NCBI GenBank assembly: GCA_032433595.1
Contig: JASWJB010000032.1
Span: forward strand, 124,001 to 188,000
From: Conoideocrella luteorostrata
Lineage: Eukaryota > Ascomycota > Sordariomycetes > Hypocreales > Clavicipitaceae
DNA: 64,000 nucleotides
Reading direction: 5' to 3'
Of the stretch, positions 1-64,000 are shown piece after piece. The translations under genes were made by a program, and so were the position numbers. Each line of letters starts with the position of its first letter. Within the stretch, counting starts at the first letter, position 1. Below the pieces are notes generated by a model. The model did no database searches, was not told the origin of the DNA, and saw only the letters and a list, made by a program, of their open reading frames with translations.

Positions 1-246
1 CATCGAAATGTTTTGTTGGACATGTACTAATCAAAAAACAATTTCCACTTGTGATCAAGCGGAATAATGATGTCGCGGCCCTGCTTACGCTTACCGATTT
101 GACCCGAAGAAACCACGCAACGGGTCCGTAGAATGCTCAGACAAAATCTGTATCGTAATCTCTTTGTGTTTTCTAAGTTATCGACAAACCTCGCCTCACA
201 GCTTTACTACGCACCCTTTGTGTCGCGCGCAATCCACGCTGTCATA

Positions 247-1364
247 ATGGCCACTCCCGTTTCCTTGGCGCAGGCGGTCAGCGAGAAGAAGCCTGAGGGT
301 ATTGCTCTTTACTCTCGGTTCGCTTTTGCCGGCGCTGTCTGCTGCTCCCTTACCCACGGTGCCTTCACTCCAGTCGATGTGTACGTCTTGCAGCCTTCGG
401 CTCTACCGGAAGTATTGGCGACTTGTTGACACCCCCACAGAGTTAAGACTAGAATTCAGCTCGACCCAGCTACCTACAACCGTGGTATGATTGGCGGTTT
501 CCGTCAAGTAATCCAAAATGAAGGCGCTGGTGCTCTCCTAACCGGCGTTGGCCCAACTTTTGCTGGATATTTCATGCAGGGGGCGTTCAAGTTTGGTGGC
601 TATGAGTTCTTCAAGCAGCAAAATATTAATTTACTTGGTATTGAAAAGGCCCGTCAGAACCGTGCTGCTGTTTACTCCGTGTCTGCCGCCAGTGCTGAGT
701 TCTTCGCCTCCATCGCACTTTGCCCTCTAGAGGCTACCCGTATTCGCCTTGTTTCTCAGCCTGGCTTTGCCAACGGTTTGATTGGTGGATTTGGCAAGAT
801 TCTTAAGAATGAGGGTATCGGTGCTTTCTACAGTGGTTTTGGGCCAATCCTCCTGAAACAGTATGTTGATGTCGGTGATAAGCTTCATAATGCACTGCCA
901 CAAGCTAACATGAACTTTCAGGGTTCCCTATACAGTGACCAAGTTTGTTGCTTTCGAGAAGTTTGCCGAGACTATTTACGCTAGCCTCGGTGATAAGTCA
1001 AAGCTATCGGACGCCGCCCAGACTGGTGTCAATTTGGGATCTGGTCTTCTCGCTGGTTTTGCTGCTGCCATTGTGTCTCAGCCTGCTGATACTATGCTCT
1101 CCAAGATCAACAAGACAAAGGGACTGCCGGGTGAGAGCACTGTCTCCCGTCTTGTGAAGATTGCAGGTGAGCTGGGTGTGCGTGGTTCCTTCGCTGGTCT
1201 TCCTACACGTCTGTTTATGATCGGTGGTCTCACCGCCGGTCAATTCGCTATCTACGGTGACATTAAGAAAGCTCTTGGTAAGTATACTTTTTTTCTTTGC
1301 TTTCCCGATCAATACTCACCAGACATGCTTAGGGGCTACCAACGGTGTTGAAATTGCCAAGTAA
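247..1364 (+). CDS. MIR1: Mitochondrial phosphate carrier (Mir1/Pic type)
   Basis: Inner-membrane solute carrier that brings inorganic phosphate into the mitochondrial matrix for ATP synthesis. Four exons, 247-380, 441-860, 922-1277 and 1333-1364, join in frame to 313 residues, close to the yeast Mir1 length. The introns are 60, 61 and 55 bp with GT-AG ends (GTACGT, GTATGT, GTAAGT donors). The three mitochondrial-carrier repeats are visible through their Px[DE]xx[KR] signatures: PVDVVK from about residue 42, PLEATR from about 140 and PADTML from about 239. The third lacks the usual basic residue at the last position, as is common in phosphate carriers. An in-frame ATG at 133 would add 38 residues; the start at 247 is preferred because it gives the family length. 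The function is known for the family; the exon joins are mine. Confidence 0.93.
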
Positions 1365-2660
1365 ACAGCGCAGGCGCCATCGCTTCTTGCTTCCTCGTGC
1401 GAGCGACTGATACAAAGGATGGCCGCGTCATATGCGTAGCCAAACTGTCCTTTGGGATTCCCTGATCAGTCCTACTAGCAATAAGTGCGGACAGCGTAGC
1501 CGACGTGGTTCCTTTATGATGGAGGAGGCCTGAGATGCTACCAGGTAGAGAGAGGCAATGCACGAGGAGCAGATCAGAGACAACGGAGATTATTATATAC
1601 TGTATTAGGCCAACAATTAATGTTGACGTACTGTAGATGATGAGAAAAAACTGGTGATCAGCTGCATTGCTCCAATTGTTCTTTCACAGACTCTGAACAA
1701 ACGAAAGTCGTAAGGCGGTTTGCATGGTGATCATTTACATAGCCAGGTGCAATACTAACCCATTGTTCGGCCACAACAAACCATGTATCGAGACCAAGAA
1801 GACCCCAAATTCTCAGAATTGTGGGTACACTCGCTTCTGTAGTTTTAGACTATCAGACATGTGTAATTATTATTGTTATTATTAGCTATATTTAGGCAGC
1901 ATTTTCCTGAGTTCTCAGCAACCGGTACGTCAACTTCGATGGTGAATGAAGCAGAAAAAAGGAGCCACGTCGCGTGATCGACGTCCAGAATCAAGATCCT
2001 TTGTTGATGAATTGGAGCAGCAGCAGCAGTCGCTGACGTCCGAAGCTGCAATATGGAGATTGAAATCATGAGAGGTGGTTACAGATAGGCAAGCGTGCAC
2101 GATGGCCCAATAGCCTGAATAAGCTTGACCAGCTTTGTGATTCCGCAGTGACGTGTCAAAGACACAGATTTTACTCTCATTTAAATTGTGAACATGTGAT
2201 TATATATGGCTACATCGGGGATGCGGTGTCTAACCGTCGAGCCTAGCACATGGCCGAGATGAAAGGCGGGATAGCGTTTATGGGCTCGGATATTTTTTCC
2301 CATATAAGCGAGTTAAAACGGACCAACTTAGACAGCCGGTGCCCCACACATTACAGTTTTCCTGACTCTGAATCTAAAATACGGGGTTCGAGCCGGAGTT
2401 GGTGATGCGGGAACGGGGCGGCCTGAAATCCCCCCAGAGGTTCCGAAGCTGACACAAGCGGAGCCGGACGAACAGAGGCAGCCGCCAAAACAGGGCTAAT
2501 AAGTGAACGACACTATATAGTGATGTCTGTGTCCCCCCTTGATGCATTTTGTCTGCGCCTTGATTCATTGCATCCCGGAGATGATGAGCATTTGTTGATT
2601 CTGTTAAAACAGAGCGAGAGAGAGAAAACGAGTCAAGAACACTCCTTCCGCCTGCCAATC
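1365..2660. other. Intergenic, no gene recognised
   Basis: Downstream of the phosphate carrier and upstream of the hydroxylase gene. It contains an AT-rich stretch near 1860-1890 and a TATA-like ACTATATAG at about 2511-2520. A tRNA-Gln-like string near 2325-2398 was examined and rejected because its stems do not pair. Confidence 0.5.
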
Positions 2661-3710
2661 ATGCAAGCTCAACGCAACCCCAAGGACTCGATGAAGTCTA
2701 CTTGGCGGAAAACGGATCGCAGCGAGTGGACAATCTACCACCGGCTCATAGATCGACTCGACGTCCATCATGTAGAGCTGAGCAAACCGGTTCCAGTTCA
2801 CGCCAAAGAAGACCCTGTACCGTATCTGCCAGACTGGCAGATGCACAGATGGATCATCCTGCACGCCATCTGGCCCCTCGCCATTCACTTCGCCTTTGTG
2901 CATTTCACCGGCCGCAACCTTAGCATCATCGGCACTTTCGCTCTTTACCATATTGCCCTCACATTCAATAGTATTAGGGAGATACATATCCTCCGTCGAC
3001 TCGGCCACCTGTACGGATTTCTGGATGGCGATAAACATGAGCGAGACGGCGTGCCCGATGTCAATGTCAAGAAGGTCTTTCTGTCGATCATCTCAGCAAG
3101 CAACGTCCGCCCAATGCTGGTCATCATCCTCGCCTATCGCAAGAAAGAACTCCCTTCCTCGATGCAGTGGTGGCTGCTCCCCGTGGAAATCACCTTGTAC
3201 GGTCTCGCCGTAGACTTCTGGTTCTACTGGTACCACAGACTGATGCACGACAAAGGCGCTCTGTGGCAATTCCATCGAACACACCATCTGACCAAGCACC
3301 CTAACCCGCTGCTGAGCCTTTACGCTGATGGCGTCCAAGAGATCTTTGACATGATCGTCATTCCCCTGCTGGCCTTCTACACGCTCAAGAAGGGCCTCGG
3401 GCTACCCATGGGGTTCTATGAACTATGGATGTGTCATCAGTATCTCATCTTTACGGAAGTGCTGGGACACAGTGGGCTGCGGCTGTACGCAACGGCACCG
3501 TCGCCCCTGAGCTGGTTGTACAAGATGCTCGACGTGGAGGGCATTATCGAAGATCACGACCTGCACCATCGTCGGGGCTGGAAGAGCAGTTTCAATTATG
3601 GCAAGCACTCGCGAATTTGGGATACAGTTTGGGGGACACAGACAGATAGAGTGGAGTGCAAGGCGGAAAACATTGACTATGTGAACACAGCATCGTTTCC
3701 GAGCTGGTAA
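2661..3710 (+). CDS. Fatty-acid hydroxylase superfamily membrane di-iron enzyme (sterol desaturase-like)
   Basis: A single-exon gene for a membrane protein of the fatty acid hydroxylase/sterol desaturase superfamily, which uses a di-iron centre and O2 to hydroxylate or desaturate lipids in the ER. The three histidine boxes are present: HRLMH (about residues 192-196), HRTHH (205-209) and HDLHH (299-303), counted from the ATG at 2661. Hydrophobic segments precede and separate them. From 2661 the protein is 349 residues. An in-frame ATG at 2523 would add 46 mostly polar residues and is just downstream of a TATA-like ACTATATAG, so 2661 is preferred but not proven. The substrate cannot be told from the sequence; it does not look like a canonical Erg25 or Erg3. 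Confidence 0.85.
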   Translation: MQAQRNPKDSMKSTWRKTDRSEWTIYHRLIDRLDVHHVELSKPVPVHAKEDPVPYLPDWQMHRWIILHAIWPLAIHFAFVHFTGRNLSIIGTFALYHIALTFNSIREIHILRRLGHLYGFLDGDKHERDGVPDVNVKKVFLSIISASNVRPMLVIILAYRKKELPSSMQWWLLPVEITLYGLAVDFWFYWYHRLMHDKGALWQFHRTHHLTKHPNPLLSLYADGVQEIFDMIVIPLLAFYTLKKGLGLPMGFYELWMCHQYLIFTEVLGHSGLRLYATAPSPLSWLYKMLDVEGIIEDHDLHHRRGWKSSFNYGKHSRIWDTVWGTQTDRVECKAENIDYVNTASFPSW

Positions 3711-4126
3711 GATCCATGACGGGGCGCGGGCGCCAATCATAGATAGACGTTGGAACTTCATGTTTCATTATAAATGACTGTAGCGGATGTTGGAAACCTA
3801 CCATAGAGATTGTATTCAATTATACTCCGTATACAATTATGAGATGAATGAGCAGCATGCGAATGCACGTGAAATGCGCAGGTGTGTACTGAGCACGGCT
3901 GGAACTGACGGCGGGGCAGGGCGGACACACTAACATGCGAGGCACGTTGTTGGATGGAACTGCGTCATGCGGCTCTGCGGCTCTGCGGCTCTGACTCCTC
4001 CATCAGGTACGGCTTGACTCAAAAAAAAAGTTCGCCGTGGGGCTCACGCAGCTTTCCACGAGATCTATTGGAGATATTTATGGGCGCGCACATCTTTATA
4101 CCCTCAACACTACTTGGCTCCCGCTG
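3711..4126. other. Intergenic with short repeats
   Basis: Holds one TACTCCGTA element (3833-3841), three tandem copies of GCGGCTCT (3969-3992) and a short A tract before the tRNase Z gene. No gene is seen. Confidence 0.5.
3969..3992. repeat. Tandem repeat, 3 x 8 bp GCGGCTCT
   Basis: Three perfect head-to-tail copies of GCGGCTCT about 140 bp upstream of the tRNase Z start. Read directly from the sequence; no function is evident. Confidence 0.9.
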
Positions 4127-6907
4127 ATGGAACCATGGGGCGCGACGAGTCTACGAATTTGCACCCATCTCTTCAAAAATTGTCTGGCCTCGGCTGCACT
4201 CCTTAGCCGGCGACAAGTCATCGCCGCCAACAGTCGCTGCTTCTCCTCTCTACGAGGACGACGGACGTCGACAATTGATAGGACAAGGGCTCGCAGACCA
4301 AATTCCATTTCAACACGAACCTTTTCAAAGCAGAAGAGAAACTCGCGAGGCCACGCCGACGCCACCATCATGACAACAACCGTCGAGATCGCGACCGTTC
4401 CGTCGACGGATACGCCCGGCACATGTATCTACCTACATCATGACAAACGGTCCTACATTTTTGGCCAAGTTGCCGAGGGCACGCAACGAGCATTTGGTAG
4501 TCGAAAAATTCACATGGGGGGCACTGAACATGTGTTCTTAAGCGGAAGTATTAGCTGGGAGCGCATGGGTGGCCTGGTTGGGTACTTGCTCAGCGTTGGC
4601 GGCGCTGTTGATTCGGCAAAGGAGTACACGGCCTCAGAAAATGTGAAAAGGAAACAGAAAGGTCAGAAATTGCTGAAGCAGACGCTTCATGCGGGGATCG
4701 GTGTTCATGGAGGGGACAATCTCTGTCATATCCTGGCCGCTTGTCGGCCCGTCATCTTTCGACAGCCTATCAGCGTCCAATCGCATGAGTGTAGGGATGA
4801 TTCCCGTGGCGCGGATTCTAAAAGAACGGAGCCTGACTGGAAAGACGACTCGATTCGTGTCTGGAAGGTCCCCGTGAGGAGGGCTTGCTCGGCCAGTCCA
4901 CCGAAACGGCGGCACGACGAGATATCGAACCGCTCCGGAGTTTCTGACTCGACAGATTTACCTCCAAAGGTGAGGTCTACGATCTCAGATCCAGATGTTG
5001 CGGCCATGATTGTGGAGCGAATCATGTTCAGTGGTAGCCTGGGCAATCGATCGGTGCTACTGCCTCGGAAGATTCGCGACCTCAAATCAACGACCAAGGC
5101 CGTCATAGTTGACCACCACACGTTAAGAGCTTACAAGGGTCCTTACGTGACGGAGGGGATTGATGTACCGAATGCTGATGGCACAGCTTGGGTGTTCCCG
5201 GAGCCTGGCGACAATTCTGGCGATGGCAAGAGTGACGACGTTCTCGCCATTAATCATTTCCCTTTGCCGAAAACTGCGTATGGCGAAACGGCAATGTCAT
5301 ACATTGTCAAGTGTCATAGTCGCAGAGGAAAATTTAATGCATTAGCGGCAAAAGAATATGGTGTGAATCCTCGGGACTTCAAGCTGCTCACATCAGGGCA
5401 GACTGTCCAAGGAAAAGACCAGATGGTAGTAACTCCAGACATGGTTCTGGGAGAGCCTCAGCCAGGCAGGGGCATCATCGTTGCAGATATTGCAACCCCT
5501 GATCTTCTAGACTCATTCGTGGAGCGACCAGAATGGGAAATCCCAGAAATAATGGAGCATATCAGTGTAATGTACTGGATTTTAGGGACCGGCATGGCCT
5601 CCGATGCTCGAGTGCAGCAGTTTGTTCGGAAGCATCCCCAGATGAAGCATATTTTTTGCGCTCAAGACACCTGCCCCAACATGGTTACACATCCTGGGGC
5701 TGCAGAAATCCAAACCAAGCTACGCAGAATCGACCCTGAACGATTTCCCTTGCCCAATTTTGACAACAAGGTCACCTACCCCGCTCCATCGGCGGATTCG
5801 CCTATTGAGCTGGGCAGAGCGGGCAAGAAATTGCAACTCATGCCGCGACTTGTCTTTGATGATCAGGCCATGGCCCCTTTCCCAGATCTGATGGGCGCAG
5901 CGCAGTCAGTTGATGAGGAACTAGTTGCATTAGCTGGGCAGGCGCAAGCAGAGGCAAGTAACCCGGATTTCTTGGCTAGAGTGGAGGAGTCGGAGAAAGA
6001 CATCCCCAACAGGGACACCGAGATAATTCCCCTGGGAACTGGATCATCCGTGCCCAGCAAACACCGCAACGTCTCAGGAACACTCATTCGAGTCCCTGGA
6101 ATTGGCAATTACCTCCTCGACTGCGGCGAGGGTACCCTCGGGCAAATTCGCCGCGTCTTCGATTCCGAAGAGACGGCTGACGTCCTTCGGAACCTTCAGT
6201 GCATCGTCATCAGCCACGTTCACGCCGATCACCACATGGGCGCTGTGTCCGTTATCAAAGCGTGGTACGAACAATCACTCCGCGACAAGAACAACACGGC
6301 CACTCTTGCCATCTCCTGCATCGGCAGATACCGCGGCATGCTAGAAGAGCTTTCGCAAGTCGAAGACATTGGTTTCCACCGCCTCCGCTTCCCCAGCTGC
6401 CCCCACCTCAAAGAAAAAGACCGCGACATCACCACGGCTCAGGACCTCGGAGAAGACAACTTCGGCCTGGCGGGGATCAAGCGCATTGCCGTACCTCACT
6501 GCTGGCGCTCCTATGGGACCGAGCTCGAATTGACGTCTGGTCTGCGGATCGCCTACTCCGGCGATTGCAGACCTTCTAGTGCTTTTGCGCAGGCCTGTAA
6601 AGGCGCCCATCTACTCATCCACGAAAGCACATTTGGTGACGACAAGCAAGATCATGCCAAGGCCAAGAAGCACTCCACCATGGCCGAGGCTCTGGGAGTG
6701 GCCCGCGAAATGGAAGCCAGAAGGACGCTGTTAACGCATTTCTCGCAGAGGTATTCCAAGGGAGATTCTTTGAGAAGGGAGAGGGTTGAGGGAGAGGAGC
6801 AGAGTGTGTTGTTGGCGTTTGATTTGATGAGGGTCAGGTTGGGGGATTTCCAAAAGGCGGCTTGTTATATCCCTGCGGTGCAGAAATTGATGGAAAGTTT
6901 GGATTAA
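4127..6907 (+). CDS. TRZ1: tRNase Z, long form (tRNA 3' processing endonuclease)
   Basis: Metallo-beta-lactamase-fold endonuclease that removes the 3' trailer from precursor tRNAs in nucleus and mitochondria. It is uninterrupted by introns. From ATG 4127 it is 926 residues, the size of long-form (ELAC2/Trz1) enzymes with an inactive N-terminal and an active C-terminal half. The C-terminal half shows PSKHRN before the core, the zinc motif HVHADH at about 697-702, YSGDCRPS, LLIHESTF and LTHFSQRY with its His at about 871. The first 80 residues are rich in Arg and Ser and poor in acid, like a mitochondrial presequence. A second in-frame ATG at 4370, in a CACC-rich context, follows this segment and would give an 845-residue form starting MTTTVE. 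The open frame extends upstream only to a GTG at 4037, so 4127 is the first ATG. Confidence 0.94.
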   Translation: MEPWGATSLRICTHLFKNCLASAALLSRRQVIAANSRCFSSLRGRRTSTIDRTRARRPNSISTRTFSKQKRNSRGHADATIMTTTVEIATVPSTDTPGTCIYLHHDKRSYIFGQVAEGTQRAFGSRKIHMGGTEHVFLSGSISWERMGGLVGYLLSVGGAVDSAKEYTASENVKRKQKGQKLLKQTLHAGIGVHGGDNLCHILAACRPVIFRQPISVQSHECRDDSRGADSKRTEPDWKDDSIRVWKVPVRRACSASPPKRRHDEISNRSGVSDSTDLPPKVRSTISDPDVAAMIVERIMFSGSLGNRSVLLPRKIRDLKSTTKAVIVDHHTLRAYKGPYVTEGIDVPNADGTAWVFPEPGDNSGDGKSDDVLAINHFPLPKTAYGETAMSYIVKCHSRRGKFNALAAKEYGVNPRDFKLLTSGQTVQGKDQMVVTPDMVLGEPQPGRGIIVADIATPDLLDSFVERPEWEIPEIMEHISVMYWILGTGMASDARVQQFVRKHPQMKHIFCAQDTCPNMVTHPGAAEIQTKLRRIDPERFPLPNFDNKVTYPAPSADSPIELGRAGKKLQLMPRLVFDDQAMAPFPDLMGAAQSVDEELVALAGQAQAEASNPDFLARVEESEKDIPNRDTEIIPLGTGSSVPSKHRNVSGTLIRVPGIGNYLLDCGEGTLGQIRRVFDSEETADVLRNLQCIVISHVHADHHMGAVSVIKAWYEQSLRDKNNTATLAISCIGRYRGMLEELSQVEDIGFHRLRFPSCPHLKEKDRDITTAQDLGEDNFGLAGIKRIAVPHCWRSYGTELELTSGLRIAYSGDCRPSSAFAQACKGAHLLIHESTFGDDKQDHAKAKKHSTMAEALGVAREMEARRTLLTHFSQRYSKGDSLRRERVEGEEQSVLLAFDLMRVRLGDFQKAACYIPAVQKLMESLD

Positions 6908-7323
6908 GACGATTAGCCAGCCATATACATAACATACTCAACTAGAAAGGGCGATCCCAACGGAAATAGATGTACATTAAAGTCCATGAGATGATATCAT
7001 CTAAAGGAGATCTGTGACAAAGACAGGTTTATGGGCGATTTGCGGGATACTTCGTTTGTTGCGAGGGATTTGCGGTAAATACATTTTATCCATCATGCGT
7101 CAAGCAGCCAACGCCTTCTGTACTACAGTATGTAACACCATATGCTCCCTTGAACGTACACCGTGCCACATAAGCACTTGCCGTCATCTATGATAATCTC
7201 CCCACCGTCATGAACGCCCCCATATTCACGGCCCGTCATACGGTTTTGCTCACCAGTCTCTCATCTATCATCGTTTATAACATCGTTTACAACAATCGTC
7301 CATCGAGCCTCGAGGCTCACATC
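6908..7323. other. Intergenic between convergent genes
   Basis: Shared 3' region of tRNase Z (+) and sideroflexin (-), both of which end here. No gene is seen. An open frame on the plus strand from 7210 runs antisense into the sideroflexin gene and is treated as a shadow. Confidence 0.5.
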
Positions 7324-8608
7324 TCACAAACCCCGGTTGAACCACACCTTCCCACCATTTCCCCCCTTCCCGTGAAACTCCTCCTCCAAGCTGTCCGCCC
7401 CTATCTCCTGCTGCTGCGGGAAGACAGCCAACGCCAGCGGCAGGACGACAAACGACGTAGCCGCAATCAGAGCCAAATTCAGCCCAATAGGAATGCCACC
7501 CGCCAGTCTCGGTCTGGCCTTCACAAAGTCCCCCTCCATCATCCTCTTGTACCACGCCTGCTTTGTCTGCATATGATACAGCACCATGGGCGGGATAATC
7601 ATGATGGGGCTGCTGTTGAAGACCCTACTCGCGGCGGTTTCGTACACGGCCAGCTTCGCCGCCTTCTGGCTCCTGCCCAGGGAGGGGACGTCTCGTTCCG
7701 ACTTGCCCTCGTCCTGGAGCTTCCTCTTCTGCTCATCCGACAGCACGGGACGGACGTCGATGCCCGTTGCGATCTCGCCGCGGCGCATGAGATAGGCGTT
7801 GAGGGCGCCGGCCGTGGCGACGGCCGCAAAGGGGACGAGACGCTTGAGGATGTTGCGGGTCGCTTCTGCAACGCGCAGGCGGGGCACGAGCGAGTTGAGC
7901 CCGAGGGCAACGGAACAGGAGGCCGACACGGCGACGGCGTAGGACTTGGCGAGCGTGGCGGTGGTCATGGGAGAGGACTTGTTGGCGTTGGCGGAGTTGA
8001 TGGCCACGTTGAGGGACTGGTTAGCCACTTGCCAGGCTATTATGCCGGGGGTTTGTAGACCGGGCTGGAGCATGCCGGCTGTGACGACGAGGTTGGTGAT
8101 GACGAAGGAGGACATGCGGAACGGGAGGAAGACGGGTTCGCCGGTATCTTGGGCACCACAGGCCATTGTTAGCATTATCTCTGTCAATATTCGCGTTGGG
8201 CTTAGGGCATGGGGCTTGGATGCTGCAATACCAGGATGTAATGTCGAGTCGACTACTTTTTTGGCATGCCATAGCTCGGGGGTCATGCTCTCGATCTTGC
8301 CGGTCTTGTAGTCTGTGACGAGCTGCTTTGCGCGCTCGAGGCCATTCGTGCCAGCTAGGAGGGTGCTACATGCACGCAGACGATGGTCAGTAAAGCCGAG
8401 TTTCAGTTTCTGACATCTCTGTAAAGCAACTTCTCTCGGTATTTCTCGCCAATGGCACCCAAAAGCAAGCGTCCCAGAAATATGTCCATTCATACAAAAC
8501 GTACCTCGGATCCGTCAGTCCAACTGCATGCTTCACCCTCCCCACGTAGGTACTCAGATCGTACTGCGAGATCGGAAGGTCCCTGCTTCCAGGTAGCGAT
8601 GCCGACAT
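7324..8608 (-). CDS. FSF1: Sideroflexin (mitochondrial serine/amino-acid transporter family)
   Basis: Multi-pass inner-membrane protein of the sideroflexin family; members carry serine into mitochondria for one-carbon metabolism. Three exons on the minus strand, 8608-8505, 8365-8232 and 8147-7324, give 353 residues. Intron 1 (8366-8504, 139 bp) has a GTACGT donor. Intron 2 (8148-8231, 84 bp, GTATTG donor) is a multiple of three without a stop, so a naive reading carries a 28-residue insert; removing it restores the family string HPDTGEPVFLPFRMS. Other family signatures are GLTDPSTLL across the first junction, NQSLNVAINSANANK and TGIDV near the middle. It converges on tRNase Z. The identity is strong; the transported substrate is inferred from animal and yeast members. 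Confidence 0.92.
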
Positions 8609-9283
8609 GCTGGGCAATTGGGCGCTCGCAGCGCTGCAGAAAGACCCCAATTGAGCGTGTCGAAGCAAATCTCCAACGGACAAGCTTGCTAGGAGGTCGG
8701 TTTCGCAAAGAGTATTACGGAGTAGAGGGATTGGCATTCGTCTGGGTGGACTTTTGCTTGGGGTAGGCGGTGAAATCAATGTGTTGGTGGGGGATAGATA
8801 GTGTGAGCGACCGGGTTGCTTGCCGTAGCGGTCTGCGAGACCGGATGGTGCTGATAAGGGCCGAGTATAAGCTACTCGTCAGCCAGTCGGACTTCGTTGT
8901 CCTCCGACAACTCGGTTGGGCTACTTGCACAATTGGACATTGCATTGCGACGACACCTTGACAGAGGCACGGAGCACTATCCGATAGACAATGCGTTGCA
9001 TGAGAAGGACTTGAAAGATGCAGCACAGTATATCTGCAGCAATTTATACTTCGTACCATGGACACTCTCCAGCTTCTTGGTGCCTGTGTGCATAGCGCCA
9101 TCGGGTTGGATAAATGCAGCTAGGAATCGAACGAAACTGTCAAATTCCCAAGACCCCCCCGTAAGCATGCTTCGGCAGGTATGGGAACAGGCGCAATAGG
9201 TGCCGCAAGATTATTCTTCAATTTTGATTTTTTTTTACAGGAACGAGTAGCGAGCCAGAGCTAGCTGTCCCTATCTATACCTC
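8609..9283. other. Intergenic (sideroflexin promoter side)
   Basis: Lies upstream of sideroflexin and downstream of the DUF1993 gene. It has one TACGGAGTA element at 8716-8724 and a T run near 9230-9236. No gene is seen. Confidence 0.5.
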
Positions 9284-9805
9284 TTACTGCGGCTTCAAAA
9301 TATGCTCGTTGACAAATCCCATAATGTAGTCTCTCTTCCCCAACGGCACTCCCTCCTTCCTCAGGATGGCGTAAGCAATCGACACATGGAAATTGATATT
9401 AGGAATGGCCGCCCCCATGGCAAATGCTTTTCCAGTTAAATCCATGGGTCCCACGGACGGCAGGTTTGTCGACGCCACCTCCTCCCCGTGCTTGTTGACA
9501 GCATCTTTGTCGGCCTGCCCAAGAGCCTCCATGACCTTGGCAATGCGCCCGTGCATATCGGCATATGAGACCAGGTCGTCCTTGTACTCGATCGCTTCCC
9601 TCATCAAAAGTCTGGCAAGCACCAGCTCTGCGAATCGCGTCGCTGTATGGATCTGGAAGGTGAGAGGCTTCATGTCCTCGTACAGCCGCGCCTGCAGGAA
9701 GCTGCCCGCGTTGGGGTGCTGTTCTGCTTGGCTGATGATATGGTCTAGACTGATGAGGGCCGTCTTGGCCTCGACGATGGTCGCGTCGTACAGTGTGAAC
9801 GCCAT
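9284..9805 (-). CDS. DUF1993 family protein
   Basis: A 173-residue single-exon protein that matches the fungal and bacterial DUF1993 family as I know it: an all-helical protein of about 170 residues, possibly of DinB-like fold. Features include an N-terminal MAFTLYDATI, KPLTFQIHTA near the middle and GAAIPNINFHVSIAYAILR toward the C-terminus, with the conserved NxxFHxxxAYxILR pattern. There is no signal peptide or membrane segment. The biochemical role of the family is not established and none is claimed. The ATG at 9805-9803 is the only sensible start. Confidence 0.85.
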   Translation of the reverse strand: MAFTLYDATIVEAKTALISLDHIISQAEQHPNAGSFLQARLYEDMKPLTFQIHTATRFAELVLARLLMREAIEYKDDLVSYADMHGRIAKVMEALGQADKDAVNKHGEEVASTNLPSVGPMDLTGKAFAMGAAIPNINFHVSIAYAILRKEGVPLGKRDYIMGFVNEHILKPQ

Positions 9806-10804
9806 TGCTGGGATTCTCGGCTGGGGAGAGTGTGTTCAGTATGGTAGATGTGGTTGTTGCGGAATAACGGCGAGGAAGGCGAGGCGCAATGACTTATTCT
9901 TATTCTGGAGTCACCTCGGGGCGTAGAGGTTGGATGCTACGATGAGGGGATTAGCTGCTGCTGCGGACCATTATTCCCGCAAGCACTTAGCTAGATATCC
10001 CAGATCATTGGAACTCCACATATTGGCCGGCTAGCTAAGGAGCTATACGGAATAGTGGCGAAACCCAGTCTTTGCCATCGTTCTTTTCTGTAGACAATCG
10101 TCGCAAATGTACACCTTTACCGACCAAACAACCATCAGTTAATTCTGGGGTTTGCTAGGTAGACCGCTACAGGCAAAGCCCTTGCTCAGTGTCCCAAGTT
10201 CATGGCCTGAGTAAATGTGAATGTAACTAAGCGAAGGTTCCATACACAAAAGTCCTAATATAAATCGACAAGACTTTTCGGCACCTGTTATGCTTTGTAC
10301 AGCTGAATCTCTAGGCTATGTAGATGATCCGAAAAGATATCGTGACAACCAAAATAGTCTTTTGCGGCTATATCTGTAGGCTATCATATAATACAATAAA
10401 CGTGAGAGAAGATATTTTGTCACAAATCGTGCACCTTTCTCGGTCATTATCTTGGCAGCTTTACATCAACTGAGTGTTTCTTCCGTACCAAATTCATTAG
10501 CCACGAATGAAGAACGCATTACTCCGTACACATCTCTTGTACAATGAGTTATGGATGGCTCATTTTATAACTGTGCAGTCCAGTTATCTTTAACATCACG
10601 TATCTACATCACGGGTTGAGTTTTCGTGTTAGATGTATGGAGAAGGATAAGACGCATGTGTGAAGTATTTGCAAGCGTGAGCGTGGGAGTTGTTTGAGTA
10701 TCAGATTGTTTGCACATTCATTGTGAACTCATCGGATCAGTGGCAACAGATCTGTTCACAGAGTGACTCGTGTCACAGAGCGTGTCGCCAGCCAGTAAAC
10801 GTCT
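9806..10804. other. Intergenic, AT-rich
   Basis: Upstream of the DUF1993 gene and downstream of the 837-residue orphan. It contains one TACTCCGTACA element (10520-10530) and AT-rich stretches. No reading frame of note. Confidence 0.5.
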
Positions 10805-13318
10805 TTAGAGCCGTTTCCTCTTCCGTGGCGCTCTGCGCTCGGGAACGCTCTCTCTGATAGTTTCGGGATTCTCCAGTGACATCCATGCCGTCGGTATTGA
10901 CCCGTTACCAGCCGTGGATGTCGGCGCCGTGGATATGCTCGCACGTCCTTTGTTGGTGCTCCGCATTGTCATTGCAGGGCATGAACACTTAGGTTGCTCG
11001 AATTGGTTCATAAAGTCCCTGTTGTTCAGAGCACTTGCATCTTTGTCCCTTTGCTCCGTTTCAGCCTCCGTCGTCGTTCTCCTCTTCTTTGTGCGGCTGT
11101 CGTTGATGTAAACTCCGACTCCTTTGCCAGCCATCCTAGCCTTCTTCTCCCTGAGTTCCTTTCTATGTGCGGCAGCCCTTGCCCTACGAATTCGTATGGC
11201 CGTATCATGGTGCTTCTGGTTCTCCGCTAGGACAGATAAATCTCCGAGATGAATGTCAATGGTCCTACCTGCCCATGTAGCACCGTTAAGCCATCCATTT
11301 CGAACATCCCTCACTTTTTGCTTTGAGTGCCCTTGCTTTTCTTTAAGGCCGAGGACAAGTGCACGAAACAGCGAATCCTCGGCAGCTCTTGGTTTCCACG
11401 GCACCCCGACCTCACCACGATTACGATGCATACCCGCGCGGGCTCTGACGTATTTTTGCTCATCGAACCAGACGTCCCATAAATCCCTCACTGCATCGTA
11501 TCTACAAAAGGGGTCTAGAACAAAGGGATTTTTTTCCTCCGAGGGAAATGTACGGGTATCAGGGAACAGAACTTTCCTTTCGTAAAGATCGACAATGTCA
11601 ACACACTGCTCCAAGCAATATAGATGCATCACCCCGGCCACCTTGTGAGGGTCTTTAATTCCGTTCGACGTCTGTGCTGGGAACTCATCGAACGCTACTC
11701 GCGGGCTGGCAGGGACAACGGTGCGGTGGGCCAAAGGGCATTCCCCATATATGCAATTCTTGTCGTGATCGGTCTGGCGATGTGCGCATGTTGTAGGAGG
11801 GCCTTGAACCCACAGAGTGAGCGGCCTGCCGGTCTTGGCAAAGCAATGTTTTATGTAGTCTTGTATATCGCGTTTTGAGTACACAGGTTTCATCAGCTGC
11901 GCGTCAGCCCCGTATTTGAATTCGCCACAGGGTGTCAGAGACTCCTCCTCGTCGTCGGTAGTATCTCCTTCTTGTTCTACCCTCCATGACGGTGGGGTGT
12001 ATACCCATGGATCGTACCAAGACTGCGCCATAATCGACTCATCAGAATCACGTAGCCCTCTCTTCCTTGAACCTTTTTTAGGATGCCGAACCTTCTCACG
12101 CCTTGTACCGTCTTTTTTGTGATCTGGATTATGGGGGGTTTTTTCCCCGTTCCTGTTGAATGTGTATTCGCCCCGTCTAATACAATCTGGTGATACTCCA
12201 TCGGCATTGACTACCTGCAAGCTTTGAAGGCCTTGTCCGAAATTATATGCGCGGGGAAGATGAAGGTTTTCAAGATGCGGATGAGACGCCCAGTGTGGAT
12301 TTGGAGCCACGTGCCGAGCCTGATCTGCGCTGCCTTGTAGGTACATGTCTGCACTTGATACATCATATGGAAGATCGTTCATCTCTTGTGGGCATAAGTC
12401 TGCACTTGATACCGGTGGTCCGTCATACGGATGATAGTTCAGGTATTGATAGAAGATATCGTTCCCAGGAATTTCCCGAAACTGCTGCGTAAAGGGAATG
12501 GGAATACCACATGCCGTGTCGTATGCGGCTTGAGAAGGTGCAGCGTCCTTATAGGTGCCAAAGCCAACCGCCGAGGAGAAATCAGGGGTTCCAAAAGGGT
12601 ACACAGACGGTTCGATGTTTATATCGGCATCGTGATTTATATCCAGGCTCGCATCTGGCGATTGGTCGTCAAGGTGATCGATGTGCTTCGGTCTCTGTCT
12701 GCCATTGGGAGAGTCTTTCATGGGTGCAAAGAAGGCGGTGCAATATTCATTGACGTCCTCTTTTGGATGATCATGTACAGTGGTGTTACTGATGGCGGCA
12801 GTATCTCCGGGGTCTACATCATCTGCATGACTCAATTGCGGATCGATCAGCGTCGTCTCTCCATCCAAAGCAGTAGGGTCATAAGCCCAGTTGTCGGTCG
12901 TTACCGTATTGTTGCCGAAGCCCCCAAGATGTTCGTGAAAAGGGCCGAATTGAGGGACGTTGTTCCCGTCGAATATGTAGTAGTCGGATGGGCCGGTATC
13001 TATGAATTCGGTCAGTAGGTGATCTTGGAATCTGTTGTTGGTACACTGCGTCGAGTCCAGCTTAAGCTGTTGAAGTTGTTCGTTTGGCTGCTGTCGCGCC
13101 GCCACATGGGGCCACGTAAAGAAACCGTCCTCCATGGCTGCTATGGTTGGGTTCAAGTTTACAGCTGTTGTTGGTAAAAACGTGTGTCGAACACCAGACG
13201 AGTTTTCTGATGGAAAGTGAACGTCTACTGCAACAACCAGGGGGCGGCATTTTATATGACCAAACCAGTGCAGTGACTCGCCGGCATGCTTTCCACACGG
13301 CTTGGTTCCCACCAACAT
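10805..13318 (-). CDS. Large orphan protein with Cys/His motif and basic C-terminus
   Basis: A single-exon reading frame of 837 residues from ATG 13318, or 776 from ATG 13135 (MEDGFFTWPH), which may be the better start. I do not recognise the family. The first half is acidic and rich in Asp, Asn, Pro and Tyr, and looks disordered. In the middle, from about residue 503, WVQGPPTTC begins a short C-H-H-C-C-H cluster that could bind zinc. It is followed by a Trp- and Arg-rich block (RDLWDVWFDEQKYVRARAG, then WLNGATWAGRTIDIHLGDL). The end carries several basic runs, KKRR and KRKRL, that resemble nuclear localisation signals. A nuclear, perhaps chromatin-associated, protein is a guess from composition. 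The absence of introns over 2.5 kb and the long uninterrupted frame support real coding. Confidence 0.7.
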   Translation of the reverse strand: MLVGTKPCGKHAGESLHWFGHIKCRPLVVAVDVHFPSENSSGVRHTFLPTTAVNLNPTIAAMEDGFFTWPHVAARQQPNEQLQQLKLDSTQCTNNRFQDHLLTEFIDTGPSDYYIFDGNNVPQFGPFHEHLGGFGNNTVTTDNWAYDPTALDGETTLIDPQLSHADDVDPGDTAAISNTTVHDHPKEDVNEYCTAFFAPMKDSPNGRQRPKHIDHLDDQSPDASLDINHDADINIEPSVYPFGTPDFSSAVGFGTYKDAAPSQAAYDTACGIPIPFTQQFREIPGNDIFYQYLNYHPYDGPPVSSADLCPQEMNDLPYDVSSADMYLQGSADQARHVAPNPHWASHPHLENLHLPRAYNFGQGLQSLQVVNADGVSPDCIRRGEYTFNRNGEKTPHNPDHKKDGTRREKVRHPKKGSRKRGLRDSDESIMAQSWYDPWVYTPPSWRVEQEGDTTDDEEESLTPCGEFKYGADAQLMKPVYSKRDIQDYIKHCFAKTGRPLTLWVQGPPTTCAHRQTDHDKNCIYGECPLAHRTVVPASPRVAFDEFPAQTSNGIKDPHKVAGVMHLYCLEQCVDIVDLYERKVLFPDTRTFPSEEKNPFVLDPFCRYDAVRDLWDVWFDEQKYVRARAGMHRNRGEVGVPWKPRAAEDSLFRALVLGLKEKQGHSKQKVRDVRNGWLNGATWAGRTIDIHLGDLSVLAENQKHHDTAIRIRRARAAAHRKELREKKARMAGKGVGVYINDSRTKKRRTTTEAETEQRDKDASALNNRDFMNQFEQPKCSCPAMTMRSTNKGRASISTAPTSTAGNGSIPTAWMSLENPETIRESVPERRAPRKRKRL

Positions 13319-15448
13319 GAGAGCGAGCTCGCCCCAAGGAAGCGTCGCGAGTTGTCACTCCGTGTACAAAGACAACCTACCTGCCTGCTGGATAAATCCA
13401 CAGTGTCATTGGTTGAAAGGCCTGTCAACGTTTGTCGCAGACGCGACTTTCACTGCCTGTTCTACTAAATCGGCCTGCCTACCCACCAACTTTGTTGGCC
13501 TTTAGTCATGCGATAACAGCAAATCTAGAGAAAGAAGCAAGAAAGATTACATGTACAGAGGCAGAAACTTGAGACGGGGTGTGTCTAAGTAGACCCATGT
13601 TTGGTAGTCTCGCCCACGGGTATGTTCACAGCCCCGGAGCCGGCCGAGTCACTGGCTACGTTACAATCACCCATGTCAGAAACTGTTATCCTTCTGGGTA
13701 CTTAAATAGCCAGAGTAGGTCCACCATGATTCTCTGATTCAATCAGCTGCTGCTATTGTACAGAGTCACAGTGTTTTTGGCTGGGCACGTTATCATACGC
13801 GGGAGGGGCCGAAAAAGCCAAAGGACGTAGTTTCACTAAGTGGATGCTATGTTGCACTGCATTGAACATTAAATCTTTTGCTGTTCTGCGGGCGCCACAG
13901 TTCTCAGTATCGGTGCTGGAGTCGACAACTTTCGACAACGGGCAAATCCTTGTGCTCAGTTGCCATGTTGTCCACTGCACCTCGCCGAATGGATACCTTC
14001 ACTGGTGTTTGCAAACGCTGAACACCGGAAGCCAGCCACGCTGGCACAACACAGAATTGCAGCAGAAAGAAGCTTGGACCACCAAGAGGTTTGGTACTTT
14101 TTTTTGTTTTTGCAAACTTGTGAATATCGAAGGCTAATAACTACTCCGTGACCGATTGTCTCCTCCAGAGTTGTCAGGTGTCTGCTCGTGTGCGTATTTT
14201 GCGACGAGACATTGCTAAGGTGGGAAAGGGACTCCAGGCATTCAATTCAAGATTAAATTTAAGTCCCGTCTGATGTTCTAAAATGCCGAGGACAAACCAA
14301 CGAGCTGGTAAAGCACGGCGCTCATTGAAACTCAGACGTTACACAACTAACAAAGGCGGAGGTGCCTATAGGAGCGAATCTTTTTGTTGTAGAAGCAGCC
14401 AACCTTCAACGTTGCCAACGACAAGAGCTTACGGTCCTGACCTTGACTGATCATTTCGAACTTAGAAGAGAGTCCCCTTCCCGCTTCCAGACTGTTCCCA
14501 GGGAATGAGGTATTTTTGAGATCTCATACACGACCGCGACAAATGGATTAGGCTTGCTTCGGCTTTCCTTTCGAATAAGGCGACAACGACTCAAACTTTT
14601 CCTTAAGTGGCATACAAGCGGATAAAAGAGCTTAAACTAGTCAACGCCATTGAACCTGGTAGTTGCCTCCTATATTTTGTAATCATAGGCTCAATGAATC
14701 GTGAAAAGCGGTGGCACTTCGACGTCTTTATCCTCTTAATGAACCTGATGTCTGATGTCTAATTCCGGTGTCGCCATCTTCATTTGGAGTGTCCGTGCGC
14801 TGCAGAAGAGACGATACGAACGATTTGGTTTTTTTTAACTAAAAGAGGGAAATAATCCTTCAAAACAAGTACTGGAGTTGAGATATCATCATGCACGTGG
14901 AAATAGCTACGGCACGAAGACACATCGACGTCTTGTAAGAAGAATAGCTACATGCTTTCTTACTCCCTCAGCATAACCGGAGTGATCTGCAATTAATTTC
15001 AGGTTCGAAAATAGAAACATGACCAGCCAGGTTTTCAGGTAGCTATTAATATCTACTCAAATCTGTTGCATTAGCGCTCAAATACAGTATATGGCTGTGG
15101 AAGGATGTTGTGATGTCACTGTGGACTGGCTGTCTGGTCGCAACTGCATGACTGACATGATCCGTCCCGTGCTGACTGAGTCGATCACTGCTTCTGGATT
15201 GGTTTGATTGGCTGGCTGGTCCGATCGAACGCTACTTAGATGGTTACTGCTCGAAAGGGTAACCGCCGGCATCCATTGATCTACAGCCAAGCTTGGCGCA
15301 GCATACTCGTGACTAGGCGATCAACCATCCTACCACCCTGCTCATGGTACTTAAATCGACGTCTTTCCTACCACGTTTGATCTCATGAGAAGAGAGGGGG
15401 CGGGGAATAATCTCAATTCTTATTTTAAAGGTTTCCCGGCGCGTAACA
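13319..15448. other. Long intergenic stretch, no gene recognised
   Basis: About 2.1 kb between divergent genes. Open frames are short and lack family features or convincing codon use. The region is AT-rich with a few A/T runs, for example near 14097-14110. It likely carries both promoters. Confidence 0.5.
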
Positions 15449-16094
15449 ATGGAGCGTAAAGAGCAAAATCGCTTATTGGCCTATAAGCACAAGTTGGCCC
15501 TCCGCATCACGCAAGCACTTCTTGCAGTCATCATCGTCGCCGTCCTCGGCGCAGCAACTACTCTCCGAGCCGGCAGAGATGGCAGCGGCGGCCCAAGGAT
15601 ACTGGGACTCATGTTTCTTATACCGCCTGTACGTTCTATTGACTGACTACATGTGTTTATTGTTTATTGTTTAAATTCACGTCCTTGTCCATGCTAATCT
15701 TGAGCTTTTGAAGGCCGCCATCTCATTTCTCTTCGCCATCGTCGAAATGACCTGCATCTTGTTACGAAGTGGTCACAGGGGCATAAATTCAATTGTTTCC
15801 CGAATAATTGACGGGATCATTGCTCTTGGCTGGGCTATATGCACTATTTTGGCATTTGTTATAAGGGCGACACATCCGTGGAGCGAGCGGCGAATCGGAT
15901 GGGGAAGCGAGAGGTCGGATGGATTGTTCTTTTCGGGGGCGGCTCTCTCTATCATCGCGGTGTAAGTTCCCTCCTTTTGTTTTGGAAATCTGGTTGGCGG
16001 TGTATTTTGCTAATTAACGTGTAGGGGCTTTCAGATTTTCACTTTTGTATGGAGTGTGAAGGAGGCGATGTTGAGGTTGAATGCGAGACGTTAA
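15449..16094 (+). CDS. Four-helix (MARVEL-like) membrane protein
   Basis: Three exons, 15449-15628, 15714-15961 and 16025-16094, give 165 residues. Introns are 85 bp (GTACGT donor, GAAG acceptor) and 63 bp (GTAAGT donor, GTGTAG acceptor). Four hydrophobic segments are visible: one after the N-terminal charged LAYKHKLALR, one over LGLMFLIPPAAISFLFAIVE across the first junction, one over IIDGIIALGWAICTILAFVI, and one over FFSGAALSIIAVGFQIFTFV across the second junction. A short basic tail ends LRLNARR. The size and four-helix layout match small fungal MARVEL-like membrane proteins, but no diagnostic residue was seen. The third-exon phase was chosen because it continues the last helix and ends on a basic tail; another acceptor gives an early stop. 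Confidence 0.7.
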
Positions 16095-17167
16095 GGACAG
16101 GAGAATACTGCGGAAATTGTAAATGGACTGGAATTAAAGACCTCAAGGATCGTAATTGTAATGTTTAATATGTACGGGCGATCACATTTGAGATGCGCCT
16201 CTATTTCGCTGCCGCAGGGTTGATCTAATGTTAGTCATCGTTGACTAGATGAGAACAATGCCTTGAATTGATGATTATTGGGAAGCTCCGTCGCTGCGTA
16301 TTGATGCGGTGGTTTCATGGCGTGAGGGAGAAGAAAGATAAGCTCGCGACATCCTTGATCGTGTAAGGCCTGTGTCGATGGCAAATGGTGTGACTATCAT
16401 AGATTACGGGACCGGAAACCTCCTCGGACGCTTTCTGACCGCTTTTCCCTGGCCGCATATTGGCTGAGGAACTATACATTGGAAGTGGAGGTTGATGGTT
16501 TGTATGGCGGTTGTTGCCGTGTTCGGGAGGCTGGGTTTAACGAAGCCTACTACAAAATGAAAGACACAAACAGACACTTGCAAGCGAGGTTTTTGTCATG
16601 AACTGGAGGTGGGGAATGACAGAGCTGATAATCAATCTGCGTATACGAGTCACGTCTGGGACGGTCGTACGACTACTTACGAGAGTCTTGTTCCAGATGC
16701 TTTCAATGCCAATCTTAGCGAGCAATCCTGACCAATTTGTCACGTAAAGACGTTGCATAGATCACTGATAAATGGATACACAGCTGGAGTTGTTACCCCG
16801 CCGATGCCACACTACCTACCTCGACTATGAGAACCATGGCGATATATCAATGGAGGGGACGTACTTATCAGCAGGATTTATGAAGTTAACCCACTGCCTC
16901 GGCCAAAGGGGAAGCGCATACAACACCGCATATCACAATCGGTATACTCCGTAAGCTTGCAGGATCCACCATGCACGGATACGAGAGTTTAATTCTTGCT
17001 TTATTGTTTATTCGAGCAGTCCCCGCTCAGGTACAAAGGGAACATTCCTACATCCGACGGGATTATTATCAACATTGTGTCCTATAAAAATGCAGAGGTC
17101 GCTCTTTCTCTGGGAGCCTTGGCTATTAGGGCTTTCTATCCAAATCTCGGTATCAAAAAGATAAGTC
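16095..17167. other. Intergenic, no gene recognised
   Basis: Between the four-helix membrane protein and the pepsin-like gene. One TACTCCGTA element lies at 16944-16952. Short open frames in this span show no family features. Confidence 0.45.
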
Positions 17168-18392
17168 ATGTATCTCAAATTGGTTGTGTCTCTTTTCGCG
17201 CTGCTCGGCGTCGCTCAAAGCAATTCTACGCGCCTTTCGGAGGCGAAGAAAGTATATGGCCAGGCCGTGAGACATTTTGCCGGCATCGAGGGCCGGGCCG
17301 ATGAAGACCGCATGCCTGAAGTTAGCCTGGTCTCTCAGAATGTATGCAACATCCCTTACAAATCTTGATGATCTGTCGGCGTATTAATGGCAGACAGGGC
17401 GTCTGGTATTCAAATTTCACTGTTGGAGCCAGCGAGAACCTTGAACTCGTGATCAGCACTGGCCACTCAAATCTCATCACATTTCCCGGCCGCTACAAGC
17501 CGACGGATCCATCGAAAAGAACAGGATGGGGATTGACAGACTTATACGGAGCAGGATCACCTGACGGATCTGGAAATCCAGTAGTAAGTGTGGTTTAATG
17601 CATCACATAATAAAACTCTCAGCTGATCTTTGGCAGGCAAAATGCAATGTGTGGACTGACGTCGTTTCTCATCGCGGTGTCATTTCTGATCATCGAGCCG
17701 CAATACTGACCGTCGGAAAACAGGCGGTGCATGTGCCAACAAGGAATTTAAATCAGCCGGCCTATTTTCGCGATGGCTTGATCGGGTACGCTCGTAGATG
17801 GCGTGACATATATAGAGAATCGCCGTTCTTCCACCAGCTCTGTGACGGTACGCTGTGGTGGTGTCGATTCGGACTGGCCTTGAAAACCGACCAGACCGGC
17901 AAACTCTACTATGGGTTCTTGCGGGAAGATCGGTTTGAGGGCTTGCTGACTACCGTTCCAATCACGGATGAGTGGCAAGTGCGAGGCAGCGTTACCTTGA
18001 ATGGCGACGTTAGCGGTGTCCTCTACAAGGACATGGCCCTCACCACTGACTCTGGACTGCCTGTTATTCTAGGGCCCTTGGGCCAAGTTCGATCTCTCTT
18101 CAAGATGGCAGGCATGCAGTCAGTTGAGACGGATACCTTCATCACCGGGTATTACAATTGCAGTGCGCCGCCGGAGATTGGGTTTGAGATTGGCGGTACC
18201 ATTTTCAATGTGCTGCCCGCGGCATTGGCCTCTTCCAGAGACGGCGACAATTGCACTGCCAGTATTCATGGATCCTATTCCCCCGGCGGTTGGGCGCTTG
18301 GACAGCCTTTCTTCCAGGGAAAGTATATTGACCACTATGTTTCAAAGCGGACAATGGGCTTCGCCAATTTGAAGGACGCAGGGTCGGAATAA
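17168..18392 (+). CDS. Pepsin-like (family A1) protein lacking the first catalytic Asp
   Basis: Three exons, 17168-17341, 17398-17583 and 17637-18392, give 371 residues with introns of 56 and 53 bp. Residues 1-18 (MYLKLVVSLFALLGVAQS) are a clear signal peptide. The body aligns by eye to pepsin-type aspartic proteases: WYSNFTVG before the first active site, YGAGS for the flap Tyr, GVLYKDMALTTDSG for the second site and WALGQPFFQGKY for the usual W-x-LGD-x-F strand. The first site reads VISTGHSNL where active enzymes have DTGSSN, so Asp is replaced by Ser. The second site keeps DSG but is followed by LPVILGP rather than T/S-T/S. The LGD aspartate is Gln. The frame is otherwise intact, so this is best read as a secreted non-proteolytic homologue rather than a decayed gene. 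The propeptide region is short. Confidence 0.8.
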
Positions 18393-19142
18393 TATGTCAA
18401 ACGCGGCGTGGGATTGAGCTCACATGACCAATTTTTGAAAGGGCCGGTGCAACTACGATGGAGATTCTTTTGGGAAGAGTATTCTCTTGTCATTGGCCAA
18501 ACATATTTATTATTCGATTTAGTCTCAATACTGGGCTGCTCACGCCGTGTTGAATGTAGATAAGGATGTAGGACGTTCGTTACTCGGTGCAATGAGGTAA
18601 CTAAAAAGACACGAGAAAACTTAGTATCACGCTCAACCGGGATAGCTAGCAACTATTGACATGGGTGGCGTCCTTTTAACTGGATTTTGTGGGCAATTTT
18701 CTCGTTATGATCGCATCAATCTCAGGGACTGCCTGCATAGTATGTGATATCCTGACAGGAACGAACACCGAAGTCTATTGTCAAAACTACTAGTTCGACG
18801 AGGGTTGCAGCCTAGAAGAGTTTGATGTGGTGCCGACGTTCCGGATTGGTGGTTACACCCCGTCCTGATTGGACAAGATATCGTGATGGTTGCCCAGGCG
18901 CGCCACCGGGCCGTAGAGGTTCTCAGCCGAGTTGCCGTTGAGTTGAGACGATGCCCAACATGAGAAGCGTCCTATCTTGCAAGGGAATAAGAATAAAGCG
19001 AAGCTTGTATCGGACCTGCGGCGTAGATTGAAAAATATGAGTTATATAAATCGATGTCCTTCCGGCTGCTTCACGTCCCGCATGCATGTCTGACTAAACG
19101 ATCCACAAGGTTATTTGTGCTCGTCGAACCTGTCCGCCCGTC
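18393..19142. other. Intergenic, ZIP gene promoter side
   Basis: Between the pepsin-like gene and the zinc transporter, both on the plus strand. I looked for a zinc-response-like palindrome and found none. No gene is seen. Confidence 0.45.
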
Positions 19143-20291
19143 ATGTCCGGCTCAGACGCTCCACCGCCGTTCAACGCCAGTTCCGTCGACATCGACAACA
19201 CGCCCCTCCGCGACATCATCTGCCACCTCCTGGACAGCCAGATCGACTACGATGGCAGACTTGGCCTGCACGTCTCGTCCATATTCGTCATCCTCGTGGT
19301 GTCCACGGCGGTGACGGTCTTCCCCGTCCTGGCCACCCGTGTAAGGCGCCTGCGCATCCCGCTGTCTGTCTACCTCTTCGCTCGGTATTTCGGCGCCGGC
19401 GTCATCATCGCGACCGCTTTCATTCACTTGCTCGATCCGGCTTATGAGGCCATCGGGCCAGCTAGCTGTGTTGGCCTGACGGGCGGATGGGCCGGCTACT
19501 CGTGGCCGCCGGCGATTGCGCTGTCGTCCGCCATGATCATCTTCCTGCTGGACTTCCTCGCCGAGTACTACGTCGAGAAGAAGCACGGGCTTGCTCATGC
19601 GCCCGTTGAAGACATTATTACTGACTCGACTGCCGCGGATGGCAACGGCGCGCGTGCCTCGCACTCGCAGCTGCACTCTGGGGACCAAGACGCACCCAAG
19701 ACGCGGGGTTATGCCCCGGCGCACGGGAATGAAAAATACGACGGTGACTTGGAAGAGCTGCAACACTTGACTGGGGACTCTGACGAAATTCATCGCAAGT
19801 TCCAGTCGCAGATCGCGGCGTTCCTGGTTCTCGAGTTTGGCGTCATCTTCCACAGCGTCATCATCGGGCTGAACCTCGGTGTCGCGGGAGGCGACGACTT
19901 TAACACTCTGTATCCCGTCCTGGTCTTCCATCAATCGTTTGAGGGCCTTGGCATCGGTGCCCGTCTGAGTGTTATTCCGATCCCTACCAAGTGGAAGTGG
20001 TTGCCGTGGGCGGCTTGCCTGGCGTATGGACTCACAACGCCAATCTCGATCGCTATCGGTCTGGGCTTGAGGAACTCGTACAGTGGGCAAACCTTCACCG
20101 CGCAGGTTGTGTCCGGTGTGCTGGACTCTATTTCAGCAGGTATTTTGATCTATACTGGTTTGGTGGAGATGTTGGCGAGAGACTTCTTGTTCAATCCGTC
20201 GCGGACGAACAAGAAATCACGATTAGCGCTGATGCTGGTATCGCTCTATCTTGGTTGTGGTATTATGGCTTTGATCGGGCGATGGGCATAG
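19143..20291 (+). CDS. ZIP family zinc transporter (Zrt1/Zrt2-like)
   Basis: A 382-residue intron-less membrane protein that imports zinc (or iron) into the cytosol, as known for the ZIP family. It has eight expected helices: three near the N-terminus (FVILVVSTAVTVFPVLATRV, YFGAGVIIATAFIHLLDPAY and PPAIALSSAMIIFLLDFLAE), then a polar loop with scattered His, then the hallmark helix IV (EFGVIFHSVIIGLNLG, about residue 230) and helix V (HQSFEGLGIGARL, about residue 263) that carry the metal-binding His and Glu. Three more helices follow, with a short C-terminal tail ending ALIGRWA, typical of fungal Zrt proteins. Plasma-membrane location is inferred from the family. Whether it is the high- or low-affinity type is not resolvable. 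Confidence 0.93.
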   Translation: MSGSDAPPPFNASSVDIDNTPLRDIICHLLDSQIDYDGRLGLHVSSIFVILVVSTAVTVFPVLATRVRRLRIPLSVYLFARYFGAGVIIATAFIHLLDPAYEAIGPASCVGLTGGWAGYSWPPAIALSSAMIIFLLDFLAEYYVEKKHGLAHAPVEDIITDSTAADGNGARASHSQLHSGDQDAPKTRGYAPAHGNEKYDGDLEELQHLTGDSDEIHRKFQSQIAAFLVLEFGVIFHSVIIGLNLGVAGGDDFNTLYPVLVFHQSFEGLGIGARLSVIPIPTKWKWLPWAACLAYGLTTPISIAIGLGLRNSYSGQTFTAQVVSGVLDSISAGILIYTGLVEMLARDFLFNPSRTNKKSRLALMLVSLYLGCGIMALIGRWA

Positions 20292-22106
20292 TGGTTTGCA
20301 AGGACGGAAGCAATGGAGCGTTGGCGGATCAAATACTCGTTCATTTTACATAGAGATTGCAAGATATCGAATTTTCTGTCCTGCAGTGAAGATACACAAT
20401 AAACTAACGGAACAACACGTTAATCTATACTCTGGTGTCGGCACTGAGATAAAACTGTGATTTCTGTGACAATTAGTGTAAATTGAACTACACCTTATGA
20501 GGTGGGGCGTGGCACGAGTAGTGGTTTTACAGATGAAATAGAGAAATGTACCCAAAATTATTAGGTTTCATAGTCTCAAGCGAGGCGTTGTGCTCGACGC
20601 CGTCTGCGTTAGGGTAGGCGGGCAAAACGGCCCATCCCGATAGCCACGATGCTGGGTAATTAACGAAAATTATACGTTCTCGTGTTGCACAGCTCGCGCT
20701 TTTTATTTTATTTTTATTTTTTAACTTTATTTTTAATTTGGGTGTCTTTAAGAAATTGCAATTGAGTAAGAAGATTTCTGACTGATATGCTGCGGCTTGG
20801 TGAACCCAGGACCTGAAGGCTGGAGAGAGTTTTCACATTATAAATGGGTGGACGGTCAGACTACCACAAGAAGAAGATTTTCTACGTTCATCATTCGCAG
20901 ATTCGTGTATAAATGATGGCTATTCCTTACTATGTGAGGCTGTTCGGTGTTCCGGCGCAATAGCCTTTGGATGAACACGTCCTCAAATACGCACTTAGGA
21001 GCACGTTAGTTATCACATCTAACGAAACGGGTGGAAGCAGAAGATGTGGCACACACAACAACAAAAGCGTGCATCGAACACCTCCATGGATTTGGAGGGA
21101 CAAGGGGGCTGCACCCGTTCGGCTACATATTGATTAACGCGTACTACTGCCACAGCCGCGGGCCACGGCGTCGGGGCATCTCGTATTAAGCTGGGGGCGG
21201 ATGCGCGGGTGTGACGAGACAGCGAGACTCTCCTCACTGCGGACTGGGGCCGCTGCATTAAGAGGCCGGAGCGGAGCCTTGTTCTCGTTTTGGTGATGGC
21301 AGCGGCAGAGCGGTGGGTGCAGATTACGCACCGTTTGTCGTGCTGGTATCAATCATATCATACGGAGTGCTCCGTACAACAAACTCGGACCGGGACGACG
21401 ATTGTGCGGCAGACGGAGACATAAAGGTTTCGCCTAGCAAAACGTCGGATGGGAGGCTGAGGGCGAGACCTAGGGGACACTTGATGGTGACAGAATGCAG
21501 AGTAAGACTTGTTGTTTCGGCTTCGTCCCATGGCATTCGCCTTGGCACCCTAGCCCTGGCTGAGCTTGTGTGGCGCCGCTTACTTCCCAGCCAGACGCTG
21601 TGTGCTGTGGGGGTGGGTATAACCGCCCGTGGCGACCTGGACGTCTACTAGTAATGCTGTGTCCAGCGTCGACCACTAGTTGCTTGAGTAGCGACTCCGT
21701 ACGTAGACCTGGCTGGGAGTACTAACCTGCCCCCCGGTGGCTCCTGTGCCCGCCTCCCAAGGCAAATTGGCCTATCCAATGTGGTTCCAATGCGGTCCCA
21801 ACTGTCGCCCGGTGCTGCTTGCTTCCCGCAATCCCCTCCCTCCCTGTGTCTGTTCCTGGCTGAGTTTGCCCGGCCTGCGTCTAGGCTCGGGTGTTCTGCC
21901 CACTACGTCACGAGACTGGGCATTCAAGCTTTCGGGATCCCACCCAATCAACCCGTCGCTGTCATCACCACCATTTGAATTTACAACTCGCCATATTCTA
22001 GCCATGGCCGTTGCGCCACATCATGTATAACTAGCAACATTCATTACCCGAATTGCTATACTTATAGCTTCCCCAGACGGCAACGTGCCCATTTCGCATC
22101 GCCGCC
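20292..22106. other. Long upstream region of CPS1, no gene recognised
   Basis: About 1.8 kb. It includes an A/T-only tract near 20700-20740, a pyrimidine-rich run of C/T before 22000, and a near-palindromic TACGGAGTGCTCCGTA at 21361-21376. No convincing coding region. Confidence 0.5.
21361..21376. repeat. Near-palindromic TACGGAG/CTCCGTA element
   Basis: Two inverted arms, TACGGAG and CTCCGTA, separated by two bases. It is one of many copies of the TACGGAGTA/TACTCCGTA family found in the intergenic parts of this window. Confidence 0.8.
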
Positions 22107-25100
22107 ATGGCTGATTTCCATCCCGAACTCCAGGCCAAGCTCGACAACCTGCAGCGGGAGCTAGAGGTTCGTCAATGTTTGTGTGGTTTTTGGCTATGCG
22201 AGACCCTCGGGTCCCTTTTCTCAACGATTGATTGCTTACAAGTTTTTTGCGAATAGGAGGGAGATATTACAGAAAAAGGGTAGGCGCCGACTTGACATAG
22301 ATACGCCCGCTACTTCTTCATTCCGCCCTTTTCCCTTGTCATTTCACCCCTCGCCAACAAATGTGTAGACGAACGGCTACTCTGACTCTGACATTTTTTT
22401 TTTTTTTGATGTCTAGATACCAAAAACGACGTGCATTTCTACTTGCTCAGTATGGCTATGGTGAGCCCAGCGCTCCAGCGCAAGCGCAAGCTCCTCCGCC
22501 GCCCGTCATTCATGAGCCCCCTCCTCCGAGAACCGGCCTGCGAATTCACGACCCAGATAGCCCGACACATGCACCGTACGATGGCCACCGAGCCAGTGTC
22601 TACAATGCCGTCGGTGGTAACGTAGCAGATCCCGCATCTCCAGTATATCACAACGACTCAGATTTTGGCCATCAGCCAACAGCTTCACATATTCCCGACA
22701 ACAATCATCCCGCCGGCCTCTTGCGGCCGGGTGGTCCCATTGCTGAACGCCATGTGACCGCGCATCGAGATTCTCTGTTCCTACCAAATACGGCTGCTTC
22801 TAGTGACGTGCCTTCTCGGAGTGGAACGATGGTGTCTAGAGACTACGCTTTCAACCCAGAACAACAAGGCACGTACGCTGATGCGGGGCAGCAGCACCAA
22901 CCGCAGTTTGACGGAAGGACCCGGACGTTGCAAGACTCCCAAGGGTACTTCTCCGACTTTGCTGGTCAGCAGCACTACGATCAGACGCAGACTCAGACTC
23001 AGATTCAGGCTCAACCCGGTGCTGAATATGGGGCACAGCACAGATATTCCTTGGGAGAGGCTTTCTCTCCCACGGCGGCTATGCCTCCTCCAATGCTTAC
23101 GGCGAACGACCTGCCCCCCCCTGAGGTTCTGGAATACTTGCAACCTCTCGAGCCGCGAGAAGTTCCGTTCGCGATTCAGGATCCGCACGATAACGCCGTG
23201 CCCATGTCACGGTTCGACAATTTGGCTGCCGTCCTCCGACATCGCGCTCGCACAACGGCCAAGGTCCCCGCATACTGGGTTCTGGACGGCAAGGGCAAGG
23301 AAATCGCTTCTATTACTTGGGACAAACTTGCATCTAGGGCCGAAAAAGTTGCTCAAGTTATAAGAGATAAAAGCTCACTATACCGTGGCGATCGCGTCGC
23401 CCTTGTCTATCGCGATAGCGAAATCATCGACTTCGCCATCGCCCTGATGGGCTGCTTCATTGCCGGCGTTGTTGCTGTGCCTATCAACGATTTGCAGGAC
23501 TACCAGCGTCTCAACTTCATTCTGACTTCAACCCAAGCGCACCTTGCCCTGACAACGGATAACAACCTCAAGGCGTTTCAACGAGACATCACAGCGCAGA
23601 AGCTGACGTGGCCAAAGGGCGTCGAGTGGTGGAAGACAAACGAGTTTGGGAGTTATCATCCTAAGAAGAAAGATGACGTCCCCCCATTGTCTGTTCCGGA
23701 TCTGGCGTATATTGAGTTCTCTAGAGCACCAACTGGGGACTTAAGGGGCGTCGTCTTGAGCCACCGCACCATCATGCACCAAATGGCATGTATGAGTGCG
23801 ATTGTGTCAACCATTCCTGGCAACGGCCCGGGGGATACCTTTAACCCGTCTCTGCGAGACACAAATGGCCTACTCATTGGGGGGAAAAAATCCGGCAGCG
23901 AGATCCTGCTTTCGTACTTGGAACCTCGACAAGGCATAGGCGCGATTCTGGGCGTATTATTTACTGTTTATGGTGGTCATACTACTGTTTGGTTTGACAA
24001 CAAAGCTGTGGAAGTCCCTGGTCTCTACGCACATCTTATTACTAAGTACAAAGCAACGATCATGGTAGCGGATTATCCCGGCCTGAAGCGGGCAGCGTAT
24101 AATTATCAACAGGATCCCATGACGACTCGCAATTTCAAGAAGGGCACGGAACCTAATTTCCAGTCCGTCAAACTTTGCTTAATTGATACCCTTACTGTGG
24201 ATGGAGAGTTTCACGAAGTGTTGGCTGATAGATGGCTGCGTCCGTTGAGAAACGCTCGAGCAAGACAAGCTGTTGCGCCAATGCTGTGTCTCCCAGAGCA
24301 TGGTGGTATGGTGGTGAGCATGAGAGATTGGCTGGGTGGGGAAGAGCGGATGGGGGTCCCGCTCAAGCTCGAGCGGGAAGCAACAGCAGACGAAACGGAA
24401 TCAGATGAGGATGACAGGATAGCCAAACCTGTCCCTTCGAATGGGTTTGGCAGCTTGTTGGGCGGCGGGACGACAACAACTACCGAAAAGAGTGCTAATA
24501 CCGAGATGAACGAGGTTTTGTTGGATCGCGAAGCCCTCAAAACCAACGAAGTTATTGTCATGGCGTATGGCGATGAGGTAGCGAAAAAGGCACCCAACGA
24601 GCCAGGGATGGTCAGGGTCGGCACATTTGGGTATCCTATCCCCGATGCTACTCTCTCCATCGTTGACCCTGAGACCGGCCTCCTGGCTTCTCCTAACACT
24701 GTTGGCGAGATATGGGTTGACTCCCCTTCCCTATCTGGTGGATTTTGGGCTCAGCCAAAAAATACGGAGCTCATCTTCCATGCCCGGCCTTACAAGTTTG
24801 AACCTGGTGAGCCCACCCCAACACCTGTGGAGCCAGAGTTTCTGCGAACCGGCTTACTCGGCACGGTCATCGAGGGGAAAGTCTTTATTTTAGGTCTTTA
24901 CGAAGATCGGATCCGACAAAAAGTAGAGTGGGTTGAGCATGGCCATGAAATTGCCGAATACAGATACTTCTTCGTGCAGCATATGGTTGTGAGCATTGTC
25001 AAGAAAGTACCCAAGATCTACGACTGCTCCGCCTTTGATGTATTTGTCAACGATGAACATCTTCCAGTCGTTGTGGTTGAGACGGCTTCAGCATCTACAG

Positions 25101-27955
25101 CCCCTCTTACCTCAGGCGGCCCTCCCAGACAGCCTGACACGGCGCTACTGGATTCTTTGGCCGAGAGGGTCATGGAAGTGCTCATGGAAGAACACCATCT
25201 CAGACTCTACTGTGTCATGATAACTCCACCCAACTCTTTGCCCCGCGTTATTAAAAACGGGAGACGCGAAATCGGAAATATGCTCTGTCGACGAGAGTTT
25301 GACCTCGGCAATTTGCCATGCGTCCACGTCAAATTCGGAGTAGAGCATGCCGTGCTTAACCTCCCCATAGGCGTTGACCCAATTGGAGGCATCTGGTCCC
25401 AGATTTCCTCAGATTCACGATCGGATATCTTAGCACCGGCCGAGAAACAGTACTCAGGCATTGACCGAAGAGAAGTTGTTATTGACGATCGCACTTCTAC
25501 GCCGCTCAACAATTTTGCTTGCATCACGGATCTCATTCAGTGGCGCGTGGCACGACAACCTGACGACCTTGCATACTGTACGATCGATGGGCGCGGCAGG
25601 GAAGGGAAGGGCATTCCCTGGCGTAAATTTGACCAAAAGGTTGCGGCTGTGGCGATGTATTTGAAGAACAAGGTCAAGATACGACCCGGAGATCATGTTG
25701 TGCTGATGTACACACATTCCGAGGAGTTCGTCTTTGCCGTTCACGCATGCATCAATCTAGGCGCAGTAGTGATTCCTATGGCGCCATTAGACCAGAATCG
25801 GCTCAACGAGGACGTTCCCGCATTTCTTCATATTGTCGCGGACTACAACGTCAAGGCTGTGCTAGTCAATCAGGAGGTGGACCACCTGATCAAGTTGAAG
25901 CCTGTAACCAGCCACATCAAGCAGTCTGCTCAAATCTTAAAGATTGCGATTCCGAGCGTTTACAACACCACAAAGCCACCTAAGCAGAACAGTGGGCTCC
26001 GAGACTTGGGCTTGACAATTGATCCCGCTTGGATCCGGCCTGGCTATCCCGTACTTGTTTGGACATATTGGACACCGGACCAGCGAAGAATAGCGGTTCA
26101 GCTGGGGCACGATACCATTATGGGCATGTGCAAGGTTCAAAAGGAGACTTGCCAGATGACCAGCTCACGTCCTGTGATTGGATGTGTGCGGAGCACCACC
26201 GGCCTTGGCTTCATCCATACCTGTCTCATGGGTATTTACAACGGCTCCCCAACGTATCTCCTTTCACCCGTGGAGTTTGCCCAGAACCCGATGTCGCTTT
26301 TTGTCGCACTCTCTAGGTATAAGATTAAGGATACTTATGCGACATCTCAAATGCTGGACCATGCTATGGCGGTCATGCCAGCTAAAGGCTTTACTCTGCA
26401 TGAGCTTAAGAACATGATGATTACGGCTGAAAGTCGCCCTCGGGTTGACGTTTTCCAAAAGGTGCGGTTACATTTTGCCGGCGCAGGCCTGGATAGGACC
26501 GCTATTAACACAGTCTACTCGCACGTCTTGAATCCCATGGTGGCATCAAGATCATATATGTGCATTGAGCCCATTGAGCTGTGGCTTGACACAAAGGCCT
26601 TGCGCCGAGGCCTCATTATGCCCACGGATCCGGAGACTGATTCGAGAGCTCTGCTTGTGCAAGACTCCGGAATGGTTCCCGTATCAACACAAATTGCTAT
26701 CGTGAACCCGGAGAATCGCACGCATTGTTTTGACGGGGAGTATGGAGAGATTTGGGTAGATTCAGAGGCTTGCGTAAAATCCTTTTACGGATCAAAGGAT
26801 GTCTTTGATGCGGAGAGATTTGACGGACGAACAGTGGATGGTGATCCCAATTTACCATACGTCAGAACGGGCGACCTTGGGTTCCTGCATAATGTGAGCC
26901 GGCCTATTGGGCCCGGGGGAGCATTGGTTGATATGCAAGTTCTCTTCGTGCTCGGAAGCATTGGTGAGACGTTCGAGATCAACGGACTGAGCCACTTCCC
27001 TATGGACATTGAGTCATCTGTAGAGCGATCGCACCGTAACATAGTGCCCGGTGGCTGGTGAGTGCTCAGTCCCGAGTTTGCGTCTTTGACCCCTTTTTGT
27101 CCGTGCTAACAAGTTTGCAGCGCCGTCTTCCAGGCAGGTGGGCTTGTCGTCGTACTCATCGAGGTCAGCCGAAAGCCATATCTCGCGTCTATCGTGCCTG
27201 TCATTGTCAATGCCATTTTGAATGAGCATCAAATCATCGTCGACATTGTCGCATTCGTCAGCAAAGGAGACTTCCCTCGGTCCCGACTTGGTGAAAAGCA
27301 GCGGGGCAAGATCCTCGCAGGATGGGTTACTCGTAAGCTGCGCACGCTCGCGCAGTTTGCGATTCGCGATTTGGATGCCGCCGCTATGGGCGAATCGGGC
27401 AGCGGCAGCGGCAGCGGCGATCTCGGAGATGCCAACAGAATGTCAACGGGCAGCATTCGCAGCTCGGGCGTCCCCGCCGGGGCCTCAAGCTTGAGAAATG
27501 TCGAACATGCACCGCAGATTTTGGAGCAGGAGGAGTTTGACGTACAAATGGATCGCATGTCCCACATGCCTCCACCACAAGTCCCGCCTCCTCGTATGTC
27601 CTCATTGGACCCAGCAGATGATCAGGCAACACCGACAGGATACGCTCAGAGCGTTGGCCCGCCGGGTGCCCGAGTTCACCGAAAGGCAGTAGGGCAGCAC
27701 GATTACTTTGACAATGCGGCGGGGCGTGAGGAGACTTACCACGATGACGAAAAGCCTCCGGCAGTGGGACCCAAACCTGGAACGTCGGGAGGCGAGAGCC
27801 AAGCTGCTCCAACGATAAGAATGAGCCTCCCGGGCGTTGATGGACGAGAGGGGTTCAACTTTTGGGATACTCCCCAACGTGAGGATGACGAGACGGATTG
27901 GACGGCGGATGCAATCATGCACATGAATCTTGCTGGGGATATGGGGCCCAAGTGA
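22107..27955 (+). CDS. CPS1: CPS1-type protein: DMAP1-binding domain plus two AMP-binding domains (DIP2-like)
   Basis: Four exons, 22107-22166, 22257-22279 (a 23-nt microexon), 22417-27057 and 27121-27955, give 1,852 residues. The N-terminus MADFHPELQAKLDNLQRELE, continued by EGDITEKGYQKRRAFLL across two junctions, is a DMAP1-binding domain. A Pro/Gln/Ser-rich linker follows. The first adenylate-forming domain begins near residue 292 and the second near 1056. The layout is that of fungal CPS1 and animal DIP2 proteins, related to acyl-CoA ligases and adenylation domains but without carrier or condensation domains. CPS1 was described as a virulence factor in Cochliobolus. The second domain keeps VRTGDLGF; the first has LRTGLLGT, with the usual ATP-contacting Asp replaced. 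The phosphate-binding loop of the first is IEFSRAPTGDLRGVVLSHRT, divergent from the SGTTGxPKG consensus. The C-terminal 180 residues are low-complexity. Confidence 0.92.
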
Positions 27956-28743
27956 TCATGGAGCATTTGCGTTGTTTTTTTCTTTGTTTTTGAAAGGACG
28001 GTACATTATAGGCATGGTTTGGTTGGTTACATTGTCAGGGCGCGTTGATGGGATACGTAATATGAGAGAGACTCTGGTGCGAGCTTACATCACTGCGTCA
28101 TCTGCGTGATTAGTCGGGCTGTGACGGAAGCGTACATAATTAGGGTTGTTTTACTTTTTTGTTTTTGTTGTTTGGATCATTCCTATTAGTCCTCCCTGGC
28201 CAAGGTTGGATTGGCATCACAAACTTTGTATAGGTATGGGAAAGACGAATACACAAAAGGCATCATCACTTATGCTTGCTTGTGTTGGATAAGGTTATCC
28301 GTTGTGATCATTTCATATCACACTCTCGGTGAGGTGATGTCTTCCGTTTCTATCTATGCTATCCGTAACGCCGGCTACCATATGACCAATTAATTCGCGT
28401 GCGAAACTGAAATATATACAAGACGGAAATGGGTTTACCATGAATCTAAACCGGCTCATCAAGCACATATCTTGCCGTAGCCGACCACATTCCGTCAGGC
28501 TCTATTGCAATAGACTTTCGCTCTTCTTGAAGCTTTCCAAAAATTATAGCTTTCCCCCATGACTCCACTAACTATTGTCCGTATCGTAAAGTTTGGTCAA
28601 TGTTCTCCAGCGGGGTATATAGGTGGCAGGTGTCATACGTGTGTTATGAATTGAAGAGTACATGGGATGAGCAAAAAAAAAAAAAGTAAAGTAAAATAAA
28701 TACAATTATAAATCCTTTCCCCAGAAAATCGGGTTCTTCAACG
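27956..28743. other. Intergenic between convergent genes
   Basis: 3' side of CPS1 (+) and of the trefoil/TM protein (-). It has T runs near 27976 and an A tract near 28674-28685. No gene is seen. Confidence 0.5.
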
Positions 28744-29875
28744 TTACCCCTGCCTATGTATCTGTGTCTGGCTGTGCGATGGCGTAGAACTCGCAGGCAA
28801 CTCATACTGCATCTCGGCAGATACCTCCTGTGGCGCAGGGTTATGCAGCATTTCATGCGTTGGTTGTTGGGGAACACGGTTATAAATTTCGTAGGAAGAA
28901 TACTGTGGCGCTGGAGAAACACCGAGACTGCCTGCTTTGACATCTTGGTGTTCCATGTAGTACTGTCCATTTTCACCCAGAGATGCGGAGTAATCCCTTC
29001 GATTTGGTTTGGAGGCTCTTCCACGACGTCGCCAAAGGAAGAAGCCAGCAAGGGCGAGTGCAATGACGGCGAGAGTGACGCCAATGCCGACGCCGGCGGC
29101 GGCACCGGATGAGAGGCCGCTCGACGTTGTCGAAGACTTGGGCGTAGAGGTAGAAATGCCGTCGGTGGTGGCGGTTGAAGTGGTGGATGTAGTGGGAACC
29201 TTGTGATAGTTAGCATGTGCTGCGCCGAGAATGAGGAGTGAGAACGTTGAGACATCATACTTTCGTAAAGGTCGTGGAAAAGGCGGCTTCGTCGATGTTT
29301 TTTACACTCGTCAATAACCACCGTTGGGCAGGTTGATAGATCTTGGGGTCGGTATCGCTGCTCATAAACATTGGGTTTCCGGGATGCACGTCCATGTTGA
29401 ACTTGGTGCCATTCTGGACATTTTGAAAGCGGTATGTTTCATTGTTACTCGGGAACAGCGTGATATCCCACTTCTGGGTGTCGGCGCCATCGGAGCGTAG
29501 CATACATGGCTGTATATGTTGCTCGTCGATTTCGTCGCTGTTGTAGCACGTTCCAAGCTGCTTCATGATTTTCCTCTCGGAGTTGCGAACAACATAGCGG
29601 GCTGGATTGGTCGGATCGACTGGCAGGAATTGCCAGTATTGAGGGGGACTAGGAATCGGAAAGACGGCAAGCTTGTCGCCATTGTTGCTGCTCGGGTTGA
29701 GAATTTGGAAGCTGGATTGGAACGATGTCTTTTTGTAGTCGTCTACACGACCCTCGGTCACTGCATTACATGTCAGTGGATGTGAGAGGTACGGGGAGAA
29801 GACGAAGATTGATGGGGGTGACGAACCGTGATACCACACGTTGGGGTCGAGCTTAGCCGGCGTGAATTCGCCCAT
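28744..29875 (-). CDS. Ricin-type beta-trefoil protein with one transmembrane helix
   Basis: Three exons on the minus strand, 29875-29827, 29760-29261 and 29199-28744, give 334 residues. Intron 1 (66 bp) is a multiple of three without a stop; intron 2 is 61 bp. The N-terminal 180 residues show a spaced Q-x-W pattern (QYWQFLPV, QKWDITLF, QRWLLTSV), the hallmark of ricin B-like beta-trefoil folds, which often bind sugars. A Ser/Thr-rich linker follows, then a single helix GVTLAVIALALAGFFLW near residues 218-236, then RRRGR and a polar Gln/Pro-rich tail. No N-terminal signal peptide is present, so the trefoil may be exported by the helix acting as a signal anchor, or may stay cytosolic. Ligand and role are unknown. 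The domain call rests on the repeated motif and length, not on an alignment. Confidence 0.72.
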
Positions 29876-32009
29876 TTTGACACTGGTTTTCGCACTCTGA
29901 TTGATCCCTCAGCTTCTGGAGTGGTGAATTTGCGCTGTCCGCCGTTCGGTTCTTTCTTAAGTTTTGTCTATATTAGTGAGTGTTGTAGATGTCGTACTGG
30001 CGGGATCGGATCGAAGCGGCAAACTCTCGTGGATGATGTGAAATTCAGATCAGAAATTGATGAAACAGAATTAGTTCGGCTCAGAAGCCACAATTGACGC
30101 AGATTTCAGCGGCAAGCGAGGGGGTGCGCCAGCTACGGCCTTTCATAAAAGGGATCGGCGGGCTTGTTTTCACGATCCTGGTTCCAGGACCAGCCTACCG
30201 TTCCGCGGGCCTGTGCGGCCTCCCCAATCATCGCGGCTTGCTTGAAGGTGCCGGCGCTTGGTCTAAGCATTAGGATAAAAAAGACTGGGTCTGCTGTCAG
30301 CTTGGGCGACGGTGCGTGGTGGGTGGTGTCCTCCGAGAGGCTGGACCCAACCATCGTGCTTGCCGTCGAGCCAAGCTGCCGAGTTGTGACGGCGATTTGT
30401 ATTGATGCCCACATTGATTCACTGCGGGTGATTTGCTACGGGTCCCCTGCTGGAATACGATATGAACCGAACGAAGATGCACTGACCAACATCGCAATCA
30501 CGGCTGCATGAGTTCCTGCCGTCAAGAGAAGCCGAACCCGCCGTTCTTGCCACAAATTATTTGAGGGTCTTCTGCTTTCGGCGGCCATGCAGCGGCTCTG
30601 CCAGCTGCCATGTATTGTAGTGAATTGTTACTACTCCATTCCCGAAGCATGGACCAGTGGACACCTTTAGTGGTCAAACCTTGAGCTCTTTTTTCTCCAG
30701 TAGTGCCTGGTGGCTCGCCTCGGCCCGCCGTGGAAAGGGCGCAAATACAGTCCAGCTGGTGCAAGGCGTTTCTCGATGAGCCTGATGTCGTGCGCCTTCA
30801 TATTCATTTCACCCGCTCTTTACTCCTCGGCGGTTCAACATCCGCCACCACAAGGACCAGACATATCGCTCCCTCCCGCCGTCATTCGCCTGCGGCATAC
30901 TCCGTTCAAGTACTCCAGTTCCCTACATAGTTAGTATCGTCCTCCGTACTCCGTACACAGGATGGAGTAAAGCAGCGGCGGAGGCTTAGCGCATGCATTT
31001 AGCGCCACAAGCGTCAAGCGCGCTGTGGGCAGGATCCAACCAACCACTTACTGCAACTGGCGAGGCTATGCTCCTGGTGTCTGAGCCACCGTCGCGTTCC
31101 AATTCTGGAATCAATTGCAGGAGCGTAATGAAGACAGCGCGAAAAAGCCCCATCATTTGTACTCCGCTCCGTATGTTCGTTTTGTATGGCGGTTCGTCAC
31201 AAGGCCTATCTATATTCTCACGCTAGTGCGCCTAGGCTTATTTAGCTAAGCTTTTCCTAGACGACTGGATGGTGGACCTGGGATGTGGTGAGATTTTAGC
31301 GTTATACCCTGCCTACATCTGGTACATCGGCAGGCCAGAGGGCCAATGATACATTGCTATCGGGCGCGACAATAAAGGCGACTTGGAAAATCTCGTACAT
31401 CAAACCAATGACTAGGGTGAGGTTGGATTCGATTTAATCCGATACCTACTATCAGTACTCCGTACTCCGTAGAGAGTAATGACCTGTCAAGTCGCAGTAA
31501 ACCCTACCCTTGCAAGACAGTACGCTACATTTATGCAAGATCGTTGAAACCTGCATAACCTCCGCGTGGGGGTTACATTCACTCCAGCCATGCGCTGTGG
31601 GACAAATGCCTAGGATTCTTTTGTCAAACCGCTTAACTATGGCAAGTACCAATCCCTTAGCTTATGACGTTAACCAGAATTAATGTTAAGCCTATACATC
31701 AAAGTCGGCCTGAAGCCTGGCTGATGAATGAGTGCAGTTTCGTTCCGACGCCCACAAGGCTGTGAGCTGCAAGACTGAAGGCGCAAATGGTAGGTTTATC
31801 CTTCAGGTTGTAAGGATTTACTCCTGGTACAGAAGTTGGCTAGTATCAGTGTCACAGCGTACGAACGCGGGTAATGGGAAGCGGGATTTCTATGCCATTC
31901 TTGTTCATATGATAGATACAACCTAAAATCCCAACACTGCCTTTCTCAGCAATATTGACATGCTAAGCTTTTTTGAATATAGTCCACCAAATTCTGATGC
32001 TTGGTTTAT
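29876..32009. other. Long intergenic stretch, no gene recognised
   Basis: About 2.1 kb between the trefoil gene start and the 3' end of the small secreted protein gene. It holds several TACTCCGTA elements (about 30943-30955, 31159-31173 and 31456-31471). A 93-codon minus-strand frame at 30133-30414 was considered but has no supporting feature. Confidence 0.5.
31456..31471. repeat. Direct double copy TACTCCGTACTCCGTA
   Basis: Two overlapping copies of TACTCCGTA in an intergenic region; a member of the dispersed family described in the findings. Confidence 0.9.
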
Positions 32010-32373
32010 CTAAGCCTTTAGGGCCTTCGCATGACGCTTGTTGTTCTTCGCCTTCTTCGCCTTCTTAGCACCTCCGTTAGCAGCAACGAATCCGCAGCCG
32101 GTCTTGCCAGCTTCGAACTGTGCCCCAAGTCCTGAGCAAACACCAGAACCTTTCTGCTGAGCGCAACATTTCGAAGCACAGTCGGCGTTGGAAAGGCAGC
32201 CTCCGGTGATAAACTGCTTGCCTTGGCCATTGCCGATGTTCTTGTCGCCAGCAGGGTCGGCGGCCAAGACGGACAGGGCGACTGTTGAAGTTGTGTGAGA
32301 CGATGCGATTCAAACCTTGATTCAATGGGGGGCACGTACAAGTAAGAGCGGCGAAGACAGTAATGCGAACCAT
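32010..32373 (-). CDS. Small secreted cysteine-rich protein (biotrophy-associated secreted protein 2-like)
   Basis: Two exons on the minus strand, 32373-32340 and 32281-32010, separated by a 58-bp intron (GTACGT donor), give 101 residues. The first 19 residues (MVRITVFAALTFALSVLAA) are a signal peptide that spans the splice junction. The mature protein has six cysteines in the order C, C, CC, C, C, within GKQFITGGCLSNADCASKCC, GVCSGLGAQ and TGCGF. This pattern is familiar from fungal small secreted proteins annotated as biotrophy-associated secreted protein 2, first described in Magnaporthe. The role in this organism is unknown; related proteins are regarded as candidate effectors or wall-associated proteins. 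The last 20 residues are unusually lysine-rich (KKAKKAKNNKRHAKALKA), giving a strongly basic tail that I do not recall from the family core. Confidence 0.85.
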
Positions 32374-33681
32374 TTTGGCGATGGGTTGAAATTATGACAC
32401 CAGGTCAGTTGTATTAAAGGATTGAACGAAAACGAAGGCGACGCCGGGTCGAAATAGACAGTAAATAAAATAATGAAAAGATTGGCCGTTTGGTACTTGC
32501 TGTGTGATAAATAGAGTAGATAAATGCGATTCTCGGTTTCTTTAATAGTTATGTGTTGAAAGAGTATGATTGATCTTGTCGCTTATGCACCGCTTCTGTA
32601 ACGTCTCATCAGGGATCTGCCCATTCATTCACCTGCAATCCATGCACTAATGGTGGCGCATCATGCTCATCGTACAAAAGCAATATTTGGGGATCCGACA
32701 TCTTCTGGATCAGACGTCTCATCGCCTGGCCCATTATCATGCGTTCCTGCATCTGATGGTGCGCGGCCAGGCTATCTTGATTCGTGTCACACGATCGGGC
32801 TGAGGGAGTTTTCGAGATCTGGCACATCTTGTGTCGCGGGCACGCGGGACCGGCGGGCTCGTTGGTGGATTCGACTCATTACGCGTGGAAATTGCGCGGA
32901 GAAGGGATGGTTATTGATGGCATTGAAATAGAGATTGTGGGCGAAGGCCAAGGGGATGATAATAAATTTAAGTTTCAAGTTTTGGTGGGAAGAGAGATAT
33001 ACAATGGTCGTTGGCATGGTGCATCATATGGCACCATCAATGTCAAGGGCGGCCATACATATAAACGCCACCAACAAAAATTGCGAAGCAGGAAAGTTCA
33101 TTGCCCGGCTTTTAGCTATTTGATACATATTCATGATGATGACGAACCGCAGTATCATTGTTCGTGTGGCGCGTCGCGAGGTAGTCACACGATGGGCTTA
33201 ATTTGTTGATGAGGCTTGGCGGGTTTGGAGTGCAACCTGGGGAAAACTATAAACTTGTACGGAGTACGGAGTACTTGTAGCGTGGTAGCTGCCTTCGCCT
33301 TCGTTTGTTCTACGCTGTGCAAACACGTGCACGGTCATCTGCCAGGACACCAGCGCCAGCAGCTGGGAACTGGCAAATGGCAGCTCCTAGGCGCGCGCTA
33401 TATGAAATAAGCAGACAGCTAAGGGGAGAAAAACAGAAGAGAGAGGTGAATAGCCATTATTTATCTACTACCTATGCTACGACGCATCTAATCACTTCGC
33501 AAGCCTTGTTTTTCCATCTCACAGATCACAAAGCGCAAACTTCAACCTCCTAATTCTGTCAATACAAGTCACTGCCTAGCTCTGCAGAGTCTTCTACACA
33601 CAAGCATCCAGCGTCCACTCCTGTAGTTCCGCATCGTTTATTTGGGTATGACAATTCGAGCCACCTTCTCCCGCCAACGAA
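32374..33681. other. Intergenic, promoters of the secreted-protein and DUF3638 genes
   Basis: Divergent upstream region of 1.3 kb. A TACGGAGTACGGAGTA element sits at 33258-33273. Open frames on both strands near 32600-33200 (up to 141 codons) show no family signature, so no gene is called. Confidence 0.45.
33258..33273. repeat. Direct double copy TACGGAGTACGGAGTA
   Basis: Two overlapping copies of TACGGAGTA about 400 bp upstream of the giant DUF3638 gene. The same 16-mer recurs at 46105-46120 and 52010-52025. Confidence 0.9.
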
Positions 33682-36600
33682 ATGCATCAAGACGTTCTGG
33701 AATGCATAATCAACCATGTTTTTTTGCCTCCGAAACTACCAACAGAGCATGATGGTGATGATTACCAAAAGCCCTTGCTCAACCTGCTAGCATCTTCTCT
33801 TTCTGATTTTGCAGCGAACTGCAGTGGCCAACATAGCAAAGTTGTATCAGATGCAGTCGTTGCCATTAAAGAGTTTAAAAGCATTATGGATTCTAAGGGC
33901 AATATCGACAAATCAAAACTTCACGCATTGCTCAAGCGGCTCGCAGTTAAAGGTACTTTACTTGCCGTCGTCTAGCTATGCCCGTTACTAACTGCTATTA
34001 AGATACCTTTTGTGTCCCCCTATATATCAAAGCCCAAAATGCCGCTATTCTCATAAGAAAAGCAAACAGTTCTGTCCAATTTCACATGTGGGAGCTATCC
34101 CCAGACAATGAATCTGTCTTGGGGACCACCGGCCGCCTCATTCGATTCTTTCCCGACGTTGGAGTCTCAATTCCCGCAGAAAAAATTAAGGAATCCAATT
34201 TTTTGGCTTTCCTTGCAGATGCAATTGCCACCATGAGCATCCAAGAAGCAAAGGATATGAAAATGCAAGCATCCACTCACGGAGCTGCGGACGAAAGGGA
34301 TACTACGTCCCCTGCACTCGTTACAGAGCTTCTTTACGGCTACTTAATGTCCATGGAAGGATCGTCACTCATTGCAGACGGCGTATGGAAGTGCACGAGA
34401 GAAGAAGTCGTTTGGGCCAGAGGATGCAAACTGCCTTGGAGACGATCACCATTCTGGCTTTTCTTGCGAGTCACCTTGCATCTGGCTATTGGGAGTCTCA
34501 CTGGCCAACGAACCATTCTGTACAAAAAGGCTATTGCATTCTTCATGTCACGAATTCTGACAGAAAGTGTCAAAGAGGGCTTAGAGAGTAACATTGTGCA
34601 TTGCATGGTCATGAAGATTAGCGGGCGTGTGCACAACAAACTTGACTTAACTGTTGAAGAGGCCTGGATGTCCATTGTGCACGACGCTCTATCGGCGGCG
34701 AGACATTTGTTGCAACTTAACTAGGAGTCAGTGCAACGAGAGAACATAAGGAAGGATATTTCATTCTTTCCTATTTCCGCTTCCAAAATACAGGCCGATA
34801 CGCACATAAAATTGCCTGACTTAGACACTTTTGTGGCTGGAATTGCTCACCGTACGAAATCCACCTCAACCAATTGCATACATCCGCGGTCACATATAGT
34901 TGTGAATAGTCATGATGAACTTCCCTCCCTTGATTTCTCACATGTGGACATCAAGTACAAGGACTTTAATTTGTTCCAGTTTGAGTTGTGGGTAGCAAAG
35001 CACTTGGACGACTGGATTGAGAAGCATGCCATTGATGCAGATGCTTGTTCACGGCTCAGAGAGCTATCCAAGAATTATTTTGACATTGCTTCAAGCTGTG
35101 GCAAACAAAATCCCGAACAAGTCTCATTGATGGTATTGGCCATTCTGGAGCTTTGGGTTGCTTGCGACAGATCGGCTGTGATACACAACAATCAGTTGGC
35201 GCTATTTAGCCCTGAAATTTCTGTCGACATATGGGGACCACTCCTCTTACGCTCTAAAGAGAACATGGAGAGGCTTCACAAAGCTGAAAACTATCTTGCT
35301 GCGAGAGATCAAGCTGCGACGTCTGGGACCGCAATATTTGACAGCTTCGGCACGAAAAAGTCGTTCGCTGTGAAGTCATTTAATGCCAATGAAAAGTACC
35401 AGGATGACTTGGAAAGAATAAAAATGACGGCACAAAGGTCTCGAGACGCCAAAATTGAAGAGCTCTCGATGAAAAAAGAGAGATTCAACTCCAAGATGGC
35501 CGTCTACAGCAATACTTCATGTGATCTGGATAATATAGCGATTGATGATCCAAGTGAGGCCCGGCATAGTGCATCTTGTAATCGATGCCAGCATAAACTA
35601 GAAGCATACAAACTTGATATCGACAGATTTGAATGGCCACTGCCGTCTGACTTGGACGAAGAAAAAGCTGTTATATTCGAGCTGTCGCCTCCGCCATCTT
35701 TCCAGGCCTGGAGAGACTTCACCCTGTTTTTCTTGTCCAATGTTCTAAGGGAAAGTAACGAGGAAGACAATAAGTCTAAGTCGTCCGGAACTGGGTTATG
35801 CCTGGATGCATATGCAAATGAAAACGGGTGGGCGATTGGAGGATCGCCATACATGATAAATTCGCGAATCACCGTAAAATCCGACGTGAAGAAATCACAT
35901 CGCCCATTAAAAATATCTTCAGACATACAAAAGGAAGAGATTTTTGTTGAGAACACGCGCCGCTGGCGATATGTTGATCAACTAGCTCGCACGAATCTGC
36001 ATAAGCGGCCTACCACAGCTTTATCGCAGCTGTGCACAGTTCAATTATTCAGTTATGCTGATATTTTCCAGTCGTTTATTCATCAGTCGCGTCAGCAAAG
36101 CGCGGCGAGGTTGGCCAATACAGCCATAACTAATTCGAGCAAGTGCCCTGCTATGTCGACTCAAGAGTACAGAAGCTTGGCACTTCTGCCCCAAGGCCAA
36201 CGCACCACTTGGCTCGATATTCTACAGCATCTGGCTATGCCAAAAGTGGACTTCAAAAAACCGGAAACTGCTCTCATCATGCTTCAGAAATCTATCCAAG
36301 CAGGGACCGCCGCATCCAATGCTGTTAGAGAGGCACACGCCTTATTGGAATGCCCAGTCTTTACGGAAACTCTGTTAGCGAAGATTGACCAAACTGTTGA
36401 TAGAGTTCAAGACAACTGGGACTCCTGCACGTCATTGTATATATTGATCACATTGATCATCCGTGCACTATCAATTGGACATTCGAATGTTAGGGCGAAA
36501 CTGTTGCATTGCTTGTCAAAATGCCGGAAAATTTCACGCAGATGGACAACGGACCTGCATAACAGGTTTATTGCGGAAAATGAAAGCCCTCAGCGGACTA

Positions 36601-39600
36601 AATTTATTCTCAAATGTGTTGAAACTGCGTTGATTTGCGTAGAGACTTTCAACCTTGATGAAACGATGTTGGATGCCACACTGAACAATGATCATGATGC
36701 TGCAACGCTTCTGAAGTGCTCTTCACTCATCAGCGACAATACTCTCGATATTAGCCACACTCATCAGCTGAACACAATACTCAAATTCAACTGGAAGAGG
36801 ATCATGTTCAAATCACACAAGACTCTCCTTAATCGGGTTACGAGGAGTGGATTTCTCGACGATGTTTTACTGCGCAGTTGCTCTGGCACTTTGACATCGT
36901 GGACGCCTGAAGCAGGATACTGGGTCAAGAGTTCCAGAAGCTTTCATGAGGGGTCGTCGCATAGTATGCTCCAATTCAATTTACTTACCGCAGAAGTATT
37001 TATAGACGGTGTTCCCATCGGGAAGCTTCCAAATGATGTGGAGTCACATAGCCAGTATTCCACATTTTTTGGACAGATGCGCTTGGACGTTGAACTATCA
37101 TCCCATGAGCTGGGGATGCAATACAAAATCGTATTTCCCATACACAAGTATGAAGTGGCCTTAGGTTTGTCGAAGCCTTCCGACGTTGGTGAGCGCGATT
37201 TCAACATTATAGCATGGAGAGACAAGCGGCGCCAGGATCTGGTCCCCGCGAGATTATTCAAGGATCGCGTCCCACCGGCGTTTAGTGATGGCTATGTCCA
37301 TTGGCTACATGAAGACAGGCGTACTATAGAGCTTCGACCGGCGGCAAGTCCTTGGCAGGAGAGTCCTAGTAATTGGACTCTACAACAGCGTGGGCAAAGC
37401 TGGCAACTTGTTGAACCTTCGGGAAGTGTCTTGGTGAACCCAACCAGCGATATCACCGTCGAAATTTCCACTATCTTCCTACCTCTGGCCTCACCAGAGG
37501 ACATTCATGTGCTCAATGATGAAAAAGGCTCTCAATTAAAAATTCGACTACCTAAATTGCGACTGGACTTCACTGTCAAGTATGACACATATCGTATTAT
37601 GTCAGAGCAGTTTCCTGGCATGTTCGTTGACTCCAACCAGAACATTGAGACTTTAATCGGATTACAAAACATTCTTACGCTCGCTAGAGATAATGGAGAT
37701 CGTATGATTATTATTCCGGAAGGCGATGTTAGATTCAAATGCGTCAACATAGCTACAAGGAACCAGCATGTTCGGGTTACCATTGAGGTAGGGCAATCCT
37801 CCAATTTTTACACGTACGATGTGGATAAAAATCTTGAACAATTGGTTGGAGAAACCCTTCAAAGCAGGCTGAATCTCGCCTATCTTCATGCATTGACTTC
37901 TTACTGTGTTCCTGACCCGTTCACAAAGCATACAGGTACGGAACAAGCTTTGGACATTATTCACTCGGGGGAAGTTCGTTCATTCGAGAACTTGTCACCC
38001 GACGATCATGCAAAGTTGTTGCAAATAGCGCAACTGAGAGAAACCCGGCGGTTATCGCAACCTCTTGCGGGTAAATTGCAAGTCGTGTCTTGGGTAGATG
38101 GCCTTAGTGCTTTGTCCCACCATTACGACTTCCGAACTGCTGTCCAACACATCTTCGACCAATCCACCAAGTATGCCTTTTTTCACCCAGATGACTACGT
38201 AGAACCTCCAAATCTAGAAAATACTGAGCCTGTGGATTTGGATCAAAGGAATGCTATTAGATCGTTGACATTCTGCATCGCGGGCTATGAGGCGGCGGTA
38301 TACTCAAAAAGTGATGACAAAGAGTATGGTCACCTTCAGCGCAGACAGCCCGAGAGTAGCAAACAGGATGAAATAGACGAAGATGACTCGGATTCTGAAC
38401 TAGGAGAGGAGTGGGAGGATAGATTGGGCAATGTACAGCCTCTAACAAGTCGTTGCAGGAGAGTATTCAAAACATGCTGCGCAACGAGGCCCAACTGGTT
38501 GGAAAATTATCATAATTACTTCAAGAGCGCTCATTCATCTAGAGTTTTTGCTTCAAAAGTTATAAAACTTTTAAGGGGCACATCAACTACTGTCACCGCT
38601 GGGCCAATGAAGAACACAGGACAGTTTGACTTTAACTACGACGCAAGCTGGTTGGATGACCCATCAATTCTCTTTCCTGGCACTTGGTTCCAAATAATAC
38701 AGTCTTTACGCAAAAGACCATTTTCAACTAACAGATACAAATTCAGGTTTTTCTTGGCAGCATTATCGTTTTCTCGTTATCCTTGCGCGGAGGGTATCCA
38801 GATTCTAGCGAAGACCATGCATGACCCAATCGACCCGCAGCCACTGATACCTCAAGTGGATGGCTTCTATCTGAACAAAGGATATAAACCAAAGAAAAAG
38901 GACGTTGAGCAAATTGTGTCAAATGCCATCATAACGTTCGCGAAAAGTGCCTACTCCCAAGGCCACCGACGTGTTGGGGAAAGCAGGCACACGATATTGT
39001 CGAGGCAACAGAAAAAGCATGGGTATGCGAAAGTCAAATGCCAGATGTTACTTCCAGATGAGCTTATTAAACAATGGGGAGGTAAAGAAGAAGTGCAGTG
39101 GCCAGAAGATCTTAATAAGTTCAAAAAAATTGTCGACGTTAGCAAGCTGATGTCAAGCATCAAGTCTCACTTTCGTGCTGTCGAAGATAATGAGCAGCTC
39201 CGGAGGCACTTTGCACAGTGGCATGTGGAGCTATCCTCAACTTCGCGACAATGTGCTCCCTACCCAGATGAATGCCCCAGAAGACCTTATGAACCAAGAA
39301 ATAAAAGACAGAGAGTGGATATATTTACTCAAAACTCGGCACCACTGGCTGAGCCGCGCAGGACCTACAATCTGAGCGACTGGACCAGACCAGTTAAAGC
39401 TCAGTTCAATCCTGAATTGCAATCACTTGTTGAAATTTTGCGAAATAAGTCAAACTCTTCTCAGCAAAAAAAGTATGCTGAGAATCTACATCAAAGCAGT
39501 GTGGCTTTAAAAGAAGCAGTTGTAGGACACGAAATTCTCAGGTCCGGGCCAGAGCTTCGAACGTTACTGCCGACTTTTATATGCTCCGCAAGATTTGATC

Positions 39601-42600
39601 TGGACCGGTACATGAACACAATTAGGCGTGCTTTAGGTTGCATACCTGCAAGATCTGGAAGCAATCTTCATATGCTGAGAGCCATAGCGCAGATTCCGCG
39701 TCTGCCTCGAGTTGGAACCCGCTTTTTGCTGCAACAACTGAAAAGACTGGAGTTGCTATCTCCAGAATGGAAGGCTTGCCTAGTTAGGTATGCTGATGAT
39801 TTGTCGCAACTGCAGCTATGGGAAAGGATTTATCGAGCCGCGACACAATCGCCAGGAGACCTTGAGAAAGAACTTACTAGCCTGCAGCCTCGGAATTGGG
39901 ATCCATTTGTACATCCTGACTGGCTAATATTTGAAGTTGAGAACAATTTGCGGGTGCGAAACGTTCAAGCTGAAATTGCACAAGCAATGATGCATCCTCC
40001 GCAAAACGGAAATACAGTTATGCAGTTGAACATGGGGGAGGGTAAGTCATCAGTCATTGTGCCAATCATCGCGGCATCTTTGGCAGATGGCGAAAATCTA
40101 GTTCGTATCATTGTTGCAAAGCCTCAGTCGCGACAGATGGCGGATATTTTAACGCGCCGCCTGGGTGGCATATTGGATCGAAAAGTCTACTACCTCCCCT
40201 TTTCGAGGTCTGTTTCTATGAATGAGGCTGCTGCCCATCAACTTTATGCAATGCTGCAAGAATGTGTGGCAAACAAAGGAGTTTTAATAATCCAGCCAGA
40301 ACAGGATCTCTCTCTGCAGCTTATGATACTTGATTGTTTCATTAGCGCTAAGCGGTCTTCTATTGGGGAGATTCTCGTCTCCATTAGACAGCTTTTTGAC
40401 AACAAAACTCGCGATATTATTGACGAAAGTGATGAGATTTTCTGTCCCAAGTACGAGCTTGTATATCCCTTGGGAACACCGCAACCGGTTGACTTCTCAT
40501 TGGGAAGATGCCATATCATCCAGAGTATGCTATCAATGGTGGCAGACGTGGCCGTGAGTGTCCAAATCGAGGTGCCAGATGGCATAAGTATATCTTTCTT
40601 GGACGGTAGATATCCAAGAATACAAATATTCACCGAGGAGGCATCGAAGCTCCTGAACAAGAAGGTTGGAGAAAAAATTTGTCAATCTGGTCTAGCCGAA
40701 CTTCCGGTTCACCGACTAGAAGAACAGCTAAAGCGCGAAATTCTGACCTACATCACGCAGAGAGCGCCACCTGACGAGAGTGTTCTACTTGTTAGGACCA
40801 AAATTGAATCCTGGGATTTGGACAAAAAGAATACACTTAATCTGGTGCGAGGAATATTGGCGCACGGCTGTGTTTCAACAGCACTGAAACATCGTTGGCG
40901 TGTGAATTATGGTTTGGATAAACTGCGGCATCCCAAAACCGATCTGGCAGTCCCATATAGAGCCAAAGACACACCAAGCTTGCGGTCCGAGTATAGCTAT
41001 GCCGACACAACCATTACCAAAACTTGCATCTCATACTATCACGAAGGGCTAAAATATGCAGAGTTTCAGTCTGCTATGGAGCATTTGCTCAAATCTGAGC
41101 AGCCACACATAGAGTACTCAGTTTGGGTAAAAGACACCCCTAATCTTAAACCGAGCTTTCATTATCTTGAGAGTGTCAATTTGCACGACAAGGAGCAGTG
41201 TGAAAGCTACATATTTCCTCATTTGAGGTTCTCCAGAGCTTGCATTAACTACTTTCTTGCCTGCAAAGTCTTTCCGAGGCAACTCAGAGAGCACTCGGAA
41301 AAGATTTCTGCCTCTGGATGGGATTTAGCACGCCACAAAACCCTTCCTACCACAGGCTTCAGTGGAACGCACGATTCTCGGCATCTACTGCCTTTGAGCA
41401 TCGAACAACACGATCTTGATACTCAAAAGCATACCGACGCTCTGGTTCTGAACAACATTCTCTCTCCTCACAATTCCATCTTATGCCTCGGCGAGAACCA
41501 AATGACCAATAGTAGTATCGCAGAAGAATTCTTGATACGAATGAGCGTCGAAAAGCCTCAAATCAGAGTGATACTTGATGTCGGAGCACACGTTATAGAG
41601 CTGGGTAATGAACAGGTGGCTCGGAAGTGGCTTGGTCTAGTGCGACAGCGGGATGATGTTTTCGGAGCCATATTTTGCAATGAAAAAGATGAGCTGACAG
41701 TCTTAGACAAAGACGGCCAACTACAATGCCTACGGCTCTCACCACTCGCCAACCAGCTGCACAAATGTGTTGTCTACCTCGATGAAGCTCACACGAGGGG
41801 TATAGATCTGAAGTTTCCCTCCCAGTACCGCGCGGCGGTCACCCTTGGGAAAGACCTTACCAAAGACAGGCTCGCGCAAGGTATGAGATTATTTATATTC
41901 ATTGAAGCTGAAGTTGAAATGCTAATACAGTTATAGCATGTATGCGAATGCGAGAGCTCGGAAAAGGGCAGTCGGTCACGTTCTGTGTTCCGCACGAGAT
42001 TGAAAATCGGATACGAGAATTCCAAGAACTAACACTTGAAGAGGACATATCTGCTCTTCACGTTGTTCTTTGGACCATAGAACAAACTTTCGCGGAAACT
42101 AGTCGTCTCATGCCAAACTGGGCAAGGCAAGGTGGGCGACATGAGCGAGAAGCCGAATTATGGGATCGCGCAAGATCCGGAAACACAATAAACATGACCA
42201 AAGACCTAGCCAAGCAGTTCAGAGAAGACGCCGTACTGACGATTGAAGCCCAGTATCAGATTCGTCCCTCTCCCAACTCGACTTCGGATTCTGCCGATAA
42301 TGATGGCAAAATAAGTCGCATACACCAGCGAGTGCGAGACCTTGGCTACCGCCTCGACGGTGGCCAAGAACTCCAGGAAGAGCAGGAGAGAGAAATGGAG
42401 CAAGAAATTGAAGAGGAGCGAGCACTTGAACTCCCAAGCCCTCCTCAGCCTGGAAGGCATGAAGTACATGAAGATGTCGTGAAGTTTGTGAAGACTGGCG
42501 AGATTGTACCCTGCAGTAAAGGGATTGTTGGGGCTTTCCAAAGCTTGTCCAACACAGCTGCAGCCACCCAATTCAACGTCATCCAGTTTCCCCAAAGCCT

Positions 42601-43273
42601 CAAGGTCACCAAAGATTTTGCCAATGTCTTGAAAGCGGCTCAGCGTCCCACAAAAGAGAAATCGGACCTGTACAAACGGGACGTCCAGTATATTCTTACA
42701 ACGGCCGACCAAGACCACATCGTTCAAGACATGGTGATCATCAGCCCTTTTGAAGCGCAAAGTCTATATGCGGAGATTGAACGCTCCGAGATTGTGACAC
42801 TTCACATCTATTCAGCCCGACAGAATTGCACCTACGCTGCAGTTGATGACTTGGACCTGTACGTGGTTCCTCAGACCACGCGTCGGCGAATTCCAACCCA
42901 ATTGAGGATTGCGTTGAATCTCTTCGCCGGTCAGCTCTACTTTGAGACATTCAAAGAGTATACTGAGGTGTGCGAATACCTTGGCCTCTCCTGGACAAGC
43001 GAAACCAACGGCGTGGAAAACGATGGCTTCATTCGCCGCAGACCCGGTGCCCGTAAATCACCCCACGGACTCAATTCAAAGGCAAGCCCTGTTCCGTTTC
43101 TCAAAGCTTTCATGACCGACGTGAGAAACTTTGGCGGGAACATCGACAAGACTCACATGGGGAAGATGCTCAACGGGGCCATCCTAACAGAGGCAGATTT
43201 TCCGTCGCGCAGAAAACGTAAGCGGGAAGACGATGGTGCAGAGGAAGGTAGTCTCTTTGTGAAACAGGAGTAA
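33682..43273 (+). CDS. Giant DUF6606/DUF3638/DUF3645 P-loop protein, interrupted by one in-frame TAG
   Basis: Exons 33682-33952, 34033-41880 and 41937-43273 (introns 80 and 56 bp) join in one frame of 3,152 codons including the stop. This is the large fungal family often labelled 'ubiquitinyl hydrolase' in databases, with DUF6606 at the N-terminus and DUF3638/DUF3645 behind; its biochemistry is poorly known. Seen motifs are the Walker-A-like MGEGKSSVIVP near residue 2092, IIDESDEIF near 2220, VYLDEAHTRGIDLKFP near 2673 and ACMRMRELGKGQSV across the last junction. Codon 321 (34722-34724) is TAG. By eye it falls where relatives have Trp in a 'RW..VQ' context (here LLQLN-stop-ESVQREN). The frame is open on both sides, with no other break. 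Taken literally the product is 320 residues; there is no ATG soon after the stop for a separate second gene. See findings for recoding, nonsense and intron alternatives. Confidence 0.85.
34707..34739 (+). promoter_or_regulatory. Predicted hairpin with the in-frame TAG in its loop
   Basis: TTGTTGCA (34707-34714) and TGCAACGA (34732-34739) pair over eight positions with one G-U wobble. The 17-nt loop 34715-34731 contains the in-frame TAG (34722-34724). ACT (34715-34717) can pair with AGT (34726-34728), leaving TAG in an eight-base apical loop. The pairing is read from the sequence; any function, such as placing an A-to-I editing site, is inference. Confidence 0.55.
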
Positions 43274-43780
43274 TATTTTGATTAGCTGGCTCTGTGTTCA
43301 GGGCCTTGGTTTAATGACATTTCAGAATGCTTGATATTTAGGGAACTCCGAAGGGGAAGTTTTTCTCCGACAAACTACTTCAGATGGTACGCAACGAAAT
43401 AGGAGTTTCAGGGACAGAGGCCACGAAATAGGTTCGAGGATTACACTGATTTATTACAAACGCATAAGCCACCTTGACATAGGAAACAGGATTAGGTGGT
43501 GGATATCACGAACTAAAATATACGGTTTAACCGCACGGTATTCGCAGTGAATAATCCCCAACTTTGTAGAACGGTACAGTGATTGTAATCTTTTGATCCG
43601 GAATTCAGCGGCTAAGAAAACGAATGAATGGCTCATGGATCCAGCATACAGAATTATATCAGTCTACTGTCACGCAGTAGGGTATGGTCCGACAAGACTC
43701 GACCCGACAAATTGTAGTTCATGTGGCACATCTAGACACCTCTAGAATCCTGATGAGATATTTAACATCGCACACTTTTG
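43274..43780. other. Intergenic between convergent genes
   Basis: Shared 3' region of the giant DUF3638 gene and the coiled-coil gene. No gene or repeat is seen. Confidence 0.5.
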
Positions 43781-45569
43781 CTAGTCCGATCCCCACCGTT
43801 GAATCAATTCCTCCCTTTTGATACTACCAGCCATAACACTCTGCTCCTCCAGGGCACGCAGCTTCTCCTTGGCCTTCTCGACCTCCTGCTCCAGTACAAG
43901 AATTGAGCCCTCAATGTCAGTATCTACCAACTGGACTGCTCCAAAGGGACTTTCTGCAAGGAGACTATCTTTTAGAAGCTGAATTGCTAGTCTAGCATCC
44001 TGGAGGTGCGCTTTCAGAGCTAATTCGAAGCTCTCCTGGGCTCCTTTTAAGACGTCGTCGCATTTACGGGTCCGTTCGGCAAGGACCTTACCTAGTGCAT
44101 CCAATTTCTTGCGGGGATTTTCCTCTTGAGGTGGTAATGAAACGGCAAGACTGTGAAGGAGTGTCTCTAAAGGAGGCTCGTCATGGATATCCGATGAGCG
44201 CCGTCGTGTGCGGGCGTTTCGGATCGGCGATACAAGGGTCGCTTGTCTCGGTTCCTTCAACGCAGGGGCGGCTTCAACGGCTATTTCTGCCCTGGCGGTG
44301 AGCGCGATTTCAGCAGAAGCGTCTTGATAGGACTTGTGTGACTCGACATATGTATGAAGCCTAGCCATTCTGTCTAGTAGATACGTCAGACATTCGTCAA
44401 TCTTGCCCGTGTTAGCTGTCGTATCTATGCCGGTCTGGGTTGTGTTACTTCGCTTGAACATACATATTTCAACGATGATGCAGTTTTGCCTAGGCTCTGT
44501 CCGCTCTTTGCGGCAACGGACTTCAAGACAGGCTCTAGGTGTTGCTTTTCCATGGACATCTGTGCAACGGACAATATCTCAGAGTACAGCGACTCTACTT
44601 CTTCTTGTAGCTCTTTGACTTCTTCATTTGTGGCCGGCGCAACGTTGCTGCATCTCTCTGCAGTAACAAGAGTTTCCAAGTAGGATGTATCCAGCCGGGT
44701 GCGGACTGTTTCGACAGTAGTTTTGATCAAACTGGATGGTCTCTTAGTAAATAAAGAGCAACGGAGCATTGGAGGTAACCGTACCGCATGCATGTTTCTC
44801 GCATCTTATCAACGGCTTGTGTTTCATCAGGGTCTGGCTGGTCAAGCTCCCATCCCAGTTTCTGGAGACTTAGTAATAACTTGTCATCAGATTGTAGACA
44901 TGTCGCGATACAGTCATTGAGAGCTGGCCCTTGCTGCTCGAGTTCGTCGAGTCTAAGACGGATATCTCGTGTTATATGCTCCACCTGCAAAGAGTTAGAT
45001 TTTCTCTAATATGAAACCTCGGTTGATCTCTGACCTCCTTTTTGAGCTGGTTTCGCTCACGGTCCTTCCTCCGCCTCTGTACTCGGCCGAGTTCCTCGCG
45101 ACGAGTGGCATTCTCTGCTTGTGCTTCAACCAGTTGCAGCAAAACATCTTGTTGCTGCTGCAGGGTTTCCGTCTGTTTGCTGATATTTTCTGTGGAGCGC
45201 TTCAACTGTTCAGTAGCCAGTCTCAGTTCAGCCTCAGTCACTGCCTGCACTTCGGACAGGTCATGCACATCCGTCAGTTGGTCTACGCGCCCACTCTTGT
45301 CTAATTCCATATATCTGATACATGTGGTTAAGTCAATCCCATATCCATGTCATTGCACACCGTTTATGTTGTAGTACGTACGTCTGAAGCTCATCGGTTG
45401 CCAACAACGTGTCACTTCCCAAATGCAGGAATGCCCACTCGGCTAATTGGGGGCCATGGTCAGGATCTCTTAGCGCTGCCTGCACATCTTCGCGTCTGGT
45501 CTGGAGGCCGCATGTACGAGATGCTTTCAGTATGAGATCCTCAATGTGCTTCCTTTGATCTGAGTCCAT
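43781..45569 (-). CDS. Coiled-coil protein, possible augmin (HAUS3-like) subunit
   Basis: Five exons on the minus strand, 45569-45382, 45314-45035, 44984-44785, 44740-44464 and 44401-43781, give 521 residues in frame. Introns are 67, 50, 44 and 62 bp; the 44-bp one is at the lower limit for fungi, so that junction is the least certain. The N-terminus has a short helical region with LAEWAFLHLGSDTLLATDEL, which recalls the 'WF...N.LS..EL' segment of HAUS3, a subunit of the augmin complex that branches spindle microtubules. From about residue 80 on the protein is rich in Glu, Gln, Leu and Arg in heptad-like spacing, so long coiled coils are likely. A Ser/Arg-rich break near RTRRRSSD is followed by another coiled coil ending REELIQRWGSD. 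The augmin link is inference from layout; another spindle or kinetochore coiled-coil protein is possible. Confidence 0.65.
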
Positions 45570-47293
45570 TTTGAAGGTATGATGAGGCGAGGTGGCGCTC
45601 TAAAAGCGATGGGGTGTTTGCGGGAGCGGGGAACCAGTCTGTATCACAGCCTCCCCATCTGAGCGCAGTGCATCGTTGACCGCTTTTGTTGGAGGAACTT
45701 GTAACTGATGAATAGATGAAAGGGGACGAAAAAGGGCGGGTTGCTGTTGCTACACCGTTGAGACTATCAGAGATCTGTTTGCACCGCAAGAAACGGACCG
45801 CGACGCCAGCACCACATGATCATCTTGGCAGATTGAGCAGTGGTGAAGAAACTCGAGCTTGGTTGCTTGCTTGGCTGGGGGGCTCTGCGCGGTACACCAG
45901 CCACTTGGTGGGACAATTAGTGAATCCGTCAGGGCGCCCGAGCACGACGACGTAACTAACTAGCGGCGTGCTGTTCTAGAAACGTACTGACTGGAGGCAG
46001 GTACGACCGTCAGGAGGCTGCTTGTAAGTTACTAGTTCGCCCCGGCCGTTCGCGGCTCCTCCTTCCCACGTCCCACCTTCCACCCAGTTAGTTAGCACTT
46101 TGACTACGGAGTACGGAGTACTCTGAATGCCCTGACTGCGCGACTGCCCCGACTGCCACAGCCGCGCCGGGTCATACACGCTGCTTTCCCCGGCACAATC
46201 AGCCCACGCCGTCTCACCGTTGCCTCGTCAGCCTCTCTGGCATGACAATGACGTTCACCTCCAGGGTGTCGCCGTGATTATTATTGCACCAATACGAAGC
46301 GGGACGATGATGCTGCCACCTGAGCTCTATCTAACGCCTCTCAAGCTGTCAAGTCCCCGTGCAATCAGAAATCAGGGGATTGTCACGTAGGGTTCCCCCG
46401 GTTAGTATTGCACCGTGACTTCGAATGGTACGAACCAGACATCTGCCTTGCTCATCTTGACGCTCTCTCTTGTCTCCAAGGAATGCACCGGACAGTTTGC
46501 CTGACATCAGAGCCAGCATTCGTTATATTCGTGCCATTTGTATCCTCGAAATGGCTATTTGCGCAAACGCCAGGTAGGCATTGCGTCTCGTCAGGCGGAG
46601 GGTTGCAAATGCCAGGCGAAGTGCATCTTCTTTCCTGTTGTAGTCGCAAACGTCACGAGGAAATACAATGTTTCGCCGCACCATGGTATGTATGGACGTG
46701 CTTCTTGGATGGTTGTGCTGGCTCTACTGGGTCCCAACGCCCTCAGTTCACCTCGACTTCGAACTCTACGTGGATACATTGCCAGCGTAATTTCAGCATC
46801 ATGACACATTCAACTGAGAATATCATTTTGTATTACTTGCACCATCTCACGGTCGTATTAGCCGGGCACACTGCGTCCGGTACGACGACAACTTGGCTAA
46901 AATTACAGTCTGGGTGTGCCTCTGTCTCCGCACTGGGGGTGGGCGATGAACGGTCTATGAAGACAAGTTTTCTATTTTGCTTCCAAAATCCGCAAAGAAA
47001 CACAGTAGGTGTGACTCCGTATTGCTCAACCTTGGATGCCGTCGTACGGTCCCTGCTCAACAACCGGCGACTCCAAAGTCTATTTCGAAATGTATATTGT
47101 TGGGTTGCAGTTGCACAGTGAATAACACAGCCTCGAATCAAATCACATTCATCATGCATTCCCGTCTCCGAGTAGCCGTCCCAGACACTCCATGTCACAA
47201 GTATTCGTTCGGTGTTAAAGTTCGCTTCATCCTAAGCGACTCCATCGTTTCTCTTCACCACCACCGAACCACCGAACCAAGACATCCAAGACG
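45570..47293. other. Intergenic, divergent promoters, no gene recognised
   Basis: About 1.7 kb between the coiled-coil gene and the LrgB-like gene. A TACGGAGTACGGAGTA element is at 46105-46120. A 237-codon open frame at 46408-47121 was judged non-coding: Cys- and His-rich with no domain, and no supporting splice context. Confidence 0.5.
46105..46120. repeat. Direct double copy TACGGAGTACGGAGTA
   Basis: Identical 16-mer to those at 33258 and 52010, in intergenic DNA; followed by CTCTG. See the finding on the dispersed family. Confidence 0.9.
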
Positions 47294-49070
47294 ATGTCTG
47301 ACCCAATGCTTTGGCAAAGCCGATGGAACGACACTATTCATCACGTTCTTGGAGGTATTTGTGTTTCACTGATCTCCCTGCTAAGCGAGTTGAGCATCTG
47401 GGGATTGAGTCTGGCACTAGCACCCGCGCGAGTTCAATATTTCGCTTCCATTATCGGCATGATTTTGGTCCTGTCCACCATGACATTCGTTTGCAACATA
47501 TTTCGGAGCTGCGATGACTTCTATCGCCGTGGGATCAAGGCTGGGGTATGAAGCTATGCCCCGTTGCGCGCTGTAGAATGATTGCTGAGTTGGCGTACAG
47601 GTCGACTTTATCAACGCTCAGCTCGGGGTGGCATTTAGCGTACCAATCATCATGTTGAATCATGTGCTCGGCATTCGCGACATTGGCTACATTGTCGTCA
47701 CCTCTGGTAAGTCAATTGCCAAGTTCGGCATCCGTAGTAGTATGCTGCTAACATAGCCAGCCGTTACGAACATTCTCTCGTGGGCCATAGTCTTTTTACT
47801 CAGTCTATCCGGACTCCTCCTTCTCTCGACTGTGCAATCATATACTTCAACCCAAGTGCGATGTTATCAATCTAGAAGTTCAATCTCACCTCAACGGGAA
47901 CAAAACGATGGGGCGGGCCCAGTCATGGTCCATCCGTCTGAAAGTCTCTGGCAGTATTTGACTCCAAACGATTCGTCCAAGACTTCTGGAGGCCAGTCCT
48001 CCTCGTCCAGAGATCAAAACATATGTGGCAAATCTATAAGCACATCGAACTCAGAGAAACGTGACGAAAGCCTATGGTATCTCTTAAAAAGCAACGGCTA
48101 TCTCTTTGTATGTCTTGTTGGAATCATCGCCATAGGTGTCCCCATAGACTTGACGCTCCGGGACAGCAGGATGCTGGACGGCTTTGTCCTATGGCTTTGC
48201 TGGATCATCTCTATCCGCCTACAGCGCATGGTGAAATCAATCTCCTTCCCCATCATCAATCTTCGCTCTAGACACACCCTGGCCATCATGATAAATCCAG
48301 TGCTAGTCACCACAATGCTCATGCTCGGTTACACCCGCATGAAAGGAACCCTCGGGCAAGGCGGCGGTATCACCAGCGTTCTGGAAAGTTTCAGCAGCGG
48401 TACGCCCCTCTACTCCATTCTAACAGCCATGACAACATCCTCCTCTCTACCAGATAATCCGAGCTGCTGGTTCGGAGCTGGCGATGTCGCCCTCTCCCTA
48501 CTGGAGTGCGGCATAGTCGCTTGGGGATTCAAGCTTTACGAATGCCGCCACCAGTTATTCAGCATTTCGGGCGTTGCCATCCTCTTGTTCTGCTCTGTTG
48601 CTGCCGCCGGGAATGTCTTTCTGTCCGTATTACTGGCGGCCACGCTTGGGCTAGACAAACCGGAGGCGTTAGCATTTGCGGCCCGAAGCTCAACTCTTGC
48701 CTTGGCGAAGCCCGCTGTGAAAACACTAGGAGGGAACTTGGCTCTTAACGCCACCCTTGTGGTCAGCAACGGAATCCTCGGCCAGCTTTTGTACCCGTTT
48801 TTGCTGGAGAAACTGGCGATTCCAACCTTTGATCAGTCAGACGATAATCAGATGAATGACAAGACTAAAAGCGACAGCCCAATAACAATCGCAGCTGGAA
48901 CTACGATTGGGATCAACGGTGCTGCTATGGGAGTATCATACTTGTATGAGGTGGAGAGTCGCGCCGCACCATATGCAGCATTGTCTATGACTATTTTTGG
49001 GGTCATGACGGTGGTTTTTACGACATTGGAACCGTTCAAGAGCATGGTGCTGCAATTGGCATCACGGTAG
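47294..49070 (+). CDS. LrgB-like (LrgA-LrgB fusion type) membrane protein
   Basis: Three exons, 47294-47545, 47601-47706 and 47761-49070, give 555 residues; introns are 55 and 54 bp. At least ten hydrophobic segments are visible. The N-terminal part (LGGICVSLISLLSELSIWGL and SVPIIMLNHVLGIRDIGY) has the look of LrgA, including the 'P.......G..DIG' pattern. A polar Ser-rich linker near residues 185-245 separates it from an LrgB-like half with RSSTLALAKPAVKTLGGNLALNA and VSNGILGQLLYPFLLEKL. In bacteria LrgA/LrgB resemble holin-related murein-hydrolase regulators; in plants the fused PLGG1 exports glycolate and glycerate from plastids. Fungal members are known but their substrate is not. The plant fusion suggests a small-carboxylate transporter, which is inference. 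Confidence 0.82.
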
Positions 49071-49463
49071 TGAGTGTATAAGTTAGTTGCCTGTTTCCAT
49101 ACTTGGCCTAGTGAGCATAGCATAGCGTTGTTAGCTCTGACATTCAGAGCCTCATTTATCTTACGCTGGCACGATTAATGAACATGGTACGAAGGACATG
49201 ACGCAACGCCTTGTCAACAGAGCAGATAGCTTCGCGTAGAACGGCTGCAAATGCAACGGTTCCGGGGTACAGGTTTACCCTAAATCAGCACAAGTGTCAC
49301 GTAACAAAGCTCCATACTCTGTGACTTAAAGAAGTATAAATTGGTGTCATTGAATTCAAGCTTTTCGATTTACAACTTCGACATCACAAGATTTCTCTCG
49401 CGTACTTTTGTGCCTGTCGGCGCCTATATATTCTGGGGGAATTTTCGTCTACGGACTCCACTT
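49071..49463. other. Intergenic between convergent genes
   Basis: Shared 3' region of the LrgB-like gene (+) and the Ess1 gene (-). No gene is seen. Confidence 0.5.
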
Positions 49464-50368
49464 TTACTCCAATCTACACAGGTGTCAGTGACAATTGAAC
49501 GGTCGTAAGTGACGGCGCTTGTTGAGCAGTTGCTGCTAGCGGGGAGTTCATTGCAGCTCACCTCTCAATCAAATGTAATCCACTGGCAGTCTCTACGACC
49601 CCGCTCATCTCACCGGGCTTAAGAGCAAAAGCAGCTTCCTCGAATTCCTTTTGCATGTCCCCGCGGCCAAAATAGCCAAGATCGCCACGCTTACGGGCAG
49701 ACGAGCAGTCCGATTCGGTAGGAGCAAGATCTCCCAAAGAAATGCCACCCGACTTGATCTTCTGCTCGTGCCCCTTGATAACTTCCATAGCATCATCTTT
49801 GGAGCGTGTGATTTCGGACTAGAGACGAGAGGCTCGACGGTTAGTATGCAGGCAGTTCCTAGCCTTGGATCGGCCTGCAGGAGGGCATGATATAGGGGGC
49901 AATAGTACCTCTCGCCAGCTGCTTGGTCGTCTACTATCCTTGTGCTTCACCAACAAGTGCGCTGCCCGGATCTTACCCTCCGGCACGCCTGGGACCGCGC
50001 CAGGACGCGATCCCGCACTATGATGAGCAGCCATGTAATGTTTAAGCTTCTCGGTGTCGGTACCTTGTGGGGGCTCCCATCGAGAGACCTTTTCAAGGGA
50101 GTTGAAGTAGTACGGGAGGTTTTTGGAGTTGGAGTGACGGACTTCCCAGTTGGGAGGGAGACCGGTGTCAGCCTACACAGTTTGCGACATAACACATTAG
50201 TAATTGGGAGCTATTACAAGGGGAACGACACAGGGGCGGGGGGAGGGAGAAGGAAAGACAGCGTGCCATGACAATAGTGATCGCGGCGCAGCGCAGCGCA
50301 GTAAGAGCGGCGTCGGAGACAAGCTGCGGGTTCCTGGGGGTGGAGGGGTAGTAGACAGGACATACCAT
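49464..50368 (-). CDS. ESS1: Peptidyl-prolyl isomerase Ess1/Pin1 (WW + parvulin)
   Basis: Isomerises phospho-Ser/Thr-Pro bonds, notably in the RNA polymerase II C-terminal domain. Four exons on the minus strand, 50368-50366 (just ATG), 50172-49909, 49818-49562 and 49473-49464 (10 nt including the stop), give 177 residues, the usual fungal size. Introns are 193, 90 and 88 bp. The WW domain starts ADTGLPPNWEVRHSNS and ends with RWEPPQG. The parvulin domain shows AAHLLVKHKDSRRPSSWRES with the phosphate-binding basic residues, the active-site Cys in ESDCSSARKRGDLGYF, and the second His in ASGLHLIER. The last exon completes LIERLE, as expected in relatives, which is why a fourth exon was chosen over reading through to TGA at 49558. 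Confidence in the 3-nt first exon is good because ATG is followed at once by GTATGT. Confidence 0.92.
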
Positions 50369-51937
50369 GATGGGAAAAAGGAAAGAGAAGGTGAGGAGGT
50401 TCGAGATGCAGCTGTCAATGGAGGAGCAGACAAGAGTCAACGAAAGACGAGATGCAACAAGCAGGATGGTATATATGTTTTAAAAATGGGTCTCCTCAAG
50501 TCGTCAGGAGAGAGACGGTAGCGTCGCAATTCAGGTGCCGTCGTCACGCACGTTTGCGCAAGTTGGAAAGTAGAATGTGGGATGAAGCTGGAAAGCTTGT
50601 CGCTGGACTGGTAGGTAAGCAGGTAGGATTGGGACAAGAACCCAAACCCACCGCCACCACTACGCACCGGCCAGGGCAACAGGCGCTAGTCGCAGGATCA
50701 CTGACTGGACGGACGCCAAACAGCTTTCCCCAGGACGGCCGGACAACTCGACGACGGATGGAGGAGCAACGGCGGGGAGGTACAATGGATGAGGCAGGGA
50801 GGGGCCCGCCATGGCAAGCTGGGGGGTTGTTAAGGAAGCGCCTGTCGGAATGACGTGCGGATCAGCAGGAGCAGCCAATGGGGCCGCCTGAAGGACAGCA
50901 GACCTGTGACCTCTTCAGCGGCGCCTCTGATTGACTAACCCCACATCCGGTTCTACAAACGGAGCAGATGGCAGATGGGTCAACGTTGGATCAATCGAGT
51001 CCGCTTGTTGGTCACGTACAATACGCAGTCACAACAGTCACAGATTGCGCTTCGGCACCGGCGGGGCTGTTACCAGCTAGACATCTAGATACGCTATCAA
51101 TGCAAATTTCGGATGATGGTGTGCACGGAGGAGGTGGGAGCTGTCAATCGGCTTGGGGGTGTGGAGAGAAGGCCAGAGATAGAGACAGAGACAGGGAAAC
51201 AGCATAGCCATGTGCGAACAGCCAACTGAGATGCAATAGATGGCGTCGACCATACTACAGAAGCCCGGAAGACAACAGTTATGGTTCCAGCCTCTAGCAA
51301 TCCAACCCCAACCGCCGGTTGGTTACTAGCTAACAGTTGGCGTCTCGCATGGCCTGTTTCGTACCTGAAGATATGTAACTTCCTCTGTATGGAGTACCAG
51401 GATCAACAACACCATGTTCTCACACCACCTTCACTTCCCGCTGACGAATGACCACTGCCAAAGCACTGATCACGCGCTCTTCATACTCTGCACGGCATGG
51501 GATCTGGCGCAATTTTCCGTTTGAGCATGGTCACGCTTTCACGCTTTCTCAGAGAAAGGCATGTTAATCCGGAAATTATGGCTATTGAGTTTCATCCGCT
51601 CTTGGGTTGAATCTCTAGGCGATTTCTGCGTTTGGTAAAGCGCCATGGGTTACAAGGTCATCTGCGTGGTTTTGGGAGTGGGGGGAGACAATGGTTCATG
51701 CAAACTTATCTTTTGGGCGTCGCGTACGACGGCAAACTACGCAGTAAGTAGAGGGTTACTATTTGTGGAGGTTCGAGATCGGGACCTGGTTCTTGAAGAG
51801 GAAGGGGGAAAAATTGCGAGCTTGCGCAAGGGACGCTTTTCGTTGTGGGTGAGAGTTGAGGTCAGGTGGTCGGATGATGGGTGGCGGGATGCAGGCACCA
51901 ACTCTGGATCATGTATTGCATATTTGATGAGGCTATG

Positions 51938-51953
51938 TACGGAGTACTCCGTA
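51938..51953. repeat. Perfect palindrome TACGGAGTACTCCGTA
   Basis: A 16-bp perfect inverted repeat, the fullest form of the dispersed TACGGAGTA/TACTCCGTA family. It lies 56 bp from the direct double copy at 52010-52025. Confidence 0.95.
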
Positions 51954-52009
51954 TGATTATAAAAGTTAATATGTATGAATGACCAAATGACCAAAATTTA
52001 CTAAATCAG

Positions 52010-52025
52010 TACGGAGTACGGAGTA
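52010..52025. repeat. Direct double copy TACGGAGTACGGAGTA
   Basis: Two overlapping TACGGAGTA units near the palindrome at 51938, in the ESS1-RPB9 intergenic region. Confidence 0.9.
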
Positions 52026-52756
52026 AGTCTGCTCAGGAGCACGGCAAAACTCTGTCAGATTACGCGCTAGACCGTTCTTGCTCGTGCTGATTGGCTCTTG
52101 TACCACAGAGGCTAGTCGTGGCTACTTCACCCAGTTTGAGCGGCCTGTTGTTGGTTTGCACTCCAAAGATCAGTCTAGGTTGATTATTGCACACTTGGTG
52201 AATCGCCACCATCACAACCGCCCATTTTGAAGACCCTGATATTGCTTGCTCTTACATTACAGTGGGATCAATACTCAAATATTCTCATATACTTTTATAT
52301 AATTCAAGTTCAGAACCAAACCCACTCTATTGGGCGAAGCTCCAAACGCGTCTGCGTCAACCCAACCGCTGAGGAAAGAGACCGTGGCGAAATTCGACCA
52401 GCCCCACATCCAGGCCCCGTCGACTCACGCCTTCGCTGCCTGCCTCGCAGCTTGTTCTTCGAAGAGAGTCTTCCGCTACTCTCTTGCCCCCCGCCGACAC
52501 GCGCTTTTCTTTTCCCATCTCAATCAACAAAGTCAACACTGCTCACTTCAGAGGGTATCATCGCACGCCCCGCGTATCGCAACACCGCAGTCTCTTCAGA
52601 TACCATCGGCGTGTTTGTTGTACTCACTCACTCATCTGCAATCGTGATTTGCTTACCCAATACTTTAGAGGCAAGCACGTATTTCAACAAAACTTAGCAG
52701 TTCCTTCCCGTAATCACCACGGACGATACATACACGAATACCCAGCCTCTTGTGAA

Positions 52757-53806
52757 ATGGCAACCCCACAGTCAACTGCGTCTTACGAGGGCAGCGGCCC
52801 CAACAAGAAGCTCGAGCAGATTACCTTTCGTTTCTGCTCCGAATGCTCCAACATGCTGTACCCTAAGGAGGATGAAGATGCACACAAACTGCAATTTACT
52901 TGCCGGACCTGCCAATATACTGAGGAGGCCCAGTCTACCTGTGTTTTCCGCAACGTCCTGAACAACTCAGCTGGCGAAACCGCTGGTGTGACCCAGGATG
53001 TTGGATCCGATCCGACGGTTAGTGAAGTTCCACCTGTCCTTTGTTTAGGTTGTGGATGCCTCATTTTTTGCGATACCTGTGGAGATTTGGCGACGGAAGT
53101 GGCTGTAACCGAGGCAGTTCAGTCAGAAAAGTGTCATTTGGAAAGTATGGGCATGTGCAAGTTCACCCTTCCCTGGGGCGAAGCAGAAGATCCCTTCGAC
53201 GAATACGACGAGGAGCTTCCCGATGAGGGCTGTAGCGGCCTTGCTAGCCCTACCTTGACCGATCTGCACTCCGATACGACCGACGGAACGGATTTCGCCG
53301 ATGATGGCGCGATAATTGTCGCTCTATAAGGATTTCGAAGGCTCAGAGTCAGCGACAACCTTCAGCTTGGATGATCAAAATGGTGGAATGCAAATACGTC
53401 GCTTACGATCTATCTGGATATCTTCAAACTGGGACGACTGGGTTCTTGCATTTGGATGGAAAGAGTTGGCGGTTGCGAGAAGTGGCGAGCAGTTGCAGTG
53501 GACGCGTGTCTCCTTCTTGTTGGAACTCGTTAACCTTTTGCCTTTGAACCTGCTGGCTGACACATGATTTTGTTTTTCTTGATTACAGCTTCCTCGTTCG
53601 AACAAGACTTGCCCAAGATGCAACCATGAAGAAGCTGTGTTCTTCCAGTCTCAGGAGCGAAGTGCCGAAACTGGCATGGTAAGCAACCACCGTCCTATAT
53701 TGTGTCTCGCCATGGGACGTGGATTTCACTTTTGGGTATACTAACGAGGCTGGTCGGGAAGAAACTATTTTATGTCTGCTGCGAATGCGGTCATATTTTC
53801 GACTAG
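52757..53806 (+). CDS. RPB9: RNA polymerase II subunit Rpb9
   Basis: Small zinc protein of RNA polymerase II that affects start-site choice and fidelity. Exons 52757-53017, 53589-53678 and 53762-53806 give 131 residues, against about 122 in yeast. The first zinc ribbon has FRFCSECSNMLYP and FTCRTCQYTEE; the second has KTCPRCNHEEAVFFQSQ and, after the last intron, KLFYVCCECGHIF. SDPT joined to LPRSNKTCPRC is the family sequence, which fixes the first junction. That first intron (53018-53588) is 571 bp, far longer than others here, and its first 312 bases continue the frame without a stop until TAA at 53327-53329. The second intron is 83 bp. The frame is also open upstream of 52757, but the Rpb9 start fits the ATG in TTGTGAAATGGC. 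Confidence 0.9.
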
Positions 53807-54396
53807 TAGTCGTTTACGAGTTATGATACCCAGAATCCAGACCGAGTTTTTATGACAATACAGGGGAAGTAAAACAGGAGGACAACATTGGTGTTTGTAT
53901 CACATTACAAGCAAACGGCGTTTATCAGGGAGGTGTGGAATTGTAAAAGGCATATTGATTTTCTATTGGAGCGACGGAACATTGAAAGTATATTAGAGAG
54001 ACTACACCAAACGTTTGGCCCATGCCGATCATTCAAGAAACGGTTTTCAAGAGGGTGGTTGTGGATAGGGTTAAGGTTCAAAAAAAATCAGCTGCACAGC
54101 AGAAAAAATATCCCACATATTCTGTACCGTGAATCATAATGATATTACTTGTAAAACAGTCACGTAACCAGTGAGCATGATAAGTTGTGAGATTAAAATT
54201 GAGCTGTCTGCCCATGTCTAAACGCCTCGCAAATGCTATTTTGTAATCGTACAGTACGCCCGTCCAACTCGTACATGAGGAAGTCTGTGCATCCACTTGC
54301 CATGTCCCTCATAAGGCCACAGGTATATATCTCCACGAATATCCACCGATACTTGATTTCAAAACTTGGAATTTTTGTCTTTATTTTCTCCTCCTC
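53807..54396. other. Intergenic between convergent genes
   Basis: 3' side of RPB9 (+) and of uL14m (-). No gene is seen. Confidence 0.5.
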
Positions 54397-54968
54397 CTAG
54401 GCCTGCATAGGCGCCATCGACAGGATCTTGCTCCACTTCTTTCTCTTCAATTCCGCCCCAACCACACCGTTGATTCGAGATCCGACCGGGTCTCCTGATT
54501 TGTTGAGCAGCACGCATGCGTTGTCGTCGAATCGCACAACAGAGCCGTCTCGTCTTTGGGTAGGATATCTGGTGCGAACGACAACAGCGTGTCGGATATC
54601 GCCACGCTTTACTTTGGCAGCGGCGGAAATGCCTGCCATGCCAGACGAGGATGCACCTCTTTGTTCTTGTACCACAACGACAATGCGGTCGCCTATCATT
54701 AGTTAGCTTTTTTTTCTCCCTCGCTATTCTGGAAGAAGTTTTCGGTCGGTGTCAAGGGTTTCGTTTCGTTCCGATTCGATTACAAGGGACGAAGGATGGG
54801 CATACCTATACGAGCATGGCGCTTTTGACCTACGACCAGGGCGCATTCGACGAGCGCAGCGCCAGAGTTGTCGATGCAGTTGAGCATCGTCTGTGGAATT
54901 AGCTAAGCAATTTGCATTTCAGTTACAAAAGAATAATTTCAGCGGCAGCTTACCTTTAATTGAATCAT
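54397..54968 (-). CDS. Mitochondrial ribosomal protein uL14m (Mrpl38-like)
   Basis: Three exons on the minus strand, 54968-54954, 54890-54806 and 54692-54397, give 131 residues. Introns are 63 and 113 bp. It matches the uL14 family of large-subunit ribosomal proteins: MIQLKTMLNCIDNSGA at the start, QKRHARIGDRIVVVVQEQRG across the second junction, KVKRGDIRHAVVVRTR, then RFDDNACVLLNKSGDPVGSRI and the terminal KKWSKILSMAP. The ending and the divergence from cytosolic uL14 (Rpl23) point to the mitochondrial form, called Mrpl38 in yeast. It lacks an obvious cleavable presequence, as do several mitoribosomal proteins. It is divergently arranged with the SET9 gene, about 800 bp apart. Confidence 0.92.
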
Positions 54969-55771
54969 CTTGGCGGAATAGCCTGACGCGCAACCACTGC
55001 AGTGGTTTCAGGACTCGATATCGCGAATGCCCCGACCATGACGACTTTCGGGTTGAGACTTTTCGAGTCCCGACGGTCACGTGGCATGTCACGGTGCCCC
55101 TTTCCCTTCCAAGGTCTGGCTTGGGTGGTCAGCGCACGCCTGCAAGGGAAGAGCCAAGCCCCAGCGGTCGCCCGGCCAGCGGGTTTTTGGGGGGCTGGGG
55201 TGGTCTTTCTTCCGTAAGTGGCTCCCCTGCCTTAGAAGGAGCCGCCCATCGGAATGACTTATTGAGTGAATGCACAGACTGCCAGGAGACTCAATTTCTC
55301 ATTTTCCTTTACCTTTAATCATGTCTGAACCTGTCGACGCGGTCTCATGTCCTTCGGGCAGGCAGTTGGTACTTTGATATAGCCATTCCGTTCCTATCCA
55401 CCGTTTTCTTTCCTTCACATAATCCCCTCCGGACGCCCGTTGGAGTTGCAAACCTGTATGCTTGCTTAATTAGTCTCGGGGTATGACGTTGCAGGAAAGG
55501 AGTGGCTGCTTGAGCTGAAACTCACATCTCGCATCCGAATCCGCTCAATTTAGGTCTGCGCATGCCCCAAAGCGAAACGTCTAGAACTGAAAGAAAGTAT
55601 TTACTTCAGATTGAGCCGAATTGACAGCAAATGCTACCAGGCGGCCCCTTGGATTTTCGCTTACGTCCTTCTCCTGCTGAGTTGAACTTCGGACTTTGCG
55701 ACACTTTCCAGATACGTGGCCGTTGAGCCCTCCTACAAAGTTGGGGGCTCAGAATCTCTCCCAGCACCATC
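54969..55771. other. Divergent promoter region of uL14m and SET9
   Basis: About 800 bp. No gene is called; open frames here are short and lack features. Confidence 0.5.
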
Positions 55772-57858
55772 ATGCCCGTGCCGAAAGTTACCACGCCGCT
55801 GAGGCATCGTCTGACTTTGGCTCAATTGTCGGCTTATGACGACATCTTGACTGATGCGCTAGTCGATCATGTCAGTGCTTTCGCCCGGTCACGATAATCT
55901 ACCAAACGTGGAGACATGGAAGCTGACATTGCGCCATTCAGGTATTTTACTGGACAAATGTCCCTAAGAACAGACCCTCATATCATGCTTCGCGTGGTAT
56001 TTCGGAGGCTGTTATTGCCAAGATTATCCAGGATGAGGTGGTTCTCAATAAGGATTTGGTAGCGGCTGAGGAGAAATTGCTTGCTACGGATGGATTGAGG
56101 AGGTTCATAAACGGTTTGAAGGCAGACAAGGAAAGGGACGACTTCATGCGGCACCTGCGGCGCTACGTGCAAATTTATCTGCCCGATTGCCCGTGGGAGG
56201 TCAGCTCCACCAACAGATATACGATTGTCTCCCATGAGGCTAGCATCACGGCAAGGCGGTACATTAAGCGCAATGAGTCTATCAAGTACCTGTCTGGTAT
56301 TCAGGTGGTTATTACGCCCGAGGAAGAGGAGGAGATTGCCGTACGCAAGAAGGACTTTAGTGTCGTGGTGAGCTCAAGAAGCAAAAGCACAAGTTTGTTC
56401 ATGGGTCCTGCCCGCTTCGCAAATCACGACTGCGAAGCAAATGCAAAGTTGATGACGACTAGTCACGCAGGGATTGAAATTGTGGCGATCCGGCCGATTG
56501 AGTCTGGCGAGGAAATTACCGTAACGTACGGAGAGAACTACTTTGGGGACGATAATTGCGAGTGTCTCTGCAGAACGTGTGAAAAGGGTTTGAGAAACGG
56601 CTGGGAGCCTGCAGAAGGTGCTGCAATCGTTCCTACATGCGAGGAAGAAGAGCGGAAAGACATGTATTCGCTGCGAAGACGACGACGTGAGGACAGTGTT
56701 GGTGGCTCCCGAACTCCCTCTGTAACCCCAGGTACTCGGCCCCGCGTGATGAGAACGAAAGCCAAAAGCTCGCGGCTGAGCAATGCTCACGACTCGCCGA
56801 TTCCAGCATCACCTGCGCCTGATACCCCTCACGGCCGAAAGAGGCCGATTGATGCAATGGCCACCCCACCTATCACTCCAGCCAAAAGGCTCAGGCACAC
56901 AATTGAGCCGGTTCCAAACCTAACCGCTTCACGAGGTAGCTCAATTAGCGAGATATCATCATCAAGTCACGAGGAGGCCATGGAGACGGATGTCACTTCA
57001 CCTGAGAAGGACAGCCCAGAACCTCTCTTTCAGACACCGATGAAGGGAACTGCGAGGAAGATGGACGATGAGGATACGAAGCGGGGCGACACTATCACCG
57101 CCATTGTTCCATTTTCTCCCGAGAGCGTCAGCAGCCTCAGGTCGCCACCGTCCTCACAGAGAGGCATGGCGGACTCGTCTAAGCCGACAACGAAAGATAT
57201 TGGTACTATGTCGATATCTGCAATTCTCAATTCCCCCCACAGCTCCGAGCCTCCAACCGTTGCACCCATCACGATTAGCATCGAAGCAGTCGACGAGTCG
57301 GAAGTAGCCTCAACAACAAACGCACAGCCTCCACGAAAGAAGACAGTGCGAAAGTTTGTGAAGCAGAACAACTCTCCACCAGCTAAGGTTCGTCTCCCAG
57401 GAGACTACGTCCTAACTCCACTACTCCTCTCGGAGCCGGAAATGGCTTGGATCCAGTGCACAATCTGTACAGACTACTTCGTCCAACAAAACGCCTACGT
57501 TACTCGAGCGTCATGCCCCCGGTGCGAACGGCACTCCAAGCTGTACGGATACATGTGGCCCAAGACAGACAAGGCCGGCCCTGCGGATAAAGAAGAGCGC
57601 ATATTAGATCACAGACTTATACATCGATTTTTGAACTCAAATGATGAGCGCAAAGCCAGGGGCAGAAAGACCATGACCGAACGGGAGGAAACGGCAGAGG
57701 CAAGTGAGCCTGAGAGAGGTAGACGGAAACAACGTAGCCACAGCAAGAAAGACGCTGAGAAGACTCAAGACTCTGTGGTGGTCAGGCTGCAGGAGGAAAC
57801 ATCAAGCCTCCGCCGAAGTGGCCGGTCTCGCAGAATTAGCAGCAAACTGGACGGCTGA
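55772..57858 (+). CDS. SET9: Histone H4 lysine-20 methyltransferase Set9 (SUV4-20 family)
   Basis: SET-domain enzyme that methylates histone H4 Lys20, with roles in DNA damage checkpoint signalling and silent chromatin. Two exons, 55772-55870 and 55942-57858, with a 71-bp intron (GTCAGT donor) give 671 residues. The N-terminus MPVPKVTTPLRHRLTLAQLS and the following DILTDALVDHVFYWTNVPKN are typical. The SET core shows ARFANHDCEANAKLM (Asn and His near residues 194-195) and EEITVTYGENYFG, followed by the post-SET cysteines CECLCRTC. A long disordered basic and Ser/Pro-rich region follows. Near residue 540 there is a second Cys cluster, IQCTICTDYF then SCPRCERHSKLYGY, which may bind zinc. The C-terminus is basic (RRSGRSRRISSKLDG). 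Confidence 0.94.
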
Positions 57859-58474
57859 CAGGCCTCAACGAACATAGGGCCATCGAGGTAAATTTTTAAT
57901 ATCTTGGCGATGGCGCGAAGGGAAATAATATTTAGTAAGCGAGCTCATCCAAGCAATGTACACATATGCACACAGCCCCCTTTTTTTCGTCTTATTTTTG
58001 CTAGCTTCTTCAGAATACATATGGTCCAGTGTGCCAATCAGGAATGTGTCGCAGTTCAGAAACGTGTGATGCAATATTGTGATGGGTCAAGTCGCAGGCA
58101 CAGCAATGAAGTCGTGTATTTGTATTACTACGGGCTGGCTGCTCCATTGTTCCGTTTGAAGTAGAGCGTTGAACAATGAGGCGCAGCAATAATGCCGTCT
58201 AGGGGCATTTAACGTGCGACGGCCAAAGCGTGCATCAGCGATTGGCTGAAGACAGCGACAGCTGGACTGCTGGGGGTTATCGGCAAGAATCTGGGGTTAG
58301 CAGGAGTCAAGCCGTGCCGATCGCCGCCCCTCATTCGCTCGCCATGTCTTCATCCCAACAACGGTCCAATAACAGCCGCGCCACCCACATGCAAGGCACC
58401 TTAGCTCTGCACATGTGCGAGGGGCGACCGAGATTAGCACACCAGCACTCCGTAACAAGTTAACCACTCCCCTT

Positions 58475-58507
58475 GTCCCCGTAACGTCCCCGTAACGTCC
58501 CCGTAAC
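58475..58507 (+). repeat. Three perfect tandem copies of GTCCCCGTAAC
   Basis: Head-to-tail 11-bp units, 25 bp upstream of a TATA box and about 170 bp upstream of the PI-PLC-like start codon. The position suggests a transcription-factor binding array, but the factor is unknown (CCCC-type sites are bound by some fungal C2H2 zinc fingers). Confidence 0.9.
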
Positions 58508-58531
58508 TAGCTCGTTCAATGCAACGCTCTT

Positions 58532-58538
58532 TATAAAG
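58532..58538 (+). promoter_or_regulatory. TATA box of the PI-PLC-like gene
   Basis: TATAAAG 137 bp upstream of the ATG at 58675, directly after the tandem GTCCCCGTAAC array. The spacing to a plausible transcription start is normal for fungi. Confidence 0.6.
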
Positions 58539-58674
58539 AAGCGATGGCTGGCCTCCTCGCCCGGCGCATCCTCCTCGACTTGGGGTGTCCCATCAGCTGA
58601 TTGACGGCTATACTACTTTTTCGTAAGACATCTTTGGTGGCGGCATTTGAGCTGAATTGACCGAGGGGTTGATA

Positions 58675-60112
58675 ATGGTAAGTTGCTTGATGAACTTGGG
58701 AATGGCATTGATGGGATCACCAGGGGAGGGCGACTAACGGGGGAGCATTTCACAGGGTCTAAAGCAATTCCTCCTTCTCGGCGGCGTGCCGGTCGCCCTG
58801 GGTGCCGCATGTGGTATGGATTACACGAAGAATGGCCTGGTTTGGGGCGATGCGATTCGAATGAACCAGATTCAGGTCGTTGGCACACACAACAGCTATC
58901 ACATGGAAGCACCGGAGCAGGAGAAGGTGCTGATGCAGAAGCTGTCCCCGGATGTGAAGGACTTGTTCTACAATCACGACAAGCTGGATGTGCAGCTGAA
59001 GGAGCAACACGTGCGGAATTTGGAGTAGGTGATCCACCCCGCAAACGAAAGAACGAAAGACTCGATGAGAATTGCGATCGAGACAAGGGATCAAATTTAC
59101 GCACGTAGATACTGACTTGGCGCACAATGATGACAGGCTCGACATTCTCGCCGATCCAGAAGGCGGACACTACGCAAAACCACTGATCAGCAAGCTAGGC
59201 GGCTTTCCCTACCCAGACGATCCGGCCTACAATCAATCAGGCACCAAAGTCATGCACATCCCCGATCTCGACATCCACACTGTTTGCACGACATTTGTAT
59301 CCTGCCTCAAAATCATCAAGACCTGGATGGATGCCAACCCGAAGGCCGTTCCCATCCCCATCATGACGGAGTTCAAGGAAGCCGATCCCCTGAGCGCGGT
59401 TCTGGGCGGCGCCAAGGCAATCCCGTGGGATGACAGCAAGCTGCTGGACGGGATTGACCAGGAGATTCGTTCCGTGTTCGACGCGAAGCAGCTCATTACG
59501 CCGGATGATATCAGACGGCCGGGGCTCACGTTGGAAGAGTCGGTGCTCAAGTTTGGTTGGCCGAACCTGGACTCGGCTCGTGGCAGGATCTTCTTCTTGA
59601 TGGACAATGGGAAGGACGATAAGGTCAATAAGAAATACATCGAAGGGAAGACTAATTTGGAGGGGAGGGTGTTGTTTACGAACTCCGCGCCGGGGAGTGC
59701 GGAGTGTGCTTTCCAAAAGGTTAGTTTTGTGTTCTTTTTTTTTTTTTTTTTCTACTTTTTGCGCCACGTCCGCCCTTTTGGGAATCAAATGCTGACGGGA
59801 GATGTTTGGGGACAGCTCAATGACCCCGTGACAGACACGTACGTAGCCAACATCCAGAAGCAAGTCAAGGCAGGCTACTGGGTGCGCACCATGGCGGACA
59901 CGGCGCTGGGGACTGTGCGGAACTGCACGACCTTCCAGCGCGACGGAGCCTTCAAGTCCGGCGCGCAGATTGTATCGAGTGACTTCCCTGTGTCGGGCGT
60001 GAGCGAGCGGTACGGCGGATGCAAGTACGTAGTTGAGATTGGGGACGGCAAGGTCGCGAGGTGTAACCCAGTGAATGGGAGGGAGGGGTGTGCTGACAAG
60101 GAGCTGGAATGA
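58675..60112 (+). CDS. Secreted Ca2+-dependent PI-PLC-like phosphodiesterase
   Basis: Member of the PLC-like phosphodiesterase superfamily, of the calcium-dependent phosphoinositide phospholipase C (PI-PLC-C1) type. Exons 58675-58677 (just ATG), 58756-59024, 59137-59719 and 59816-60112 give 383 residues; introns are 78, 112 and 96 bp. The start MGLKQFLLLGGVPVALGAACG is a signal peptide, so the enzyme is secreted. The catalytic region shows QIQVVGTHNSYHME with the first active-site His, then LDILADPEGGHYA across the second junction, MTEFKEADPLS and RIFFLMDNGKDD. The last intron (59720-59815) contains a T run, is a multiple of three and is free of stops; joining AFQK to LNDPVTDTY matches the family. 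Substrate specificity is unknown. The ending KELE is uncharged with respect to membrane anchoring, so no GPI site is seen. Confidence 0.9.
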
Positions 60113-60812
60113 TAGTATGATGATGATGTGGGATGTGATGCGATGTGTGTATATCGAGTGTGTATATCGGGTATTGAATTAGACTTGGGATGGTTATTTC
60201 AGTCGGCTAGTTATTCTGTAAGATGGTTAAGAGTAGTTTGAGTCCAGTGTTGTGTTGTGTTGTGTGATAGCGGTGCTAGATGGCTGGTTGCTCCCGGTAG
60301 TTTCAACGGTGCTGTGAGATGTAGCATTGTTGTTGGGCCGGCGCGAAGTGTGTGGTTCTACGGCTGGGGATTATAGATATATGGAAAGTCTGCATCTTGG
60401 TCGCAGGAGCAGGTGAGCAGGAAGGCATCTTACCCTGATGGCATGACATCAGTCAGGTGTTATTACAAAGCACGCAAGACAAGGTGCTGGATGGGGATCG
60501 ACAAAAACGAGCAGGTTAACAGCTATAATAATTAGTAACGGCCTGGTATTGTTGGTCAATGTTCCCCGGCAAGGTGTCTTTCATCATCAGGTAAGTCCAT
60601 GAGGGACAACAAAAAAGAATTAATTTGAAACATAATTAGTAACGGTAAGTCAGCACAGCAAAACATATTTGCAGTCCTCAAATCCCAAATTACAAGCTGC
60701 ATAGCGTGTTTATATGAGCACTCCTGTATGACTGCCAATTAATTACTCCGTACTCCCTACCTTTGAGAGCCAAAGCTCGGCGAGGTCAGGTTCAACTCTC
60801 GCTTTCAGTGAT

Positions 60813-60833
60813 CTACCTACCTACCTACCTACC
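60813..60833. repeat. (CTAC)n microsatellite
   Basis: Five perfect CTAC units. The same motif recurs at 61883-61907. Confidence 0.95.
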
Positions 60834-61205
60834 CTACAGAGCCGACGGAATTTCAGAGCTTCTGCAATTTCTTAAAGTACGGCTGCAACAACTGCTCGGA
60901 TAGTTAACTACCAGCTAGTTAAATCAATGGCAAATAAATGCCGACATGCGAGCGCACAGCTTTCTAGTACAACGCCGCAGCGACTGCTATCTTTTAAAGA
61001 CCGACATGCTCATCCACCTCTTTGGCTGACACAGCCTTCACTCATCTGCGCTTATAGCTCGCCCGAGCGTGTAAGAAGACCTCGCCAGACAGGATTGTGC
61101 AAGTTTACTCTGCGCTGCGCGCGAAAGGGGAGGGTAGAAGGTGTGTGTGCTTGGGTATTCAAGAATATCTGTGTAGGTGGGTTTCTGAGGTGTTCGTAGG
61201 TGGAC

Positions 61206-61230
61206 GACTGGACTGGACTGGACTGGATTG
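61206..61230. repeat. (GACTG)n tandem repeat
   Basis: Four perfect GACTG units and one GATTG. Confidence 0.9.
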
Positions 61231-61584
61231 GCCTGCTCATTGTTACGTTGTCGGTAATTACAGCTGCTCATGCAGCAACGATCAAGGCATGGCGTTTAGG
61301 CGTTTAGCAGTGCCCAGCGCCACGGAGTGTCGGCTGTCCCAATCGCCGATCAGGAATTAAATTATGTACCTGGCCAACGTCGTCGGGCACTGGCTGTGCT
61401 CCGTGCAGTGAGTGACTGACTGCAAGATGTACTCCGTGAGTTACGTTATGGGGACGTATGGTGGAGGTGGTGGACTAGAAAAGCTCGGTACCGCCCCGTG
61501 GACGCACCTCTTGGTGATGGTCCGCAGGCGGATCTTGTCAATGCAGAGAGCTCTCTTTTCATGGTTACCAAGTACTAGTAAGTA

Positions 61585-61607
61585 GTTAATTAGTTAATTA
61601 GTTAATT
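61585..61607. repeat. GTTAATTA tandem repeat
   Basis: Three copies of GTTAATTA, the last ending early. Confidence 0.9.
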
Positions 61608-61816
61608 CGCTGTTTGGGACTATATGCTTGGATCGGCTTTCTTGCTAATTTTGTCGAAGTGGCGACGACTCCCTATTCGTCTTTGCAGGTTGCCTGCTGG
61701 TCCATCGCGGTTCCTGCAGTTTCTATACGCGTAACCCCCCCATACATCATACATGCATGTCCTGCCAGGGCGGTAAAGGCCCTGTGTTCTCCTGGTTGTG
61801 AACTAGTTAACTAGAG

Positions 61817-61844
61817 GGATGGATGGATGGATGGATGGATGGAT
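61817..61844. repeat. (GGAT)7 microsatellite
   Basis: Seven perfect GGAT units. Confidence 0.95.
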
Positions 61845-61882
61845 AGTGAGTCCTCCGACATTATCGAAGGCGAATCTCTTGA

Positions 61883-61907
61883 CTACCTACCTACCTACCT
61901 ACCTACC
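61883..61907. repeat. (CTAC)6 microsatellite
   Basis: Six perfect CTAC units, about 1 kb from the similar array at 60813. Confidence 0.95.
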
Positions 61908-62566
61908 AAAAACCCTGTAATAGCGGACAGCACCACGAACAGTCCCAAGAAATCTGATCCGAAGCTTCCGTCGCCTGTGTCTATAAGTAACCTTAATTTT
62001 ACAGCTGTTTCCACTGTAAGTGTCGCGAGTGGGCAACACGGGAGAGTTGTCTCAAACTGGTATTTGATCTTCTCGGAGGGGGAATGTGCGAGCCAAGGGT
62101 ATTGTTATTCTATACAAAGAAAAGAAAGAATTGATGACTTGGCACACAGAATGCCATCCAGTGATGGGCAATTGAGTTACTGGTAAAACAGTACGGAGTA
62201 CACGCACACCAGCTACTTCAGACGAAAGCCGAAAAATGGTACTCCATATGCTGCCAAGGACTCGACGGGATTCAAGCAAACATGGCCGGCGAGAAAAGGA
62301 GTCTTGATTCAGTCCGGTGCGGGCCTTTTTTCGGACAGTGAGTGGATCAAGACGTCTTGGCAATCACTTCACTGCTTGTGCTCTCCGTGTCTCCCTCGTG
62401 TTGTTCACATTGCGAGAGAAAATGGACAGCCCTGGGGTGTCCTAAAACGCCGATTCGGGGCCGGAGAGTAACTAGTTAGTCAGCGGAGTGCGTTGCCCTT
62501 CATCCATCTCACCTCGAAAAAATCTCCACAGCAGTAAGGCATGGCAGCGCGCACAGAGAGAGTGAG

Positions 62567-62625
62567 GGGGCATAAGCCGCAAATATTGGCATTGAAGGGG
62601 CATAGCCACAAATGTTGGCATTGAA
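62567..62625. repeat. Imperfect tandem duplication, 2 x about 30 bp
   Basis: Unit one (62567-62596) and unit two (62597-62625) both begin GGGGCATA and end TTGGCATTGAA, with one base deleted and two substitutions in the second. Confidence 0.9.
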
Positions 62626-63182
62626 GGCTCGATTACGGAGTAACTAACGAACATTTGAAAGTCCACTTGGCTGACGGAGAGTGGGAGAGAGCGCTCCGTT
62701 CGCGGAAAGTGACAGAGAGATTGGTTTTCGGCGCCGTTTGTTCCGGCACCCTGGAAGAATAGTCTTGGCACTGCGAGGAGGCTGCGGGCTGGAGCCAGAC
62801 AGCGTCGAGAATCATGGTTGAAGTGTTGCGGTGCCGTGCCCAGTCACGCAGCAGAGCGGACGTGCACAGAAACACAAATATACCTACAAACGCTACTCCG
62901 CGGCTGGCAAGCCACAGTGGTTTATGGTGCCGAGCAGCCAGTGGCTGGGGTGATCAATGAAAAGAAACGCGCGTCCCTCATAACTACGGGTTACCCAAAG
63001 GTGGAGGAGAGGAGAATTGCGACGGTGAAGGCAGACCATTGACTTTGACAGTGAATTAGCTGCGACAATACTGCATGCTCCTAGTTGGTGCTGATCCTGG
63101 GTATCATATATCAAGGATTGCTCACTGGGCCGGATGATGTGAAGTGCCGAGCCATTCGCATCCCGTCAACAATGAAGCACAG

Positions 63183-63215
63183 CTGTTACATAACCACGCC
63201 TGTTACATAACCACG
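63183..63215. repeat. Tandem duplication of CTGTTACATAACCACG
   Basis: Two perfect 16-bp copies at 63183-63198 and 63200-63215. Confidence 0.9.
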
Positions 63216-63642
63216 GTGCTTGCTCCTCCGTACACACTCCGTACAATAAGAGGCAACTACACCAGCCACATGTGCAGCCACCAATCGAAGGCGCGGCGTA
63301 CTTCAGTAGCTGCCGTCGACGTCACCAACAGCGCCAGTGTCAGGTGCAAGTGCGGCTCCAAGAAGGAGGTGTCGCGTGAGCAGAAGTTGCCGACTTACAA
63401 CTGCAGATAAGTGCAAACAATTGGGGACATAATTCAGGCAGGCAAAGACAACCAAGTGGACCAGTCCCACATTCATTCACTTTGATCGGGAATCCCATTC
63501 AAAGTTCCCACTTGAGCCCAGCATGAGGCACGCATTAAAGCCGGTAAAGAAAAATCGTCTCCATCCCCGCGAGGGTACGGAGATCGCAGCAGTTTGTAAA
63601 CTCCTACGCATCGCACGCAGGCTAGTAAGCGGGCAAGGAAAC

Positions 63643-63667
63643 AGGCAAGCAAGCAGGCAAGCAAGCA
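63643..63667. repeat. GGCAAGCA-type short repeat
   Basis: Run of alternating AGCA and GGCA tetramers. Confidence 0.8.
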
Positions 63668-64000
63668 TAGATGGGTCTGCAATACGGCACTTGAAGCCCA
63701 CCGTGGAACAGTATGTGCCCTCACGTACGGAGAGCATGGCAAAACATCCTCTCCTCCATGTTCGTGATCAAAACGCATCGGTCGCCCTAACTTCTGTCGC
63801 CCCGATGTCTGGAGTCTGGCTGTCCAGATGCCCGCGTCATCCTACGCCGTGCAATCTCTGCCGCCGAGTTACTAGCGGCTTGGCATTCACGCCGTGGTTG
63901 CACATGGTGCGGCTTGGCAAATACGATGTGTGAGCCCGATCTGGGGCATTCCAACCGTCATGTTCAAAGCATTTTAGCCTGAACAAGAAAAAGACGCAAA

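Follow-up and report, generated by a model that had tools for sequence, protein, structure and literature searches.

A giant gene of the DUF6606/DUF3638 family in the fungus Conoideocrella luteorostrata (Clavicipitaceae, Hypocreales, Sordariomycetes) is interrupted by a single in-frame TAG at a position where its relatives have tryptophan, and it is probably activated by premature-stop-correction (PSC) A-to-I mRNA editing, as is PUK1 in Fusarium. The gene lies in a stretch of 64,000 nucleotides, which was analyzed at its full length and is denoted the window here; it is part of contig C32 (225,376 bp) of the C. luteorostrata assembly. An earlier note on this DNA had put forward three ideas for the stop, namely mRNA editing, a very recent nonsense mutation in the context of RIP, and a short intron, of which editing appears to be the best reading. 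We prefer it because it explains together what is observed: the Trp column at the TAG, the intact remainder of the gene, the rare cis-context of the site and the machinery-like genes with which the species is equipped. The editing of the RNA itself, like its tissue and the enzyme responsible, we infer.

Without mRNA editing, the transcript would yield only a 330-residue stub with the DUF6606 domain. Activity of a deaminase that edits UAG, be it the sexual-stage Tad2-Tad3-Ame1 or a different one, would convert A34723 to inosine. This adenosine is predicted to be located in the loop of a hairpin; U precedes it and G-G-A-G follows. The edited UAG would then be read as Trp, giving rise to the complete product, about 3,160 residues long.

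Gene structure and the tryptophan column

The gene comprises three exons separated by two short introns (Table 1). The Pfam profiles PF20255, PF12340 and PF12359 matched it above cut-off, with 183.8, 290.6 and 37.9 bits, respectively, which places it in the DUF3638 family. Exon 2 begins at 34003 rather than at 34033, where the earlier note had set its start, and the extra residues are also present in the deposited protein P0003 (QQS21_002673). The stop is accordingly codon 331 of 3,161, in place of codon 321 of 3,151. The TAG itself was correctly recognized: it is in frame and the sole internal stop of the spliced 3,161-codon frame, and it separates open stretches of 240 and 2,403 codons, which we take as more than chance. 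The next in-frame ATG lies 135 codons 3′ of the TAG, in agreement with the previous claim that no early restart is at hand.

As in a PSC gene, the UAG stands in a conserved and otherwise intact frame, at a residue that relatives have as Trp. The alignment of orthologous proteins around the stop, which the earlier note had called for, bears out its suggestion that the stop replaces Trp: among the 119 aligned relatives listed, the column holds Trp in 114, Ile in two, and Arg, Met and Leu in one each. These 119 are the 120 listed of 162 protein matches, minus the gene's own deposited protein. A second protein search added 41 new relatives, 38 with Trp and three with a gap at this column. Only 145 of 2,498 well-filled columns are equally conserved.

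Two further features mark the family. Its GEGKS loop is invariant in 19 of 19 rows apart from one Glu, and in the same number of rows the DEAH-like box has D in 19, E in 16, A in 18 and H in 18. Neither the downstream part of the protein nor a 19-row profile matched a solved structure by sequence. The genome contains a DUF3638 paralogue on contig C40 (P0089), which shares 34% identity over the region searched, belongs to a different clade of the tree and has Trp at the stop column. The third DUF3638 locus of the genome is found at C115:24430-34266 on the plus strand (L016/L017); by eye, its frame breaks resemble ordinary introns.

Table 1. Coordinates of the gene, its in-frame stop and associated features in the window.
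Feature	Position	Strand	Remarks
Exon 1 of the DUF6606/DUF3638 gene	33682..33952	+	ATG to GT donor; agrees with the N-terminus of P0003
Intron 1, 50 nt	33953..34002	+	GTACTT...TTACTAACTG...AAG; CTAAC inside
Exon 2	34003..41880	+	Open apart from the single TAG; DUF6606 5′ of the stop, DUF3638 and DUF3645 3′ of it
In-frame TAG, codon 331	34722..34724	+	Family Trp column; candidate editing site A34723
Predicted RNA hairpin	34709..34737	+	GUUGCAACUU(AACUAG)GAGUcagUGCAAC; A of UAG in the loop
201-nt in-frame "intron" of the deposited model	34709..34909	+	GTTGCA donor; covers the TAG; judged an annotation artefact
Intron 2, 56 nt	41881..41936	+	GTATGA...CTAAT...TAG
Exon 3	41937..43273	+	Ends at TAA stop

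Elsewhere in the window, open reading frames gave matches to RicinB_lectin_2 (29258-29908, minus strand; E 4.6e-07), to an LrgB-like domain (47757-49067, plus strand) and to an RPB9 zinc ribbon (52373-53326, plus strand). A DIP2/Mug62-like gene with AMP-binding domains (PF24919, PF00501, PF23024) occupies two open stretches at 22301-27952 on the plus strand.

Sequence context and predicted hairpin of the site

Edited sites of F. graminearum are described as preferring C/U at position -2, U at -1, A/G at +1, G at +2 and A/G at +3 and +4, all six preferred bases being present at 8.7% of all edited sites (PMC9600606). The site in the window reads C-U-A-G-G-A-G and has the preferred base at six of six positions from -2 to +4. 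The U before the candidate A is as the earlier note said; the TAG itself fixes both this U and the G at +1. Because two of the six positions are set by the stop in this way, other TAG triplets provide a fair control. All six positions are matched by 25 of the 1,209 TAG triplets on both strands of the window, a count that includes the site. Seven of these 25 lie in a hairpin loop, and three have a hairpin at least as stable (site included). In the gene's 47 TGG codons, the four free positions are never all matched, and three of them are matched in 17.

In the predicted hairpin, which has a free energy of -8.8 kcal/mol over 31 nt, A34723 is unpaired in the loop. This placement was obtained in folds of ±10 to ±40 nt and of ±100 nt. 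At ±50 and ±75 nt the hairpin was not the minimum (probability of an unpaired A of 0.51 and 0.66, respectively), and at ±100 nt it was back (0.99). Hairpin loops are common around such triplets: 357 of the 1,209 TAG triplets in the window are predicted to lie in one, 163 of the 1,209 in one that is equally or more stable. With shorter folds the number rises to 544 of 1,211, and within exon 2 a hairpin loop is predicted for 30 of 67 UAG. The hairpin is weaker evidence than the six-base context. The fit of the site to UAG editing that the earlier note had proposed is borne out.

Integrity of the gene downstream of the stop

We found no second stop or frame break in the 3,161 codons, consistent with the previous statement that the downstream part shows no decay. 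Random substitutions in this coding sequence would be nonsense in 4.1% of cases, and zero further stops would correspond to a neutral divergence since any loss of less than about 0.8% (our own Poisson estimate, based on nonsense changes only). The gene is therefore either still under selection or dead only very recently.

In 351 columns with at least 90% agreement among the other sequences, the window gene keeps the conserved residue in 310, differs in 39 and has gaps in two. We call it a fast evolver because, among 100 full-length rows, only five keep a smaller share of these residues. Four of the five are clade mates (Epichloe, Pochonia, Metarhizium rileyi and P0004), and the other is from Hirsutella. 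All four mates have Trp at the stop column, and each keeps a smaller share of conserved residues than the 310 of 349 kept by the window gene. In a quick tree of 43 rows chosen from the 100 full-length ones, the window gene and its four mates form one group with an SH-aLRT value of 100. The end branch of the window gene measures 0.57, those of the mates 0.72, 0.52, 0.27 and 0.30; the nearest relative other than the gene itself is 42% identical over the tree columns. Fast evolution is a trait of the subgroup, within which the window copy is unremarkable.

Several relatives (P0010, P0015, P0019, P0047, P0066, P0091, P0114 and others) lack between 10 and 280 residues in columns that are otherwise well filled. 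In part these gaps may reflect false introns that span a stop, in part simple mis-annotation.

Machinery-like genes and other UAG-containing genes of the genome

Fusarium mRNA editing is reported to require Tad2, Tad3 and Ame1, the last being a DUF726 protein in which the Met500-Val501 pair is essential and the triad consists of S531, D589 and H629 (PMC11087585). DUF726 matches were found at three loci in the C. luteorostrata genome. One is an Ame1-like gene (C81:73476-74557, minus strand; L041) with Met-Val 31 and 30 residues N-terminal of a GYS serine; at this distance the other two loci have Ala-Ser and Ser-Leu. The spacing in the C81 gene equals that between MV500-501 and S531 of FgAme1, and the GYS serine would correspond to S531 by our reading. 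Eight matches of the dCMP/cytidine-deaminase type are present as candidates for Tad2 and Tad3.

The PUK1 orthologue was sought by a kinase search, which gave at least 141 matches (122 of 266 candidates scored); none of them was recognized as PUK1. In twelve of the loci matched, one TAG was the only stop. By eye, most of these TAGs look like intron ends, and no tandem-Trp site was recognized in the 12 loci. A protein-kinase-like locus at C85:12415-12957 on the minus strand (L028) has its in-frame TAG in the conserved-looking stretch NAY*VIELAPTGDLF, where it is not clearly an intron end; the A of this TAG falls outside a hairpin loop in folds of ±20 and ±30 nt. A search for the MAT alpha-box gave no match here, nor in the control genomes, and is hence uninformative.

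A second type of UAG editing, OLD-ZAO of Neurospora, is outlined in a 2025 commentary, in which an OTT_1508-like deaminase edits the UAG of an adjacent zinc-finger gene (PMC12754623); the homologue in Fusarium is CHE1. The genome has nine OTT_1508-like matches, none of them on C32, and the window gene does not adjoin such a deaminase. On comparison with 148 C2H2 matches, two of the nine, one on C181 and one on C377, proved to have a zinc-finger gene no more than 4 kb away. Each of these zao-like genes carries one in-frame TAG in its first exon (C181:24397, minus strand, L059; C377:9405, minus strand, L060), at codons 68 and 77 as counted from the likely ATG, both starts being putative. The expectation that UAG-gated genes stand beside such deaminases thus held in both pairs found. 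The two genes also have a common intron position and the motif EMPSCD. At both sites the A is predicted to lie in a loop of 4 nt on top of an apical stem of 4 bp, beneath which there is an internal loop, and 4 and 3 of the six F. graminearum context positions are matched. When the first exon from one of the genes was used as a protein query, 17 candidates emerged, none of them significant, so that the grounds for the ZAO reading are the neighbouring deaminase, the C2H2 fingers and the in-frame TAG. We regard the C181 and C377 pairs as candidate OLD-ZAO modules in Conoideocrella. For the site in the window we favour Tad2-Tad3-Ame1, since its context is matched at six of six positions as compared with 4 and 3 at the zao-like sites.

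Alternative explanations of the stop

The stop might instead lie inside an intron, either the 201-nt one taken by the deposited model, whose product has 3,094 aa, 67 fewer than the open frame encodes, or a 48-nt one at 34677-34724 that the earlier note had proposed. Both would preserve the frame, and FgBUD14 of Fusarium is described as combining UAG editing with alternative splicing of a UAG-containing intron (PMC11156358). However, at least half of the residues that the 201-nt intron would delete are present in 118 of 119 aligned relatives listed (median 67), and all 16 residues of the 48-nt intron in 119 of 119. In both accepted introns a CTNAY branch motif lies 15 nt before the end, whereas the nearest one is 64 nt from the end of the 201-nt intron and the 48-nt intron has none. 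The genome paper describes strain ARSEF 14590, presumably that of the window, obtained from an infected scale-insect crawler, and an Illumina assembly at 51.6x coverage with five polishing rounds; its account of the annotation names funannotate with UniProt protein alignments and BUSCO training, and RNA-seq goes unmentioned there (PMC12352038). We therefore consider it very unlikely that the TAG is removed by splicing, and judge the 201-nt intron to be an annotation artefact masking the stop. A precedent is found in the paper that discovered fungal A-to-I editing, according to which PUK1 and no fewer than 69 further genes of Fusarium had their stops masked by a false annotated intron (PMC4817773).

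The main rival to editing is a very recent nonsense mutation, perhaps specific to this strain, through which the gene would have been lost and decay would have yet to start. One TAG is the simplest lesion, and the relatives have Trp; the cluster of the deposited protein has one member, so that there is no second strain for comparison, and with further DUF3638 loci on C40 and C115 a loss might be tolerated. Such a loss would nevertheless have to be recent, given the low ceiling on neutral divergence estimated above, and a chance change of TGG to TAG would usually have landed in a poorer context, none of the 47 TGG codons having the full one. On balance we hold this explanation to be unlikely, though it deserves to be taken seriously. 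RIP would account for the change as a CpA-type transition on the other strand, and the genome has DNA methylase-family genes (three matches at two loci). The indices of exon 2 (TpA/ApT 0.62; (CpA+TpG)/(ApC+GpT) 1.45; composite -0.83) are nonetheless within the range of five neighbouring open reading frames (0.46-0.67, 1.10-1.40 and -0.94 to -0.55, respectively) or beyond it in the direction away from RIP, a 4-kb piece of the gene finds no second DNA copy in the genome, and the change is a single one in 9.5 kb. With neither an index signature nor a duplicate found, RIP is unsupported, and it is extremely unlikely that it struck the gene. A one-base sequencing or assembly error, to which an Illumina-only draft could be prone, is highly improbable in view of the coverage, the polishing and the finding of no second copy of the stretch.

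Editing by premature-stop correction, which remains our preferred reading, has to contend with several observations of its own. The Trp in four clade members leaves a sharing of the stop between species without support. Predicted hairpin loops are common among TAG triplets, and that of the site is lost as the minimum at two fold lengths; the gene ranks low in its share of kept conserved residues, and a PUK1 orthologue was not recognized in the genome. In addition, an infected insect crawler was the source of the presumed strain; if its lineage were asexual, sexual-stage genes could decay.

Wider meaning and comparison with known systems

We know of no edited member of the DUF3638 family. A search of the literature on the DUF names listed no title on editing, and the editing literature, judged by title among the matches listed, gave no study of Clavicipitaceae. 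If the RNA is edited, premature-stop correction would reach an insect-pathogenic genus of this family of fungi and a protein family without assigned function, and the deposited gene model would be wrong and conceal a regulatory switch. The in-frame TAGs of the two zao-like genes point to a possible action of stop-codon editing at more than one locus of this species, and for this reason other annotated "introns" may hide edited stops.

A more speculative reading, which we consider doubtful, is that stop-codon editing serves here as a switch beyond the known sexual-stage genes and zinc-finger regulators, perhaps in a vegetative stress or antiviral programme. Such a programme may apply because the hairpin in the window resembles those of the zao-like sites in the same genome. 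On this reading a giant DUF3638 protein, which has the GEGKS loop and DEAH-like box of its family, would be held off by the UAG.

The likeness to OLD-ZAO lies in the predicted fold: the UAG in the window is also placed in a hairpin with a small loop, whose apical stem measures 4 bp and is interrupted further down by a bulge or internal loop. A hairpin class of this kind comprises 20 of 1,211 TAG triplets (site included); it was defined after the sites had been seen and was not used as a test. The folds differ in that the window hairpin has a 6-nt loop and a 3′ bulge, as compared with the 4-nt loop and internal loop of the zao-like sites, and the window gene, unlike the target in OLD-ZAO, has no zinc-finger identity.

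The closer resemblance is to the PUK1-type PSC genes of F. graminearum and N. crassa, which are edited by Tad2-Tad3-Ame1 in perithecia. The window gene has in common with them a UAG at a conserved Trp in an otherwise intact frame, the six enriched context bases, a predicted hairpin loop, a false intron over the stop and, in the same genome, an Ame1-like gene with the Met-Val pair. It differs from them in that it belongs to the DUF6606/DUF3638/DUF3645 family, is a predicted target of editing and carries a stop whose sharing across species is unsupported.
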